Below are positions 1 to 64,000 of a DNA stretch of 64,000 nucleotides, in pieces. This DNA comes from an uncultured Flavobacteriales bacterium (lineage in GTDB: Bacteria; Bacteroidota; Bacteroidia; Flavobacteriales_E; Vicingaceae), in NCBI GenBank assembly GCA_905479995.1, contig CAJQON010000018.1, forward strand, positions 62,001 through 126,000. The letters run 5' to 3'. Numbering within the stretch: the first letter of the stretch is position 1; each line of letters opens with the position of its first letter. The notes under the pieces were generated by a model. That model was not told where the DNA came from. It ran no database searches and was given only the letters and a program-made list of their open reading frames with translations. The translations under genes were made by a program, and so were the position numbers.

Positions 1-324
1 ACATCCAATGGAAATTGTCATGACACTTCTTCTGTAACTATTTGGGTTTTTAATTCTACTGATGTTGAAGAGTTAGGGCAAGAAATTGCATTTAACCTTT
101 TACCCAATCCAGCTTCAAACCAAATTAAAATAAAATCAACTAAAGTATATGAAGAAAATCTTACGCTCAACATATTTAATTATGCTGGGCAAAAAGTAAA
201 ATCATTCAATTTTAATGGCTCTGAAATGACTATTAACATTCAAGATTTACCGAATGGTTTATATTTTATTCCTTTTAAAACAGATGGCAAATTAATAACG
301 AAAAAGTTTACAGTATCTAGGTAA
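1..324 (+). CDS. T9SS-exported surface protein, C-terminal fragment (type A sorting domain)
   Basis: Frame 1 is open from the first base to a TAA at 322-324, giving the last 107 residues of a protein that starts outside the window. The first part (NGNCHDTSSV, ITV-like strand) looks like the end of a PKD/Ig-like repeat. From about residue 37 it has the layout of a Por secretion-system type A sorting domain: LLPNPA, then alternating beta strands, NGLYF near residue 83 and a basic end, KKFTVSR. Such tails are recognised by the type IX secretion system and removed on export across the outer membrane. The function of the full protein cannot be told from this piece. Confidence 0.85.
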   Translation, partial: TSNGNCHDTSSVTIWVFNSTDVEELGQEIAFNLLPNPASNQIKIKSTKVYEENLTLNIFNYAGQKVKSFNFNGSEMTINIQDLPNGLYFIPFKTDGKLITKKFTVSR

Positions 325-361
325 CGCAGGATTATCTGTGCATTTTTCATTGTCCAAATAA

Positions 362-703
362 ATGCATATCACTAATATTAAAAAAAACATAGTCCCCCTT
401 ATTTTTGCCCTAAGCATATTTAGCTGTGCGAGCAAAGGCCCCAAAACATATTCTTCTCATTATGTAGGCAAAACAGCAGCGCAATTAGTCGGTGCTAAAG
501 GCAGTCCCGATGCCATTAGAAACTTTGAAAATAGCAAAGCTTTTATTTACATAACCCACGAGGCCTATTTTGGCAAAAACGAAAAAAAAGTTACCGAAAA
601 CACAAAGCCAAAGAGAACTATTCAAACAGAATATATCTTTTACATTAACACCACTACAAAAAAGGTTTATAAATTCCAGGTTTGGAATAAAAAAATGAAA
701 TAA
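362..703 (+). CDS. small predicted lipoprotein of unknown function
   Basis: 113 residues. The N-terminus is basic (KK at 7-8), followed by a hydrophobic stretch and a lipobox LSIFSC with the lipid-modified cysteine at C22, so the mature protein should be anchored in the periplasm or outer membrane. The mature part is short and basic, with alternating polar and aromatic residues (FIYIT, YIFYI, VYKFQVW) suggesting a small beta-rich fold, and the sequence GAKGSPDAI resembles the loop of SmpA/BamE-like domains that read 'G.P..'. I do not recognise a family with confidence. It lies 37 bp after the sorting-domain protein. Confidence 0.7.
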   Translation: MHITNIKKNIVPLIFALSIFSCASKGPKTYSSHYVGKTAAQLVGAKGSPDAIRNFENSKAFIYITHEAYFGKNEKKVTENTKPKRTIQTEYIFYINTTTKKVYKFQVWNKKMK

Positions 704-726
704 CATTTTATTTTTTTACTTTAATG

Positions 727-757
727 TTGTGACATTAAATGTATATACATATATTTG
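727..757 (+). promoter_or_regulatory. Bacteroidota-type promoter (TTG-N20-TATATTTG) for the YceI gene
   Basis: A -33 TTG at 727-729 and an exact -7 element TATATTTG at 750-757 are separated by 20 bases, matching the Flavobacterium/Bacteroides consensus TTG-N17-23-TAnnTTTG. Transcription should start near 763, leaving a leader of about 20 bases before the ATG at 782. This is the best promoter match I found in the window. Confidence 0.6.
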
Positions 758-781
758 TATTCTAATTTAAAAATTAATATT

Positions 782-1378
782 ATGAAAAAAACAATTTTAT
801 TTGCCAGCATAGCTGGTTTTATAGCACTCTCTTCATTTACTAATATTTTTCACAACGAAAAAGATTTAGCATTACAAGCAGACATTAGTTCTGTAGAATG
901 GGTAGGAGAAAAAATTGCCGGAAAACACACTGGTACAATTAAGGTTAAAGAAGGATCTATTCACCTACACAACGGTACCTTTACAAATGGAAGTATTACA
1001 ATAGACATGACTACTATTGCTTGTACTGACCTAAAAAAAGATGAAGGAGGATCAAAGCTAGAAGGTCACTTAAACTCTCCCGACTTTTTTGATGTAGCCA
1101 ATCACAAAACGGCAGTTCTTAACATAACATCTGTTGTACTAATTGAAGGAAACAAGCATACTATTTCTGGCGATTTAACCATTAAAGGAATTACAAAACC
1201 TATTTCTTTTCCAGCTACGGTTGAATTTAAAGATGATAAACTGGCTGCTTATGCCACATTAAATGTAGACCGAACTTTATATGATATTAAGTATGGATCT
1301 GGTCAATTTTTTGAAGGCTTAGGAGACAAAATGATTAAAGACAATTTTATCATTAACTTTAAAATAGCAGCAAAATAA
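782..1378 (+). CDS. YceI-like family protein (exported, predicted isoprenoid/lipid binder)
   Basis: 198 residues from the ATG at 782. An upstream in-frame ATG at 755 would lie inside the promoter element and would precede the basic MKKT signal-peptide start, so 782 is preferred. Residues 1-20 form a signal peptide. The mature part has YceI features: SSVEWVGEKI near the start, KVKEGSIHL, SITIDMTTI, GHLNSPDFFDV, SGDLTIKGITKPI and a final strand DNFIINFKI. YceI proteins are lipocalin-like beta barrels that bind a long polyprenoid ligand in the periplasm; the real ligand here is not known. It ends just before a strong terminator. Confidence 0.88.
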   Translation: MKKTILFASIAGFIALSSFTNIFHNEKDLALQADISSVEWVGEKIAGKHTGTIKVKEGSIHLHNGTFTNGSITIDMTTIACTDLKKDEGGSKLEGHLNSPDFFDVANHKTAVLNITSVVLIEGNKHTISGDLTIKGITKPISFPATVEFKDDKLAAYATLNVDRTLYDIKYGSGQFFEGLGDKMIKDNFIINFKIAAK

Positions 1379-1394
1379 TATTTTTTGCACTTAT

Positions 1395-1427
1395 AAAAAA
1401 AGCCCCGACTTATCGGGGCTTTTTTTA
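1395..1427. terminator. bidirectional Rho-independent terminator
   Basis: Stem AGCCCCGA (1401-1408) pairs with TCGGGGCT (1413-1420) over a four-base loop, with an A tract before and a T tract after. It serves the YceI gene on the plus strand and the AraC-family gene on the minus strand. Confidence 0.85.
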
Positions 1428-1441
1428 TGTCTAAAAGGAAA

Positions 1442-2539
1442 TTAACGTTTATTTTTCAAGAAAGCCGAAGGCGTTTTATTCGTAAACTTTTTAAATGCAG
1501 CATTAAAAGCCGACTTTGACTTAAAGCCAGATTCATAACCTATCGCTTCAATCGTTAAATTGTTTGAACTTCCATCCAACAACAATTGTTTCGCATTTTC
1601 TATTCTATACTCATTAATAAATACCACAAAACTTTTATTGTACTCCGTATTAATTAGTTGAGACAAGTACTTACTATTCGTTCCTAACTTTGTAGCCAAT
1701 GAATGTATCGTTAACGCTTCATCTAAAAACAATTTATCGGTTCTCATCGCATTCATTAACTGATCATTCAATTCTTTAAAAAAGTCACTTTTAGCATTTT
1801 CCAAATCTTCTTTTTCATCTGCAGGAAAATCATAAACTACAGGTTCGAACTTAAAAGCATTATATCCCGAATAAACAATGTAACTGAACAATATCACGTG
1901 AAACAAAATATCCGACCAAATATCATCTAATAAATTTGAAAAAATTAAACACACAACAAATCCTAAGTAACCAAACACCAATAGTTTTAACCATTTTAAA
2001 TCAACCTTTTCCGTATAAGAAAAATACTGTTCAATTCTATCTAAATGCTTTTTATATAGCCCAAATGAGCGCCAAATATAAAATGCATTTTGACCAATAA
2101 AAAACACCGATAATGCTGCTATAGTTATATAGGTTAATAGATTTTTAAGCAAAATTAATAATTGCTTATCTGCAACATTATAAACTGCACCCAGTAGACC
2201 GGCAATTATTGTTGCTGTACAGATGGGCAAAATAAAGTGCTTTATAACACGCACCTTTTCTCCACCAACGGCACTATTTATTGACAGCCACAATAACGGA
2301 CCTAGCGAAAGCACGGCAAATAAAAGCAATGGCAATATTGTCATGGCAACACTGCTCCAATTAAGATCTAGGATAAGAAAGAAGACAACAATGGTGGCAA
2401 TGGCAATTAAAAAAATAGATAAATAACGGTTTGCTGCAGTCTTTTTCTTCAAAACATTGAGTTGCACTACAAACAAAACTGAAGCAAATATGGATAAGAT
2501 GCTCAAAATGTTAAATATGTCTAAACTAATTTTATCCAT
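1442..2539 (-). CDS. membrane-anchored AraC-family transcriptional regulator
   Basis: 365 residues. The N-terminal ~240 residues are strongly hydrophobic, with about seven predicted membrane helices (for example SILSIFASVLFVVQL, FLIAIATIVVFFLIL and LLLFAVLSLGPLLWL). The C-terminal ~100 residues are an AraC-type double helix-turn-helix: first helix pair in TIHSLATKLGTNSKYLSQLI, second in IEAIGYESGFKSKSAFNAAF followed by the typical KFTNKTPSAF. This architecture is common in Bacteroidota and implies that a membrane signal is coupled directly to DNA binding. The targets are not evident; the neighbours are convergent (YceI) or separated by the tRNA. Start ATG at 2539. Confidence 0.88.
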   Translation of the reverse strand: MDKISLDIFNILSILSIFASVLFVVQLNVLKKKTAANRYLSIFLIAIATIVVFFLILDLNWSSVAMTILPLLLFAVLSLGPLLWLSINSAVGGEKVRVIKHFILPICTATIIAGLLGAVYNVADKQLLILLKNLLTYITIAALSVFFIGQNAFYIWRSFGLYKKHLDRIEQYFSYTEKVDLKWLKLLVFGYLGFVVCLIFSNLLDDIWSDILFHVILFSYIVYSGYNAFKFEPVVYDFPADEKEDLENAKSDFFKELNDQLMNAMRTDKLFLDEALTIHSLATKLGTNSKYLSQLINTEYNKSFVVFINEYRIENAKQLLLDGSSNNLTIEAIGYESGFKSKSAFNAAFKKFTNKTPSAFLKNKR

Positions 2540-2594
2540 CCCTGTTTTACCAAACTACTAAAATAAATTTTTAATTACACACATTACAGAAACT

Positions 2595-2629
2595 AAAAAA
2601 GCCCCAATGAAAATCATCAGGGCTTTTTT
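2595..2629 (-). terminator. terminator downstream of tRNA-Cys
   Basis: AAAAAGCCC at 2596-2604 pairs with GGGCTTTTT at 2620-2628, with an inner short TGA/TCA pairing. Read on the minus strand it gives a hairpin followed by six T, right after the 3' end of the tRNA. Confidence 0.75.
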
Positions 2630-2633
2630 ATTG

Positions 2634-2704
2634 AGGTTTCGAGCGGATTCGAACCGCTGTAGATGCTTTTGCAGAGCACTGCCTAGCCACTCGGCCACGA
2701 AACC
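2634..2704 (-). tRNA. tRNA-Cys (anticodon GCA)
   Basis: On the minus strand the 7-bp acceptor stem is GGTTTCG (2704-2698) paired with CGAAACC (2641-2635). The anticodon arm is GTGCT-CTGCAAA-AGCAT, giving anticodon GCA, and the T arm is AGCGG-TTCGAAT-CCGCT. The discriminator base is U, as is standard for tRNA-Cys. CCA is not encoded. Length is 71 bases. Confidence 0.96.
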
Positions 2705-2718
2705 CTTTATAAGGTCTG

Positions 2719-2726
2719 CAAATCTA
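2719..2726 (-). promoter_or_regulatory. putative -7 element for tRNA-Cys
   Basis: TAGATTTG on the minus strand is an exact TAnnTTTG match that ends 14 bases before the first tRNA base. No clear -33 TTG at the usual distance. Confidence 0.35.
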
Positions 2727-2762
2727 ATAATAATTTTAATACTTTTATCGAAAATTACCACT

Positions 2763-3785
2763 ATGATTATCGATTTAAGAAGCGATACGGTTACCGTACC
2801 TTGTGCCAACATGAAAGAAGCCATGTTTAATGCCAAAATTGGAGACGATGTTTTTGGAGATGATCAATCAGTAAATCAATTGGAAGCGTACGGTGCTTCT
2901 CTATTTGGGATGGAAGACGCAATATACTGTCCTTCAGGGACAATGACGAACCAAATTGCCATTAAAATAAACTCAAATGCTCCAGGCGAATTAATTTGTG
3001 ATGAACTTTCTCATGTCTATAAATATGAAGGTGGTGGAATTGGATTTAATTCCGGATTAGCCACCAAGCTTTTGCAAGGAAATTGTGGAAGATTAACCGC
3101 CCAACAAATTGAAAAAGCAATTAATCCAGACGACATCCATTTTCCTGAATCGCAATTCGTAAGCTTAGAAAATACCTGCAACAAAGGGGGTGGAACCATT
3201 TATGAATTAGAAGAAATTAAAAAAATTAGACAACTCTGCACCAACAAAAACTTAACATTCCATTTAGATGGTGCACGCGTTTTTAATGCCATTGTTGCAG
3301 CCAATTATTCTGCTCACGATTTAGGTCAGCAGTTCGATACCATTTCCGTTTGCTTGTCTAAAGGCTTAGGAGCTCCAGTAGGTTCTTTATTATTAGGAAC
3401 AAAACAAGACATAAAAAAAGCACGAAGAATTAGAAAACTTTTTGGTGGTGGAATGCGCCAGGCAGGATTTATTGCTGAAGCAGGAATGTATGCCTTAAAA
3501 AACAACATTAATAGATTAAGCGAAGACCACGCAAGGGCCAAAGAATTAGGTAAAACCTTAGAAGGACTTTCCTATGTTAAAGCTGTTTTACCCGTTTATA
3601 CCAACATTGTTGTTTTTGAAGTTGAAGATCACATTGATTTAAATGAAATATTAAACCTAATGGCTGCTAAAAATCTAAAAGCTGTAGCCTTCGGCCCACA
3701 ACAAATTAGGCTGGTTACCCACCTTAATTTTACAGACGAGATGCTAACCGAGAGCATTAAAATTTTAACCTCCATATCAATATAA
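2763..3785 (+). CDS. ltaE: low-specificity L-threonine aldolase
   Basis: 340 residues. It catalyses PLP-dependent cleavage of L-threonine or L-allo-threonine to glycine and acetaldehyde in the cytoplasm. The frame is open further upstream, but an earlier start would read through the opposite-strand tRNA-Cys; the family N-terminus (IDLRSDTVTVP) begins right after the ATG at 2763, so this start is chosen. Visible family motifs are GDDVFGDD, the loop FCPSGTMTNQ-like YCPSGTMTNQIA, LDGARVFNA and the PLP lysine in CLSKGLGAPVGS (K200). The last base of its TAA is the first base of the next gene's ATG, so the two are probably co-transcribed. Confidence 0.93.
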   Translation: MIIDLRSDTVTVPCANMKEAMFNAKIGDDVFGDDQSVNQLEAYGASLFGMEDAIYCPSGTMTNQIAIKINSNAPGELICDELSHVYKYEGGGIGFNSGLATKLLQGNCGRLTAQQIEKAINPDDIHFPESQFVSLENTCNKGGGTIYELEEIKKIRQLCTNKNLTFHLDGARVFNAIVAANYSAHDLGQQFDTISVCLSKGLGAPVGSLLLGTKQDIKKARRIRKLFGGGMRQAGFIAEAGMYALKNNINRLSEDHARAKELGKTLEGLSYVKAVLPVYTNIVVFEVEDHIDLNEILNLMAAKNLKAVAFGPQQIRLVTHLNFTDEMLTESIKILTSISI

Positions 3786-4354
3786 TGATTCAAATAGACG
3801 ACACCATAGTATCAGAAGTATTGTTAGAAAAGCAATTTGTTTGCAACCTAAATGCCTGCAAAGGCGCGTGCTGTGTAGAAGGTGATGCCGGAGCACCATT
3901 GGAAGAAAGCGAATTAGAAGAATTGGTAGATGTTTTTGCAGTTACCAAACCATACCTCTCCGAAAAATCCATTGCTGCGCTTGAGGAAGATTTATACACG
4001 ATAGATAGCGATGGCGAATATGTGACCCAACTGGTCAACGGAAAAGAGTGTGCTTTTGTCTTTTTTGATGACAAAGGAATTACCAAATGCTCCATAGAAC
4101 AAGCTTACCTTGATGGTAAAACCAATTTTAAAAAACCCATTTCTTGTCATCTGTTTCCAGTTAGATTAACCCAATACAAAAACTTTTTAGCTGTTAACTA
4201 TTCACATTGGAACATTTGTGAAGATGCTTGTACTTTAGGAGAAAAATTGGGCGTTAAAACCTATCAATTTTTAAAAGAACCTTTAATCCGAAAATTCGGA
4301 GAAAAATGGTTTAAAGAATTAGAATTGGTAGATGAACATTTAAACAAGTCCTAA
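3785..4354 (+). CDS. DUF3109 family cysteine-rich protein
   Basis: 189 residues, cytoplasmic, no signal peptide. The N-terminal cysteines C20, C25, C29 and C30 (CNLNACKGACC) with later cysteines in KECAF, TKCSI, ISCHLFPVR and NICEDACT match the DUF3109 family, which is related to the YkgJ-type zinc/iron-sulfur cluster proteins. Metal binding is likely from the cysteine pattern, but the biochemical role is unknown. It overlaps ltaE by one base (TAATG), so translation is probably coupled. Confidence 0.85.
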   Translation: MIQIDDTIVSEVLLEKQFVCNLNACKGACCVEGDAGAPLEESELEELVDVFAVTKPYLSEKSIAALEEDLYTIDSDGEYVTQLVNGKECAFVFFDDKGITKCSIEQAYLDGKTNFKKPISCHLFPVRLTQYKNFLAVNYSHWNICEDACTLGEKLGVKTYQFLKEPLIRKFGEKWFKELELVDEHLNKS

Positions 4355-4706
4355 CCCAACTTTTCAAAACAAGCATTAGAAAAATAAAAAAATAATCCAA
4401 TCGACCAACTCTTTTTTTTTATCGGCCAACAAAAAAAATACTTCTACGAGCTAAGTCTCTTTACTATCAATTAGTTGAGTAACCTAATAAATATTTATAC
4501 ACAATTAAGTGTTAAAACCGACTGTTGAAAACTTCAATTAATTGTTAATTCATTTCTATTGACAGGCGTCCTTTTTTTGTCAATTTTTGTAGTCCAATTT
4601 GATTCCACCTGGAACTTTCTGGCGAACAAAATATAAAATATAAGCTAATAAGCGCTTGATATAAAGGGCATTAATGGCTTCGTACTAAAGACATAAATTA
4701 AAGCAA
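4355..4706. other. 352-bp intergenic region upstream of nrdB
   Basis: No coding frame is apparent. It contains a perfect 7-bp inverted repeat ATTGACA (4558-4564) / TGTCAAT (4578-4584) around a 13-base spacer followed by a short T run, and a 10-bp palindrome CAATTAATTG near 4534. I found no exact TAnnTTTG element and no sequence resembling the NrdR box consensus. It must carry the nrdBA promoter; the inverted repeat is either an operator or a weak hairpin. Confidence 0.5.
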
Positions 4707-5753
4707 ATGGAAGAAACAACTAAAACAAAACAAGAGCTCGAAATTGAAGCTGTATTGCCAGAAAACACATCAATTGCGAACGTAGAACCTATCCTAGTAG
4801 ACAACCCAAACCGTTTTGTTTTATTTCCAATTCAGCACGATGATATTTGGCAATTTTACAAAGATTCTCAGGCAAGTATTTGGACTGCCGAAGAAATTGA
4901 CCTATCTCCAGATTTAGCAGATTGGAATAATAAATTAAATGACGATGAGCGTTATTTCATTAAACACGTTTTAGCATTTTTTGCTGCAAGTGATGGAATT
5001 GTAAATGAAAATTTAGCAGAAAACTTTTTAAGTGAAGTTCAATATACAGAAGCAAAGTTTTTCTACGGGTTTCAAATCATGATGGAAAATGTTCATTCAG
5101 AAACATACTCTTTATTAATTGATACTTACATATCTGATTCTAAAGAAAAAGATTACTTATTCAATGCAATTGAAACATTCCCTCCAGTAAGAAAAAAGGC
5201 TGATTGGGCAATGCGTTGGATAGAAAATGGATCTTATGCAGAGCGTTTAATCGCATTTGCTGCAGTAGAAGGTATTTTCTTCTCAGGAAGTTTCTGTTCT
5301 ATCTTTTGGTTAAAGAAAAGAGGTTTAATGCCAGGCTTAACCTTCTCTAACGAATTAATTTCTAGAGATGAAGGTATGCACATGGACTTTGCTGTATTGT
5401 TATACAACAACCACTTGGTAAACAAACTATCTCAAGAAAAAATTACAGGCATTATTACTGATGCAGTAAGAATTGAAGAAGAATTTGTTACAGAATCTTT
5501 ACCAGTAAGATTAATTGGAATGAACTCTGATTTAATGAACCAATACATTCAATTTGTTGCCGATAGATTATTGGTGCAATTAGGATGTGAAAAAGTATAC
5601 AACGCAACCAATCCTTTCGACTTTATGGATATGATTTCTTTACAAGGAAAAACAAACTTTTTTGAAAAAAGAGTTGCTGAATATCAAAAAGCAGGAGTAT
5701 CTAACAGCACTCAAGATTTAAACGAAGGATTTAGCCTAGACGAAGATTTTTAA
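4707..5753 (+). CDS. nrdB: class Ia ribonucleotide reductase, small (radical) subunit R2
   Basis: 348 residues. It holds the di-iron/tyrosyl radical that starts reduction of ribonucleotides to deoxyribonucleotides. Iron ligands can be placed by the family pattern: D96 in [10 protein letters not shown]127 and H130 in ENVHSETY, E188 in AAVEGIFF, E222 and H225 in RDEGMH. The radical tyrosine is Y134 (HSETYS). The sequence around these sites ([35 protein letters not shown]) is much closer to the eukaryotic R2 type than to the E. coli type. The acidic C-terminus ending LDEDF should dock on NrdA, encoded 21 bp downstream. Confidence 0.96.
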
Positions 5754-5774
5754 ACGAATAAACCCACAGCAATT

Positions 5775-8141
5775 ATGTTTGTAGAAAAAAGAGACGGAAG
5801 AAAAGAGCCAGTACAATTTGACAAAATTACGGCTAGAATTAAAAAACTATGTTATGGTTTAAACGATTTAGTTGACCCAACTAAAGTTGCCATGCGAGTT
5901 ATTGAAGGTTTGTATGATGGTGTAACCACATCTGAACTGGATAACTTAGCTGCAGAAGTTGCTGCAACCATGACCATTCAGCACCCTGACTTTGCTTTAT
6001 TGGCATCAAGAATTGCTGTATCTAACTTACACAAAGGAACCGACAAAAGCTTTTCTTCTACCATGGAGAAATTGTACAGCTATGTTGATCCAAAAACAAA
6101 CGAAAAAGCTCCTTTATTAGCCGAAGACGTTCACAACATTATTAAAGATAATGCTGCAGCTTTAGATTCTGCTATTATTTATGATAGAGATTTTAACTAC
6201 GACTTTTTTGGATTTAAAACTTTAGAAAGAGCTTACCTATTAAGATTAAATGGAGAAATAGCAGAGCGGCCTCAACACATGTTAATGAGAGTTTCTGTTG
6301 GAATTCATAAAGAAGACATTGAAGGTGCAATAGAAACCTACAACTTAATGTCGGAAAAATGGTTTACACACGCTACTCCAACATTGTTTAATGCAGGAAC
6401 ACCTAAACCACAAATGTCATCATGCTTTTTACTAAGCATGCAAGACGATAGCATTGAAGGAATTTACGACACATTAAAACAAACAGCTAAAATTTCACAA
6501 TCTGCCGGTGGAATTGGACTAAGCATTCACAACGTTAGAGCAACTGGTTCTTACATAAAAGGAACCAACGGAGAATCTAATGGAATTGTGCCAATGTTAA
6601 AAGTATTTAACGATACTGCACGTTATGTAGATCAAGGTGGTGGAAAAAGAAAAGGTTCATTTGCCGTTTACATTGAACCATGGCATGCTGATATTTTTGA
6701 CTTTTTAGATTTAAAAAAGAATCATGGTAAAGAAGAGCAAAGAGCAAGAGACTTGTTTTATGCACTTTGGACTCCAGATTTATTCATGAAAAGAGTAGAA
6801 GAAGATGGAGAATGGACCTTAATGTGTCCACATGAATGCCCAGGATTATATGACAGCTATGGTGAAGAATTTACAAAACTTTACACCAAATATGAAGCTG
6901 AAGGAAAAGGTAGAAAAACCATTAAAGCCAGAGACCTTTGGAACACTGTTTTAGAATCACAAATAGAAACAGGAACGCCTTACATGTTATACAAAGATGC
7001 ATGTAACGAAAAATCTAACCAAAAGAATTTAGGCACCATTCGTTCTTCAAACCTATGTACCGAAATAATGGAATATACGTCTAAAGACGAGGTTGCCGTA
7101 TGTAACTTAGCTTCTTTAGCCTTACCAAAATTTGTAATTGACGGTCAATTTGATCACCAAAAATTGTTTGACATCACTTATGTGGCAACAAAGAATTTAA
7201 ACAAAATTATCGACAACAACTATTACCCAGTAAAAGAAGCAGAAAATTCTAACTTCCGTCACCGTCCAATCGGATTAGGTGTTCAAGGATTAGCAGATGC
7301 ATTTATCTTATTGCGTATGCCTTTCGAATCGGAAGAAGCAAAAACCTTAAACAAAGAAATTTTTGAAACGCTTTATTATGCTTCTATGACTGCTTCTAAA
7401 GATTTAGCAAAAGAAGATGGTGCTTATGAAAGCTACGAAGGCTCTCCAGTATCTCAAGGAGAGTTTCAATACGATATGTGGGGTGTTACGCCAAGCGACA
7501 GATGGGAATGGGATGTATTAAAAGAAGAAGTTGCCAAATATGGAGTAAGAAACTCTTTACTGTTAGCGCCTATGCCAACAGCATCTACTTCTCAAATATT
7601 AGGAAACAACGAATGTTTTGAGCCTTATACTTCTAACGTTTATACCAGAAGAGTTCTTTCAGGTGAGTTTATTGTAGTTAACAAGCACTTATTAAGAGAC
7701 TTAAACAAATTAGGCTTGTGGAACGATGATTTGAAAAACGAAATCATGTTAGCCAATGGATCTATACAAGACATTCCTGAAATACCACAAAACTTAAAAG
7801 AATTGTACAAAACGGTTTGGGAAATTAAACAACGAACCATCATCGATATGGCTGCTGATAGAGGTGCTTACATCTGTCAATCGCAATCGTTGAATTTATT
7901 TGTTGAAAGTCCAAACTTTGCCAAATTAACATCAATGCATTTCCATGCTTGGAAGCAAGGATTAAAAACAGGAATGTATTACTTAAGAACAAAAGCTGCG
8001 CGCGATGCTGTTAAATTTACAGTAAACACCGAAGCAAAAGAAGCTCCAATACCAACAGCTCAGCAAATTAAAGAAGCAGAAGCTGCTGCATTAGCTTGTT
8101 CTATTGATAATCCAGATGATTGTGAAATGTGTTCAGGTTGA
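5775..8141 (+). CDS. nrdA: class Ia ribonucleotide reductase, large (catalytic) subunit R1
   Basis: 788 residues. Reduces ribonucleoside diphosphates using the radical from NrdB. The N-terminal ~90 residues are an ATP-cone ([14 protein letters not shown], then [15 protein letters not shown]), which implies dATP/ATP activity control. Catalytic cysteines are C217 (SSCFLL), the thiyl C428 with N426 and E430 (NLCTE) and C443 (AVCNLA); their spacing equals that of the eukaryotic enzyme (218/429/444) rather than E. coli. PTASTSQ and the C-terminal redox pair C783/C786 (CEMC) are present. Ends in TGA, showing TGA is a normal stop in this genome. In an operon with nrdB. Confidence 0.97.
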
Positions 8142-8180
8142 TCAACAACCTACACTAACTATATAAAGATCCTTCTTTTG

Positions 8181-8216
8181 AAAGCGTCCCTAGTTGTAAA
8201 ACAGGGGCGTTTTTTA
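8181..8216 (+). terminator. Rho-independent terminator after nrdA
   Basis: GCGTCCCT (8184-8191) pairs imperfectly with AGGGGCGT (8203-8210) over an 11-base loop and is followed by six T. It lies 40 bp after the nrdA stop. Confidence 0.75.
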
Positions 8217-8279
8217 TACCTAAAAATTTGTACATTCGTAAGTGAAAAAATTCAATTAAAAATTCTAAAACTTATCAGT

Positions 8280-8603
8280 ATGAATAAAGGATCAATTAAA
8301 GTAAGCGTATTATACCCAAATGGAGAGGGCAAAACATTTGACATGGATTACTATTGCAACAAACACTTTACTATGCTCAATGACTTATTAGGTGATGCTA
8401 TTTTAAGCTCAGCTGTTGAAAAAGGATTAGGGGGAGGAGCTCCTGGATCTGAAGCAACTTACGCTGCTATAGGTAATTTATACTTTGCTTCAATAGAATC
8501 TTTTCAAAATGCATTTGGCCCACATGCTGAACAAATTATGGGCGACATTCCTAATTACACCAATATTGAACCTACTATACAAATTAGTGAAGTGATGATT
8601 TAA
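8280..8603 (+). CDS. EthD-like small protein
   Basis: 107 residues from the ATG at 8280. The frame is open back to an ATG at 8178, but that start would place the nrdA terminator inside the gene, so the later ATG is chosen. The layout is that of the EthD family of dimeric alpha/beta-barrel proteins: KVSVLYPNGEGKTFDMDYYCNKH at the start (the 'Y.xxHxP' region), a glycine-rich loop, AIGNLYFASIESFQNAF and a final IQISEVMI strand. EthD proteins are often linked to degradation of small organics, but most are of unknown function, as here. Stands alone between two terminators. Confidence 0.75.
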   Translation: MNKGSIKVSVLYPNGEGKTFDMDYYCNKHFTMLNDLLGDAILSSAVEKGLGGGAPGSEATYAAIGNLYFASIESFQNAFGPHAEQIMGDIPNYTNIEPTIQISEVMI

Positions 8604-8630
8604 CAAAATTTTATACTATAAAACATTTAA

Positions 8631-8662
8631 AACGCCCCCGCTAAAATCAGGGGCATTTTTAT
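8631..8662. terminator. bidirectional Rho-independent terminator
   Basis: GCCCC (8634-8638) pairs with GGGGC (8650-8654) and is followed by a T run; the opposite strand has an A/T-rich flank that works for the convergent DUF2480 gene. Confidence 0.7.
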
Positions 8663-9162
8663 TTCCGTTTAAACAAAGGAACTGCCGAACAAGCTTCTCC
8701 AAACATAATATTTTTAGCATAAGCTTGAAGTTTTACCGTAAAATCAACAAAAGAAGCCTCAGGTATAGGATATTTCCCACAACCCTTTACAATTACACTT
8801 TTATCTTGGTATTGTTTAAAATCAATTTCAGAAAGAACATCATTAAAAATTGATTTTTCCAACTCTTCTTTCGTACCAAAAACTACTTTTTTTGCAACAG
8901 GCTCCAATTGAGAAGCCACCAGCATAAAAGCCCACAATGGAACAATGGCATCAACCGAACAAGTAACTCCAACATATTTACCCTCAAATTTACTCCAATC
9001 AGTAACTTTAACTGCAGCTCTAAATTCCTTTTCCACCAATATAATCTCTTCCTTTAAAAAGTCTTTTATATCAAATAATACGCGTTCTCCTGCAGGGTAA
9101 AATTCATCTAAACTAACCTGAACCAAACTGCTATTTTCTACTCTATTGATTATTTCATCCAT
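8659..9162 (-). CDS. DUF2480 family protein
   Basis: 167 residues, no signal peptide or membrane segment. Recognised by the Bacteroidota-specific DUF2480 pattern: an N-terminal INRVENSSLVQVSLDEFYP, then LFDIKDFLKE, FRAAVKVTDWSKFEGKYVGV, CSVDAIVPLWAFML and the C-terminal VIVKGCGKYPIPEASFVDF. The family is conserved across the phylum without a known function. Its ATG lies four bases after a perfect TAATTTTG element, so the mRNA may be leaderless. Convergent with the EthD-like gene. Confidence 0.85.
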   Translation of the reverse strand: MDEIINRVENSSLVQVSLDEFYPAGERVLFDIKDFLKEEIILVEKEFRAAVKVTDWSKFEGKYVGVTCSVDAIVPLWAFMLVASQLEPVAKKVVFGTKEELEKSIFNDVLSEIDFKQYQDKSVIVKGCGKYPIPEASFVDFTVKLQAYAKNIMFGEACSAVPLFKRK

Positions 9163-9166
9163 AACT

Positions 9167-9174
9167 CAAAATTA
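9167..9174 (-). promoter_or_regulatory. -7 element four bases before the DUF2480 start
   Basis: TAATTTTG on the minus strand, then AGTT, then ATG at 9162. Exact TAnnTTTG match; no clear TTG at the -33 distance. The spacing predicts a leaderless or near-leaderless transcript. Confidence 0.4.
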
Positions 9175-9212
9175 GGCTAAAAATTTCTAAACATGAATAC
9201 ATTTAATTTCAT

Positions 9213-9220
9213 TAAATTTG
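9213..9220 (+). promoter_or_regulatory. putative -7 element for the aldehyde dehydrogenase gene
   Basis: TAAATTTG is an exact TAnnTTTG match, 35 bases before the ATG at 9256. No TTG is seen 17-23 bases upstream. Confidence 0.3.
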
Positions 9221-9255
9221 CAACCGATTTAGACTTAAACTAAAAATATTTAACA

Positions 9256-10815
9256 ATGTCAGAAACATTAACAGCAGACAAATACGGAATGCAAGCAGCA
9301 TTAAAAGCGCTTGGATTAAAAGAAATTAATGAAGGAACCTCTACTGGTTCTAACAACTTTGGTAGCGGAGAAACTATATCCTCTTACTCTCCAACAGATG
9401 GGGCTTTAATTGGTAAAGTAACTACTACAACTAGAGAAGATTATAATAAAGTAATGGACTCTGCTACTTCTGCGTTTTTAGAATTCAGAACAATGCCAGC
9501 TCCACAAAGAGGTGAAATCGTTCGTCAGTTTGGAAACAAATTAAGAGAATTAAAAGAACCATTAGGGAAATTAGTTTCTTACGAAATGGGTAAATCTTTG
9601 CAAGAAGGGTACGGTGAAGTTCAAGAGATGATTGATATCTGTGATTTTGCTGTTGGTTTATCAAGACAATTAAACGGGCAAACTATTCCATCTGAAAGAC
9701 CAGGTCACGTGATGAGAGAGCAATGGCATTCAATTGGTGTTGTTGGAATTATTTCTGCTTTTAACTTCCCTGTGGCTGTTTGGGCTTGGAATACAGCTTT
9801 AGCTTGGATTTGTGGTGATGTTTGCGTTTGGAAAGGTTCAGAAAAAGCACCAATGTGTTCTGTAGCTTGTCAAAACATAATTGCTGACATCTTAAAAGAA
9901 AATAACTTACCAGAAGGTATCTCTTGTATCATTAATGGAGATTACAAAGTTGGTGAGATGATGACAACTGATGAAAGAATTCCTTTAGTATCTGCTACAG
10001 GATCTACAAGAATGGGAAGAATTGTTGGAGCAACTGTTGCTCAACGTTTCGGTAAGTCTTTATTAGAATTAGGTGGTAACAATGCAATTATTATTACTCC
10101 AACTGCTGACTTAAAAGTAGTTGTTCCTGGAGCAGTATTTGGTGCTGTTGGAACATGTGGACAAAGATGTACTTCAACAAGAAGATTAATTATTCACGAA
10201 TCTGTTTACGACAAAGTAAAAGATGCAATAGTTGGTGCTTACGGACAATTAACGATTGGTAACCCATTAGATGAAAAAAATCACATCGGACCATTAATCG
10301 ATCAAGATTCTGTAGATACTTATTTAGCTGCCATTGAAAAAGCGAAAGCTGAAGGTGGAAACATATTAGTTGAAGGTGGAGTTTTACAAGGCGAAGGTTA
10401 CGAAAGCGGATGCTACGTTAAGCCAGCTATTATTGAAGCCAAAAACAGCTATGAAATTGTTCAGTCAGAAACTTTTGCTCCAATTTTATATTTAATGAAA
10501 TACTCCGGTGATGTAGAAACTGCTATTGAACAACAAAATGGTGTTGCACAAGGTTTATCATCAGCCATAATGACCAATGAAATGAAAGAAGCTGAAAAGT
10601 TCTTATCATTTGCTGGTTCCGATTGTGGAATTGCTAATGTAAACATTGGTACTTCTGGTGCTGAAATAGGTGGCGCATTTGGTGGAGAAAAAGAAACTGG
10701 TGGAGGAAGAGAATCTGGTTCTGATGCATGGAAAGTTTATATGAGAAGACAAACCAACACAGTGAACTATTCTGATGAATTACCTTTAGCACAAGGCATA
10801 AAGTTCGACCTATAA
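9256..10815 (+). CDS. aldehyde dehydrogenase, ALDH7 (alpha-aminoadipate semialdehyde dehydrogenase-like)
   Basis: 519 residues, cytoplasmic. Oxidises an aldehyde to the acid with NAD(P)+. The fold motifs are complete: VGIISAFNFPVAVWAW, WKGSEKAP, the general base E271 in LELGGNNAI and the nucleophile C305 in CGQRCTSTRR, then SETFAPILY and the GGAFGGEKETGGGRESG stretch near the end. Extra conservation with human ALDH7A1 (antiquitin; AFNFPVAVW, GESGSDAWK-like) points to 2-aminoadipate-6-semialdehyde, that is lysine degradation, as the likely substrate. No other lysine catabolic gene is adjacent. Monocistronic, closed by a strong terminator. Confidence 0.9.
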   Translation: MSETLTADKYGMQAALKALGLKEINEGTSTGSNNFGSGETISSYSPTDGALIGKVTTTTREDYNKVMDSATSAFLEFRTMPAPQRGEIVRQFGNKLRELKEPLGKLVSYEMGKSLQEGYGEVQEMIDICDFAVGLSRQLNGQTIPSERPGHVMREQWHSIGVVGIISAFNFPVAVWAWNTALAWICGDVCVWKGSEKAPMCSVACQNIIADILKENNLPEGISCIINGDYKVGEMMTTDERIPLVSATGSTRMGRIVGATVAQRFGKSLLELGGNNAIIITPTADLKVVVPGAVFGAVGTCGQRCTSTRRLIIHESVYDKVKDAIVGAYGQLTIGNPLDEKNHIGPLIDQDSVDTYLAAIEKAKAEGGNILVEGGVLQGEGYESGCYVKPAIIEAKNSYEIVQSETFAPILYLMKYSGDVETAIEQQNGVAQGLSSAIMTNEMKEAEKFLSFAGSDCGIANVNIGTSGAEIGGAFGGEKETGGGRESGSDAWKVYMRRQTNTVNYSDELPLAQGIKFDL

Positions 10816-10834
10816 CTGGTCATTTATTTCGACT

Positions 10835-10871
10835 AAAGGTCCGTTTTATCTAATAAACGGACCTTTTTTTT
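10835..10871 (+). terminator. Rho-independent terminator after the ALDH gene
   Basis: AAAGGTCCGTTT (10835-10846) pairs with AAACGGACCTTT (10854-10865) over a short loop, followed by a run of T. A 12-bp perfect stem. Confidence 0.88.
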
Positions 10872-10943
10872 CGCCAAAGGCAACCTTTTTCAAAACTTTT
10901 CGTATATTTATGTACTACTAATTAGTTCATTAACCTATCTGCT

Positions 10944-11294
10944 ATGAAAAAGAGTTATCTTTTGACGTCATTATTTGTCGTTCTATCCGTGTTTTCTTAC
11001 GCGCAATCCGACCAACAAGTTTCTAATTCTGAACTTACCATTACACAAGACGGCAAACGTCTTGAGGCTACCATTGTATGTTTAGACGCACTCGAGGCGC
11101 CAACAAAATATAATGAGTTCGCGAAGCAATTCACTTCAATGCCTAATTTTCCTAAAAACAGTAGCGCAATTACTAACGCTCAGCTGCGCAGTAGTATCGA
11201 TACTTGGTTTAAAAATAACCCTACTGTTATTGACCAAGTTCGATCTGAACAAAAAAAAGCTCACGACATACTTTACGGTCCTAGACCGCAATAA
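10944..11294 (+). CDS. small exported protein of unknown function
   Basis: 116 residues. Residues 1-20 are a signal peptide (MKKSYLLTS, hydrophobic core, cleavage after SYAQ). The mature part is polar and probably helical at the end (SIDTWFKNNPTVIDQVRSEQKK). It has one cysteine (TIVCLDA). I do not recognise a family. It lies 20 bp before the adhesin gene and reads the same way, and no terminator separates them, so it may be the first gene of the adhesin-PorP/SprF transcript. Confidence 0.65.
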   Translation: MKKSYLLTSLFVVLSVFSYAQSDQQVSNSELTITQDGKRLEATIVCLDALEAPTKYNEFAKQFTSMPNFPKNSSAITNAQLRSSIDTWFKNNPTVIDQVRSEQKKAHDILYGPRPQ

Positions 11295-11314
11295 TAATAT
11301 TGAAAACTACTATC

Positions 11315-11680
11315 ATGAAATACCTATTAAAATTAACAGTTGTTGCATTAATCGCTATTGGATCTAATCCTTTTGCAACCGCACAAGTAGCAATTGCACC
11401 ATGTACTCATATCCGTACATATACAGCAGCAGTAAGAGGATATCACTTTACTGCACCTACAACATTTACCGTTTGTGGCATTTATGTGCCAGATGATGCA
11501 TCTACCTTATTTCAAAGTGTATCCATTGTTCGGTTTACTGCAGGACCCCCTCCTGCCTTTGCTGGAACAACGAACAATTTTGTAACCTTATTCCAAAATT
11601 TAAATTACGCTCCAAACAACATGATTGCAGTGCCGAATATTGTTATAAATGCTGGTGATATTATTGGTGTTTATGGTTGA
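11315..11680 (+). pseudogene. N-terminal part of a T9SS adhesin, ended by an in-frame TGA
   Basis: 121 codons from the ATG at 11315 to a TGA at 11678-11680. Residues 1-24 are a signal peptide ending FATAQ. The remainder (YHFTAPTTFTVCGIYVPDD, SIVRFTAGPPPAF, NAGDIIGVYG) is the first part of a beta-rich N-terminal domain. The same frame continues without a break after the TGA (RGANSTNSYG, then SGMQFDLAAG) into the next entry, so this is one gene interrupted by one stop codon rather than two genes. The change could be a nonsense mutation from TGG, TGT, TGC or GGA, a sequencing error, or a site of readthrough. An upstream TTG at 11300 is a worse start. Confidence 0.7.
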
Positions 11681-11767
11681 AGAGGGGCTAATTCTACTAA
11701 TAGTTATGGTGCTGTAAATTGTGGTCTAACGATTAATGGCTTTCCCGCAGTTGCACAAAGAAGTGGA

Positions 11768-14515
11768 ATGCAATTTGATTTAGCTGCTGGACCAGGAATG
11801 CATGATATTTGGAGTGAAGTAAATGGTAACATTGGGAGAGTTACACTCTATACCAATTGTACTCCTTGTCCTCCTCCGGCAGCAATTAACGCTATAACAG
11901 GTCCAACAACAGTATGTGAAGGGGATACTTTAACGTATACTGTACCTGCTCAGACTGGTGCAACTGCATACAATTGGACAGTTCCTGCTGGAGCAACAAT
12001 TATATCAGGGCAAAATACAACAAGCTTAAGTGTTAATTGGACTACAGCTCCTGGTGGACAAATTTGTGTTGACTGGACTGATGCTTGTCCTCTTACAAGT
12101 CCTCAAACCTGTTTAAATGTTACGGTTAATGCAACACCAACTATGACTACTCCAACAAATATTATTGTTTGTGCAGGAGATACTGTACCGCTTTCTGCAT
12201 TCGTGAGTAACCCAATTGGAGGCTCATTTGCTTGGGACAATTCAAATACAGCAATTGGTCTAGGGGCGAATGGAGGAGGAAATATACCTGCTTTTGTTGC
12301 TACTAACACCACTACCACTGCTATTGTTGGAACTGTTACTGTTACTCCAACTGTTGGGATTTGTTTAGGAACGCCTATTACTTATACAATTACAGTAAAC
12401 CCTAGCCCAATACCTGTTGTTCCAACAAACTTAACGTATTGTCCAGGCGTAACAGTTCCTGCAAGTGTTTATACTAGTAATCCGGCAGGAGCAACCTATT
12501 CGTGGACCAATTCTAATCCCGCAATTGGTTTGGGTGCAGCTGGAGCTGGAAATACACCTTCGTTTACATCGGCCAACCCTTCAGGAACTGCAATTGTAGG
12601 AACAATTACTGTTATTGGAACATTAAACGGATGTGCAAGTGCACCTGTTACTTACACCATAACCATTGACCCAACACCTGCTGCACCAACAGCCCTTAGT
12701 GTAACAACCTGTCCAAACAACATTACTACACTTACTGCAACAGCACCAGGAGGAAATTATGAATGGTTTGATGCTGCAGTTGGAGGAAATCTTCTTATTG
12801 CAAATGCAAGCTACACAACACCAGCATTAGCCGCTACAAAAACGTTTTATGTACAAACAACCTTAAATGGATGTTTAGGACCTAGAACTCCTGTAACAGT
12901 TACAATTGGAAATGTAATTATCGCAAATGCTGGTCTTGACGATACAATTTGTGATGGGGCTTCTTATAATTTATTAGCCACTCCAAATGGACCAACCTAT
13001 TCTTATTCATGGGATGAGTTACCAGGACCTTTAGCTTTTTCAACTGTATTTAATCCTGCTGTCTCACCAACAATTCCAACTTCTTATGTACTTGAAGTAA
13101 CAGACATAAACAACTGTGTTTCCTTGGATACTGTAGAATTATTTATTTACGCTATTCCAACCATGGCAACACCTACAGATATTGTAGTCTGTAATGGAAC
13201 AACTATTTCCCCATCTAGCTACGCTAGTACTCCTGCTGGAGGAACTTTTACATGGACTAATTCTGTTCCAGGTATAGGTTTAGCTGCAAATGGAGCAGGA
13301 AACCTTCCTTCTTTTGCTGCTGTAAATGTATCTTCAACACCAATTGTTGCGACCATTACAGTTACCCCAACAGTTAATGGTTGTGTAGGAACTCCTGTCA
13401 ATTACACAATCACTGTAAACCCAGGTGCCGTGGCTAATGTTGGATCAAATTTAACTGTTTGTAACGGAGACCCTGTACCATCATCAACTTTTTCTAGTGT
13501 TCCTGCTGGAGGAACTTTTTCTTGGACCAATACAAATATTAACATTGGTTTAGCGGCTAACGGTTCAGGAAATACTCCACTATTTAATGCTGCCAATCCA
13601 TCAGCTGTGCCAATTACTGGTAGTATTTCGGTAGTTGCCACAACAAATGGTTGCCCAGGAGCACCATCAGTTTATACAATAACCGTTAATCCAGCTGTAA
13701 CAGGTATTAACAATATATCGATTTGCCAAGGAGATAGTGCTCTAATTGGTGGTACTTATTATTCAGCTTCAGGGGCTTATATTGACAGTTTAACTACTAC
13801 AATAGGATGTGACAGTATTGTTACTAATAACTTAACCGTTAATCCTGTTGTGTCAAATACCTTTTATCAAACTATTTGTAATGGTGATAGCGCGCTCATT
13901 AATGGTAATTATTATTCAATAGGCGGAACTTACCCTTTTACTTTAACCAGTGCTGAAGGATGTGATAGTCTTGTAATTTATGAGTTATTTGTTGATACTG
14001 CTTTCCCTGTTAATATCTTAGCGTCAACTACGGCTCTTAATCTTGGTCAAAGCTCAGGCTTACAGGCATATACTGGTCAGGCTGGAACGTCTTATTTATG
14101 GTCTCCCGCAACAGGATTAAGCTGTGTACCTTGCCCTACAACAGTGGCAACACCTCCTACTAGTATGTGGTATTATGTGACTTCTACTAACGAAAACGGC
14201 TGTGAAACAATAGATAGTATCTATATAGAAGTGGATCCTACCACCAACCTATATATCCCAAATATATTTTCTCCAAACGGAGATAAACAGAACGATGTAT
14301 ATAGAGTTAGAGGAAAAGGTATAGATCTTTTTAACATAGCAATATATAATAGGTGGGGACAAAAAGTATTTGAATCGGATGATATAACAAAAGGTTGGAA
14401 TGGAACCAAAGAAGGAGCTACACTAAATCAGGGAGTATTTGTTTACAAAGTAAATGTAACCATGTATGATGGCACTGAGTATAACGAAACTGGAAACATA
14501 ACCCTTATCAGATAA
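11768..14515 (+). CDS. PKD-like repeat adhesin with T9SS type B (gliding motility CHU_C) C-terminal domain, main part
   Basis: 915 residues counted from an internal ATG; the true gene begins at 11315 and the frame is open from 11681. After the end of the N-terminal domain come PKD/Ig-like repeats of about 90 residues (each with a CxG or CNG turn, 'SNPAGATYSWTNSN', 'IGLGA.GAGNTPSF' and 'TYTITVNP'), then two ~47-residue repeats with CQGDSALI/CNGDSALI and GCDS, and finally a ~90-residue CHU_C/type B sorting domain (YIPNIFSPNGD, IYNRWGQKVFES, GWNGT, GVFVYKVNV). Type B proteins stay attached to the cell surface through a partner PorP/SprF protein, which is the next gene (overlap TAATG). Without readthrough this part would lack a signal peptide. 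Confidence 0.85.
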   Translation: MQFDLAAGPGMHDIWSEVNGNIGRVTLYTNCTPCPPPAAINAITGPTTVCEGDTLTYTVPAQTGATAYNWTVPAGATIISGQNTTSLSVNWTTAPGGQICVDWTDACPLTSPQTCLNVTVNATPTMTTPTNIIVCAGDTVPLSAFVSNPIGGSFAWDNSNTAIGLGANGGGNIPAFVATNTTTTAIVGTVTVTPTVGICLGTPITYTITVNPSPIPVVPTNLTYCPGVTVPASVYTSNPAGATYSWTNSNPAIGLGAAGAGNTPSFTSANPSGTAIVGTITVIGTLNGCASAPVTYTITIDPTPAAPTALSVTTCPNNITTLTATAPGGNYEWFDAAVGGNLLIANASYTTPALAATKTFYVQTTLNGCLGPRTPVTVTIGNVIIANAGLDDTICDGASYNLLATPNGPTYSYSWDELPGPLAFSTVFNPAVSPTIPTSYVLEVTDINNCVSLDTVELFIYAIPTMATPTDIVVCNGTTISPSSYASTPAGGTFTWTNSVPGIGLAANGAGNLPSFAAVNVSSTPIVATITVTPTVNGCVGTPVNYTITVNPGAVANVGSNLTVCNGDPVPSSTFSSVPAGGTFSWTNTNINIGLAANGSGNTPLFNAANPSAVPITGSISVVATTNGCPGAPSVYTITVNPAVTGINNISICQGDSALIGGTYYSASGAYIDSLTTTIGCDSIVTNNLTVNPVVSNTFYQTICNGDSALINGNYYSIGGTYPFTLTSAEGCDSLVIYELFVDTAFPVNILASTTALNLGQSSGLQAYTGQAGTSYLWSPATGLSCVPCPTTVATPPTSMWYYVTSTNENGCETIDSIYIEVDPTTNLYIPNIFSPNGDKQNDVYRVRGKGIDLFNIAIYNRWGQKVFESDDITKGWNGTKEGATLNQGVFVYKVNVTMYDGTEYNETGNITLIR
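12131..13695 (+). repeat. four diverged copies of a ~90-codon PKD-like module
   Basis: Copies run roughly 12131-12405, 12406-12675, 13150-13423 and 13424-13695. Shared marks are a cysteine strand (IIVCAGD, LTYCPGV, IVVCNGT, LTVCNGD), a W in 'FAWDNSN / YSWTNSN / FTWTNSV / FSWTNTN', then IGLGAN/IGLAAN, G-N-x-P and a closing TYTITVNP-like strand. Two unlike modules sit between copies 2 and 3. Boundaries are approximate. Confidence 0.75.
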
Positions 14516-15540
14516 TGAAGAAATTAATTGTCATATGTTTACTTGTTCAAGGGCTTTTTGGGTATGCTCAAGATATCCATTTTAGTCAATTCATGAACTC
14601 ATCCTTTTTGTACAACCCAGGACAAACAGGAATGATTAATGGCGACCATCGAGCGTTATTGAGTTACAGAACGCAATGGGGAGCAATTGCTGCTCCTTAC
14701 GAAACATATTCTTTTGCGTACGACACCAAAATTTTTAATAACAATAGTAAAAAAGCCAAAATGGGAATTGGCTTAGGAGTGTATAAAGATGTTGCTGGTG
14801 ATACTGAGCTAGGAACTACATCAATTACATTATCTACTAGTGCAATTATAAAGCTGGATAATCTCAATAAATTATCTTTAGGATTGCAAGGTGGTATAAT
14901 GCAAAATTCGATCAACTCTAATATGCAGTGGGGAAATCAATACGATGGGAATGGATATAATGCCCTTATTAATTCTGGTGAAGATGGAACATTAAACTCA
15001 AATCCTACTGCAGGAGATTTTAATGCTGGAATAGTTTGGAATTATGGAACATCAGAATCTACTATTACCTCTAACGATTTATTTAGTATGCAAGCAGGGC
15101 TTTCTGTTAGCCATTTAAGTAGACAAAAAATACAGTTCACCAATTACAAAGAGTCAATTTATAACAGAGTTACATTACACGGGAAAAGTTTTATAGGGAT
15201 AAAGAGTACTAACTTATCGGTTATTCCAGGATTTATGTTTCAAAAACAAGGTCCTTCAAGCGAATTAATTTTCGGAACTTATTTTCGATCTATGCTTAAA
15301 GCGGAATCTCGTTATACTGGTATGTTTAAAGAAAGCGCACTCTCTCTCGGGATTTTTTATAGAGCAGGAGATGCACTTGTCCCAAAATTAGGGTTAGAAA
15401 TTATGAACTTTAATTTAGGTGTAAGTTACGACCTTACTTCTTCTGGTTTAAACGGAGGAAATGCATTGGAAATTTCTTTACAGTACCTTGTTCCTGTTGA
15501 AGACAGATACGGAAAAGGAACCGCTCCTAAAATGTATTAA
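14515..15540 (+). CDS. type IX secretion system membrane protein, PorP/SprF family
   Basis: 341 residues. Signal peptide 1-18 (cleavage after GYAQ), then DIHFSQFMNSSFLYNPGQTG, the standard PorP/SprF opening, followed by ALLSYRTQWG and a long series of amphipathic strands with conserved glycines, as expected for an outer-membrane beta barrel. In gliding bacteria SprF is needed for export and surface attachment of its own type B adhesin, SprB. Here it overlaps the adhesin gene by one base, so it is most likely the dedicated partner of that protein. Ends YGKGTAPKMY. Confidence 0.93.
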   Translation: MKKLIVICLLVQGLFGYAQDIHFSQFMNSSFLYNPGQTGMINGDHRALLSYRTQWGAIAAPYETYSFAYDTKIFNNNSKKAKMGIGLGVYKDVAGDTELGTTSITLSTSAIIKLDNLNKLSLGLQGGIMQNSINSNMQWGNQYDGNGYNALINSGEDGTLNSNPTAGDFNAGIVWNYGTSESTITSNDLFSMQAGLSVSHLSRQKIQFTNYKESIYNRVTLHGKSFIGIKSTNLSVIPGFMFQKQGPSSELIFGTYFRSMLKAESRYTGMFKESALSLGIFYRAGDALVPKLGLEIMNFNLGVSYDLTSSGLNGGNALEISLQYLVPVEDRYGKGTAPKMY

Positions 15541-15615
15541 TTTACGATATCCTTCTTGGTTACTATCTCCTGATTAATGTTCATAAAATCAGTCACACCA
15601 CTTGTATTTTTTCCT

Positions 15616-15623
15616 TACTTTCG
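15616..15623 (+). promoter_or_regulatory. near-consensus -7 element five bases before the TlpA-like lipoprotein start
   Basis: TACTTTCG differs from TAnnTTTG at one position and ends five bases before the ATG at 15629. Same arrangement as at rbfA, glyS, the DUF2480 gene and the EamA gene. Confidence 0.3.
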
Positions 15624-15628
15624 TTCCA

Positions 15629-16885
15629 ATGAAAAATGCTTTATACCTTTTATTAACAGTACTTATTGTTTCGTGTGGAACCGAAAACAATACACAAGAA
15701 ACACAACAAGACAACTCATTAACCTTAGTAGAAGGTTCGTGGACTTTAAATTTCAATTTAGGTGAAGGAATTCTTGCTCCTGTTGCATTTAATCTAAGCC
15801 AAGTAAGAGGTCGTTACCAACTAGAGTTTATTAATGGAGAAGAAAAAATTGTTACAAAATCGGTAGAGATTAAGGACAAAAAAATAAAAATTTCTGATGC
15901 CGTATTTAATTCTTGGTTTGAAGGAGAAATAATAAATTCATCTACCATTAAAGGCCACTGGTTTAAAAATGATGGCGCAAATAAAATTGCTTTTGAAGCA
16001 CATCATGGTGTTCAAGAACGATTTAAAAAACCAGAAAATTTACCTTTCTCAGAAACCAATATCTCCGGAAAGTGGGAAGTTGACTTTAGTAAAGATGTCC
16101 CTAGTGACCATTACAAAGCAATTGGTAAGTTTATTCAGGATGGTATTTATCTTACTGGTACTTTTTTAACAGAAACAGGTGACTATCGATTTTTAGAAGG
16201 TAATGTTTATAATGATGTCGCCTATTTATCGTGTTTTGATGGAGCTCATTTATTTTTATTTAAAGCCACGATTCTAGATGATACTTTACAAGGGGAATTT
16301 TGGTCGGGAACCCATTGGAACGAACCTTGGATCGCTACCCGAAACAATAATTTTGAATTAACCAATCCTGATTCTTTAACCTTTTTAAAAGAGGGTTACG
16401 ATAACTTAGAATTTACCTTTCCTAACTTAAAAGGAGATCCTGTTTCGTTGAGTGATGAAAACTATAACGACAAGGTTGTTATTGTTAACATTATGGGGCC
16501 TTGGTGCCCAAATTGCAAAGATGAATCCGTTTACCTTGCAGAACTATATAATTCCAATAAGGCTAAAGGCTTAGAAGTAATCGCATTGTCATTTGATAAA
16601 TCATCTGATTTTGAAATTGCCAAAAACACTGCTTTAAAGGTAAAAGAGCACTTCGGAATTAATTACGAAATTTTAATTGCTGGAAAAGCCAATAAGATTG
16701 AAGCCTCAAAATCGTTGCCAATGCTTAATCATGTAATGTCGTACCCTACTTCTATTTTTATAGATAGAAAAGGAAAAATTAGAAAGATTAGAACTGGTTT
16801 TTATGGTCCTGGAACAGGCGATTATTACACCCGATACATTGAGCAAACAAACGATTTTGTTGCGATGCTCTTAGCTGAAAAATAG
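15629..16885 (+). CDS. TlpA-like thiol-disulfide oxidoreductase lipoprotein
   Basis: 418 residues from the ATG at 15629; an upstream frame extension to 15602 would put nine residues before a normal MKN lipoprotein signal. Lipobox LIVSCG puts the protein in the cell envelope. Residues ~25-270 are two similar beta-rich segments (WTLNFNLGEG ... IKGHWFK, then WEVDFSKDV ... LQGEFWSG), each with an F.EG strand. The C-terminal ~140 residues are a thioredoxin/TlpA domain with the redox motif WCPNC (C293, C296), a cis-proline region YPTSIFID and the peroxiredoxin-like insert. Likely reduces disulfides or supports cytochrome maturation; substrate unknown. Confidence 0.85.
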   Translation: MKNALYLLLTVLIVSCGTENNTQETQQDNSLTLVEGSWTLNFNLGEGILAPVAFNLSQVRGRYQLEFINGEEKIVTKSVEIKDKKIKISDAVFNSWFEGEIINSSTIKGHWFKNDGANKIAFEAHHGVQERFKKPENLPFSETNISGKWEVDFSKDVPSDHYKAIGKFIQDGIYLTGTFLTETGDYRFLEGNVYNDVAYLSCFDGAHLFLFKATILDDTLQGEFWSGTHWNEPWIATRNNNFELTNPDSLTFLKEGYDNLEFTFPNLKGDPVSLSDENYNDKVVIVNIMGPWCPNCKDESVYLAELYNSNKAKGLEVIALSFDKSSDFEIAKNTALKVKEHFGINYEILIAGKANKIEASKSLPMLNHVMSYPTSIFIDRKGKIRKIRTGFYGPGTGDYYTRYIEQTNDFVAMLLAEK

Positions 16886-16886
16886 G

Positions 16887-17879
16887 CTAATAGGTAATAG
16901 ACTTAATCAACGCTTCTTGCTCTCTTAAGTATTCTCGTTTATCAAATTTTGGACCGTATACATAACCATCAACACAAATTACACGGTTCCTTTTTTCATC
17001 TACCATAGAGTAATTTACAAATGGTCCGCCCATAAATCCTTTTTTCATGTGCCACAAACCTCTCAGCTCGTTTAAATAAACGCCTGTTAAGCTCACTTCT
17101 TTCTGGTTAGGCACATATTCTTCATATGACAACATATAGGACCCCTCGTTCTTTCCATGCACATATTTCTCTGTATAATAGTTTCTTTTCTTTACCAACT
17201 CACCAACATCAAAAGTACTATCGCTTATATATGGGTAAGTATAAATTAATATTCCTTGACTTAATGGGTGCCCGCCAATATCTGTTTCTTTTCGCAACCA
17301 AATAAAGTCTTCCGCTTCTTCGGCAACAACATAAAGTTCATCTATATTTAATCCAAGCTTAAAGTTTTCTCTTAAGTGTTGTGCATTTTTACTATTCGAA
17401 TTTAATCGGTCATGTTCTTGTAAACGCTCTATCTCTTTATCGTTAAAATAATTTAGCAGCACCTCTTCGTTTTTTGCAACAGTTTCTGCTGCAACACTTC
17501 CCGATGGTGCAGTAATGGTAATAACCAATTGTTTATCTGCCCAAACATTTTTGGTTACCGTTAATTTTATTTTGCTTTCAGGCTCAATATTTACCATAAC
17601 AATGTTTCGTGTAGTATGAAATATTCTGCTAAACGCTCTATGTGGAACATGAATTAAATCAAAAGAGGCCTCTCGTTGAGGTAAACCAACCTGCTGCTGA
17701 GCAAAAACTTGTTTTATTGCATCTCCTGTCGCATTATTATAATAAGCCGTATCTGCAACAATTAACAAATCGCCAGACCTTCCTGTACAATGTGGTAAAA
17801 CACGTTCGTTTATTTCTTCGCACGACCACAGAGAAACCGCAGCAACGATCAACACTGCTATTTTAAAAAATCCCTTCAT
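16887..17879 (-). CDS. DUF4837 family lipoprotein
   Basis: 330 residues. Signal peptide with lipobox VSLWSC, lipidated at C20. The mature part matches the Bacteroidota DUF4837 family: PHCTGRSGDLLIVAD, the AQQQVGLPQREASFDLIHV segment, FSRIFHTTRNIVMVNI, WADKQLVITI and a C-terminal GFMGGPFVNYSMVDE followed by VICVDGYVYGP. Function unknown; it is exported and invariably small-molecule free as far as sequence shows. Its ATG overlaps the stop of the transglycosylase gene by one base, so it is translated with it; the tatA-gatA-transglycosylase-DUF4837 order suggests one transcript. Confidence 0.88.
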   Translation of the reverse strand: MKGFFKIAVLIVAAVSLWSCEEINERVLPHCTGRSGDLLIVADTAYYNNATGDAIKQVFAQQQVGLPQREASFDLIHVPHRAFSRIFHTTRNIVMVNIEPESKIKLTVTKNVWADKQLVITITAPSGSVAAETVAKNEEVLLNYFNDKEIERLQEHDRLNSNSKNAQHLRENFKLGLNIDELYVVAEEAEDFIWLRKETDIGGHPLSQGILIYTYPYISDSTFDVGELVKKRNYYTEKYVHGKNEGSYMLSYEEYVPNQKEVSLTGVYLNELRGLWHMKKGFMGGPFVNYSMVDEKRNRVICVDGYVYGPKFDKREYLREQEALIKSITY

Positions 17880-19384
17880 TATCCTATTGGTTTAATTCTA
17901 AGTTTTGTGCCTAGTTTTAGCTTTTGAGTGTCTATTGCCTTGTTCAACTCTTTAATTTGTTCTATGCTTACACCTTCATATTTATTGGCGATATCCCATA
18001 AATTATCACCCGATTTAATGGTATGATAATAGTATTTTCCATTTGGTTTAAGTGCTACCTTTTGAGCTTCTACTTTAGCTTTTTTATTGTTTTGCGCTGC
18101 AACACTAGATTTTGGATAGAGGTAAAGCTTTTGTCCTATTTTTAATCTATCGCTGTACAAGTTATTCCAACCCTTAATTTGACTAACTCTACAATGGTAA
18201 CGTTGTGCAATTGACCCTAAAACATCTCCACTACGTACTGAATAAACCGTTGCTTTACCATGTTTTGCCGAAGACGGAGCAATTGGTTTGTTTTGCGCAA
18301 AAGCAATGCTATCCTTAATGTCTTTTTCGGTTTTTAAAGCATAAATTTTTTGCTCATTAATTAAAAAGTCGCCTACTTTATCGGCAGGTAAACAAAGGGT
18401 ATTGGCTTTACCTGAATTAGGAATGAAGCTTTGTTTGTAAGTCGGGTTTAAGTACTCAATGTACTCTAACGGAATATCTAAAGCTTCAGATATTTGTGCA
18501 AATGAAAGATGATCTGACAGATTTACCGTATCTGTTTTGAAACAAGCAATATCTGGTGTAATAGGAAAAATGTTGTGTTCAGAAGGATAATTCATTATGT
18601 AGTTTACAGCAATAAAAGCAGGAACATATCCTCTTGTTTCTTTGGGTAAAAAATTTCTTATTTCCCAGTAGGTTTTCTTTCCTCCTGATCTTCGTATTGC
18701 TTTATTTACATTTCCTGGGCCGCAATTGTAAGCTGCTAAAGCCAAGTTCCAATTGTCGTACATTTTATACAGGTACTTCAAATATTTACACGCTGCTTCA
18801 GTAGATTTATATACGTCACTTCTTTCATCATAATACGAGGTAACTTCTAAACCAAACATTTTTCCTGTTGGGTACATAAACTGCCACAATCCTGTTGCTC
18901 CTACTCTCGATCTTGCTTTGGGATTTAATGCAGACTCAATTATTGGCAAATACTTTAATTCTAAGGGCATGTTATGTTTGTCTAAATGCTCCTCAAAAAT
19001 GGGAAAATAGATTGGTGCTAAACCTAACATTCTGCCTGTTACTCTTTTTCTTCTTTTAGCATACATGCTAACATAGCCTTTTACATAGTTATTGTAAACT
19101 AAACTAAAAGGAGAATTGGCATTTATTGCTTCAAACCTGTTGTGGTAGGTTAAGCTATCAAAAACAGGAACTGAGTCCTTGCTATAACCCATTGCATTTA
19201 ACATTGCTCTATTGTCGTTAAAACCTAAACTTTCAAAATAACCCGTAGCCATCATACTATCTATTGCAGCTAAAATAGGGTCGTCCTTATCTAATATTTG
19301 TTGCAAAGAATCGTTGTTAGTTTGTGCGCCTACATTTAAAAACAGGCCAAGTACTAAAACAGATATTAGGGATATTCTCATCAT
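17879..19384 (-). CDS. mltD: LysM-containing membrane-bound lytic murein transglycosylase D (MltD-like)
   Basis: 501 residues. Signal peptide 1-20 (cleavage after NVGA). Residues ~125-270 form an SLT lysozyme-like domain: the catalytic glutamate is E150 in LPIIESALNP, followed by GATGLWQFM and LALAAYNCGPGNV. Two LysM domains follow: one at YSVRSGDVLGSIAQRYH and one at the C-terminus, HTIKSGDNLWDIANKY, each ending in a 'LKIGQKLYL / LKLGTKLRI' strand. It cleaves the MurNAc-GlcNAc bond of peptidoglycan in the periplasm. It sits between gatA (18 bp) and DUF4837 (overlap). Confidence 0.92.
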   Translation of the reverse strand: MMRISLISVLVLGLFLNVGAQTNNDSLQQILDKDDPILAAIDSMMATGYFESLGFNDNRAMLNAMGYSKDSVPVFDSLTYHNRFEAINANSPFSLVYNNYVKGYVSMYAKRRKRVTGRMLGLAPIYFPIFEEHLDKHNMPLELKYLPIIESALNPKARSRVGATGLWQFMYPTGKMFGLEVTSYYDERSDVYKSTEAACKYLKYLYKMYDNWNLALAAYNCGPGNVNKAIRRSGGKKTYWEIRNFLPKETRGYVPAFIAVNYIMNYPSEHNIFPITPDIACFKTDTVNLSDHLSFAQISEALDIPLEYIEYLNPTYKQSFIPNSGKANTLCLPADKVGDFLINEQKIYALKTEKDIKDSIAFAQNKPIAPSSAKHGKATVYSVRSGDVLGSIAQRYHCRVSQIKGWNNLYSDRLKIGQKLYLYPKSSVAAQNNKKAKVEAQKVALKPNGKYYYHTIKSGDNLWDIANKYEGVSIEQIKELNKAIDTQKLKLGTKLRIKPIG

Positions 19385-19402
19385 ATTAAAACGCAGTTTT
19401 GC

Positions 19403-20830
19403 TTAATTATTATCCATTAGGTATTTAGAAAATGACAACAATTCTTGTTCTCCAAAACTTTTTGCCATTACCTGAAACCCAAAAGGAAGCCCGTTAGAGT
19501 GTTGCCCTAATGGAAGTGATATTGCTGGAACACCAGCTATTGGTGCTTGTGCCGTGTAAATGTCTTCTAAGTACATTTTTATTTGATCATCGTTTTGTTT
19601 TCCTATTTCAAACGGAGTGTGTGGCGATGTTGGCGTTAAAATAAAATCATAATCCTTTAAAACTTGCTCTGTTTTGTCTTTAATTAATCTTCTTACTTTT
19701 TGTCCTTTGGTATAATAAGCATCATAAAAACCTGCACTTAAAACGTAAGTTCCTAGCATTATTCTTCGCTTCACTTCTTTGCCAAAACCTTCGGTTCGGG
19801 AAAACTTATAGGTTGATTCTAGATCTGTTCCATTTGGACTTCTATAGCCAAAATGTACTCCATCAAAACGAGCTAAATTAGATGATGCTTCAGCCGTAGT
19901 TAACACATAATAAGTTGGCACCAAATAATCCAAATACTCAAATTCGGTTTCTTCTACTGTGTGACCATCAGCTTTTAAATTTTCTATTATTTCGTAAAAA
20001 CGACCTTTTACCTCAGCATCTAATCCTTCGTTTTCAATGTAACTCTTAAAATAAGTGAGCTTCAATTTTTTATCAAAGCCCAAGTTTTCACTTAAGTTAG
20101 GAACAGCTTGTTTAGAGCAAGTAGTATCGAACTCATCTCCTCCAGATATTACCTCAGTTATTAAAGCCATGTCTCCTACAGATCGTGTAAAAGGGCCTAT
20201 TTGATCAAAAGAAGAAGCATAAGCAATCAACCCATGTCTTGAAACTCTTCCATAGGTTGGTTTCATTCCCAACACATCACAAAACGATGCGGGCTGTCTA
20301 ACCGAACCACCAGTATCTGACCCTAAACTGGCCAAACACAAATTGGCCTGAACTGCTACTGCAGATCCTCCAGAAGACCCTCCAGGAGTTTTAGTATTGT
20401 CTAGTGCATTCAATACATTTCCATAAGCCGAGTTTTCGTTTGAACTACCCATGGCAAATTCATCGCAATTGGTTCTTCCAATAACAATAGCATCTTCAGC
20501 TAATAATCGCTCTACAACAGTTGCGCTATAAAGTGATTCAAACCCTTCTAATATTTTTGATGATGCAGACACTTTATGGCCTTTATAACAAATATTGTCC
20601 TTAATAGCAATCACCATTCCAGCTAATTTCCCGGCAGTGTTATTGGCAATTTTTGCATCAACATCTTTCGCAAAAGCTAGTGCTTCGTCCGTAAATACTT
20701 CTAAAAATGCATTAAGGTGTTTGTTTTCTTCGATTCGGTTAAGGTAGCTCTCAACGAGGCTTACACAGCTTAAGCCGTTATTACTAATGTCTTCTTTTAT
20801 CTCATTAAGAGATGAATAAACCTTTTCCAT
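19403..20830 (-). CDS. gatA: aspartyl/glutamyl-tRNA(Asn/Gln) amidotransferase subunit A
   Basis: 475 residues. The glutaminase subunit of GatCAB, which converts misacylated Glu-tRNA(Gln) and Asp-tRNA(Asn) to the correct amides. The amidase-signature triad is intact: K77 (VIAIKDNI), S152 (TPGGSSGGS) and S176 (GSDTGGSVRQP). C-terminal SFDQIGPFTRSV and GLPFGFQVMAK are also as in the family. gatB and gatC are not adjacent, which is usual in this phylum. Lies between tatA upstream and the transglycosylase downstream on the same strand. Confidence 0.95.
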   Translation of the reverse strand: MEKVYSSLNEIKEDISNNGLSCVSLVESYLNRIEENKHLNAFLEVFTDEALAFAKDVDAKIANNTAGKLAGMVIAIKDNICYKGHKVSASSKILEGFESLYSATVVERLLAEDAIVIGRTNCDEFAMGSSNENSAYGNVLNALDNTKTPGGSSGGSAVAVQANLCLASLGSDTGGSVRQPASFCDVLGMKPTYGRVSRHGLIAYASSFDQIGPFTRSVGDMALITEVISGGDEFDTTCSKQAVPNLSENLGFDKKLKLTYFKSYIENEGLDAEVKGRFYEIIENLKADGHTVEETEFEYLDYLVPTYYVLTTAEASSNLARFDGVHFGYRSPNGTDLESTYKFSRTEGFGKEVKRRIMLGTYVLSAGFYDAYYTKGQKVRRLIKDKTEQVLKDYDFILTPTSPHTPFEIGKQNDDQIKMYLEDIYTAQAPIAGVPAISLPLGQHSNGLPFGFQVMAKSFGEQELLSFSKYLMDNN

Positions 20831-20894
20831 TAAGAAATGCTTGAAAATTAATGCGATGGCCCCTTTGTTGCCCGCGTTCTATACAATGAAGAGA

Positions 20895-21116
20895 CTATTT
20901 TATCTTCTCTGTTTCTTTATCGTCAGCAGCTTTGCTTTCCCCTTCTTTCATTCCGTCTTTAAATTCTTTCATTCCGGAACCTAAGCCTCTCATCAATTGA
21001 GGAATTTTTTTTCCACCAAATAACAATAGTATTACAACTAAAACTAATACTGCTCCTCCTATTCCAAATTTTTGGATAAAAAGTAATGGCAATTCTGATA
21101 AAAATATAGTGTTCAT
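20895..21116 (-). CDS. tatA: Sec-independent protein translocase TatA/E
   Basis: 73 residues. One N-terminal membrane helix ([22 protein letters not shown]), with the FGGKKIPQL hinge and an amphipathic helix [18 protein letters not shown], then a charged tail rich in K, D and E. This is the TatA/TatE pattern; the protein forms the pore that moves folded twin-arginine substrates across the inner membrane. tatC is not adjacent. First gene of a probable tatA-gatA-mltD-DUF4837 transcript. Its ~45-base leader carries a GC-rich inverted repeat. Confidence 0.94.
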
Positions 21117-21133
21117 GTCTTTTAATTTTTATG

Positions 21134-21152
21134 GCTTGGCCATAGGCCATGC
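21134..21152. repeat. inverted repeat in the tatA leader
   Basis: GCTTGGCC (21134-21141) and GGCCATGC (21145-21152) around ATA: TGGCC/GGCCA pair perfectly and two outer pairs follow after one mismatch. It is the most GC-rich spot in this AT-rich leader and lies 18 bases upstream of the tatA ATG. It could be a hairpin in the mRNA leader or an operator. Confidence 0.4.
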
Positions 21153-21184
21153 TTATAATGGAGGTAAAGGTACAAAAGATTTGT

Positions 21185-22141
21185 TTAAAGCACTTCCTGA
21201 GTGGGCTGAATCTTGTTATTTTTTTGAGTTGTACTCCGTTTAATAAAGTAAATGATACCTATGCAAGCAACTAAGCTTCCTAAATAAATAAACAAGCTGT
21301 AATCACTTTCATCAAAAATAGAAATGTCACCTTCTACCAATATCTCAGGGGCATAATAGCTTATTAATACCAAGCTACCGTTATTTACAAAATGCCCTAA
21401 AATAGGGAGCCATAAAGATTTGGACCAATGATACAAATACCCAAAAAATGCTCCCATTAGCGTAATGGCAATAAAATTATATACTTGAACATGTATAGCG
21501 CTAAACAGTAATGCCGTCAACCAAATACCGAGGTGAGGATTATTGGTCCATTTGGCAAATATTTTCTGAAGAACCCCTCTAAACAAAAGCTCTTCGCCTA
21601 AAGCTGGAATTACTGCAACAATCAATAAAACATAGAGCAAACTTGGTATGCCATCAAATGTTAAAAAAGCATGCTGAGTAGCCAATGAAGTTTCTTGGGT
21701 TTGAAGGAGCCACACATCAAAATCACTTAAAAAATCGGGCAATACCAACATAGAATTTAGTTCTACTATCCAAGATAAAACAGGCGAACAAACGATCATA
21801 AATAAAGCAACTGCCAAAAACAACAGTGGTTTTTTTACTGTTTTAAACCCCAATGCTAAAAATGGTTTTGGATACAAAATAAGCGCATAAATAATTGGCG
21901 TTAATACAAAAATAAAGGTGGCCATTATTAGCTGCATTAATTTACTGGCTTCTATTACTTGTGAACTAGCATGAGACAAATCGGCCAAAAGATTAGTAAG
22001 GTTGTGCGCATCCATATCAAAAGAAACCGCTACTACCACTAAAGAAATAACTGCAGAAATTAACAACATAGTTGCCCCCAAACTCAATATTAAGAGAAGT
22101 TGTAAAAGTGGTTTATTGTCCAATTCGTATCTGGATAACAT
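21185..22141 (-). CDS. CPBP family intramembrane glutamic endopeptidase
   Basis: 318 residues with about eight membrane helices. The Abi/CPBP (CAAX protease and bacteriocin-processing) signature is complete: E183-E184 with R188 in GEELLFRGVLQ, H217 in LLFSAIHVQ and H250/N254 in PILGHFVNN. Members cleave substrates within the membrane; the substrate here is unknown. The acidic, polar C-terminus is probably cytoplasmic. Divergent from dusB with only 27 bp between the start codons. The ATG at 22141 is the first possible. Confidence 0.9.
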   Translation of the reverse strand: MLSRYELDNKPLLQLLLILSLGATMLLISAVISLVVVAVSFDMDAHNLTNLLADLSHASSQVIEASKLMQLIMATFIFVLTPIIYALILYPKPFLALGFKTVKKPLLFLAVALFMIVCSPVLSWIVELNSMLVLPDFLSDFDVWLLQTQETSLATQHAFLTFDGIPSLLYVLLIVAVIPALGEELLFRGVLQKIFAKWTNNPHLGIWLTALLFSAIHVQVYNFIAITLMGAFFGYLYHWSKSLWLPILGHFVNNGSLVLISYYAPEILVEGDISIFDESDYSLFIYLGSLVACIGIIYFIKRSTTQKNNKIQPTQEVL

Positions 22142-22151
22142 ATATAAGTGT

Positions 22152-22159
22152 TAGTTTTG
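22152..22159 (+). promoter_or_regulatory. -7 element just upstream of the dusB TTG start
   Basis: TAGTTTTG is an exact TAnnTTTG match; CTG at 22131-22133 lies 18 bases upstream as an imperfect -33. Transcription would start near 22165, after the alternative GTG at 22148. Confidence 0.4.
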
Positions 22160-22168
22160 TCCTTCGAT

Positions 22169-23146
22169 TTGGTAAAGATAGGAAATATAGAATTAGGGGA
22201 ATTCCCATTGTTGCTTGCGCCAATGGAGGATGTGAGTGATCCTCCGTTTAGAGCTTTGTGCAAAGAAAACGGTGCGGACGTGATGTATACCGAATTTATT
22301 TCGAGCGAAGGATTAATTAGAGATGCTGTTAAAAGTGTTCAGAAATTGGACATTTATGAATACGAACGCCCTGTTGGCATTCAAATATTTGGCAACAACA
22401 TTGAATCGATGAAATTGGCTACTGAGGTTACTGCCAAAACGAAACCCGATATTATTGACATTAATTATGGCTGCCCGGTTAAAAAGGTAGCGTGCAAAGG
22501 TGCTGGTTCTGGCATTTTGCAAGACATTCCTAAAATGGTAGCCATGACAAAAGCTATTGTAGAGAGTACTGATATACCAGTAACGGTAAAAACGCGCTTA
22601 GGATGGGATGAAAACACCAAATACATTGTTGATGTTGCAGAGCGATTACAAGATGTGGGCATTAAAGCCATATCGATACACGGTAGAACCCGAAAGCAAA
22701 TGTATAAGGGCGAGGCAGATTGGACGCTTATTGGTGAGGTAAAGAACAACCCTCGTATGAACATTCCTGTATTTGGTAATGGCGATATTGATACGCCAGA
22801 AAAAGTGATAGAAGTAAAAAACAAATACGGTGTTGATGGTGTAATGATAGGCCGAGCGAGTATTGGTTACCCTTGGATTTTTAATGAAATTAAACACTTT
22901 ATGGCCACTGGTGAGCATTTGGCTCCTCCAACAACGGCCGATAGAATTACTGCTGTTCGCAGGCATTTAGAAATGTCGGTAAAGTGGAAAGGTGAAACGC
23001 TTGGTGTTTTAGAAATGCGTAGACATTATGGAAATTATTTTAAAGGAATATCTCACTTTAAGGAACACCGAATGAAGTTAGTTACAACTAATGAAGCTGA
23101 AGAGGTATTTGCTGCACTCGATGAGATTCACCGAATTTTTGTTTAA
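22169..23146 (+). CDS. dusB: tRNA-dihydrouridine synthase, DusB family
   Basis: 325 residues from a TTG at 22169, which gives the family N-terminus VKIGNIELGEFPLLLAPMEDVSDPPFR. A GTG at 22148 would add seven residues but lies before a -7 promoter element, so TTG is preferred. FMN-binding TIM barrel that reduces uridine to dihydrouridine in the tRNA D-loop with NADPH. Visible motifs: APMEDVSD, the catalytic C102 in INYGCPV, VTVKTRLGW, ISIHGRTRKQMYKG, PVFGNGDI and VMIGRASIG. The C-terminal part (RRHYGNYFKGI) is the tRNA-binding helical domain. Confidence 0.93.
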   Translation: MVKIGNIELGEFPLLLAPMEDVSDPPFRALCKENGADVMYTEFISSEGLIRDAVKSVQKLDIYEYERPVGIQIFGNNIESMKLATEVTAKTKPDIIDINYGCPVKKVACKGAGSGILQDIPKMVAMTKAIVESTDIPVTVKTRLGWDENTKYIVDVAERLQDVGIKAISIHGRTRKQMYKGEADWTLIGEVKNNPRMNIPVFGNGDIDTPEKVIEVKNKYGVDGVMIGRASIGYPWIFNEIKHFMATGEHLAPPTTADRITAVRRHLEMSVKWKGETLGVLEMRRHYGNYFKGISHFKEHRMKLVTTNEAEEVFAALDEIHRIFV

Positions 23147-23150
23147 TTAC

Positions 23151-24353
23151 TTAAAGATGCTTCTTAGTTAACACCTTAACCGGGTACCAACTGGCCAGCA
23201 AACCAATAATAACTACAATGGTAGCGGTATAAATAAAGTCGATGCTTTTTAGTGCCACAGGATAAGCTTCTACCACTCCGCCTTCTAACTTAAGTAAGCC
23301 AAACTGTATTTGTAGCCAACACACTATTGCGCCTAAACTCATCCCTATAAAAGCTCCCAACAAATTAATGAGCATTCCTTCGGCAAAAAATATTTTGCGA
23401 ATAACAGAATTGTTAGCTCCCATGGTTTTTAAAATCCAGATGTCTTTATCCTTATCTATAATTAACATGGTTAAGGAACCAATAATATTAAACGAAGCAA
23501 TAACCAATATAAAAGCCAAAATTAAAGAAGTAATCCACTTCTCGGTTTTATTAGTTTTAAACATTAACTCATTTAACTCATCGCGTGTTTTCACCACATA
23601 TTTATCGCCAACTATTGCTTGTACTTTGACTTTTACATCTTGCCAATCGCTATCTTTTTTTAACCCCAATTCTACTGATGACAAGCGATTTTTATGTTTG
23701 AGTAGTTTTTGTACAAAGCCCAAATCGGCCATTACATACTTGGTGTCAAAATCGGGGTTTACAGAAAATACTCCACTGGCATTGGCCATTTTTCGGTGAA
23801 ATTCCGACTCGGGAGATAGTCCTTTTTTGGTGCCTCGCTTGGGAACAATAATACTAGTTTGGTAATCCAACATTTCATCCGAAATGTATAATGCCAACTG
23901 ATCGGCAACACCCCAACCTAAAATAATATTGTTTGCTTCCAACCTTAGGCTTCCTTCAATTAACAAGGTGTCCATGCCCGTCATTTTATAAAAACTAGGC
24001 TCCACTCCTTTAATGTTGGCAACAGTTTGTTTATCGCCATATTTAATAAGCGCTACCTCTTCTAATGCAGCATTATAATAAAGAATATCAGATAGTTCAA
24101 GCAGCTTGTCTTTTGGAAAATCAGTAGCATCAAAAGTTTTACCTTCCACCAAGGTAATTTTAAGGTCGGGATCAAAAGAGGCATATAAATCTTCTACTAA
24201 AGCCTGTAAGCCATTAAAAGCTGAAAGCACAATAATAAGTGCTGCAGTAGCAATGGTTATTCCTAAAACAGAAATCCACGAAATAATGTTTATTACATTG
24301 TGCGATTTCTTAGAAACCAAGTATCGTTTTGCTATGTAAAAGGGGAAATTCAA
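23151..24353 (-). CDS. ABC transporter permease of the LolC/LolE (FtsX-like) family
   Basis: 400 residues. Opens with the family start NFPFYIAKRYLVSKKSHN, one membrane helix (SVLGITIATAALIIVLSAF), a ~220-residue periplasmic domain, then the FtsX core of three helices (LILAFILVIASFNIIGSLTMLI, LLGAFIGMSLGAIVC, ATIVVIIGLLASWYPV). DKDKDIWILKTMGA is the typical coupling helix. Probably releases lipoproteins from the inner membrane together with an ATPase encoded elsewhere. The start codon must be TTG (24353): the codon before it is a TAG stop and no ATG is near the N-terminus. Confidence 0.88.
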   Translation of the reverse strand: MNFPFYIAKRYLVSKKSHNVINIISWISVLGITIATAALIIVLSAFNGLQALVEDLYASFDPDLKITLVEGKTFDATDFPKDKLLELSDILYYNAALEEVALIKYGDKQTVANIKGVEPSFYKMTGMDTLLIEGSLRLEANNIILGWGVADQLALYISDEMLDYQTSIIVPKRGTKKGLSPESEFHRKMANASGVFSVNPDFDTKYVMADLGFVQKLLKHKNRLSSVELGLKKDSDWQDVKVKVQAIVGDKYVVKTRDELNELMFKTNKTEKWITSLILAFILVIASFNIIGSLTMLIIDKDKDIWILKTMGANNSVIRKIFFAEGMLINLLGAFIGMSLGAIVCWLQIQFGLLKLEGGVVEAYPVALKSIDFIYTATIVVIIGLLASWYPVKVLTKKHL

Positions 24354-24490
24354 CTAGTTGGTGTTTGTTTTTTAGTGTATAGTTGATTGTGTTTGGATAA
24401 TAAATTTTTTGGGTTATTTCATTCATGTTTTAGACTAAATCATTGGGCTTTCCAAAACGAAACGCCAATAACTATTCTCTGTAAAAAAGT

Positions 24491-24829
24491 TTATTCCTTT
24501 AGCAACTGCTCTATTTCTTCGGCATAATCTAAAGAATCGTCTACATAAAAAGCTACTTCAGGAGTAATACGCAATTGATTTTTAATTTGCTTACCCAATA
24601 ATCCTCTCACCAATTTAGCATGAGCAGAAATTAGTTCTACACATTCGGTTGGCTCCATTTTGCCAAAAACACTGAGGTAAACTTTAGCAAAACTTAAGTC
24701 GGGAGCTACTCTAACCACTGTAACAGTAACCATAGTATTGGGAAACCAATTGGCAGCATTTAAATGAAAAATTTGGCTAATCTCTTTTTGCAATAACCTT
24801 TCAACTTTTTGTTGTCTAATAGAACTCAT
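24491..24829 (-). CDS. rbfA: 30S ribosome-binding factor RbfA
   Basis: 112 residues, one KH-type domain. SIRQQKVERLLQKEISQIF, the strand MVTVTVVRVAPDLSFAKVYLSVFG and LRITPEVAFYVDDSLDYAEEIEQLL are diagnostic of RbfA, a late-stage 16S rRNA/30S maturation factor and cold-shock protein. Length is normal. Its ATG follows a perfect TATCTTTG element by four bases. The LolC/E-like permease gene follows 137 bp downstream on the same strand, an order often seen in Bacteroidota. Confidence 0.94.
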   Translation of the reverse strand: MSSIRQQKVERLLQKEISQIFHLNAANWFPNTMVTVTVVRVAPDLSFAKVYLSVFGKMEPTECVELISAHAKLVRGLLGKQIKNQLRITPEVAFYVDDSLDYAEEIEQLLKE

Positions 24830-24833
24830 ATTG

Positions 24834-24841
24834 CAAAGATA
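24834..24841 (-). promoter_or_regulatory. -7 element four bases before the rbfA start
   Basis: TATCTTTG on the minus strand, then CAAT, then ATG at 24829. A TTG lies 25 bases upstream of it (complement of 24867-24869), slightly beyond the usual distance. Predicts a leaderless rbfA mRNA. Confidence 0.45.
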
Positions 24842-24965
24842 TTAAATAATACACTACCCCATGTTTCAATTGCCATTTTCCCTTTTTTTCGAGCCTTTCC
24901 GTTTCGTCTCGTAAAAATTTCTTAATTTGGTTCTTTAACTAATTTACTAATTAACCCAATTTCCG

Positions 24966-26090
24966 ATGAAAAAAACACTAATTACCATTTTTACCCTATG
25001 CGGTATTTTAACCGCTCAAGCTCAAATTGTTTTAGACAGTTCGCATGTCGCAAGCATAAACGAAACCATTATTCAAACTAATGATACTATGCCTACGGGT
25101 ATAACCTATGGAGCGAATGGTTCCGGCCCTTGGGACTTTAGCATGCTCGATTCTAACGTTTATGATACACTTCGTTTTTTGGCAATATCAGACCCTAGGG
25201 TGCAAGGTGCAGTTAGTTTTCCAAATGCTAATGTTGCTATCATTAATTCTTCTTTGGAAAAGACTTCGATTTTTCTGAACAAAACAAATTTAAATGTTGA
25301 GTTGTTAGGACAAAGCTTATTGTACATACAGCCTATTGGTCTAGTCGATTTACACGCTGCTTCAGAACTCATTAAGTTTTCATCTTCTATGGGAGATAAC
25401 TATTCTGGATCTTCTGTAGGAACAGCAGGCTCTTTTAGAACTGCTGGATTGATTTGGGGTATAGATTCGGTTAAACTTACTCGGAACGTTAGTTATACCA
25501 GCACCATTGATGGTGAAGGAGAAGTGATTACTCCTCGTGGCTCTTTTAATGCCCTTAGGCAACTCTATGAGGAAGTTACCAGTGATACCGCTTATGAAAA
25601 ACCTGCGTCTACAGGAAAATGGAGACTAATCGATCCAATTACTCTTTCGACAATTAATAATGCCTTTCCTACTTTGAATCTTAAAGAATTCGAAACTAAA
25701 ACAACTCAAACAGCTAGATGGTGGTCTGATGATGTAAATGCTCGTTTTCCTGTAGTGGAAATGCGTCACGATGCGGCAGGAAATGCTACAAACGTAACTT
25801 GGTTGCTCACTAACCCTACACCAACAGCTATAGCTGAAAACTTTAACCCTGCAAATGTAGCGTTGTATCCAAACCCTAGTAATGCAAACATTACCATTAA
25901 AACAGATTTAGTTGGAAACAAACAATTGCAAATTTTTGATGTGACTGGAAAAGCAATCAGTACGCATGCCTTTTTAAACACACAGCTTAAAATTTCAGTT
26001 GACCAATTAAACAATGGCATTTATTTTTACAACATTTTAGACAAAAACGGAGTAGTTTTAGGCTCTAACAAGTTTTTAGTTTCTAAATAG
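24966..26090 (+). CDS. T9SS-exported protein with type A sorting domain
   Basis: 374 residues. Signal peptide 1-20 (cleavage after AQAQ). The middle (~25-285) has no recognisable catalytic motif; it includes GSGPWDFSMLDS and ARWWSDDVNARFPV, and looks beta-rich. The last ~80 residues are a type A sorting domain: VALYPNPSNANITI, LQIFDVTGKAIS, QLNNGIYFYNI and the ending SNKFLVSK. The protein should pass the outer membrane through the type IX system and lose this tail. Monocistronic, closed by a shared terminator. Function unknown. Confidence 0.88.
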   Translation: MKKTLITIFTLCGILTAQAQIVLDSSHVASINETIIQTNDTMPTGITYGANGSGPWDFSMLDSNVYDTLRFLAISDPRVQGAVSFPNANVAIINSSLEKTSIFLNKTNLNVELLGQSLLYIQPIGLVDLHAASELIKFSSSMGDNYSGSSVGTAGSFRTAGLIWGIDSVKLTRNVSYTSTIDGEGEVITPRGSFNALRQLYEEVTSDTAYEKPASTGKWRLIDPITLSTINNAFPTLNLKEFETKTTQTARWWSDDVNARFPVVEMRHDAAGNATNVTWLLTNPTPTAIAENFNPANVALYPNPSNANITIKTDLVGNKQLQIFDVTGKAISTHAFLNTQLKISVDQLNNGIYFYNILDKNGVVLGSNKFLVSK

Positions 26091-26104
26091 ATAAAAACTT
26101 TAAA

Positions 26105-26142
26105 TAAAAAAACCCTCAATAAATTTATTGAGGGTTTTTTTA
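26105..26142. terminator. bidirectional Rho-independent terminator
   Basis: ACCCTCAATAAA (26112-26123) pairs perfectly with TTTATTGAGGGT (26124-26135), flanked by A and T tracts. Serves the T9SS gene (plus) and hflX (minus). Confidence 0.88.
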
Positions 26143-26179
26143 TTTCTTCATCGAAATGCTATAAGAAATTGGTTCTCTA

Positions 26180-27379
26180 TTAATACAACAATTGATTGGG
26201 GTATATTCTAAGGTGCATGGCTTTAATGGTTTCATACATCAGCTGTTTCATTTCCTCTACATTTTGCTTTTTAACAGCAGAAATGTAAACCGTTGGCGTA
26301 TCTGTTTTAGACATCCACATGTTTTTTAAATCTTCTAAAGAATAATTTTCTCTTGTTTTTGGTAATAAATCATCCTCATCTTGCTTCACATAAGTAAAAG
26401 CATCTACCTTGTTAAAAACAACTATTGTAGGCTTGTCCAACACTTCTAAATCTTTTAATGTTTCATTAACTACAGCAATGTGATCTTCAAAATTGCTATG
26501 TGAAACATCTACTACGTGCACCAAAATGTCAGCATCTCTTACTTCATCTAAAGTAGATTTAAACGACTCAACCAAGTGGTGCGGTAATTTTCGAATAAAA
26601 CCAACCGTGTCAGTTAACAAAAAGGGTAAATTTTGAACTACCACTTTTCTTATGGTAGTATCTAAGGTTGCAAAAAGTTTGTTTTCAGCAAATACATCCG
26701 ATTTACTGAGCATGTTCATAATGGTAGATTTACCTACGTTGGTATATCCTACCAGCGCCACTCTAACCATTTGCATGCGTTGCTTCCGTTGAGTTTGTTT
26801 TTGTTTGTCTATCTTCTTTAGCTTCTCCTTAAGAAGCGCAACTTTTTGGGTAATTATTCGCTTATCTGTTTCTATTTGCGTTTCTCCAGGTCCACGCATT
26901 CCTGCACCACCACCCTTTTGCCTGTCCAAGTGTGTCCACAAACGAGTTAAGCGTGGCAATAAGTATTGATACTGTGCTAACTCTACCTGAGTACGAGCAT
27001 GAGCTGTTTGTGCTCGAGTAGCAAAAATGTCTAAAATAAGGTTACTTCGATCGAGTATTTTAACCTCCAATACACGTTCAATGTTTCGCAATTGAGAAGG
27101 CGAGAGTTCATCATCGAAAATAACAATGTCTACACAATGTTCGTTAACATACTCCAATACCTGTTCCATTTTTCCTTTCCCTATAAAGGTTTTAGGATGC
27201 GGTACATCTAGTTTTTGCGTAAACCGATGTAAGGTTTGTACGCCAGCTGTTTCGGCCAAAAAAGCCAATTCATCTAAATATTCTATGGTAGTTTTGTCAT
27301 CCTGATTTCTGGTAGTAACACCTACTAAAACTGCTGTTTCAATATTTTTTTCGGACGTGTGTTGAAATTTTTTACTCAA
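26180..27379 (-). CDS. hflX: GTPase HflX
   Basis: 399 residues. N-terminal HflX domain (residues 15-180, with FIGKGKMEQV, IFDDELSPSQLRNIE and GGGAGMRGPGETQIE), a short coiled coil near 180-202, then the GTPase domain: P-loop GYTNVGKST (211-219), switch/G3 LTDTVGFIRKLPH and G4 VFNKVD. HflX binds the 50S subunit and splits stalled or heat-damaged ribosomes. The start codon is TTG at 27379; no ATG occurs between the upstream in-frame stop and the first domain. Follows the small membrane protein by 10 bp. Confidence 0.95.
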   Translation of the reverse strand: MSKKFQHTSEKNIETAVLVGVTTRNQDDKTTIEYLDELAFLAETAGVQTLHRFTQKLDVPHPKTFIGKGKMEQVLEYVNEHCVDIVIFDDELSPSQLRNIERVLEVKILDRSNLILDIFATRAQTAHARTQVELAQYQYLLPRLTRLWTHLDRQKGGGAGMRGPGETQIETDKRIITQKVALLKEKLKKIDKQKQTQRKQRMQMVRVALVGYTNVGKSTIMNMLSKSDVFAENKLFATLDTTIRKVVVQNLPFLLTDTVGFIRKLPHHLVESFKSTLDEVRDADILVHVVDVSHSNFEDHIAVVNETLKDLEVLDKPTIVVFNKVDAFTYVKQDEDDLLPKTRENYSLEDLKNMWMSKTDTPTVYISAVKKQNVEEMKQLMYETIKAMHLRIYPNQLLY

Positions 27380-27389
27380 GTGCGTTTCT

Positions 27390-27830
27390 TTAAATCATTC
27401 CTCTACCCAAAAGGGAAGGTTTTATTACTCCTGCCCAAAGAATAAGTAATAAGGCCAACACATAAAATATGGCGCCTTTCTTATGTTTTAATTCATCGGT
27501 TGCAGCCTTCTTAGATTTTGCTCGTCCTATGGTAATAAATACCACAGCCAAAATCATTACAATAACATGTTCCACTGTCCAAAAACGTAAAGCAGGCTCT
27601 TTCATTGCGGCACCCATATTGGCCATTCCTGCCTTAGCAATGTCACTCATTGCATAAACAACAATACCTATAATGGCTTGAATATGTGTTAAACTCACCA
27701 ATATAATGGCAATTAAATTATCGGATTTTGCATAAGGTTTTTTACCAAACCATCCTGCCAAAGCTTTAACAGCAGCAATTACCAAAAATAATAAGAGTAA
27801 CCAACGTAAACCTGAATGTGCATGTAACAT
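27390..27830 (-). CDS. small four-helix membrane protein of Bacteroidota (often labelled cytochrome b-like)
   Basis: 146 residues from the ATG at 27830. A TTG at 27857 would add nine residues but overlaps a -7 promoter element. Four membrane helices (LLLLFLVIAAVKALAGW, LIAIILVSLTHIQAIIGIVVYAM, VEHVIVMILAVVFITIG, IFYVLALLLILWAGVI). Histidines at the start (HAHSGLRW), in SLTHIQ and in TVEHVIV lie in or next to the helices and could bind haem, but no haem ligand pair is proven. Upstream of hflX on the same strand; no functional link known. Confidence 0.72.
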   Translation of the reverse strand: MLHAHSGLRWLLLLFLVIAAVKALAGWFGKKPYAKSDNLIAIILVSLTHIQAIIGIVVYAMSDIAKAGMANMGAAMKEPALRFWTVEHVIVMILAVVFITIGRAKSKKAATDELKHKKGAIFYVLALLLILWAGVIKPSLLGRGMI

Positions 27831-27854
27831 GTCTTTCTGTTTTTTAATGTCTAA

Positions 27855-27862
27855 CAAAAGTA
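27855..27862 (-). promoter_or_regulatory. -7 element for the membrane protein-hflX transcript
   Basis: TACTTTTG on the minus strand, exact consensus, 24 bases before the ATG at 27830. It overlaps the alternative TTG at 27857. Confidence 0.4.
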
Positions 27863-27916
27863 ATTAAAAGCGCTACCATTCATCATATTCCGCTAAAGTT
27901 TTTCACTTTAAAACAC

Positions 27917-27924
27917 TATTTTTG
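27917..27924 (+). promoter_or_regulatory. -7 element for the amidohydrolase pair
   Basis: TATTTTTG, exact TAnnTTTG match, 27 bases before the ATG at 27952. No TTG at the expected -33 position. Confidence 0.35.
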
Positions 27925-27951
27925 AGACCTCAATTTTAAAATTGTATTTGA

Positions 27952-30900
27952 ATGAAGAAATTACTTCTTATCCTATCTATCTTATTTTGCTTTAATTTAA
28001 CTCAAGCACAAGAAACGTTTATTGTTAATGGTACCCACCACAAAATCCATAACTATTATGCATTTACCAATGCCACTATTTTTATAGATTACCAAACCAA
28101 AATAGAAAATGCTACGTTGCTCATTAAAGATGGAAAAATTGAAGCTGTTGGTAACAAGGTAGAGGTTCCTGGAAATACAGTGATCCATAACCTTGAAGGA
28201 AAGTATTTATACCCATCACTAATAGATATTTATTCTGATTACGGAATGCCAGTTGGTGTTAAAAAAGGAAGTGCTGGTCATGGAGCACATGCTGCAAAAG
28301 GAACTGCAAAAAAAGGAGCTTACAATTGGAACAAAGCAATTCGCCCGGAAGTAGATGCCAGCCAACTATTTTTAGTAAACGAAAAGAAAGCAGCCCAATT
28401 AAGAAAACTCGGTTTTGGAGTGGTATTAACGCACCAGCAAGATGGTATTATGAGAGGAACTTCTGCTTTGGTAACTTTAGGAGACGACCAAGCCAACGCT
28501 GTTTTGTTGGCAGCAAATGTTACCAATCAGTTGGCATTTAACAAAGGAACATCTACAGACAATTACCCAGGTTCATTAATGGGAATGATAGCCTTAATTA
28601 AACAAACCTATTATGATGTTGATTGGTTGTTTAACAATAAAGAAGTAGACGAATTTAACATTTCATTGAATACCATTATTGAAAATTGGAAGTTACCGCA
28701 AATATTTGAAGCCAATGATAAGTTAAGCATTTTAAGAGCCGACAAAATTGGCGATGAGTTTGAAATGCAATACATTTTTAAAGGAAGCGGAAATGAATAC
28801 CAACGAATTAAAGAAATTAAAGCGACTGAAGGCAAACTAATTATTCCATTAAACTTCCCTAAAGCTTATGACGTAGAAGATCCTTATGATGCCTTAAAAG
28901 TAAACTATTCTTCTCTTAAACATTGGGAGAGTGCTCCTTACAATTTAGGCATTGTTGCACAAAACGAAATTGATTTTGCGATTACTGCTTCCGACCTTAA
29001 AGACAAAAAAATGTTTTTGAAGAACTTAAGAAAAGCAGTAAAATCTGGTTTAAGTGAATCTGCCGCATTAAAAGCATTGACTTATAATCCTGCTCAGTTT
29101 ATTGGAAAATATGACAAAATTGGAAGTTTGGAAAAAGGGAAAATGGCCAATTTCATTATTACTTCCGATAATATTTTTAATGAAAAAAGTAAAATTCATG
29201 AAAACTGGGTGAGAGGAAAACAACACGTTATTAGCAATTATAGATTAACTAATGTTACTGGAAATTACGACCTCAACATTGCGGGAACAATATACCAGCT
29301 AGCAGTAACTGGAAGTCCAGAAAAGCCCGTTGGAAACATAGCGTTAATTACTGGAAAAGATACCACTAAAATTAAAGTAGACATTGTTGTAAAAGGAAAA
29401 GCCATTAATGTAAACTTTAACCCAAATGACACATTTCAAAAAGGAACAGTTCGTTTGGCAGGAAACATTAGCAGCAATGGTGGAATTTGGGATGGAAACG
29501 GTCATTTATCGAATGGAGAATGGATTAAGTGGTCAGCAATTAAAGGAAAAAAAGAAGCTAAAAAAGAGAAAAAAGCAGTTGTTGCAAAAACAGATTCTTT
29601 GGTTGTTCCAAAAACACAATATCCGAATATGGCCTATGGTTTAGATTCTATTACAACGGCTAAAACCACTATTATTAAAGGTGCTACTGTATGGACCAAC
29701 GAAGCTGAAGGGATACTAACCAATACCGATGTACTCTTAAAAAATGGCAAAATTGCTTTAATTGGGAAAGGTTTGGCTGCAGAAGGTGCTCAAATTATAG
29801 ATGGGACTAACAAACATTTAACAACAGGTATAATTGATGAACATTCGCACATTGCCATTAGTCGTGGAGTTAATGAATGTACACAAGCAGTAACTGCCGA
29901 AGTAAGTATTTCTGATGTAATAAACTCTGACGACATTAACATTTACCGCCAATTGGCTGGTGGTGTAACAGCCTGTCACTTATTGCACGGATCGTGTAAT
30001 CCAGTTGGTGGACAATCGGCCATAATTAAACTAAGATGGGGAAGCAGTCCAGAAGAAATGAAAATAAAAAATACTCCAGGATTCATAAAGTTTGCCTTAG
30101 GAGAAAACGTAAAACGCGCAGGCGGAACAAGTCGTTTTCCACAAACAAGAATGGGAGTAGAACAAGTTTATTACGATGCCTTTGTTAGAGCTAAAGAGTA
30201 CCAAGCAAAATGGGATGCTTTTGCTGCACTGTCTGAAAAAGAAAGAGCAAACGTGCCTGCACCAAGAATTGATTTGGAACTAGAAACTATGAATGAGATT
30301 ATGAATAAAGAACGCTTTATTTCATGTCATTCTTACCAACAAGGAGAAATTAATATGCTCATGCATGTTGCCGATTCTATGGGCTTTACAGTAAATACAT
30401 TTACGCATATTTTAGAAGGATATAAAGTTGCTGATAAAATGAAAAAACACGGAGCAGGCGGTTCTACTTTTTCTGATTGGTGGGCGTATAAGTTTGAAGT
30501 AAACGATGCCATTCCTTACAATGGAGCAATTATGCACAAACAAGGTGTTGTAACGGCTTTTAATTCGGATGATGCAGAAATGGGAAGACGATTAAACCAA
30601 GAGGCTGCTAAAGCGGTAAAATATGGTGGAGTGAGTGAGGAAGAAGCATGGAAGTTTGTTACGCTAAATCCGGCCAAGTTGCTACATTTAGACAACCGTA
30701 TGGGAAGCATTAAAATTGGCAAAGACGCAGATGTAGTTTTATGGTCTGACAATCCTTTATCGATTTATGCAACAGTTGAAAAAACCATTATAGATGGAAA
30801 GGTGTATTTTGACATTGAAACTGAAGCAGCCAAACAAAAAGCAAATGCCACTGAAAAAGCAAGGATTGTAGAAAAAATGATTGTTGCTAAAAAAGGTGGA

Positions 30901-30966
30901 GCAAAAACACAAAAAGCTACTAGTAAAAAACCTAAACTGTATCACTGTGATACGGTTGGAGAATAA
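27952..30966 (+). CDS. exported two-domain amidohydrolase-family protein
   Basis: 1004 residues. Signal peptide 1-19 (cleavage after TQAQ). Two imidazolonepropionase-like amidohydrolase halves. In the first (~20-430) the place of the metal-binding HxH after the beta-1 strand reads YPSLIDIYSD (Y94, D96), so metal ligands are missing. In the second (~570-985) it is intact, IIDEHSHIA (H631, H633), with CHSYQQGE, FTHILEGYK and FNSDDAE supplying further ligands. A ~130-residue linker including a lysine-rich stretch (KKEAKKEKK) separates them. Probably a periplasmic hydrolase of cyclic amides or peptides; substrate unknown. Followed 12 bp later by a second family member. Confidence 0.88.
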   Translation: MKKLLLILSILFCFNLTQAQETFIVNGTHHKIHNYYAFTNATIFIDYQTKIENATLLIKDGKIEAVGNKVEVPGNTVIHNLEGKYLYPSLIDIYSDYGMPVGVKKGSAGHGAHAAKGTAKKGAYNWNKAIRPEVDASQLFLVNEKKAAQLRKLGFGVVLTHQQDGIMRGTSALVTLGDDQANAVLLAANVTNQLAFNKGTSTDNYPGSLMGMIALIKQTYYDVDWLFNNKEVDEFNISLNTIIENWKLPQIFEANDKLSILRADKIGDEFEMQYIFKGSGNEYQRIKEIKATEGKLIIPLNFPKAYDVEDPYDALKVNYSSLKHWESAPYNLGIVAQNEIDFAITASDLKDKKMFLKNLRKAVKSGLSESAALKALTYNPAQFIGKYDKIGSLEKGKMANFIITSDNIFNEKSKIHENWVRGKQHVISNYRLTNVTGNYDLNIAGTIYQLAVTGSPEKPVGNIALITGKDTTKIKVDIVVKGKAINVNFNPNDTFQKGTVRLAGNISSNGGIWDGNGHLSNGEWIKWSAIKGKKEAKKEKKAVVAKTDSLVVPKTQYPNMAYGLDSITTAKTTIIKGATVWTNEAEGILTNTDVLLKNGKIALIGKGLAAEGAQIIDGTNKHLTTGIIDEHSHIAISRGVNECTQAVTAEVSISDVINSDDINIYRQLAGGVTACHLLHGSCNPVGGQSAIIKLRWGSSPEEMKIKNTPGFIKFALGENVKRAGGTSRFPQTRMGVEQVYYDAFVRAKEYQAKWDAFAALSEKERANVPAPRIDLELETMNEIMNKERFISCHSYQQGEINMLMHVADSMGFTVNTFTHILEGYKVADKMKKHGAGGSTFSDWWAYKFEVNDAIPYNGAIMHKQGVVTAFNSDDAEMGRRLNQEAAKAVKYGGVSEEEAWKFVTLNPAKLLHLDNRMGSIKIGKDADVVLWSDNPLSIYATVEKTIIDGKVYFDIETEAAKQKANATEKARIVEKMIVAKKGGAKTQKATSKKPKLYHCDTVGE

Positions 30967-30978
30967 ACAATTGATAAC

Positions 30979-32262
30979 ATGAAAAACGCTTTCTTAATTT
31001 TATTTATTGGTGCATTTATTACAGCAAGTGCTCAAATAGAAACGCCTGGGCCAAAGCAAACAAAAAAAATAATGTTGCTAAACGGTATTGCTCATTTAGG
31101 AAATGGTGAAGTCATAAAAAACTCAGCCATATCTATAATTGATGGCAAATTTGAAATAGTGGCCAATGCTGCAACCATTAAAATAGATTTTAAACAATTT
31201 GATACGGTAATAGAGTTAAGAGGTCAACATGTTTATCCAGGCATAATTGCACCAAACTCTACACTAGGCTTAACCGAAATTGGTGCCGTAAGAATGACCA
31301 GTGATTACGCAGAATACGGAATGTTTAATCCACATGTAAGGTCTATCATTGCTTACAACACAGAGTCAAAAATTACCACTACTGTAAGGTCTAATGGCGT
31401 ATTGTTAGGTCAAATTACTCCAAGAGGAGGTCAAATTGCAGGAACTTCTTCAGTAGTAGAGTTTGATGCTTGGAATTGGGAAGATGCTGTTTACAAAGAA
31501 AACGATGGTGTGCACATGGGATGGCCAAAAACAAGACACCAATGGACAGGAAAAAAGAACGAGAAATTTGACAAGGAAGTTGCGCAGTTAAATGACTTTT
31601 TTGCCAATGCATTAGCTTACAGTAAAGTGACTGACAATGCCGAAAAGAATTTCCGTTTTGAAGCCATGCGTGGTGTTTTTAATGGTGAACAAACCCTTTT
31701 CGTTCATGCCAATTTTATTAAAGAAATTACTGAAGCTATTCTTCTTTCGAAAAAATATGCTGTTAAAAAACTGGTTATTGTTGGAGGTTATGATGCATGG
31801 ATGGTAGCCGATATGCTAAAAGAAAACAAGGTTTCGGTAATGTTAAAAAGAGTGCATTCATTACCAGAAAGACAAGAAGATGATGTTTACTTGCCTTACA
31901 AGCTTCCAAAAAAATTATTGGATGCAGGTGTTTTCTTTTGCTTAGAAAATTCAGGAGATATGGAAGCAATGGGGACTCGTAACCTTCCTTTTTATGCTGG
32001 TACTGCTGCTGCTTATGGAATTGATAAAGAAGAGGCGTTAAAACTGATTACATTAAATACAGCCACTATTTTAGGTATAGATAAAACAGTAGGAAGTATA
32101 GAGTCTGGTAAAGATGCTACCTTTTTTATCTCTACTGGTGATGCCTTAGACATGCGTACAAATAATGTAACAAGTGCTTACATTCAAGGTCGTGAAATGG
32201 ATGTAGACAACCATCAAAAGAAACTATACCGAAAGTACAGCGGAAAGTACGAAAATCAATAA
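30979..32262 (+). CDS. exported amidohydrolase-like protein lacking the HxH motif
   Basis: 427 residues. Signal peptide 1-19 (cleavage after ASAQ). The overall layout is amidohydrolase: N-terminal beta sandwich strands (IMLLNGIAHLGNGE), a TIM-barrel middle and the C-terminal ALKLITLNTATILGIDKTVGSIESGKDA, which restores the sandwich. At the position of the usual DxHxH the sequence is GIIAPNSTLG (N93, T95), and I find no other clear metal-ligand set, so it may be a non-catalytic partner of the upstream protein, whose first half has the same defect. Same operon. Confidence 0.82.
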   Translation: MKNAFLILFIGAFITASAQIETPGPKQTKKIMLLNGIAHLGNGEVIKNSAISIIDGKFEIVANAATIKIDFKQFDTVIELRGQHVYPGIIAPNSTLGLTEIGAVRMTSDYAEYGMFNPHVRSIIAYNTESKITTTVRSNGVLLGQITPRGGQIAGTSSVVEFDAWNWEDAVYKENDGVHMGWPKTRHQWTGKKNEKFDKEVAQLNDFFANALAYSKVTDNAEKNFRFEAMRGVFNGEQTLFVHANFIKEITEAILLSKKYAVKKLVIVGGYDAWMVADMLKENKVSVMLKRVHSLPERQEDDVYLPYKLPKKLLDAGVFFCLENSGDMEAMGTRNLPFYAGTAAAYGIDKEEALKLITLNTATILGIDKTVGSIESGKDATFFISTGDALDMRTNNVTSAYIQGREMDVDNHQKKLYRKYSGKYENQ

Positions 32263-32263
32263 G

Positions 32264-34411
32264 CTATTGATTGTATTCCACTATGTAATCTAACATCTTA
32301 GTCATAAGGTGAACCCTATCTTTTCCACCAACATTATGCGGGTGCATCGGGTAGGTAAAAAAGTCTATTTGAACTTCTTTCTCTACCGCTTCTTTTAATA
32401 AGGTCATGCTGTGTTGAGGAACAACTGTTGGATCAACACTACCATGAATAATAAGTAGTTTCCCCTTTAAACCCTCAACGTACTTTCCAACTCTAGCATT
32501 TTCATATCCTTCAGGATTTTCTTGAGGAGTATCCATGTAGCGTTCTCCATACATCACTTCATAATATTTCCAATCGGTTACTGGACCTCCTGCTGCTCCA
32601 ACTGTAAATACATCTGGGTGACGCATCATTAATGAACTTACCATAAATCCACCGTAACTCCATCCTTTAATGGCAATTCTGTTGGCATCAACATAAGGCA
32701 AGCCTTTTAAGTATTCCGCTCCTTGCAATTGATCTTCCATCGCATGGTCACCTAAAGTTCTGTGCACCACACTTTCAAACTCAAAGCCTCTGTTTTCAGA
32801 ACCCCTATTGTCTAACGTAAACACAATGTAGTCCTTTTGTGTGGCCAACCAGTGCATCCAAAGACTTGCTCCTCCTAACCATCTGTTGGTTACCAATTGT
32901 GCATGTGTTCCGCCATACATGTAAATTAATACAGGATATTTTTTGTTGACATCAAAATCATTGGGTTTAATTAAGCGTCCGTAAAGATCTGCTTTGTCTT
33001 TTGCCTTTAACGTTACCATTTCGGTTGTTCCTAAGTTGTATTCTTTTAAAGGGTTTTCTGCTGTAAATAGGTTTCTCGATTTTCCCGTTTTTGTAATCAC
33101 CATATCTATCTTTCTAGGTATGGTTAAGCTGCTGTAATTGTCAATTAAATAATCTCCGGTAGCGCTCAATTGAGCATGGTGCACACCACTTTCGGGAGTT
33201 ATGTTGGTTTTCTTGCCATTTTTTAAACTCACTTTAAACACATGGCTATTTCTAGCGTCCTTTCCTCGAGCCGAAACAAACACATTTCCTCCAGCTTTAT
33301 CAAAACCTAAAATTGAGTTAACAACAAATTTAAATTTAGTGAGCTGCTTAATTAATTTACCACTTGTATTATAATGGTAAAGGTTCATGAAACCGTCACG
33401 TTCACTCATCCATAAAAATTCGGTATTACTGTTTGGTAAAAACACTGCGTCATATTCTGGCTCTACCCAACGGTCATTTTTTTCTTCAAAAAGCGTATTT
33501 ACCTTCTTTCCTGTTTCAGCATCATAACTATTATAAGTCATGTGATTTTGAGCTCTGTTTACTTCAGCAACAAATACTAGTTTTTCGTCTGGCGACCACG
33601 ATAGATTAGTCAAGTAGTGTTCATCTTTTGTGTCTATTTCTAAGTAAACTACTTGGTGCATTTTAAGATTGTAAACACCTATTTTGGCTTGCTCGCTTTT
33701 TTGTCCAGCCATTGGATATTTAATGTTATTTAAAGAGGCCGGGTAAGTAGTAACATCTACCAATGGATAATTGCTAACATCGATTTCATCTTTTTGATAA
33801 AAAGCCAAATAATTCCCCTTTGGGCTCCAAAATGTTCCTTTAACTATGCCAAATTCGTAGCGATGAATGGCTTGTCCTGAAATTACATTAGGGTCATCAC
33901 TACTGGTCACCTGCATGGTTTGCCCCTCGTGCTCTTTTCCACTAATTAATGGTTTGGCAATGTATAGGTTGTTCTTTATAGTATATGCCAGTGTTTTGTT
34001 TGTTGTATTGTAGTCTAAGTTTTTTGCATTGGAATTAAAAGGAGTTGTGCTTACTGCTTTTTTATTAATGTAGTCAAAGTGTTCGTACTGGTTTTCGTTT
34101 TTAAATACGAGCTCTTTACTGTTAATGCTAACAACGTTTGGCGTTTTTTCTAGCTCTGGATAAGCTTGATGAAACTCTATTAAGCTTAACCGCCCTGGTT
34201 TTGACGCCACTTCAGCAAAGTTAATGGTATAGTAATCATTAATTCGTTCCAGGTATTTGTTGCTGTCGTCAAACCATTTTATCCCTTTTAGGTTTTCTGG
34301 TGTTAATCCTTTACTATAGCTCAAAACAGCTTCTTCTAGGGTTAAGTCTTTTTGTTGTGCCGTTCCGTTTAATGTAAAACCGAATGCAATTAAAATCAAT
34401 AGATATCTCAT
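32264..34411 (-). CDS. S9 family peptidase (dipeptidyl peptidase IV type)
   Basis: 715 residues. Signal peptide 1-18 (cleavage near GTAQ). Residues ~40-450 form the DPP IV N-terminal beta propeller (SPKGNYLAFYQKDE, LSWSPDEKLVFVAE); the C-terminal ~250 are an alpha/beta hydrolase with the triad S585 (KGWSYGGFM), D660 (HGSVDPTVV) and H692 (HPHNVGG). VFTLDNRGSENRG is the oxyanion region. It removes Xaa-Pro or similar dipeptides from the N-terminus of peptides in the periplasm. The DPP IV 'EE' substrate-anchoring pair cannot be placed with certainty. Divergent from glyS. Confidence 0.92.
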   Translation of the reverse strand: MRYLLILIAFGFTLNGTAQQKDLTLEEAVLSYSKGLTPENLKGIKWFDDSNKYLERINDYYTINFAEVASKPGRLSLIEFHQAYPELEKTPNVVSINSKELVFKNENQYEHFDYINKKAVSTTPFNSNAKNLDYNTTNKTLAYTIKNNLYIAKPLISGKEHEGQTMQVTSSDDPNVISGQAIHRYEFGIVKGTFWSPKGNYLAFYQKDEIDVSNYPLVDVTTYPASLNNIKYPMAGQKSEQAKIGVYNLKMHQVVYLEIDTKDEHYLTNLSWSPDEKLVFVAEVNRAQNHMTYNSYDAETGKKVNTLFEEKNDRWVEPEYDAVFLPNSNTEFLWMSERDGFMNLYHYNTSGKLIKQLTKFKFVVNSILGFDKAGGNVFVSARGKDARNSHVFKVSLKNGKKTNITPESGVHHAQLSATGDYLIDNYSSLTIPRKIDMVITKTGKSRNLFTAENPLKEYNLGTTEMVTLKAKDKADLYGRLIKPNDFDVNKKYPVLIYMYGGTHAQLVTNRWLGGASLWMHWLATQKDYIVFTLDNRGSENRGFEFESVVHRTLGDHAMEDQLQGAEYLKGLPYVDANRIAIKGWSYGGFMVSSLMMRHPDVFTVGAAGGPVTDWKYYEVMYGERYMDTPQENPEGYENARVGKYVEGLKGKLLIIHGSVDPTVVPQHSMTLLKEAVEKEVQIDFFTYPMHPHNVGGKDRVHLMTKMLDYIVEYNQ

Positions 34412-34434
34412 AGGTCAATTTTGTTAAAGATGGT

Positions 34435-34442
34435 CAAAGTTA
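34435..34442 (-). promoter_or_regulatory. -7 element for the S9 peptidase gene
   Basis: TAACTTTG on the minus strand, exact consensus, 23 bases before the ATG at 34411. Shares the 56-bp divergent region with the glyS element. Confidence 0.4.
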
Positions 34443-34455
34443 TAAAAATGAATGT

Positions 34456-34463
34456 TACTTTTG
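34456..34463 (+). promoter_or_regulatory. -7 element four bases before the glycyl-tRNA synthetase start
   Basis: TACTTTTG, then TCGC, then ATG at 34468. Exact consensus; no TTG 17-23 bases upstream. Predicts a leaderless mRNA. Confidence 0.45.
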
Positions 34464-34467
34464 TCGC

Positions 34468-35997
34468 ATGGCAACAAATGAAGACAATTTAAAGACAATC
34501 ATATCCCATGCCAAAGAGTATGGGTTTGTATTTCAATCGAGTGAAATTTACGATGGACTATCGGCTGTATATGACTATGGGCAGATGGGAAGTGAGTTAA
34601 AAAAGAACATTAAAGACTACTGGTGGAAGTCGATGGTGAACATGCATGATAATATTGTTGGAATAGATTCGGCCATTTTTATGCATCCTACCACTTGGAA
34701 AGCATCAGGACATGTTGATGCATTTAGTGATCCATTGATTGATAACAAAGATTCGAATAAAAGATATAGAGCTGATGTGCTAATTGAAGAGCATGTAGAA
34801 AAGATTCGATTGAAAACAGAAAAAGATGTTGCTAAAGGTATTAAGCGTTTTGGGGATGATTTTGATGAGGAACAGTTTAGAGCTACCAATCCAAATGTGC
34901 TAAGAAATCAGGCAAAGATGGATGATATTAATGCCCGTTTTAAGTTGGCAATGGACAATGATGATTTGGCTGGTGTTAAAACTTTAATTGAAGATTTAGG
35001 CATTGCCTGTGCAGTAAGTGGTTCTAAAAACTGGACCGATGTGAAGCAGTTTAATTTAATGTTTAGCACCGAAATTGGTTCGGTTGCTGATGCAGCAAGT
35101 ACAATTTATTTAAGACCTGAAACAGCTCAAGGAATATTTGTGAATTATTTAAATGTGCAAAAAACAGGAAGAATGAAAATTCCTTTTGGAATTGCACAAA
35201 TCGGTAAAGCGTTTAGAAATGAAATTGTTGCCCGTCAGTTTATTTTTAGAATGCGGGAGTTTGAACAAATGGAGATGCAATTTTTTGTTCGACCTGGTGA
35301 AGAAATGAAATGGTACGAGTACTGGAAAACAGAACGTGTTAATTGGCACAAGTCTTTGGGGATAGCTGAGAAGTATTACCGTTTTCACGACCATATAAAA
35401 CTGGCACATTATGCCAATGCTGCTTGCGATATTGAGTTCGATTTCCCTATGGGTTTTAAGGAGTTAGAAGGAATTCACTCTAGAACAGATTTTGATTTAA
35501 AGCAGCACGAAGAACATTCTGGAAAGAAGTTACAGTATTTTGATCCTGAAATTAACGAAAGTTATGTGCCTTATGTGGTAGAAACTTCGGTTGGATTGGA
35601 CAGAACTTTCTTGGCCATTTTATCTTCTGCATATACCGAAGAAAAACTAGAGAATGGAACTGAAAGAGTGGTATTAAAGGTTCCTGCAATTTTAGCTCCT
35701 GTAAAGGCTGCGGTAATGCCATTAACTAAAAAGGATGGGTTACCAGAAAAGGCTAGAGAAATATTGGATGTATTGAAGTACGATTTTAACTGTCAATACG
35801 ATGAGAAAGATTCTCCAGGGAAACGATACAGAAGACAAGATGCCATTGGTACTCCGTTTTGTATTATGGTAGATCATCAAACATTAGAAGACAATACCGT
35901 TACTGTAAGAGATAGAGACACAATGGAGCAAGAACGGGTTGCAATAGACTCACTGGAAAGCTTATTAAGAAATAAAGTAAGCTTCAAAAAAGCTTAA
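34468..35997 (+). CDS. glyS: glycine--tRNA ligase (single-chain, dimeric type)
   Basis: 509 residues. Charges tRNA-Gly with glycine. It is the alpha2 class II form used by eukaryotes, archaea and Bacteroidota, not the alpha/beta form of E. coli. Motif 2 lies in IAQIGKAFRNEIVARQFIFRMREFEQMEMQ, the glycine-binding TAQGIF in LRPETAQGIFVNY and motif 3 in VETSVGLDRTFLAI. The C-terminal anticodon-binding domain begins near residue 400 (KVPAILAPVKAAVMP) and ends with DRDTMEQERVAI. The stop overlaps the stop of the convergent OmpA-family gene by four bases (TTAA). Confidence 0.95.
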   Translation: MATNEDNLKTIISHAKEYGFVFQSSEIYDGLSAVYDYGQMGSELKKNIKDYWWKSMVNMHDNIVGIDSAIFMHPTTWKASGHVDAFSDPLIDNKDSNKRYRADVLIEEHVEKIRLKTEKDVAKGIKRFGDDFDEEQFRATNPNVLRNQAKMDDINARFKLAMDNDDLAGVKTLIEDLGIACAVSGSKNWTDVKQFNLMFSTEIGSVADAASTIYLRPETAQGIFVNYLNVQKTGRMKIPFGIAQIGKAFRNEIVARQFIFRMREFEQMEMQFFVRPGEEMKWYEYWKTERVNWHKSLGIAEKYYRFHDHIKLAHYANAACDIEFDFPMGFKELEGIHSRTDFDLKQHEEHSGKKLQYFDPEINESYVPYVVETSVGLDRTFLAILSSAYTEEKLENGTERVVLKVPAILAPVKAAVMPLTKKDGLPEKAREILDVLKYDFNCQYDEKDSPGKRYRRQDAIGTPFCIMVDHQTLEDNTVTVRDRDTMEQERVAIDSLESLLRNKVSFKKA

Positions 35998-37238
35998 AGA
36001 TCAGTTACCAAAATTTCAACTCTTCTGTTTAATGAAGATTCTTCTTCGTTCGCTGGATTTGGATATAACATAAACTTGCAGTTAAATCCTTTTACTTGCA
36101 TTCGTTGCGCGTTAATGCCGTTCTCTATTAAATAATTTTTTAACGCTTTTGCTCTGTTTACCGACAATAATTGGGTTTTGGCAACTCCTCCCGAACAACC
36201 GTTGGTATGGCCTTCTATAACAATAGTTAAGGTCTTATTCTTTTTCATTAACTTAAATAGCCTTTTTAAACTTGGGTAAGCTCCTTTAAGAAAAATGGCT
36301 TTGTCTCCATGAAAATTAATATTCTCTAATCGGTTTTTGTTTCCCTTTTTAAGGACATTTAGTACTAAATTAATAGGCTCGTCATTAAAGTCTTTTACAT
36401 CAGTGCTAGTGAATGATTGTTCGCTAAAAAAATGTTTTTCTGAATAGGCAGAGAGCACATATTTTTGCTTGGGTTTGGCCTCGTCAATAGGCACTTTCAT
36501 TTCAAATTCTCCGGTTTCCGCATCAGCTTTTGTTTCAACTAGCGTTTCACCTGTTCTTCCATCTTCCCATGAAACCACTACATTCTTTACAATTTCGTTC
36601 TTTTCATTTTTAATTATTCCCCTTATCGTTTTAGTTAAAAAGTAGTTAAAGTAGATCATTACACCTTTTCCCCCATCGTAAACATTGTCTATAGCCAAAT
36701 AATAGGTTTCTCCTTTTTTAACAACAATGTACTTACTGTATGCACTATTCTTTCCTGAAATATTATGTGTTTCTTTTGCGGTTATAGAAAGGCCGGTTAA
36801 CCCAAGGTTTTGAACGTTGCTTCTAGAAATATTAGTTCGTATTGGAGCCAGTTTTTTTGATTTAATTAACTCTTCGGTATTTTCTCCTTCGGCTTTAAAC
36901 AACAAAAAATCATAATCATCATCGCCAGAAAGAGGTCTAAGGGTAAAGTTTAAATTCCCGCTTTTCCCAGCTCTAAATTTTACCCAAACAATGTTGTGTT
37001 CTTTTTGAAAGTAATTTTTATCCTTACTTCTACCAGAAGCCACCTCAACAGCATCTCCAGCCCCAACAGGCGAACATTTTAAAGTAACTTTTTTTGTTGC
37101 ACCTACTTCTAATGAGTTGGCAATGTCACCTGCAGCAAGAATTTCTGGACAGGTAAAACTTTTAAATTCTGTGATAGTGAGTTGTGCCTTAATTCCTAAT
37201 GAAAAAAACATTAGTAATATTAAAGACAGTATTCTCAT
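35994..37238 (-). CDS. OmpA-family outer membrane/peptidoglycan-binding protein
   Basis: 414 residues from the ATG at 37238. A longer frame to 37277 would overlap purD and precede a normal signal peptide (RILSLILLMFFSLGIKAQ), so the inner ATG is chosen. Residues ~20-200 are a beta-rich domain with WVKFRAGKSGNLNFTLRP and YYLAIDNVYDGG, ~205-290 a carboxypeptidase-regulatory-like fold (IRGIIKNEKNEIVKNVVVSWEDG) and ~310-414 an OmpA C-terminal domain (EGHTNGCSGG, NRAKALKNYLIENGI, NRRVEILV) that binds peptidoglycan. Its ATG lies 20 bp after the purD stop, so the two are probably co-transcribed. Confidence 0.87.
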   Translation of the reverse strand: MRILSLILLMFFSLGIKAQLTITEFKSFTCPEILAAGDIANSLEVGATKKVTLKCSPVGAGDAVEVASGRSKDKNYFQKEHNIVWVKFRAGKSGNLNFTLRPLSGDDDYDFLLFKAEGENTEELIKSKKLAPIRTNISRSNVQNLGLTGLSITAKETHNISGKNSAYSKYIVVKKGETYYLAIDNVYDGGKGVMIYFNYFLTKTIRGIIKNEKNEIVKNVVVSWEDGRTGETLVETKADAETGEFEMKVPIDEAKPKQKYVLSAYSEKHFFSEQSFTSTDVKDFNDEPINLVLNVLKKGNKNRLENINFHGDKAIFLKGAYPSLKRLFKLMKKNKTLTIVIEGHTNGCSGGVAKTQLLSVNRAKALKNYLIENGINAQRMQVKGFNCKFMLYPNPANEEESSLNRRVEILVTDL

Positions 37239-37257
37239 TTGTGTTTTAAGGTTAGGT

Positions 37258-38529
37258 TTAAACCAAATCGAAACCAATATCAGTTCGGTAGTTTTTCTTT
37301 TCGAAGGTTATTTTTTCTGCGTTGGCAAAAGAATGACTCAGCGCTTCTTTAATGTCTGCTCCAAAAGAGGTTAATGCCAAAACTCTTCCTCCACTTGTTA
37401 TAACGTTACTTCCATCTTGTTTAGTGCCCGCATGAAAAGGAATGCTGTTTTCTATGGCTTCAAAACCTGTCATTATTTTTCCTTTTTCATAGCCTTCAGG
37501 ATAGCCTCCCGAAACGAGCATAACTGTAGTTGCAGTTCTTTCATCAACCTCAAATGTTTTTTCTCCAAGTGTTTGGTTGGCAACTCCTTCAAATAAATCC
37601 AACAAGTCCGATTTTATTCTTGGTATTACTACTTCCGTTTCTGGATCACCCATTCTTACATTGTATTCTACTACAGATGGGTTTCCATTGTCGTTCATTA
37701 AGCCAATAAATATAAACCCTTTGTAATCTATTCCATCCGCTTTAAGGCCAGCTATGGTTGGTTTTACTACTTGTTCTTCTACTTTATTGATAAATGCTTC
37801 ATCTGCAAAAGGTACAGGTGAAATTGCTCCCATTCCTCCAGTATTTAATCCAACATCTCCTTCGCCTATTCTTTTGTAATCTTTTGCCGATGGCAATATT
37901 TTATAGCTTTCTCCATCGGTTAAAACAAATACCGACAGTTCAATTCCATGTAAAAATTCTTCAATAACAACAGTAGCTGAAGCATTTCCAAATTTCCCAT
38001 TTGTCATATTAGCTAACTCTGTTTTAGCTTCTGCTAAGTCGTTTAAAATTAACACTCCTTTTCCTGCTGCTAAGCCATCTGCTTTTAAAACAAATGGAGG
38101 TTGAAGGGTTGCTAAAAATGCATACCCATCTTCTAAGTTATCAGCAGTAAAACTTTGATAAGCTGCTGTTGGAACGCCATGTTTTTGCATAAATTTTTTG
38201 GAGAATTCTTTACTTCCCTCTAATTCTGCTCCATCCTTTTTTGGACCAATAACACCAACATTTTTTAATAAATCGTCAGCTAAAAAGTAATCGTGTATGC
38301 CATTTACTAAAGGATCTTCTGGGCCTACTACAACCATTTCTATTTGGTTGTTTAATACAAAGTCTTTGATGGCCTCAAAGTCGTTTACGCCTATTTCAAC
38401 GTTGGTGCCTACTTGCGCGGTTCCAGCATTTCCTGGTGCAATAAACAGGTTGTCTAAGTTGCTACTTTGAGCGAGTTTCCATGCAAAAGCATGTTCTCTT
38501 CCTCCTGATCCTAATACTAATACATTCAT
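37258..38529 (-). CDS. purD: phosphoribosylamine--glycine ligase (GAR synthetase)
   Basis: 423 residues. Second step of purine synthesis: joins glycine to 5-phosphoribosylamine with ATP. ATP-grasp fold: N-terminal MNVLVLGSGGREHAFAW, GPEDPLVNG, FVLKADGLAAGKGV, the signature NTGGMGAISPVP, GFIFIGLM and YNVRMGDPETEVVIPRI. The C-terminal domain ends RTDIGFDLV. Full length. Other pur genes are not nearby. A TATTTTTG element lies 15 bases upstream of the ATG. Confidence 0.96.
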   Translation of the reverse strand: MNVLVLGSGGREHAFAWKLAQSSNLDNLFIAPGNAGTAQVGTNVEIGVNDFEAIKDFVLNNQIEMVVVGPEDPLVNGIHDYFLADDLLKNVGVIGPKKDGAELEGSKEFSKKFMQKHGVPTAAYQSFTADNLEDGYAFLATLQPPFVLKADGLAAGKGVLILNDLAEAKTELANMTNGKFGNASATVVIEEFLHGIELSVFVLTDGESYKILPSAKDYKRIGEGDVGLNTGGMGAISPVPFADEAFINKVEEQVVKPTIAGLKADGIDYKGFIFIGLMNDNGNPSVVEYNVRMGDPETEVVIPRIKSDLLDLFEGVANQTLGEKTFEVDERTATTVMLVSGGYPEGYEKGKIMTGFEAIENSIPFHAGTKQDGSNVITSGGRVLALTSFGADIKEALSHSFANAEKITFEKKNYRTDIGFDLV

Positions 38530-38544
38530 GGGTAAAAATTTTCA

Positions 38545-38552
38545 CAAAAATA
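38545..38552 (-). promoter_or_regulatory. -7 element for purD
   Basis: TATTTTTG on the minus strand, exact TAnnTTTG match, 15 bases before the ATG at 38529. No clear TTG at -33. Confidence 0.35.
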
Positions 38553-38625
38553 GAAAATCCCTACCGCATTGCAGTTATTAATTTGATTTTAAAATGGGTG
38601 ATTTTATAAATAAAGGTTGCTCTAT

Positions 38626-40407
38626 TTATACTTTAGAAAGTTCCGGTAATTGAATGTCTAATACTCTGCTTTGATACTCCTTTAATTCATTCAATGCAGT
38701 TTCAGAATTAGCAATAGCCTCATTAAATAAGCTTTGGTAATATTCTATTCCTCCTAATAAATTAGATTTAAAAGCATTTAACCTTTTTAAGGCTTTAGCA
38801 TTAACTTCTTCGGTAACCTCGCTCAATTCATTTTGAAAGTAGTCAATGTACATTCCTAGTTCTTTTACAAACATGTTAGGACGGTAAGTATCATTTAAAA
38901 TATTGGTTTTACCATAAATATGACCAACCATATCTTGTAAGCTAGAAATTTTTGAAAAGTAAGCCAAGTTTGGTCCAGGACAAACGGCAACACCTTCACC
39001 ATCTGGTCTAGTTACCAAGTCGTAAGCTTTGTAAGCAGTAATTACCAAGCCTGTACATAAACATGTTTTTTCGGTAATTTTATTGTAAGCTATTCTATAT
39101 TGTTCTTCCGGTAAATTTTTCTCATCTAGCTCCTGAATTTTAAGCTTTTGATATTTTTTAGAAGACAAGCAAATTGGCTGTTTGGTAAATTCAGTATTGT
39201 ATAATTTTAAGAATTCTCTCGGACAAGTACTTCCAGGTTTTCCTGACTTTGTTTCTTCATCTTTCAATAAATCCTTGGTATTTCCTCTTAAGGTATTAAA
39301 TGGCACTCCAATTGGAGATGTTCCACTTAAATAAAGGTCTTTTTCTTCCGCTTTAGAAAGTAAGTCTCTTGTTTCTGGATCTACATTTACTGCTTCGGGA
39401 ACCAATAAAAAAGGTGTAGCCCAACCTATTGAATCTACGCCATAATTGTTTAATAAAAACTGGTGTTCTTTAGCTGTTCCCACTCCACCCTGAACAGTAA
39501 TTTTCATTTCAAGTGGCTTAGTTGGAACTGGTTTGCTTAAATCTGTTAAGCTGTTTACCAAAACTGCATGAACATCATCAATCAATTCTTGTTTTAAATT
39601 TTTAAAGTCTTCTAAGATTGGGCCAAGTAAAATTCCATCGGTAGCAAAAGCATGTCCTCCGCAGTTCAAGCCAGATTCTATTCTGTATTCGCTTACCCAA
39701 ATTCCTTTTTTAGCTAAAAATTTTCCTTGTATTAAAGCAGAGCGATAATCACTTACTTTTAAAATAACTTGTTTGTCTAAATAGGCGTTATTGTCTGGAT
39801 AAAAATTATCGAAATGAGAAATGTAACTATAAAGCCTAGGGCTTAACCCTGCCGACAATACAATTCCTGAATTTAATTTACTGTTGGCATAACCTCTTAA
39901 ACCAGCATGAGCGTCATTATAAATGGTTGGCAACTCGTTCCCTTCCTTATCATAATGTTGCCTATCCAACTTGGTCATAATATTCACCTCAATTTCACCT
40001 GGAGCCATATTATGCTTTAATTCCTCTGGCAATAAATCTCCTTCTTTCAACTTTTCAAAAGCGGCTTTTAATGGAGAACTATCTGGCAATAAATCAAAGT
40101 ACTTGTATAAATCATTTCCTACCTTAAAAGGAAGTTGCTTTAATTTATCAAAGTTACTCTGAACAATATCATAAACTAAATCTAAATAAGCAGTAATTCT
40201 AACAGCTCTACAATCTTCAGCCTTTCTATCAATTTCGGTATATTCTAAATTTAATTCTTTAGAATAATATGCTCTAAGTCTTTCACACAGCAAGTCATCA
40301 CCAATAGACATAACAGATGTAACGCCTAAATGAGCAATCTTAATAGGCGAATCAACTGTAAAGCCAACTCCCATTACCGGAATGTGAAAACTGTGTGGAT
40401 TTGTCAT
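38626..40407 (-). CDS. 593-residue conserved-looking protein of unknown function
   Basis: Start chosen at the ATG at 40407 (MTNPHSFHIPVMGVGFT); a longer frame to 40437 adds only a hydrophobic decapeptide. No signal peptide. The start 'IPVMGVGFTVDSPIKIAHLGVTSVMSI' and glycine-rich segments (KITVQGGVGTAKEHQFL, GWATPFLLVPEAVN, LSGTSPIGVPF) look like the beta-alpha units of a flavin-type TIM barrel such as nitronate monooxygenase, but this is only a resemblance. Several cysteines sit in conserved-looking contexts: GLNCGGHAFATDG, GSTCPREF, QPICLSS, KTCLCTG and AVCPGPN, which could hold a metal or cluster. The C-terminal 100 residues look helical. Function unknown. Confidence 0.7.
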   Translation of the reverse strand: MTNPHSFHIPVMGVGFTVDSPIKIAHLGVTSVMSIGDDLLCERLRAYYSKELNLEYTEIDRKAEDCRAVRITAYLDLVYDIVQSNFDKLKQLPFKVGNDLYKYFDLLPDSSPLKAAFEKLKEGDLLPEELKHNMAPGEIEVNIMTKLDRQHYDKEGNELPTIYNDAHAGLRGYANSKLNSGIVLSAGLSPRLYSYISHFDNFYPDNNAYLDKQVILKVSDYRSALIQGKFLAKKGIWVSEYRIESGLNCGGHAFATDGILLGPILEDFKNLKQELIDDVHAVLVNSLTDLSKPVPTKPLEMKITVQGGVGTAKEHQFLLNNYGVDSIGWATPFLLVPEAVNVDPETRDLLSKAEEKDLYLSGTSPIGVPFNTLRGNTKDLLKDEETKSGKPGSTCPREFLKLYNTEFTKQPICLSSKKYQKLKIQELDEKNLPEEQYRIAYNKITEKTCLCTGLVITAYKAYDLVTRPDGEGVAVCPGPNLAYFSKISSLQDMVGHIYGKTNILNDTYRPNMFVKELGMYIDYFQNELSEVTEEVNAKALKRLNAFKSNLLGGIEYYQSLFNEAIANSETALNELKEYQSRVLDIQLPELSKV

Positions 40408-40529
40408 ACTTTTTACTAGCAGAAAATAAGTGTACAAATATAAGTAACTTAAAATAATAATTACCGTAAAGCAGAATATTTAATTGCGAAATTAATCGTT
40501 GATGGTAACGAAATATTAGTGTTTTTTTA

Positions 40530-40560
40530 TTGATAAATAGAAATAAAAACCGCTATTTTG
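40530..40560 (+). promoter_or_regulatory. putative promoter for the substrate-binding lipoprotein gene
   Basis: TTG at 40530-40532 and TATTTTG at 40554-40560, 21 bases apart; the -7 part is one base shorter than TAnnTTTG. The ATG follows 28 bases later. Confidence 0.35.
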
Positions 40561-40588
40561 CAACTTTCGTGTGAATATAAATACTACT

Positions 40589-42286
40589 ATGAATAAAACA
40601 TTACTAAGTCTCTCAATTGCCACTACTCTATTATTATCAGCTTGTGGTGGAAATAAAGAAAAAGATAACGCAACCTCTGAAAATACAAATGCAACTGTAG
40701 ACAATTGCTTGGATTTTTCTATGAGCGAAAGATATCAAACGTTAGACCCTATAAACATTACAGATGTGCCTTCGTTTCATGTGGCAAGTCAAATTTTTGA
40801 ACCACTGTTTCGTTTTGACGAAAAAAACCTATCGTTAAGACCACTTTTAGCAGAATCGTTTGAAGTAAGTGAGGACAACATTAACATTACAGTTTTATTA
40901 AAAAAAGGAGCATATTTCCATGACAATGCTTGTTTTGCTGGAGGAAAAGGACGAGAAATTAAGGCTAATGATGTTCTTTATACTTTTCAACGAATTTTAA
41001 ATGAGAAAAGCTCTTATGCCTATAGCTCTTTAAAAGATAAAATTGCTGGTTTTGAAAATGACAATCTTTCTGGTGTTACTGTGGCAGATGATTATACCGT
41101 AAAATTTACCTTGGTTAAACCTTCGGCAAGTTTTATGAGCATTTTAGCAACAATATCTACTTCTATTGTTTCGAAAGAAGCAATAGAGAGTAATGTATTT
41201 ATAGGTTCTGGCCCTTTTGTTTACAGCAAAACTGACGACACAGAAAAATCAATAAAACTTCAACGAAATAAAAACTATCATATGAAAGATAAAAAAGGTG
41301 TTCCTTTACCATATTTATCTTGTGTATCTTACCGTTATTTACAGCCTGGAGAAAAACAGTTGGACTTATTTATGGCCAATGAAATTGATATAATTGCTGG
41401 CCTCCCTTCAGAAGCAGTTAAAGAGATTGTTGAAAATAGAATTGCCGACTTCCAAAATAATCCTGTAAAATATGTTTTAGGAAGATATCCTGAAGCATCA
41501 ACAAACTATCTAAATTTAAACACAGCAAAAGCTCCTTTTGATAATATTAAAGTCCGCCAAGCAATTGCCCATGCAATTGATAAAGAAAAGATAGTTAACA
41601 ACATTTTAAATGGAGAAGCAGCTGATCCAGGAAACTATGGCATAGTTGCAACCTCTATAAATAAATATGATTATTCGTCTGTAATTGGTACTGAGCACAA
41701 TATTGATAAAGCTAAAGCCCTTTTAGCAGAAGCTGGCTACCCTGAAGGCAAGGGTTTCCCTTCTATTGAACTAATTTCTGGAAAAGGAAATACAAGTGTT
41801 AGAATTGCTTTGGAAATTCAAAAACAACTCTTGGCTCAATTAAATATTAATGTTGAAATTTCATCTTTATCACTTAAGGATAAAAATAAATCGAATTATC
41901 ATGCTGATTTTGACATGTCCATGAACGGCTGGTTGATTGAATTACCAGACCCTACTGGGTTTTTATCATTGTTTTATGGTAAAAACGTTCCTTCAGATAT
42001 AACAGCAAAATCTTACCCTAATACTTCACGATTTAAAAATAAAGAGTTCGACAAATTATATGAAGAGGCCTTAGGAACATTGAATCAGCAACAAAGATAT
42101 GAGCTATGTTTACAGGCTGATCAAATTGTAGCAACACAAGTGCCTTGTATTCCGCTTTGGTATCATGAAAATTATCATTTAATTCAATCTTCTGTTAAAG
42201 GCTACCAACCAAATGCATTAGACATTCAATATTTAACAAATGTTAAGTTGGTTACTGCTCCTTCAGTTGAAACGAAAGCGCATTAA
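40589..42286 (+). CDS. oligopeptide/nickel-type ABC substrate-binding lipoprotein (SBP family 5)
   Basis: 565 residues from the ATG at 40589 (a GTG at 40571 is less likely). Lipobox LLLSAC, lipidated at C19. Family 5 solute-binding features: TLDPINITDVPSFHVASQIFEPLF, LRPLLAESFEVSEDN, the signature region VADDYTVKFTLVKPSASFM, LNTAKAPFDNIKVRQAIAHAIDK and KALLAEAGYPEGKGFP. These bind oligopeptides or similar solutes outside the inner membrane and feed an ABC permease. No permease or ATPase gene is nearby, so the transporter is encoded elsewhere or the protein works alone. Confidence 0.9.
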   Translation: MNKTLLSLSIATTLLLSACGGNKEKDNATSENTNATVDNCLDFSMSERYQTLDPINITDVPSFHVASQIFEPLFRFDEKNLSLRPLLAESFEVSEDNINITVLLKKGAYFHDNACFAGGKGREIKANDVLYTFQRILNEKSSYAYSSLKDKIAGFENDNLSGVTVADDYTVKFTLVKPSASFMSILATISTSIVSKEAIESNVFIGSGPFVYSKTDDTEKSIKLQRNKNYHMKDKKGVPLPYLSCVSYRYLQPGEKQLDLFMANEIDIIAGLPSEAVKEIVENRIADFQNNPVKYVLGRYPEASTNYLNLNTAKAPFDNIKVRQAIAHAIDKEKIVNNILNGEAADPGNYGIVATSINKYDYSSVIGTEHNIDKAKALLAEAGYPEGKGFPSIELISGKGNTSVRIALEIQKQLLAQLNINVEISSLSLKDKNKSNYHADFDMSMNGWLIELPDPTGFLSLFYGKNVPSDITAKSYPNTSRFKNKEFDKLYEEALGTLNQQQRYELCLQADQIVATQVPCIPLWYHENYHLIQSSVKGYQPNALDIQYLTNVKLVTAPSVETKAH

Positions 42287-42403
42287 GCAACCCTTTAAAG
42301 AGCTGCATTTAGCTAAACCTTTTTATCGCTAATTAATCATTTCCTATTTAGAGATTATTAAACGATATTTGTACCTTTCAAAATTGAAGGAGCGTATAGG
42401 TAT

Positions 42404-44848
42404 ATGTGGATTAAATTTTCCAGATCAATATTAAGAAACAGAGTTGTCATTCTAATACTATTAGGATTAACTACTGTATTTATGGGTTACCAAACCCAGT
42501 TTGTAAATATGAGCTATCATTTGGCTCAGATGCTCCCTGAAACAGATAGTACCTTCATAGAATACCAAAGCTTTAAGAAAACTTTCGGAAAAGATGGTAA
42601 CATCATTGTTGTTGGAATTGATGATGAAAGTCTTTTCGAAATAGAAAACTTTAATGCGTGGTATGATCTTACCCAAAACATTAAAAACTTACAGGTAGAT
42701 TTTGTTAAAGACGGAAAAGATACCTTAGTTAATGGGATTACAGAAGCACTTTCTTTGGCAAATATGTATACGCTTAAACGCAACAAAGCCGAAAAACGTT
42801 TTGACTTTGAACAAATCATTGAAAACAAGCCCAGCAGTCAACTAGAACTTGATAGCCTAAAAGAGGTTTTAACGAGTCAAAATTTTTACAATGGATACTT
42901 GTTTAAAGATTCTTCATCTTCAACATTAATTGCGGTTACCATAGATCCTATGGTATTGGATTCGAAGTTTAGAGATATTCTTTTTGCAAAAATTGATAAG
43001 GAGGTTGCCGCGTTTCATGACAAAACAGGAATACCAGTGCACAAGTCTGGTTTGCCCTACATTAGAGCCAACTCTACCACTAAAGTAAAAAGAGAAATAC
43101 AAATTTTCCTTTTTCTATCCATCCTCATTACTTCGCTTATACTGTACTTGTTTTTTAGGTCCTTTAAAGCAACGCTTTACTCCATGATGGTGGTTTGTGT
43201 AGGGGTAGTTTGGTCTGTTGGTATTCAATCTATGTTTGGCTACGAAATAACAATTCTTACTGGCTTAATTCCTCCTTTAATGGTTGTTATCGGTATTCCT
43301 AACTGCGTTTTCTTGCTCAACAAATACCACTCAGAATACAAAATGCACGGCAATCAAATGAAAGCATTGAGCCGAGTAATTCAAAAAATTGGAAATGCCA
43401 TATTTTTAACCAACACGACAACAGCTCTTGGTTTTGCTACTTTTATTTTTACTAAAAGTGCTATTTTAATAGAATTCGGAGTGCTAGCTTCCATTGCTAT
43501 TTTCGTGGTTTTTATTCTTTCAATTCTTATTATTCCTATCGTGTTTAGTTTCTTGGCTCCACCAAAAGATAGGCATACCAAACACTTGGAAAATAAGTTA
43601 ATGGAAAAAATTGTAGGCTACCTTGAGTTTATTGTAAAATACAAAAGAAAGTATGTTTACATAGTTACTGCAATTGTTCTCGTTAGCAGTATTTATGGTA
43701 TTTCGCTAATAAGCACTACTGGTAACATGATAGATGATTTACCAAAAAATGATCCTATTGTAGAAGATTTAATCTTTTTTGAAAAAAGCTTTAACGGAGT
43801 AATGCCTTTTGAAGTAGTGATTGATACCAAGCAAAAAAATGGAATTTTTGCCAACAACGGAAAGACACTTTATAAAATTCAAAAACTACAAAAAGAACTT
43901 GATAAGTATAGTGAGTTTTCCAAACCCCTTTCTATTGTTGAAGCTATTAAATTTAGTTATCAAGCTTATAAAGGTGGAAAACCAAAGTATTACATCCTGC
44001 CTCCAGCAACAGAGCTAAAAAAGCTGAAAAAATATGTTCAGAATGATCAGCGGAAAAACAAATTTTCTTCTTTTATAGATCCTGAAAATCAAATTACAAG
44101 AATAAGCTTTCAAATTGCCGATGTTGGTACTAAAGAAATGGATGCTCTAATTAATGATATTCAACCAAAAATTGATTCTATTTTTTCTCCTAAAGACTAT
44201 AAAGTTACGTTAACAGGAACAAGCGTTACCTTTCTAAAAGGAACCAATTATTTGGTAGAAAACCTTTTAACTAGTCTTATTTTGGCCATTATATTAATTG
44301 CCTCGTTAATGTCTGTATTGTTTTCTTCTGTGCGAATGGTACTGGTATCTTTATTGCCTAACTTGTTGCCTCTAATTACTACAGCCGGACTTATGGGCTT
44401 TTTCGGTATTCCTATTAAACCTTCTACCATCTTAATTTTTAGTATAGCTTTTGGTATCTCGGTGGATGACACCATTCACTTTTTAGCAAAATATAGACAA
44501 GAATTAAAACACAGAAAATGGAACATTAAGGAGTCTGTTCATTTAGCACTTAAAGAAACTGGTGTAAGTATGATCTACACCTCTATTGTATTATTTTTTG
44601 GTTTTGGCGTTTTTACTGTTTCTAGCTTTGGAGGAACTGTTGCTCTAGGTATTTTAGTGTCAGTTACTTTGCTATTTGCTATGTTAGCCGATCTAGTTCT
44701 TTTACCTTCTTTATTGCTTTCTTTAGATAAGGCGCTAACGACTAAAGCCTTTAAAAGAGAACCTCTTATTCAACTACTAGATGAAGAGGAAGACATTAAT
44801 TTAGATGAGTTAGAAGTAAAACCAATAGAACATAAAGATTTAACTTAG
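42404..44848 (+). CDS. RND-superfamily (MMPL/patched-like) exporter
   Basis: 814 residues. Twelve predicted membrane helices in a duplicated 1+5 pattern: a helix near residue 12-30, a large periplasmic loop, five helices at ~225-390, a second single helix near 415 and a final group at ~625-790. [17 protein letters not shown] in the second half has the acidic pair typical of the RND proton relay, and [21 protein letters not shown] is the MMPL signature region. Single-gene exporters of this group move lipids or hydrophobic compounds. It is the first gene of a tight run with sugar-nucleotide and isoprenoid genes (4 bp to rfbA). Confidence 0.87.
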
Positions 44849-44852
44849 TATT

Positions 44853-45716
44853 ATGAAAGGAATAGTATTAGCCGGAGGATCTGGTACCCGTTTGCACCCA
44901 CTAACACTTGCTGTTAGTAAACAGCTTATGCCTATATATGATAAGCCTATGATTTACTATCCTATTTCTGTATTAATGAAAGCAGGAATTCGTGAAATAT
45001 TAATTATAACCACTCCAAACGATCATACTAGTTTTAAAATGTTGTTAGGAGATGGTTCTCAATTTGGTTGTAACTTTGAATATGTTATCCAAGAAGTGCC
45101 AAACGGCCTTGCTCAAGCATTTGTTTTGGGAGAAAAGTTTATTGGTAACGAAAAAGTAGCATTAATTTTAGGAGACAACATTTTTTACGGAACTGGCCTA
45201 GATGATCTGCTTGTAGAAAAAACCAAATTAGATGGTGGTGTTGTTTTCGCCTACCATGTGTCTGATCCTGAAAGATATGGTGTTGTTGAATTTGATGAAA
45301 ACCAAAAAGCCATTTCTATTGAAGAAAAACCCGATAACCCAAAATCTAATTTTGCAGTTCCTGGTCTTTATTTTTACAACAACGATGTAGTTGAAATTGC
45401 AAAAAACCTATCTCCAAGTAGTCGTGGTGAATATGAAATTACTGATATTAATAAAATTTACTTAGAGAAAGGATTGCTTGATGTTGGTATACTGGATAGA
45501 GGAACAGCCTGGTTAGATACTGGGACGCACACCTCGTTAATGCAGGCAGGACAATATGTGCAAGTAATTGAAGAAAGACAAGGGTTAAAGATTGGTTGTT
45601 TAGAAGAAATCGCTTACCGAAAAGGATTTATAGATAAAGTGCAACTTAAAGCATTGGCAAAACCACTATTAAAGAGTGGTTATGGAAACTATTTAATGGC
45701 TATAATAAATGAATAA
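44853..45716 (+). CDS. rfbA: glucose-1-phosphate thymidylyltransferase
   Basis: 287 residues. Makes dTDP-glucose from glucose-1-phosphate and dTTP, the entry to dTDP-L-rhamnose and other deoxysugars. The nucleotidyltransferase motif is [16 protein letters not shown] with [24 protein letters not shown], the [10 protein letters not shown] loop and [11 protein letters not shown] are all typical of RmlA. Full length. No rfbB, C or D lies next to it; the following gene is a different type of epimerase/dehydratase, overlapping by eight bases. Confidence 0.92.
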
Positions 45717-46656
45717 AAAAACGAATATATTGGTTACTGGCGGAGCTGGTTTTGTGGGAAGTGCATTGGTTGAGGCTTTAATTGAAGACCCTAATAATTA
45801 TGTGGTAGTGGTTGACAATTTGCAAACAGGAGCAAAAGAAAAGCTTCCTGAAGCACCTAACAACAACTTAAAATTTATTCAGTGTAACGTTAACAACGTA
45901 GGAGAAATTACAAGTGTATTTCATACTTTTTCATTTAGCTACGTTTTTCATTATGCGGCTTTGGTTGGGGTTCAACGAACACTTCAACATCCCGTTAGTG
46001 TTTTAGACGATATTACTGGAATTAAAAACATATTAAACCTCTCAAAAAATACTGGTGTAAAACGAATAATGTATGCTTCATCATCTGAAGTATATGGTGA
46101 GCCTGTAGAGTATCCTCAAAATGAAGACACCACTCCGCTAAATTCTAGATTGCCTTACGCAATTGTGAAAAATGTAGGTGAAGCTTTTTTAAAGTCTTAC
46201 CAACAAGAGTATGGTTTAGACTTTACCGTTTATCGATTTTTTAATACGTATGGTCCTAAGCAAAGTAAAGATTTTGTTATTTCTAAATTTATTAATGCAG
46301 CACTTAACAATAAAGACATTACAATTTATGGTGATGGTAAACAAACAAGAACTTTTTGCTTTGTAAAAAACAATGTTGAAGCCTGTATAAATGCTGCATT
46401 TTCAGAAAAACACATCAACGAAACTATAAACATTGGAAATGATTTAGAAACAACCGTTCTAGAGTTGGCCAATCTCATTATTGAGTTAACCAATTCTTCT
46501 TCAAGTATAGTTCATTTACCACCATTACCGGAAGGTGATATGACAAGAAGACGTCCAGACATTACAAAAATGAAGCAATTATTATCTTCTCCAACTTTAA
46601 CCTTAGAAGAAGGGCTTAAGCGTGTTTTAGAAGATACTTCATACATTTTAGCTTAA
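45709..46656 (+). CDS. NAD-dependent epimerase/dehydratase (extended SDR)
   Basis: 315 residues. Rossmann motif [12 protein letters not shown] at 9-20, then the SDR active site: SSS at 124-126 ([12 protein letters not shown]) and Y150/K154 in [19 protein letters not shown] and [15 protein letters not shown] are typical of the sugar-nucleotide epimerase/UDP-glucuronate decarboxylase group. It likely acts on a nucleotide sugar; the exact substrate cannot be fixed by sequence. Overlaps rfbA at its start and polyprenyl synthase at its end, so it is part of the same operon. Confidence 0.88.
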
Positions 46657-47630
46657 TGAAAAAAATTATCGAGTACATTGCCCTTATTGAGGAGGAATTG
46701 GCAAAAATTTCGCCAACTCAAGAGCCAAAAGAGCTCTATCAACCCATTTCGTATATGCTCGCTCTTGGCGGGAAACGAATAAGGCCAGCTTTACTCTTAC
46801 TTTCTAACAATCTCTTTGGTGGTAAAGATGAAAATGCCATTCACGCAGCTTTAGCAGTCGAAATTTTTCACAATTTTACTTTGCTACATGATGATATTAT
46901 GGATGATGCTCCATTAAGAAGAGGGCAAAAAACAGTTTATAAAAAATGGGGAGGAAATATTGCAATTTTAGCAGGCGATGTTATGTTTGTTAATTCTCTT
47001 CAATTACTTACCAAAACACCTACAAACCAACTTTCTAACGTTTTAACTTTGTTTAACGCAACTGCCGTTCAGGTGTGCGAAGGACAACAGTACGACATGA
47101 ACTTTGAGCAACAATCGGATGTATCTATTGATGATTACCTGAACATGATTGAGTTAAAAACGGCCGTGCTGTTAGCAGCAAGTCTTAAAATGGGCGCATT
47201 AATAGGCGGCACCAGTGAAGACGATGCTAATCATCTTTACGAATTTGGAAAAAATCTTGGCATTTCATTTCAATTAATGGATGACATTTTGGATTTGTAT
47301 GGCGACCCAGAAAAGTTTGGAAAACAAGTTGGTGGAGATATTTTAGCCAATAAAAAAACCTACTTATTGTTAAAAGCACAAGAGCTAGCAACTGGTTCAT
47401 TAAAAAAAGAACTAGAGTTTTGTTTGGGTTCTACTGCGCTTAAAAACGAAGCAAAAGTAGAAAAGGTTAAAGCTATTTTTGATCAACTCAACATTAAAAA
47501 ATTAGCTACTGACGAAATGAATCTTTTTTACAATTCGGCTCTTTCTCATTTAGACAGTATTGATATAGACCTAGAAAAAAAGAAACCATTTGAAGATTTT
47601 GCAAAAAGCATAATGCATAGAGAGCAATGA
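46656..47630 (+). CDS. trans-polyprenyl diphosphate synthase
   Basis: 324 residues. Extends allylic diphosphates with IPP. First Asp-rich motif D79-D83 (LLHDDIMDDAPLRRG), second D209-D213 (FQLMDDILDLYGD), plus GGKRIRPAL near 38 and KWGGNIAILAGD. A phenylalanine five residues before the first motif (F74) suggests a limit on chain length, so the product may be shorter than the usual octaprenyl; this is inference. Its first base overlaps the stop of the epimerase gene (TAATG) and its stop overlaps the next gene (ATGA). Confidence 0.92.
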   Translation: MKKIIEYIALIEEELAKISPTQEPKELYQPISYMLALGGKRIRPALLLLSNNLFGGKDENAIHAALAVEIFHNFTLLHDDIMDDAPLRRGQKTVYKKWGGNIAILAGDVMFVNSLQLLTKTPTNQLSNVLTLFNATAVQVCEGQQYDMNFEQQSDVSIDDYLNMIELKTAVLLAASLKMGALIGGTSEDDANHLYEFGKNLGISFQLMDDILDLYGDPEKFGKQVGGDILANKKTYLLLKAQELATGSLKKELEFCLGSTALKNEAKVEKVKAIFDQLNIKKLATDEMNLFYNSALSHLDSIDIDLEKKKPFEDFAKSIMHREQ

Positions 47631-47953
47631 TTAAGCCTTACGCCAAACATATTTTTATTTGCAACAACCAGCGAGCTGAAGGTGCTCCAAGAATTTGCTG
47701 TGGCGAAGAAACAGGCAATGAAATTGCAGCAAAATTTAAACGCCTAATTGCCGAAAAAAGACTAAAAACTACCGTTAGAGCACAACGAGCAAGTTGTTTT
47801 GATTGGTGCGAACAAGGTCCTATTATTTCCATTTACCCCGAAGGAACAATTTATGGAAACGTTTCAATTAAAGACGTGGAGTTAATCTTTAACCAGCACA
47901 TACTCAACCACAAACCAGTAGAACACTTGGTGTTGAATTCTTTAAAAAAATGA
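47627..47953 (+). CDS. small [2Fe-2S] ferredoxin-like protein (thioredoxin fold)
   Basis: 108 residues, cytoplasmic. Cysteines follow the thioredoxin-like 2Fe-2S pattern: HIFICNNQR near the start (C12), a CC pair in RICCGEE, then ASCFDWCEQGP with a C-x3-C pair, followed by ISIYPEGTIYGNV, as in the Clostridium pasteurianum-type ferredoxin family. Probable one-electron carrier; partner unknown. Overlaps the polyprenyl synthase by four bases and the next gene by four bases. Confidence 0.85.
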   Translation: MIKPYAKHIFICNNQRAEGAPRICCGEETGNEIAAKFKRLIAEKRLKTTVRAQRASCFDWCEQGPIISIYPEGTIYGNVSIKDVELIFNQHILNHKPVEHLVLNSLKK

Positions 47954-48324
47954 ACGCCCCAATACCTACACTAAACGAGTTACAAGCCTACTATAACAGA
48001 ACCGATTTACTAGAAAAAGTAGTCGCTCAAATTCAAAAAGATTTTGATTGGTTTAATTTTAAGATTGTCTTTTCAGAGGATGAAGAACAAACGCCTTATC
48101 AAAAATTGTATCAAGAAATATTGCCTCTTATTGAAGAAATGCTAAATGATGATTATCCCAAGCTAATGAGTGTGCTTTATAGAATAGACATTGGCGAAGA
48201 CTTTTTAAATAAAAAGTTAAAGGAAACTCCAAATGCTGATACTGATGAAGTAATTACTGACCTAATTCTAAAAAGAGAACTTCAAAAAGTAATTATTCGA
48301 GAAATATATAGTGGTAAACTCTAA
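47950..48324 (+). CDS. small hypothetical protein, last gene of the operon
   Basis: 124 residues, acidic, no signal peptide, mostly helical. Visible segments are LNELQAYYNRTDLLEKVVAQIQKDF, then PLIEEMLNDDYPKLMSVLYRIDIGEDFLNKKL and DLILKRELQKVIIREIYSGKL. I do not recognise a family, though the pairing with the 2Fe-2S protein suggests they act together. It overlaps the ferredoxin gene by four bases and overlaps the convergent EamA gene by four bases. Confidence 0.75.
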   Translation: MNAPIPTLNELQAYYNRTDLLEKVVAQIQKDFDWFNFKIVFSEDEEQTPYQKLYQEILPLIEEMLNDDYPKLMSVLYRIDIGEDFLNKKLKETPNADTDEVITDLILKRELQKVIIREIYSGKL

Positions 48325-49190
48325 GCTTTCTTTTTAAACCACGCATTTAAAAAAATTGTTGCAATTACGATAACCGCTCCGATATAAAACCCAGAAGACA
48401 TTGTTTCTGATTCTGGCCAAAAATAAAGCGCTAATACAATGGAGTAAATAGGTTCTAAATTAATAGACATAGTAACGGTATAAGGCGATATTTTTTTCAT
48501 TACTTCCACACTAATAATAAATGCAAATGCCGTACAGAGTGTTCCCAAGATAATTAACCATTTTAAATCTTCCATTGAAATAGCAAACTGACTAAAATCT
48601 CCTGCTGTTGAAAATAACAGGTATATAGAAACAACAATTAACGCTCCCAGCAACTCATAAAAAGAAATGACTTTAGACTTTGTTTCTTTAATTAGAATTC
48701 CGTTTAATACTGTAAACCATGATGCTAAAGCGGCCGAAAAAACACTCAGCACCATACCAACTAAATACTTAAATTCTATTGTAAATATAAATGACAAGCC
48801 CAAGATAATAGCTAGCCCAAATATTAGCTCATAGGCCTTAATTTTTCGTTTAAAATAGAAAGGCTCAATAATAGAGGTAAATAAAGTGCTACTAGAAAAG
48901 CAAACCAATGCAATTGAAACATTAGATTGCTTTATCGCTTCAAAAAAAGTTACCCAATGCACCGCTATTATAACTCCTACTCCTAAAGTTTTAAGCAATT
49001 GTTTTTTTGAAATTTTCAACGAAAACTTTGTTACAACACAATAGCCCAACAATGCAATTAACGCAATTAGCAACCTGTACCATACCAACATATAGGAGTC
49101 TATGCTTATTAGCTTCCCTAATATGCCAGTTAAACCGAAAATTAATACGGTTATGTGCAGCCAAATATGATATTTGTACTTTGATAACAT
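48321..49190 (-). CDS. EamA-family (DMT) transporter
   Basis: 289 residues with ten predicted membrane helices in two EamA repeats (first ~1-140, second ~145-289). Typical points are the first helix HIWLHITVLIFGLTGILG, WYRLLIALIALLGY, the NVSIALVCFSSSTLFTSIIEPF helix and NLEPIYSIVLALYFWPES in the second repeat. Members export or take up metabolites such as amino acids; substrate unknown. Its ATG is preceded by TACATTTG and five bases, another probable leaderless start. Confidence 0.88.
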   Translation of the reverse strand: MLSKYKYHIWLHITVLIFGLTGILGKLISIDSYMLVWYRLLIALIALLGYCVVTKFSLKISKKQLLKTLGVGVIIAVHWVTFFEAIKQSNVSIALVCFSSSTLFTSIIEPFYFKRKIKAYELIFGLAIILGLSFIFTIEFKYLVGMVLSVFSAALASWFTVLNGILIKETKSKVISFYELLGALIVVSIYLLFSTAGDFSQFAISMEDLKWLIILGTLCTAFAFIISVEVMKKISPYTVTMSINLEPIYSIVLALYFWPESETMSSGFYIGAVIVIATIFLNAWFKKKA

Positions 49191-49195
49191 CGCGC

Positions 49196-49203
49196 CAAAT
49201 GTA
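49196..49203 (-). promoter_or_regulatory. -7 element five bases before the EamA gene start
   Basis: TACATTTG on the minus strand, then GCGCG, then ATG at 49190. Exact TAnnTTTG match. Confidence 0.45.
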
Positions 49204-49262
49204 TGTCAAAAACAAATACAAAAAGCATTTCCTTTTAATTAATTATTGCCCCAATAAAATAC

Positions 49263-49270
49263 TAATTTTG
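49263..49270 (+). promoter_or_regulatory. -7 element for the small lipoprotein gene
   Basis: TAATTTTG, exact consensus, 17 bases before the ATG at 49288. A TTG lies 14 bases upstream, closer than usual. Confidence 0.35.
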
Positions 49271-49287
49271 AATTTTAATTATACGGT

Positions 49288-49749
49288 ATGAATCGTGCAC
49301 TTCTTCTTCTTTTTGCCACATTACTATTTGCTTGTAATGATCCTGAAAAACCAACAGTATCCCAACCTTCCGAAATTCCTTTTTTTACTAATATTAGTTA
49401 TTTAAACAAAAGTGTTAGTCAAATTAAAACCCTTGAGAATGGTGAGTTGATTGACAACAATGCGACACTATTAAGCTTTGTAAACAAAAAAAATTATAAA
49501 ACGGAATATTTATTTGATGAAAAGGGCTGTTACCATTTAGGGGTTTCTGCTTTTTACTCCAACAAAAGCGAGGCACTCCAAGCTATCGAAAACATTAAAG
49601 TTGAGTTGAAATCCAACGCATTTACTACTCCAACAGAAGATAACGAACTGCTTAGGTGGATAAAAGAAGATGAATCTGTTAGAATAGAATTAGATTATAA
49701 AAACATCCAAAAAGGTGAAATTATATTTACCATTCAGGCAAACGAATAA
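49288..49749 (+). CDS. small predicted lipoprotein of unknown function
   Basis: 153 residues. Signal peptide with lipobox LLFAC (C16), then a linker rich in P, S and T (DPEKPTVSQPSE). The rest may be a compact alpha/beta domain: ETEYLFDEKGCYHLGVSAFY-like strand-helix-strand and a final ELDYKNIQKGEIIFTIQAN. One more cysteine at KGCYH. No family recognised. It is convergent with the DUF502 gene, separated by only two bases. Confidence 0.72.
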   Translation: MNRALLLLFATLLFACNDPEKPTVSQPSEIPFFTNISYLNKSVSQIKTLENGELIDNNATLLSFVNKKNYKTEYLFDEKGCYHLGVSAFYSNKSEALQAIENIKVELKSNAFTTPTEDNELLRWIKEDESVRIELDYKNIQKGEIIFTIQANE

Positions 49750-49751
49750 GC

Positions 49752-50300
49752 TTAATTCTCCTCTTCTATTTCGGTAACACCTCCCGAAATAATTAACTTC
49801 ATAATATCTGCAGAATTCGCATCAACAGGTGTTACACAGTCTTTAGGAACAACTATTAAGTTTCCGGTTACAGCATAAGAAAAAGGAATATATACCCCTA
49901 TTTTGTCTGCCGAAACACCTAACTCGGTTAAGTCATTTTGAGTAATAAATCCAAAACGCTCCACATTCCCTTCCATTTTTACCAATACAGGCTGAGTAAA
50001 CCGTTTCTTTTTACCTACAAAGGCCGACAGCAAATCTTTTACTGAGGTATAAATAATTTTTAGGAGAGGTATCCTGTCTAAAATTTTGTCTAAACTTAAA
50101 AACTGATTAACAATTAATGTGCTTCCTAATAAACCTATGAGAGTCATGCTAACAACTATAATAAGTATTCCTAAACCAGGAAATTTAAAAGGGATTATTC
50201 CATCTATAAGCACAATTGCTTTATAAACCAAATAGAGCGTTGCGGCCAATGGAACTGTAAATAATAAACCTTGTAAAAAATACCCAAACAGTTTTTTCAT
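49752..50300 (-). CDS. DUF502 family membrane protein
   Basis: 182 residues. Two membrane helices (YFLQGLLFTVPLAATLYLVYKA and LGILIIVVSMTLIGLLGSTL) followed by the DUF502 pattern LLKIIYTSVKDLLSAFVGKKKRFTQPVLV and VYIPFSYAVTGNLIVVPKDCVTPVD, and a GGV near the end. Function unknown; widespread in bacteria and plants. A near-consensus TACCTTTA element sits four bases before its ATG. Confidence 0.88.
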   Translation of the reverse strand: MKKLFGYFLQGLLFTVPLAATLYLVYKAIVLIDGIIPFKFPGLGILIIVVSMTLIGLLGSTLIVNQFLSLDKILDRIPLLKIIYTSVKDLLSAFVGKKKRFTQPVLVKMEGNVERFGFITQNDLTELGVSADKIGVYIPFSYAVTGNLIVVPKDCVTPVDANSADIMKLIISGGVTEIEEEN

Positions 50301-50304
50301 AGTG

Positions 50305-50312
50305 TAAAGGTA
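50305..50312 (-). promoter_or_regulatory. near-consensus -7 element four bases before the DUF502 start
   Basis: TACCTTTA on the minus strand (one base from TAnnTTTG), then CACT, then ATG at 50300. Confidence 0.28.
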
Positions 50313-50330
50313 GCAGAAATTGTTGCTGCT

Positions 50331-50798
50331 TTACTTATATTTATAAGGAAGTATTTTAGAATATTTATCTTTTGAAATTACAACCATAGAATGCATGTTT
50401 CTAATTTCTTCAATTGGAGATAGTTTATCTTTTACTAGCGCATCAAAAGCAGCAATATCTTTTACAATAATTTTTAAAAGATAATCGGCTTGACCAGTTA
50501 CATTAAAACATTCCATTACCTCATCAATTTTTTCTATCTGTTCAATAAAATTATTAATGGCGTTATCTCTTTGTCTAATTAATGAAACTTGCATAAAAGC
50601 AGAAAGACCAAGGTCTAGTTTCGACTCATCTACCAAAGCATGGTAACTTTGTATTAAATTACTGTTCTCTAGTTTTTTTACACGCTCTAATGTTGGCGCT
50701 GGCGAAAGACCGATGTCTTTAGACAATTGAAGATTTGTTACTTTTCCGTTTTCTTGGAGTCTTTTTAAGATTTTTAAATCTAGTTCGTCTAATTTCAT
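50331..50798 (-). CDS. Lrp/AsnC-family transcriptional regulator
   Basis: 155 residues. N-terminal winged HTH (LDLKILKRLQENGKVTNLQLSKDIGLSPAPTLERVKKLE) and C-terminal RAM/AsnC ligand-binding domain (AFMQVSL ... MECFNVTGQADYLLKIIVKDIAAFDALV ... MVVISKDKY). Such proteins sense amino acids and form octamers on DNA. It is preceded by the cyclase gene on the same strand (78 bp) and may regulate it or itself, which is inference. Confidence 0.92.
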   Translation of the reverse strand: MKLDELDLKILKRLQENGKVTNLQLSKDIGLSPAPTLERVKKLENSNLIQSYHALVDESKLDLGLSAFMQVSLIRQRDNAINNFIEQIEKIDEVMECFNVTGQADYLLKIIVKDIAAFDALVKDKLSPIEEIRNMHSMVVISKDKYSKILPYKYK

Positions 50799-50829
50799 GT
50801 GCTTGTTTTAAAATAAACTTTTATTAAAT

Positions 50830-50837
50830 CAAAAATA
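50830..50837 (-). promoter_or_regulatory. -7 element for the Lrp-family gene
   Basis: TATTTTTG on the minus strand, exact TAnnTTTG, 31 bases before the ATG at 50798; suggests the regulator has its own promoter. Confidence 0.35.
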
Positions 50838-50876
50838 ACGAAATAATAATTGGAATATTTTCTTTTTAATTAAAAT

Positions 50877-51626
50877 TTAAGCCTCTAATTCATAAAGGGT
50901 TGGTTTGCTAGGGGATGCATCATTTTCAAAACTTGCTATTTGAAACTGCAAGATGTAGTTGCCGTCTTTAATAGCGTTTGGCACATAAATTAATTCTGAA
51001 ATTGTTCGTTCGGTTTGCGGGTTTTCAGGATAATTCCAAAAGATATGATGGCTAATCAAAGCCCCACCATCTTCCTCTTTATCTACTGATGGCGTATCAA
51101 TTAAGAGGTGCTTCACCCCATTGTCTACCAAAAACCGCATAGCTTTTGCTTCAATAAAAGGAGGGTTTGTGCTAGAATATTGCATTTCTAATTTATCGGT
51201 TCCGTTTGGTGTTGTTCTTATTATTATTGCATCGGCCTCATTTTTTTTCCAGCAAGCTTCCATTTGATCCAGCATAATTACCTGATCACCGTCCACATTT
51301 TTAGGTGTAACCGTTACTAGTTTCGCTAAAAAAGTAAACTGCTTCATGCATTGGTTTATCGTGTATGGTTCCTTGCTAATGTGTCCAACGCACTCGGTAT
51401 GAGTTCCGTGTCCATGAGGATTAAAAAAAATGTTTCTAAAGTTAACAGCTCCACCCAAGTTAACATCTCCTACAAATCCATTTTCCATTACGGGCGTAAA
51501 TTCTGGAGGATTTACATACCATGCTGTAACATTTTTATCTGAAGCTTTTAGCGGGATAGAAATGTCTAAAGGCTTAGACAGGTCTATTTTAAAAATCGTG
51601 TTTCTGTATTTTATTGTTGTTTTCAT
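50877..51626 (-). CDS. cyclase family protein (kynurenine formamidase-like)
   Basis: 249 residues. The metal-binding family motif is FNPHGHGTHTECVGH (HGTHTE, around residue 72-77), with IDLSKPLDISIPL at the start and IIRTTPNG and HLLIDTPSVDKEEDGG as further conserved places; this is the KynB/cyclase fold, a Zn-dependent hydrolase of amides or lactones. In Bacteroidota the substrate is uncertain; kynurenine formamide is one possibility. It overlaps the HemW gene by four bases (ATGA), so the two are translated together. Confidence 0.88.
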   Translation of the reverse strand: MKTTIKYRNTIFKIDLSKPLDISIPLKASDKNVTAWYVNPPEFTPVMENGFVGDVNLGGAVNFRNIFFNPHGHGTHTECVGHISKEPYTINQCMKQFTFLAKLVTVTPKNVDGDQVIMLDQMEACWKKNEADAIIIRTTPNGTDKLEMQYSSTNPPFIEAKAMRFLVDNGVKHLLIDTPSVDKEEDGGALISHHIFWNYPENPQTERTISELIYVPNAIKDGNYILQFQIASFENDASPSKPTLYELEA

Positions 51627-52750
51627 GTGATGTAAAACAAATCGGACGAGATTTTATCGGCTATAAAAATTCCTTCCTGGGTTAATGTTATTATATTTTT
51701 ACTGACCTTAAGATAAGGTGTTTTTAAATATTTTGTTAACTCTTTATTAAAGTGCTTATTAATTTTCTCATCAAAATTTGCGCTTACAAAATTCAAATCT
51801 ATACCCCAAATGGTTCTTAAGCGAGTTAAAACATATTCATTGTAAGCCGTTTTTGAGTCAATAGTTTCTTCTTCACAAAAGGGATCATCATTTTGCAATG
51901 CCTTAATGTATTTTGTATTGTTAGATACGTTCCAACTCCTTTTGTTGTCATAAAAAGAGTGTGCAGAAGGTCCAATTCCGAGATATTCTATGCCTTTCCA
52001 ATAATTGCTATTGTGTTTGGAGTAATAACCTTCTTTGCCAAAATTAGAGACCTCGTATTGAGTTAATCCACTTTCTTTGGTCAGCTGCATTAACAATTTA
52101 AATTGAGCAATTGCTTCTTCATCAGAAGGCAAACTTGTTTGTTGCGTTTTTACTTGATGATGCAACAAGGTATTTGGTTCTACAGTTAAAGTGTATGCTG
52201 ATAAATGAGGCACATTAAGTGCTATCATTTTATTTAAATTCTGCTCCCACTTATCCATTGTAAGAGTTGGCGTATTGTAAATTAAGTCTATGGTAATGTT
52301 GTCAAACCCTAAGTCTTGACTAAGTTTTATGCTTCTTTCGGCCTGTTCTGAATTGTGTGCTCTATTAAAAAAGAGTAAGTCTTCATCAAAAAATGATTGG
52401 GTTCCAATGCTCAGCCTATTTACTCCTGCACCTCTTAAATCAGAGAGTTTTTGTTGAGTTAAATCATCTGGATTGCACTCAAAAGTAAACTCTGCAGTTT
52501 TACTAACATTGTAGTTCTGATGAATTGCATTAAGAATGTCGTTGAGTTCTTTAATGTTCAATAAACTTGGTGTTCCTCCGCCAAAATATATAGTAGAAAT
52601 TTCGTCTTTAAGCAACTCCTTTTTTTGCTTTATTTCCTTAATTAAAGCTTCAACTAAGTTCGGTTTATTGTTAATGGATGTGGAAAAATGAAAATCGCAG
52701 TAGCTGCATTTTTGTTTGCAAAAAGGGATGTGCAAGTAAAGTCCAGCCAT
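51623..52750 (-). CDS. hemW: radical SAM protein HemW (coproporphyrinogen III oxidase-like)
   Basis: 375 residues. The radical SAM cluster motif is C11-x3-C15-x2-C18 (FCKQKCSYC), followed by TIYFGGGTPSLL, the GVNRLSIGTQSF and DNITIDLIYNTP segments, and YEVSNFGKEGYYSKHN, all diagnostic of HemW. It lacks the extra N-terminal residues of HemN, so it is more likely a haem chaperone than the oxidase. The C-terminal HemN_C domain (GIDLNFVSANF) is present. Start ATG at 52750, two bases after the kinase gene stop. Confidence 0.93.
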   Translation of the reverse strand: MAGLYLHIPFCKQKCSYCDFHFSTSINNKPNLVEALIKEIKQKKELLKDEISTIYFGGGTPSLLNIKELNDILNAIHQNYNVSKTAEFTFECNPDDLTQQKLSDLRGAGVNRLSIGTQSFFDEDLLFFNRAHNSEQAERSIKLSQDLGFDNITIDLIYNTPTLTMDKWEQNLNKMIALNVPHLSAYTLTVEPNTLLHHQVKTQQTSLPSDEEAIAQFKLLMQLTKESGLTQYEVSNFGKEGYYSKHNSNYWKGIEYLGIGPSAHSFYDNKRSWNVSNNTKYIKALQNDDPFCEEETIDSKTAYNEYVLTRLRTIWGIDLNFVSANFDEKINKHFNKELTKYLKTPYLKVSKNIITLTQEGIFIADKISSDLFYIT

Positions 52751-52751
52751 G

Positions 52752-54275
52752 TTATTTGTTCAACACAATTCTAAACGTAGTTCCGTTTTTATCCGACTGT
52801 TTCACAAATATTTTACCTTCATGGTAGTTTTCAATTATTCGCTTAACCAATGACAAACCAAGTCCCCAACCTCTTTGTTTTGTAGTAAAACCTGGCTCAA
52901 AAATCGTTTTTTGTTGTCCTTTTGCAATTCCTGTTCCTGTATCTGTAATGTCTATATAAACAAATTGCGATTGATCTGTAATGCAAATGGAAATTTTTCC
53001 TTCCCCCTTCATTGCGTCAACCGCATTTTTAATCACATTTTCCAATACCCAACTAAATAATGATGGGTTTAATTTTGCCGAAACATCAACATTACCTTTA
53101 CTTTCCAACTCTACCACTACTTTTTTAGAAATCCTCACTTTTAAGTAGCCAACAGTATGGTTAATTACCTCGTTTACATTTTCTAAGTCTAATTTTGGTA
53201 TAGATCCTATTTTAGAAAACCGTTCTGTAATGGTTTCAAGCCTAGAAATGTCTTTGGTTAGCTCTGTAATAATATTGTCTTCAACGCCTTTAAGTTTTAA
53301 GTATTCTACCCATGCTATTAGTGATGATAAAGGGGTTCCGAGTTGGTGAGCTGTTTCTTTTGCCATTCCCACCCAAACCTGGTTTTGCTCTACTTTTCGA
53401 GAAGTGCTAAATAAGTAATAGGAGATTAGTAAAAAGAGGGTTATTATTAAAATTTGAAAATAAGGATAGTACTTAAGTTGCTGCAATAACTTAGAATCTT
53501 TATAAAAAATATAATGTACCGATTGGTTATTTATTGTAACTTCAATTGGATCGTTTTCAAGGCGCATTTCATCAATTGTTGCCAATAAATAATCTTGGCC
53601 AACTCCAGCGCTTCCTCCTTCTAGATTTCCAAACTCTATAACGTTGGTTTGCGTACTGTCTGTATAAACCACAGGAACCGCAGCCGAATTAATAACAATT
53701 TCAGAGATAAAAGATTCTATTAAGTCGTCTAAAACAAGTTTTAATTCTGAAAATATTTTAGAGTCTTTATAGTAAAATGTTTGCTTTGTAACGGTTCCTT
53801 TAACGTGATAATTTAAATCTATAGGCGCATTGTCACTCACCTTCATTTTCTCCAATTCGTCTAAGAAAAACTGCGCAGTATCAATGCCTGGTTCTAACTC
53901 AAAGTTTCTAGTGTTAACTATATTTCCATCTTTGTCTACTACCAAAACAGGAATTGTGGTATTGCTGGTAAGTATGGAAATAAAAAAAGTAAGGTCGTTT
54001 TTGTTTTCGGAAGTAGCCGCCCTATGGTTTGCTTGCGCCCATAGCTCTATTTTGTTTCTCTCCTCATGGGCTATTTTTTGAAAAAGATCTCCTGTATAGC
54101 TTACTAAAGAAGCCTTGTTTTGTATGGCTTCTGCCCAAAGCTGAACTTTATTTCTTTCTTCTTTAGCTATTTGATTTACCAAAACATTGGTGTACCACAA
54201 TGACGAGGCTATTATTAAAATAGCAGCCCCTGCTAGCAATAGTTTCCATCGTTGTTTTTTTGAGTAAATATTCAA
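52752..54275 (-). CDS. membrane sensor histidine kinase with duplicated sensor module
   Basis: 507 residues. Membrane helix at ~11-31, a ~240-residue periplasmic region, a second helix at ~275-295, then HisKA with H310 (ETAHQLGTPLSS) and HATPase_c with N-box NVIKNAVDAMKG, G1 DTGTGIA and G2 GWGLGLSLV. The periplasmic region has two related halves: PVLVVDKDG ... YYKDSKIFSELK and PVVYTDSTQ ... FYKDSKLLQQLK, and the first part repeats EERNK-x2-LWA twice. No response regulator gene adjoins it. The start codon must be TTG: a TAA immediately precedes it and there is no nearby ATG. Confidence 0.9.
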   Translation of the reverse strand: MNIYSKKQRWKLLLAGAAILIIASSLWYTNVLVNQIAKEERNKVQLWAEAIQNKASLVSYTGDLFQKIAHEERNKIELWAQANHRAATSENKNDLTFFISILTSNTTIPVLVVDKDGNIVNTRNFELEPGIDTAQFFLDELEKMKVSDNAPIDLNYHVKGTVTKQTFYYKDSKIFSELKLVLDDLIESFISEIVINSAAVPVVYTDSTQTNVIEFGNLEGGSAGVGQDYLLATIDEMRLENDPIEVTINNQSVHYIFYKDSKLLQQLKYYPYFQILIITLFLLISYYLFSTSRKVEQNQVWVGMAKETAHQLGTPLSSLIAWVEYLKLKGVEDNIITELTKDISRLETITERFSKIGSIPKLDLENVNEVINHTVGYLKVRISKKVVVELESKGNVDVSAKLNPSLFSWVLENVIKNAVDAMKGEGKISICITDQSQFVYIDITDTGTGIAKGQQKTIFEPGFTTKQRGWGLGLSLVKRIIENYHEGKIFVKQSDKNGTTFRIVLNK

Positions 54276-54342
54276 TTTAATGAAATAGTTTATGGTTTAA
54301 AAAGACGTGTGAAAATACGAATAAGTTGTAATCTACGTACAT

Positions 54343-56238
54343 TTAATTACAGTTTTCACAATAAGTAGACTTTAGGTATTTATCATTTAACAATTGAAAA
54401 TTAATTCCTCCTTGTCCAAAAGGATCAAACAACTTACAAAACCTACTCTTGTTTAAGTTAATGGCGTTTAACATTGTTGTTCTATACGCTTCGCTTTTCG
54501 TGTTATTTGGGTCAACAATGGTAAGGTTTAGGTAATAAAACAACAACTCCTCATCAACATCAATTTTTTTAATGTGTGGTTTTAATACTTTTTGAGCCCA
54601 ATCATATTTTGCATAGCTTGAAAAGTATTTTGCCAACTGTAGGTAGTCTTTATTAGACATTTTAATGTACCGATAGTTTTTGTTGATATAACCTAAAGAA
54701 ACGTCCTTTGCTTTATAGTCTCTTTTAAACATCATATACTCACTATTAATAATGTGATAGTTTAGTGCCAACCGCTTCACCATTTTACTATTAATTCCTT
54801 TTGCAGTTAGCACTTTAATGTCTCTAATTAGTTGATCCGGCTCAATTAACAACTCTCCAAATACCCAAGATTTTAATTGAAGCACACAAATGTTATACTT
54901 TATTTGCTTGTCTTTAGGAAGTAAAGCTTCTAACTCTTTAAAGGCAACAAGTGCGGCATATATGTCGTCTTCGTTTTGCTCAAACTGAAAAGCAGCCTTA
55001 TTTTTTAGAAGTGTTCCGTATTGTATTTCCTTTGGTATTATTGGGTTATTAAGCGCTTCTTCGGGCATTTTTTGATTTCTAATTCTAAAAAATATTTCTT
55101 TCTGCAGTTCAACGGCTCTGTCTATCGATTTGTTTGTTACGGCTTCTTCAAAAAAGGATTGAATGGTGGTGTTTGATTCATTGGCATACCTCGTTTTTTT
55201 CTCTAAGTTTAGCACAATAATGGCCTTGCGGTGGTTTTTTAAAATTGGCTCCATTTTTTTTGCCATTCCTTTTTGGTTTAATTCTTCTTTAATCTCTCTT
55301 TTTGATAGCTCTGTAAGGTAGCCATATCCTGCGCCTTTAGAATCTAATAAAAAATCTACCCAATTTTCAGAGGCAGTAATATCTATCACCATTTCTTGTT
55401 TTTGATAACTCTGTAAGGCATCCACAATACTTTTTGCTCTTTTATTTTGGAGTTTAATGTTTCCTTCTAAAGTCCCTTCAACAGAAGAGTATGCTTTTAC
55501 TGAAATTTTTGCAATGTTGTAATCCGTTAGTTTCAACGAATCGTAAATAGGCTTCATGTCTTCAGGAGAGTATTCTGATTTTCCTTTTTCAAAAGGCACT
55601 ACAAACTTTAATGTTTTACTCAGGGTTTCGTAAGCTCCTCCTTGCTGAGTTTCTGTTCCTTGAGTTTCTGAATCTGAAGGCAATGCCTCTCGATATAGGC
55701 CCATTTCTAATAAGCCCCATCTTGCTTGAGGGATATCAAAAAAGTTGTTGTAATAACACGCATAATTGTTTTTCAAAATTAAAATGTTGGTCTCAAATTC
55801 AGTTCCAACATACTTTTCAGGAAGTTTGGCAACCTTAAAAGCAACCTGGCCGCTTTTATCTACTATAATTTCTTTCTTAAAATCTTTAAAATATACTGGT
55901 TTCAGTAGTTGTCCCATTCTATAGGTAGATTGCGAAAATTTGTTTTCGCTACCACAAGGAAATTGAGTTTTGGTTATAATGTCAACAGCAATACCATCTA
56001 AAGGCTTTTTAAACAATAAGTCAAAATAGTTTTTGTCGGTAATCACAAAATAAATAATTCCTCCTTCTAAATAAAACCCATAGGTTACTTCTGGAGGTAA
56101 GTTTCCTATAACAGACAAACAATCTCCACACTTTTGTTGCAATGTAGAAGCGTTTGTTTCTTTTATATCGTATTGAGCATTTGTTTCTGAACTCAAAAAC
56201 AAAATAAAAGACAATAGAAGTAGTAGTAGTCGATGCAT
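54343..56238 (-). CDS. exported protein with an OmpA-like domain and helical repeats
   Basis: 631 residues. Signal peptide 1-21 (cleavage near SSETNA). The N-terminal ~200 residues carry a C-x2-C pair (KCGDC). About 210-280 is an OmpA-like segment: LKFVVPFEKGKSEYSPED, then AYSSVEGTLEGNIKLQNKRAKSIVDALQ, the layout of peptidoglycan-binding OmpA domains though diverged. The C-terminal half is helical and possibly TPR-like (YAALVAFKELEALLPKD, LAKYFSSYAKYDWAQKVL). It ends with a second C-x2-C (YCENC). Envelope protein; exact role unknown. Confidence 0.75.
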   Translation of the reverse strand: MHRLLLLLLSFILFLSSETNAQYDIKETNASTLQQKCGDCLSVIGNLPPEVTYGFYLEGGIIYFVITDKNYFDLLFKKPLDGIAVDIITKTQFPCGSENKFSQSTYRMGQLLKPVYFKDFKKEIIVDKSGQVAFKVAKLPEKYVGTEFETNILILKNNYACYYNNFFDIPQARWGLLEMGLYREALPSDSETQGTETQQGGAYETLSKTLKFVVPFEKGKSEYSPEDMKPIYDSLKLTDYNIAKISVKAYSSVEGTLEGNIKLQNKRAKSIVDALQSYQKQEMVIDITASENWVDFLLDSKGAGYGYLTELSKREIKEELNQKGMAKKMEPILKNHRKAIIVLNLEKKTRYANESNTTIQSFFEEAVTNKSIDRAVELQKEIFFRIRNQKMPEEALNNPIIPKEIQYGTLLKNKAAFQFEQNEDDIYAALVAFKELEALLPKDKQIKYNICVLQLKSWVFGELLIEPDQLIRDIKVLTAKGINSKMVKRLALNYHIINSEYMMFKRDYKAKDVSLGYINKNYRYIKMSNKDYLQLAKYFSSYAKYDWAQKVLKPHIKKIDVDEELLFYYLNLTIVDPNNTKSEAYRTTMLNAINLNKSRFCKLFDPFGQGGINFQLLNDKYLKSTYCENCN

Positions 56239-56543
56239 AAGTTTATTTCACTAAGCGCGTTATTCTATGCTTAGTTTTATTGGACTAATTTACCCAATAA
56301 ATCAAACACAGCCCTTTATTCTTGTAAATTTTCTGTTAATTTAAGTTCTACTCTATTTCCTGTTGAAGTCTCTTTTTAATTTTCTCAAAAAAATTGAACG
56401 AAAAACAATTAAGACAAGCCCTTTAAACATAATATTATTTAGGGCTTAAAAGTTCTTTTATTTTGCCAGAGCCACTCTTGGAAACAATCCTCTTTTTTAT
56501 CTTCATAAAATTCTCCTACTTTTAGAATCCTAAAGCAAACAGC
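56239..56543. other. 305-bp divergent intergenic region between the OmpA-like gene and acs
   Basis: AT-rich, no coding frame, no strong hairpin. A near-consensus TACTTTTA at 56517-56524 lies 19 bases before the acs start and may be its -7 element. No clear element is seen for the minus-strand gene. Confidence 0.4.
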
Positions 56544-58436
56544 ATGTCATTAAAAATAAATTCTTTTCAAGATTATCAGAAAAAATATAAGCAAAGCGTT
56601 GAGCAGCCCGAACAATTTTGGGAGGAAATTGCCAATACTTTTACTTGGAAAAAAAAGTGGGACAAAGCGCTTGATTGGAATTTTGAAAAGCCAGCTGTAA
56701 AATGGTTTGAAGGAGGAAAATTAAACATTACTGAAAATTGTTTAGACCGTCATTTAGAAACGCGAGGCAATCAAACAGCAATTTTGTGGGAGCCAAATAA
56801 TCCAAAAGACGAAACCATTAAATTAACCTATACTCAATTGCACCAAAAAGTGTGCGAGTTTGCCAATGTGCTTAAAAACAATGGGGCAAAAAAAGGAGAT
56901 CGAATTTGTTTGTACATGCCCATGGTTCCGGAGTTAGCTATTGCTGTTTTGGCTTGTGCCAGAATTGGAGCAATTCATTCTGTTGTTTTTGCGGGTTTTT
57001 CAGCAAAAGCCTTGGCCGACAGAATTAATGATGCCACCTGCAACATTGTATTGTGTTCAGATGAAGCTTATCGTGGAGCAAAAATTATTCCTATAAAAAA
57101 GGTTGTGGACGAAGCGTTAAACAATACGCCTAGTATTAAAAAAAGCATTGTTTTAAAAAGAACTGGAGCAATTGTTAATATGCAATCTGAAAGGGATGTT
57201 TGGTGGCATGAAGAATTAACAAAAGTAGGGCCTGCATGCGAAGCAGAGGAAATGGATGCGGAAGATGAATTGTTCGTTTTATACACTTCTGGGTCAACCG
57301 GACAACCAAAAGGAGTTGTGCATACAACTGGCGGCTATATGGTTTATACCAATTACAGCTTTCAAAATGTATTTCAATACAATGAAGGCGATGTGTATTG
57401 GTGTACTGCCGACATTGGTTGGATAACTGGTCATTCTTATATTGTTTATGGCCCCCTTTTGGCAGGAGCAACAACCGTAATGTTTGAGGGCGTTCCAACA
57501 TGGCCAGATGCTGGTCGCTTTTGGGAAATTGTAGACAAACATCAGGTTAATATTTTTTATACTGCTCCAACAGCAATAAGGGCTTTGCAAGCCTGCGACA
57601 TAAATTTTGTAAATAAATATAAGTTAAGTTCGTTAAAGGTGTTAGGGAGTGTTGGGGAGCCCATTAACGAAGAGGCTTGGGAATGGTACCATAAGTATAT
57701 TGGAAAAGGAATTTGCCCAATTGTAGATACTTGGTGGCAAACCGAAACAGGTGGAATTATGATCTCGCCAATTGCTGGTCTTACTCCTTTAAAGCCAACT
57801 TTTGCTACCTATCCTTTACCAGGAATACAGCCTTGCTTAGTTGATGCTGAAGGAAACGAAATTGAAGGGAATAATGTTGAGGGAAACCTGTGTATTAAGT
57901 TTCCTTGGCCATCTATTTTAAGAACAACTTATGGCGACCATAACCGCTGTAAAGAAGTGTACTTTTCTACTTATCCTGGTAAATATTTTACTGGCGATGG
58001 TTGTAAACGAGATGAAAATGGAATGTATCGAATTACTGGTAGGGTTGATGATGTAATTAATGTTTCGGGACATAGAATAGGAACAGCAGAGGTAGAAGAT
58101 GCACTAAATACACACCCTGCGGTAGTTGAATCGGCAGTTGTTGGCTTTCATCACGCCATTAAAGGCCAGGGTATTTATGCATATACTATTTGTTCCGGAA
58201 ATATTGATGAAGCTATTCTCAAAAAAGAACTGTTGGCACAAATTACGCAAGAAATTGGGCCTATTGCCAAGCCCGACAAAATTCAAGTAGTAAATGGATT
58301 ACCTAAAACAAGGTCTGGCAAAATTATGCGTAGAATTTTACGAAAAATAGCGGAAGGAGATACCTCAAGTCTTGGCGATACATCAACCTTATTAGATCCT
58401 GCTGTTGTAGAAGAAATTAAGCGTGGGGCTTTGTAG
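56544..58436 (+). CDS. acs: acetyl-CoA synthetase (acetate--CoA ligase)
   Basis: 630 residues. Makes acetyl-CoA from acetate, ATP and CoA through acetyl-AMP. ANL-superfamily motifs: P-loop YTSGSTGQPKG, the YWCTADIGWITGHSYIVYGPL region that shapes the acetate pocket, VDTWWQTETGG (with the W that limits the acyl pocket to acetyl), DGCKRDENGMYRITGRVDDVINVSGHRIG, and the C-terminal KTRSGKIMRRILRKI with K593, the lysine whose acetylation controls the family. Full length and monocistronic. Confidence 0.96.
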   Translation: MSLKINSFQDYQKKYKQSVEQPEQFWEEIANTFTWKKKWDKALDWNFEKPAVKWFEGGKLNITENCLDRHLETRGNQTAILWEPNNPKDETIKLTYTQLHQKVCEFANVLKNNGAKKGDRICLYMPMVPELAIAVLACARIGAIHSVVFAGFSAKALADRINDATCNIVLCSDEAYRGAKIIPIKKVVDEALNNTPSIKKSIVLKRTGAIVNMQSERDVWWHEELTKVGPACEAEEMDAEDELFVLYTSGSTGQPKGVVHTTGGYMVYTNYSFQNVFQYNEGDVYWCTADIGWITGHSYIVYGPLLAGATTVMFEGVPTWPDAGRFWEIVDKHQVNIFYTAPTAIRALQACDINFVNKYKLSSLKVLGSVGEPINEEAWEWYHKYIGKGICPIVDTWWQTETGGIMISPIAGLTPLKPTFATYPLPGIQPCLVDAEGNEIEGNNVEGNLCIKFPWPSILRTTYGDHNRCKEVYFSTYPGKYFTGDGCKRDENGMYRITGRVDDVINVSGHRIGTAEVEDALNTHPAVVESAVVGFHHAIKGQGIYAYTICSGNIDEAILKKELLAQITQEIGPIAKPDKIQVVNGLPKTRSGKIMRRILRKIAEGDTSSLGDTSTLLDPAVVEEIKRGAL

Positions 58437-58596
58437 TTTTTCCCTTGTGTTTAAGCTTATTTCTTATGCCGGAATTACTAAAGCTGTTTAGTTAAAAAGC
58501 GACATTTCTCTGTTTTGTGCCATAAAATTGGTTTTTGTGCAAGTTTTATGCAGTCTTGTTTTCTAAAAAATGCTTTCTAAACTAAAAAAGAACCTT

Positions 58597-58604
58597 TAAT
58601 TTTG
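58597..58604 (+). promoter_or_regulatory. -7 element for the lipoprotein at 58622
   Basis: TAATTTTG, exact TAnnTTTG match, 17 bases before the ATG. No TTG at the -33 distance. Confidence 0.35.
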
Positions 58605-58621
58605 ACTAAAATAAATTGATT

Positions 58622-59137
58622 ATGAAATTTTATTCCTACAGACTAAACCGCCAAACGACTACAGTAGTGTTGCTTTTGTCAATAGTAGCCTTGCTTTCTT
58701 GTAATAATGATGTTCCGGTAACTGACAAAACAACACCAACTGTTTTAACTACAATTGACTCAACTACAATTGGCTCAAAGACTATTCAACCCGAAGAGGT
58801 TGAAAGCAGGTATCATTTCGACCAGGATTGGGAAATATTTAAAACTGCAGTATTGACTAAAGATATAAAGGGAGTGGCGGCTTTTGCGGGTTCTGATGAG
58901 ATAGATTCTGAAGCTTTATTACAATCTTTATCAGATCCTGACATTCTTAAAAAGCTTGAATCGACTACTTATAGTGAATTAACCAGTGAAACTCAAGGAG
59001 AGTTCATTTATTTAGTTTTTTCAGCAGAAATTTCTGGATCTGATGGTGATGGAAATGAATATGAAAGTGGAATTTACCTCTATTTCTCTCAAGGAGAAAC
59101 TAGCTTGATACTAGATTATTACCTTGCCGCAGGTTAA
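58622..59137 (+). CDS. small predicted lipoprotein of unknown function
   Basis: 171 residues from the ATG at 58622; a TTG two codons upstream is less likely. Signal peptide with lipobox VALLSC. Then a linker rich in T (TTPTVLTTIDSTTIG) and a compact domain of about 110 residues: HFDQDWEIFKTAVLTKDIKGVAAFAGSDEIDSEALLQSLSDPDI, with final strands GEFIYLVFSAEISG and SGIYLYFSQGETSLILDYYLAAG. No catalytic motif seen. It is convergent with the agmatinase-like gene. Confidence 0.72.
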   Translation: MKFYSYRLNRQTTTVVLLLSIVALLSCNNDVPVTDKTTPTVLTTIDSTTIGSKTIQPEEVESRYHFDQDWEIFKTAVLTKDIKGVAAFAGSDEIDSEALLQSLSDPDILKKLESTTYSELTSETQGEFIYLVFSAEISGSDGDGNEYESGIYLYFSQGETSLILDYYLAAG

Positions 59138-59146
59138 ACAATCCAT

Positions 59147-60166
59147 TTATAAACTATATACAGCCTTTGTTATTAATGTGGTTAGTACATAAAGAATTCT
59201 TGCACCAACATTCGCGTCCCAATCATTATTACCTACTTCGCATAAATCTGCACCAATAATTTGACACCCATTTTCTACCACTTTATTCAATAAATAAGCC
59301 GCTTGTTCATATTCTAATCCTCCCGGAACAGGTGTTCCCGTGTTTGGACATAAGCTTGGTTTTAGTCCGTCTATATCAAAACTAACATATACCTTTTTTG
59401 GCAATTCCCTTATTACCTTATCACATTGTTCTTGCCATGTTTTTCCACTATATTGAGCCGATTTTAAATCCCAATCAAAAAAGGTTTTTACTCGGCCATT
59501 GGAGCCATTTATAATAGCTATCTCATCTGGACAAACATCTCTTACGCCAACTTGCACCAGTTTGCTAATTTGGGTGCATTTAAGCGCGTTAAACATAATT
59601 GATGCGTGTGATGTTTCAAAGCCTTCGTAACGGTCTCTTAAATCTGCATGTGCATCTATTTGAAGAATTCCAAAATTAGTATATTTTTCAGCAATAGCCT
59701 GTATGTTTCCCAACGCAACGCCATGGTCTCCGCCAAGAAGAAGTGGTATCTTTTTTTTATTTAATACTGCTGTACTTAGCTGCTTTATAGAGACTGCTTG
59801 TTGTTTACTATGTTTATTAACTTGTTCAAGTATTTTGCAATCGTCTTTGTTTAGGCCTTCTCCCCTCTCTTGCTTTTTAATAACTTTAGAAGCAAGAGTT
59901 CCTATTACTTTATTCTCATCTTTAGCATTATAATCTATTGACAATAAATACAATTTCTGTTCCCAGGCTTCTTCTAAATAAGGACTATAAAAGTCGAGCT
60001 GAGTAGATGCTTCTAAAATCTTTTCTGGAGCATTGGCCGTTCCTTTTTTATAAGAGCATGTAATGTCTGAGCAAACTGGAATTATAACTATTTCAGCTTC
60101 TTCTTCTGAACATGAAAATCCAAAAATGTTTCCATTCTTAATTCCAACCTCATTTGGATTAAACAT
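59147..60166 (-). CDS. speB: agmatinase/arginase-family ureohydrolase
   Basis: 339 residues, longer than usual agmatinases (~300) because of a ~60-residue charged helical insert near residues 80-140 ([15 protein letters not shown]). The binuclear Mn site is complete: H in [14 protein letters not shown]-x-H-x-D in [14 protein letters not shown] and D-x-D in [24 protein letters not shown]. It most likely splits agmatine into putrescine and urea. The GLKP loop replaces the more usual 'CLDP'. It overlaps the downstream end of the SpeD-SpeE gene by eight bases, placing it in a polyamine operon. Confidence 0.82.
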
Positions 60167-61454
60167 ATTCTTTTTTTGCTAAAAGTTTGGTAACAAAATT
60201 GGGCAACGCAAATGCCGCTTTGTGGATGTGAATGTTGTAATAATTTAATTCATTTTGGTTGGTAAAATTTGCAATCAACTCCTCATCTAATCCGCTAGAA
60301 ACATTTACATTTCCTTTAGTCGCAATTTGAAAGCTCCACATTCCTGTAGGATAAGTTGGCACATAAAACAATAGCGTTTTTACTTTGTTTTCTCCAAATT
60401 CATTGGCTAAACAGTGGTTTAGTTCAACAAAAACTTTGCTGTTAAACATTGGCGATTCGCCTTGTGCTACCAATATTCCGTTTGGATTTAAAGCGTTGTA
60501 ACAGTTTTTATAAAATTCCTTGGTAAACAGTCCTTCTGCTGGTCCAACAGGATCTGATCCATCTACAATTATTAAGTCATATTCGTTAGGTTGTGCATTG
60601 GCCATAAACTGAATGCCATCTTCAATTTTTAACGTTAGTTTTGGGTGTCCAAATTGTGATGAAATGGATGGCAAGAACTCTTTACAGGCGTTTACAACTT
60701 CTTCGTCTATTTCTACCATAGTAACCTCCTCAACACTTTTGTGCTTCAACACTTCACGAATGGTTCCTCCATCTCCACCACCAATTACCAATACTTTTTT
60801 TACTGCTTTGTGTGCTAATATTGCTGGATGAGCAATCATTTCGTGGTAATGCATTTCATCTTTTTCAGTACACATCACCATGTTATCTAGTGCCAGCATT
60901 TTGCCATAAGCTGTTGTTTCTAATATTGACACTTTTTGATAAGGAGATTGTTTTTTGTGCAATACTTCTCCGGTATATCTTAATGAAACTGCCTGATGAT
61001 CGTCTTTGTCTGTAAACCAAACGTTTCGTGTAAACTTTTCTGGATTATTTCTTTCTTCAGATTGAGCACGCATTGAAGACAAATCAAAATCTATCCGCTC
61101 TAATTGATCTAACGACCCTCTCCTCATTTCAAGAGCAGAATAGTTTTGAGCACCAAATACTTCTTTTAAAAAATCGAAAGATACCCAAGGATTTACTGAA
61201 TCTCCACAGGTAAATAAATCAACTGCGGCATACTGGTATTCTGGCCAGGTATGTATGGCTAAATGACTTTCTTGTATCACTACAACTCCAGAAACTCCGT
61301 AGGGTGAAAAATGATGAAAGGTTGAATTTATTACAGTGGCTCCAGCTTTTTCTGCGGCATTTACCATACCTGATTCAGTAGTAGAAACATCGTTTAATTT
61401 TTCGGATGAACATCCAAAAAATTCAACTAAAATATGACGTCCTAATGCACTCAT
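60159..61454 (-). CDS. fused S-adenosylmethionine decarboxylase-spermidine synthase (SpeD-SpeE)
   Basis: 431 residues. Residues 1-~130 are a class 1 AdoMet decarboxylase: the self-cleavage site is E62-S63-H64 ([12 protein letters not shown]), which creates the pyruvoyl group at S63, and C83 lies in LFTCGD. Residues ~140-431 are an aminopropyltransferase: [18 protein letters not shown] at ~221-238, MVEIDEEVV, the catalytic D298 in [14 protein letters not shown] and [10 protein letters not shown]. One chain thus makes decarboxylated AdoMet and transfers its propylamine to putrescine, giving spermidine. Gene order with the agmatinase-like gene gives agmatine to spermidine. The arginine decarboxylase is not in the window. 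Confidence 0.94.
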
Positions 61455-61464
61455 TTTTTTCTAC

Positions 61465-61501
61465 AAAAAAGAGGCAGCCTTGTGGTCTGCCTCATTATTT
61501 T
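61465..61501 (-). terminator. Rho-independent terminator after the LytTR response regulator gene
   Basis: GAGGCAG (61471-61477) pairs with CTGCCTC (61487-61493) over a nine-base loop; on the minus strand it is followed by six T. It lies between the response regulator and the SpeD-SpeE gene. Confidence 0.85.
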
Positions 61502-61519
61502 TTTATCTTTTTAATGTTC

Positions 61520-62272
61520 TTAAAAAAGGTTTATTCTTTTAAACAACTCCTCTTTGTATGATCCTCCAATTGGCAATAGTTTTTTACCTCCTTCAATAAC
61601 AAGGTTTGGTTGTTCTATTGTTATAATTTTATCTAGTCTTACAATGTAAGATCGGTGAACTCTCTGAAATTCTTTAGCGGGTAACTTTTTTTGAATATCC
61701 TTCATGGTAGAATGAATGGTATATTTTGCCGCAATAGTATTTATAACCACATAATCTTTTAGGGCTTCAACAAAAAGAATGTCAGCTGAATTTACTTTTA
61801 CTAATTTAGAATTTGATTTTACAAAAATTACACCTTCATCATCCTTGTTTTCAACAAGTGCATATAAAAAATCTCTTTCTTTTATTACTTCTCTTTCTTT
61901 GGTGTGTTTGTAAAGAGCCATTTCTATAGATGTGTGTAAATCTATTTCTTTAAAAGGCTTAATAATATAACCGTAAGGTTCTGTTACTTTTGCTTTTGCT
62001 AAGGTGTTTTCATCAGCATAAGCAGTAAGGTAAATTACTGGAATTTTAATGTTTTCTTTAATCTTTTCAGCAGCTTCTATTCCGCTCATATCACCTTTTA
62101 GCATAATGTCCATTAATACTAAATCTGGCTTATGTTTCATAGCTAATTCAATGGCTTTTTCTCCTGTAGCTGCAGCTCCTACAATATTGTAACCTAACTT
62201 TTTTAAGCTTTGTTGTATGTCTTTTGATACGATAGCTTCATCTTCTACTACGAGAATGTTATTTTTCGACAT
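61520..62272 (-). CDS. LytTR-type DNA-binding response regulator
   Basis: 250 residues. Receiver domain 1-120 with D11/E10, the phospho-acceptor D55 ([10 protein letters not shown]), T in IYLTAYAD and K in [10 protein letters not shown] linker follows, then the LytTR domain ~150-250: [39 protein letters not shown] and the last strand [13 protein letters not shown]. Such regulators bind DNA with the beta-type LytTR domain. The gene begins inside the end of the kinase gene (14-bp overlap), so the two form a two-component pair. Confidence 0.93.
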
Positions 62273-64000
62273 TTTGTTCTTTTTTAAAAATTAGTGTGTA
62301 TTCCGTCCCTGCCACATTCTCCAATTTTATTGTCCCTCCAATTTGTTCTACAAGTGTCATTACCAATTGTAATCCCAAAGTATCAGTTTCTTTATAATTA
62401 ATGGTTGATGGCATTCCTACTCCATCATCTTTAACCATTAAATGCAAATATTCATTCTTTTCAAATAATTCTATCGTTATGGTACCCTTTTTTTTATCGG
62501 GAAACCCATATTTTAAAGCATTTGATACCAATTCATTTATCAATAACCCACATGGTATCGATTGGTCAAGGTTTAAAGATACGTTTTCTACCTGTAATTC
62601 CAATTTTACAAAGTTATCAAAAACACCGTAAGAATGCACTAAGTTTTTAGATAAACTTATTACATATTCTGAAAAATTTATTTGTGAAAAGTCATTTGAC
62701 TGATAAAGACTCTCATGAATAAATGACATGGATTTTATTCTGTTTTGACTTTCTCTTAAAATGTTTAGGATGCTTTCTTCTTTTACATAAGAAGATTGTA
62801 GATTTAAAATACTTGATATTACTTGTAAATTATTTTTTACTCTATGGTGTACTTCTTTTAATAAAACTTCTTTTTCTTTTAATGAATCTGCAAGTCTTTC
62901 TGTTGCTATTTTTTGTTCGGTTATATCTCTAGATACACCCATTGATCCAATATGATTTCCTTGTTGATCATATAAAACTGAAGCTGATAAAAATGAAGTA
63001 AATATTTCTCCATTTTTTCTTTTATTCTTTACTTCTCCAATAAAAATTCCTTTGTTTTTTAACTCTTTTCCTACGGTATAAAAATCAGCTCTATTAGCAT
63101 ATAATGCCTGTGCTTTTATTTTTTTTAATTCTTCGTTATCATATCCAAATATTTCTAATCCTGATTTATTAAATTCTATGATATTTCCTTTAACATCAGA
63201 TGCACAAATAATATCTATAGAACTTTCTATTATACTTTTTGTATACTTTTGGTTTTCAATAAGTTTGTATTCAATATTTTTTCTTTCTTCAATTTCTTTT
63301 TGTAATTTTTTATTGGATTTTTCAGCAGCTAAAGCTTTAATTTTTTCATTTTCTAATTCTTCTTTTCTAACCTCTTCAGTAATTTCTATTAATGTTCCTT
63401 CTACCCTTATTCCTTTTTTTGTAACATTTGTTAATATCCAAAGTTCTGTTCCATCCTTTTTTTTGTGCTTTATTTTATAGTTGGTTAGTTTTTTATTTTG
63501 CTCTAAATCTTTTAAATATAATTGTCTTGATTTTTTAGTAAAATAAAGTACTTCAGCATCTTTTCCTATTAATTGAACTCTAGATGTATAACCAAATATT
63601 TTAGCAAAAGAATTATTACATTCTATTATTTTTCCCTTTTCTGTTATAAAAACTCCAGCTAAATTTTGAGTAAATATATTCCTGTATTTTTCTTCGTTTT
63701 CTTTAAGGTGTAATTCTATCTTTTTATTTTTAGTTACATCTCTTAAAACAGTTGTGGTTTCTGTAATATCACCTTTTTTATTATAAGTTGTATGTACAGT
63801 TTCTTCTAACCATAAATACTCTTTACTCCCTTTTGGTTTGAATCTAAATTCTGTTTTGAGCTGTTTTTTTTTCTTTTTATACAATCCCTCTTCTATATGA
63901 TTATTAATCATTTTAGCATCATCAGAATGTATTCTTCTAGCCAGCTTACCTGATATTCCTTCTTTATTAAATTCTTCTTTTGTTAATCCAGTTAGTTTAG
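62259..64000 (-). CDS. PAS-domain sensor histidine kinase (HisKA_2 type), N-terminus outside the window
   Basis: The frame is open from the stop at 62259 to the window end at 64000; an internal ATG at 63911 is not the start, because the 29 codons before it ([23 protein letters not shown]) continue a PAS domain. At least three PAS/PAC segments are visible ([41 protein letters not shown] and the [14 protein letters not shown] junction). The C-terminus has HisKA_2 ([20 protein letters not shown]) and an HATPase_c ([36 protein letters not shown]). No membrane helix in this part. Pairs with the overlapping response regulator gene. Confidence 0.9.

Follow-up and report, generated by a model that had tools for sequence, protein, structure and literature searches.

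In the stretch of DNA analysed here (64,000 nucleotides from an uncultured member of the Bacteroidota, below called the window), a T9SS type B adhesin-like gene is interrupted by a single in-frame TGA, which is probably an ordinary one-base nonsense substitution at a position normally occupied by serine. We infer that the substitution is recent and has caused loss of function in this strain. Judging from the sequence, we are most likely dealing with a pseudogene of very recent origin or with a strain-level nonsense polymorphism. An earlier sequence-only reading had left four options for this stop, and among them a recent nonsense mutation fits the data best, a sequencing error is possible, and phase variation and readthrough or recoding gained no support.

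An adhesin gene with one internal stop codon

Translation of the forward strand from 11315 to 14515 gave exactly one internal stop, the TGA at 11678-11680 (codon 122), which stands between the residues IIGVYG and RGANSTNSYG and is followed by 944 sense codons and the terminal TAA, the frame being otherwise stop-free. This confirms the single in-frame TGA in an otherwise intact frame that had been described from the sequence; the 945 undamaged codons counted there after the TGA are indeed undamaged, but their number includes the terminal stop. The chance of an open frame of 944 codons in a random sequence of the same composition is about 1e-30, thus allowing us to dismiss a chance juxtaposition and to treat the two halves as one gene. 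The N-terminus of the adhesin, MKYLLKLTVVALIAIGSNPFATAQ, is a signal-peptide start as judged by eye. The features of the locus are as follows.

10944-11294, forward strand: small secreted protein, 116 aa including a signal peptide (ORF directly upstream of the adhesin)
11315-14515, forward strand: T9SS type B adhesin-like gene, interrupted (translation; PKD/Ig/CHU_C domains; intact orthologue L015:9635-13909)
11387-11860, forward strand: N-terminal beta domain without a Pfam family (13 intact homologues aligned; an intact relative modelled with AlphaFold)
11678-11680, forward strand: in-frame TGA (codon 122); Ser, Ala, Thr or Asn in homologues (translation; homologue alignment)
11873-12106, forward strand: PKD_6 domain (PF19408, E 7e-19)
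12677-12907, forward strand: Ig_7 domain, CHU_C associated (PF19081, E 1e-19)
13187-13426, forward strand: PKD_5 domain, best of 4 stretches (PF19406, E 7e-10)
14255-14512, forward strand: T9SS type B sorting domain, CHU_C / TIGR04131 (TIGR04131 50.3 bits vs. cut-off 35; CHU_C E 5e-17)
14515-15540, forward strand: PorP/SprF-family outer-membrane partner, intact (TIGR03519, 158 bits)

Both profile scores at the 3′ end agree with the sequence-only reading, which had taken the type B sorting signal to be undamaged and the PorP/SprF partner to be intact. The terminal stop of the adhesin is overlapped by the PorP/SprF ATG in the junction TAATG. The adhesin thus bears, over the cut-off, the C-terminal TIGR04131/CHU_C domain expected of T9SS type B cargo. 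In such cargo the signal peptide is in frame with this domain; here the TGA at 11678 lies between the two, whereas in the orthologue from L015, a congeneric Flavobacteriales MAG, they share one frame.

The adhesin family is already known. Proteins with type B C-terminal domains cross the outer membrane through the T9SS, and their anchoring is thought to occur via a PorP-like partner, as in the pairs SprB-SprF and PG1035-PorP (PMC9143113). The window adhesin resembles these proteins in its signal peptide, Ig/PKD-like repeats, CHU_C/TIGR04131 C-terminus and a PorP/SprF gene directly downstream. It differs from them in having a nonsense codon and an N-terminal domain without a Pfam family, and also in that its putative pairing with the neighbouring PorP/SprF is what we infer from gene order alone.

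The N-terminal beta domain had no match in Pfam. Its AlphaFold model, obtained with an intact relative, comprises twelve strands and is confident (pLDDT 88), yet a fold search of the PDB gave nothing with E <= 0.001. In this model the TGA site falls near the end of the sixth strand, and the stop is predicted to take away the second half of the domain (half of the predicted strands), all the repeats and the sorting signal.

The syntenic orthologue in L015 is intact (1424 aa) and lies in the same gene order as in the window, namely aldehyde dehydrogenase, small secreted protein, adhesin, PorP/SprF and thioredoxin-like protein, the one difference being an extra gene between the last two. This indicates that the adhesin gene is a normal member of the neighbourhood in the genus, and that only the window copy is seen broken. 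The small secreted protein had no family match in Pfam, NCBIfam or PHROGs. It occurs in the identical set of congeneric genomes as the adhesin N-domain and in equal copy numbers (nine matches of each, the window's own included, with three of each in one genome), and it looks like a dedicated partner. L017, a Vicingaceae MAG, has two such pairs of small protein and adhesin in tandem (L017:447-5013); their N-domains are of the same kind and their repeats differ, which points to a shuffling of modules behind an unchanging head.

The stop position in homologues and the decoding of UGA

An alignment of homologous N-terminal domains at the TGA position, proposed in the sequence-only reading as a check, was run. 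The domain is present in a single copy in its own genome; six congeneric genomes yielded eight further copies (60-77% identity) and three other genomes another five, more distant (about 39-51% identity), repeated records of the same locus being taken once. All 13 homologues have a sense codon at the site (seven Ser, four Ala, one Thr and one Asn), and the residues flanking it (IG.YG-x-R) are nearly invariant. The window TGA is one substitution away from a serine codon, and such a serine codon is found there in one homologue. This is what a nonsense pseudogene should show, and the syntenic orthologue is intact. In a readthrough gene the stop should be conserved among relatives, whereas among the N-domain matches in 10 genomes it is seen only in the window's own copy.

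The alignment bears directly on UGA readthrough, where a near-cognate tRNA (usually tRNA-Trp) would rarely insert a residue, few full-length adhesins would be made, and the stop would act as a selected expression dial. The frame is indeed intact downstream of the TGA, UGA is the rarest terminal stop among the 221 long ORFs sampled (TAA 156, TAG 51, TGA 14), and in-frame stops have been proposed to serve as temporary regulation (PMC7918605). However, a young mutation equally predicts an intact frame, and the homologues have small residues, never Trp, at the position of the stop. In the tRNA-Trp of this genome the anticodon is the normal CCA and its stem has 5 bp. No stimulatory hairpin lies downstream of the stop, where the RNA folds slightly worse than its shuffles (z +1.34), and no Rfam element follows the TGA, the sole Rfam match in the window being a tRNA-Cys. 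We therefore consider readthrough improbable, and still more so a selected low-level switch through which full-length adhesin would be rare and borne by a minority of cells, in this species only. Basal leakiness of UGA is possible for any gene.

Genuine recoding of UGA, either as selenocysteine or through reassignment of the code, has the open frame in its favour and nothing more. Profile searches of the genome gave nothing over the cut-off for SelB and detected RF2 above its cut-off (with one TAA flagged at or in the match). The tRNA-Sec look-alikes proved to be ordinary tRNA-Ser, tRNA-Tyr and tRNA-Phe, and a UCA anticodon was absent among 24 tRNA matches (150 of the 291 candidates scored). 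None of SelB, tRNA-Sec and a SECIS-like element, which would mark a selenoprotein or a recoded UGA, was thus found. Moreover, other genes of this genome terminate in TGA, and our own codon-usage scan, the top candidates of which were inspected, revealed no second gene interrupted in frame in 464 kb of the genome and the flanks of 30 type B sorting domains. All inspected candidates were either normal adjacent genes (RuvA/SprA, MoxR/DUF58 and similar cases) or antisense shadow frames. Within the parts of the genome scanned, the adhesin TGA is an isolated event, and recoding is very unlikely.

Taken together, the data lend no support to the UGA readthrough envisaged in the sequence-only reading: the stop is unshared, the search for Sec or suppressor machinery gave nothing, and a stable structure downstream is absent. 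The same is true of the phase-type variation considered there. The change is a substitution, not slippage, in a non-repetitive sequence without a slippage-prone repeat, and a silent donor cassette for gene conversion is absent, as the only N-domain match in the genome is the gene itself.

Age of the stop and reliability of the base call

If selection has not acted on the part downstream of the TGA since the loss, the absence of further stops limits the neutral divergence to at most about 2.3-3.1% (95%); the absence of frameshifts would set a tighter limit. At conserved columns, the window's private changes show no excess after the TGA (4 of 47, vs. 9 of 75 before it). In comparison with the nearest homologue, dN falls far short of dS both before and after the TGA. 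With dS near or at saturation, the relative-rate and dN/dS tests are underpowered, and dN/dS reflects the long-term history and does not capture the time since the stop. The lack of excess private changes and the low dN on both sides fit a recent loss, though an erroneous TGA, or maintenance of the gene by readthrough, would leave the remainder just as intact.

In-frame stops are widespread in bacterial genes and mostly short-lived (Belinky et al. 2021, PMC7918605), and the adhesin TGA fits this picture. Just as in the published cases, one nonsense substitution is found in an otherwise intact conserved gene and looks short-lived. Unlike those cases, the window stop is known from one strain.

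The main rival to a recent nonsense allele is a consensus artefact: the base may have been miscalled or misassembled, or a minor strain's allele chosen, in which case the dominant population would have the gene intact. The TGA base call rests on one consensus sequence from one strain. The draft genome consists of 59 contigs (estimated completeness 98.2%, contamination 1.1%), and the group's named relatives are metagenome assemblies. The frame is perfect apart from the TGA, and the interruption is a one-off in the 464 kb scanned, as an error would also be. On the other hand, the genome contains no second copy of the domain that could cause mis-assembly. Consensus errors are rare in deep short-read assemblies, and long-read errors are mostly indels, seldom one clean substitution. 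We consider an artefact unlikely, though to be taken more seriously than readthrough or recoding.

Predicted consequences for the adhesin and its partner

With a recent nonsense allele as the preferred reading, the following course of events may be proposed. A single-base substitution would have struck the gene for a type B T9SS surface adhesin at a serine position, such that translation would halt after 121 residues. The product would be an exported fragment that breaks off about halfway through the first beta domain and has no sorting signal, without which its anchoring should be impossible. Beyond the background leakage at UGA, the adhesin would be absent from the cell surface. A restart at the ATG at 11768, downstream of the TGA, would yield at best a protein of 915 aa, which would not be exportable because it has no signal peptide. 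The expression of PorP/SprF may also drop, since its start codon overlaps the adhesin stop and it may be translated less.

As it stands, the interruption of the adhesin is an ordinary one, and the frame 11315-14515 should be annotated as interrupted, not as recoded or as a two-part gene. It suggests that one substitution is enough to silence a T9SS surface adhesin and leave the PorP/SprF partner intact; should the stop prove polymorphic, this would add a further example of adhesin loss inside a population. The genome (3.1 Mb) has 43 matches to type B sorting domains, 39 of them over the cut-off, which amounts to a large repertoire of surface proteins.
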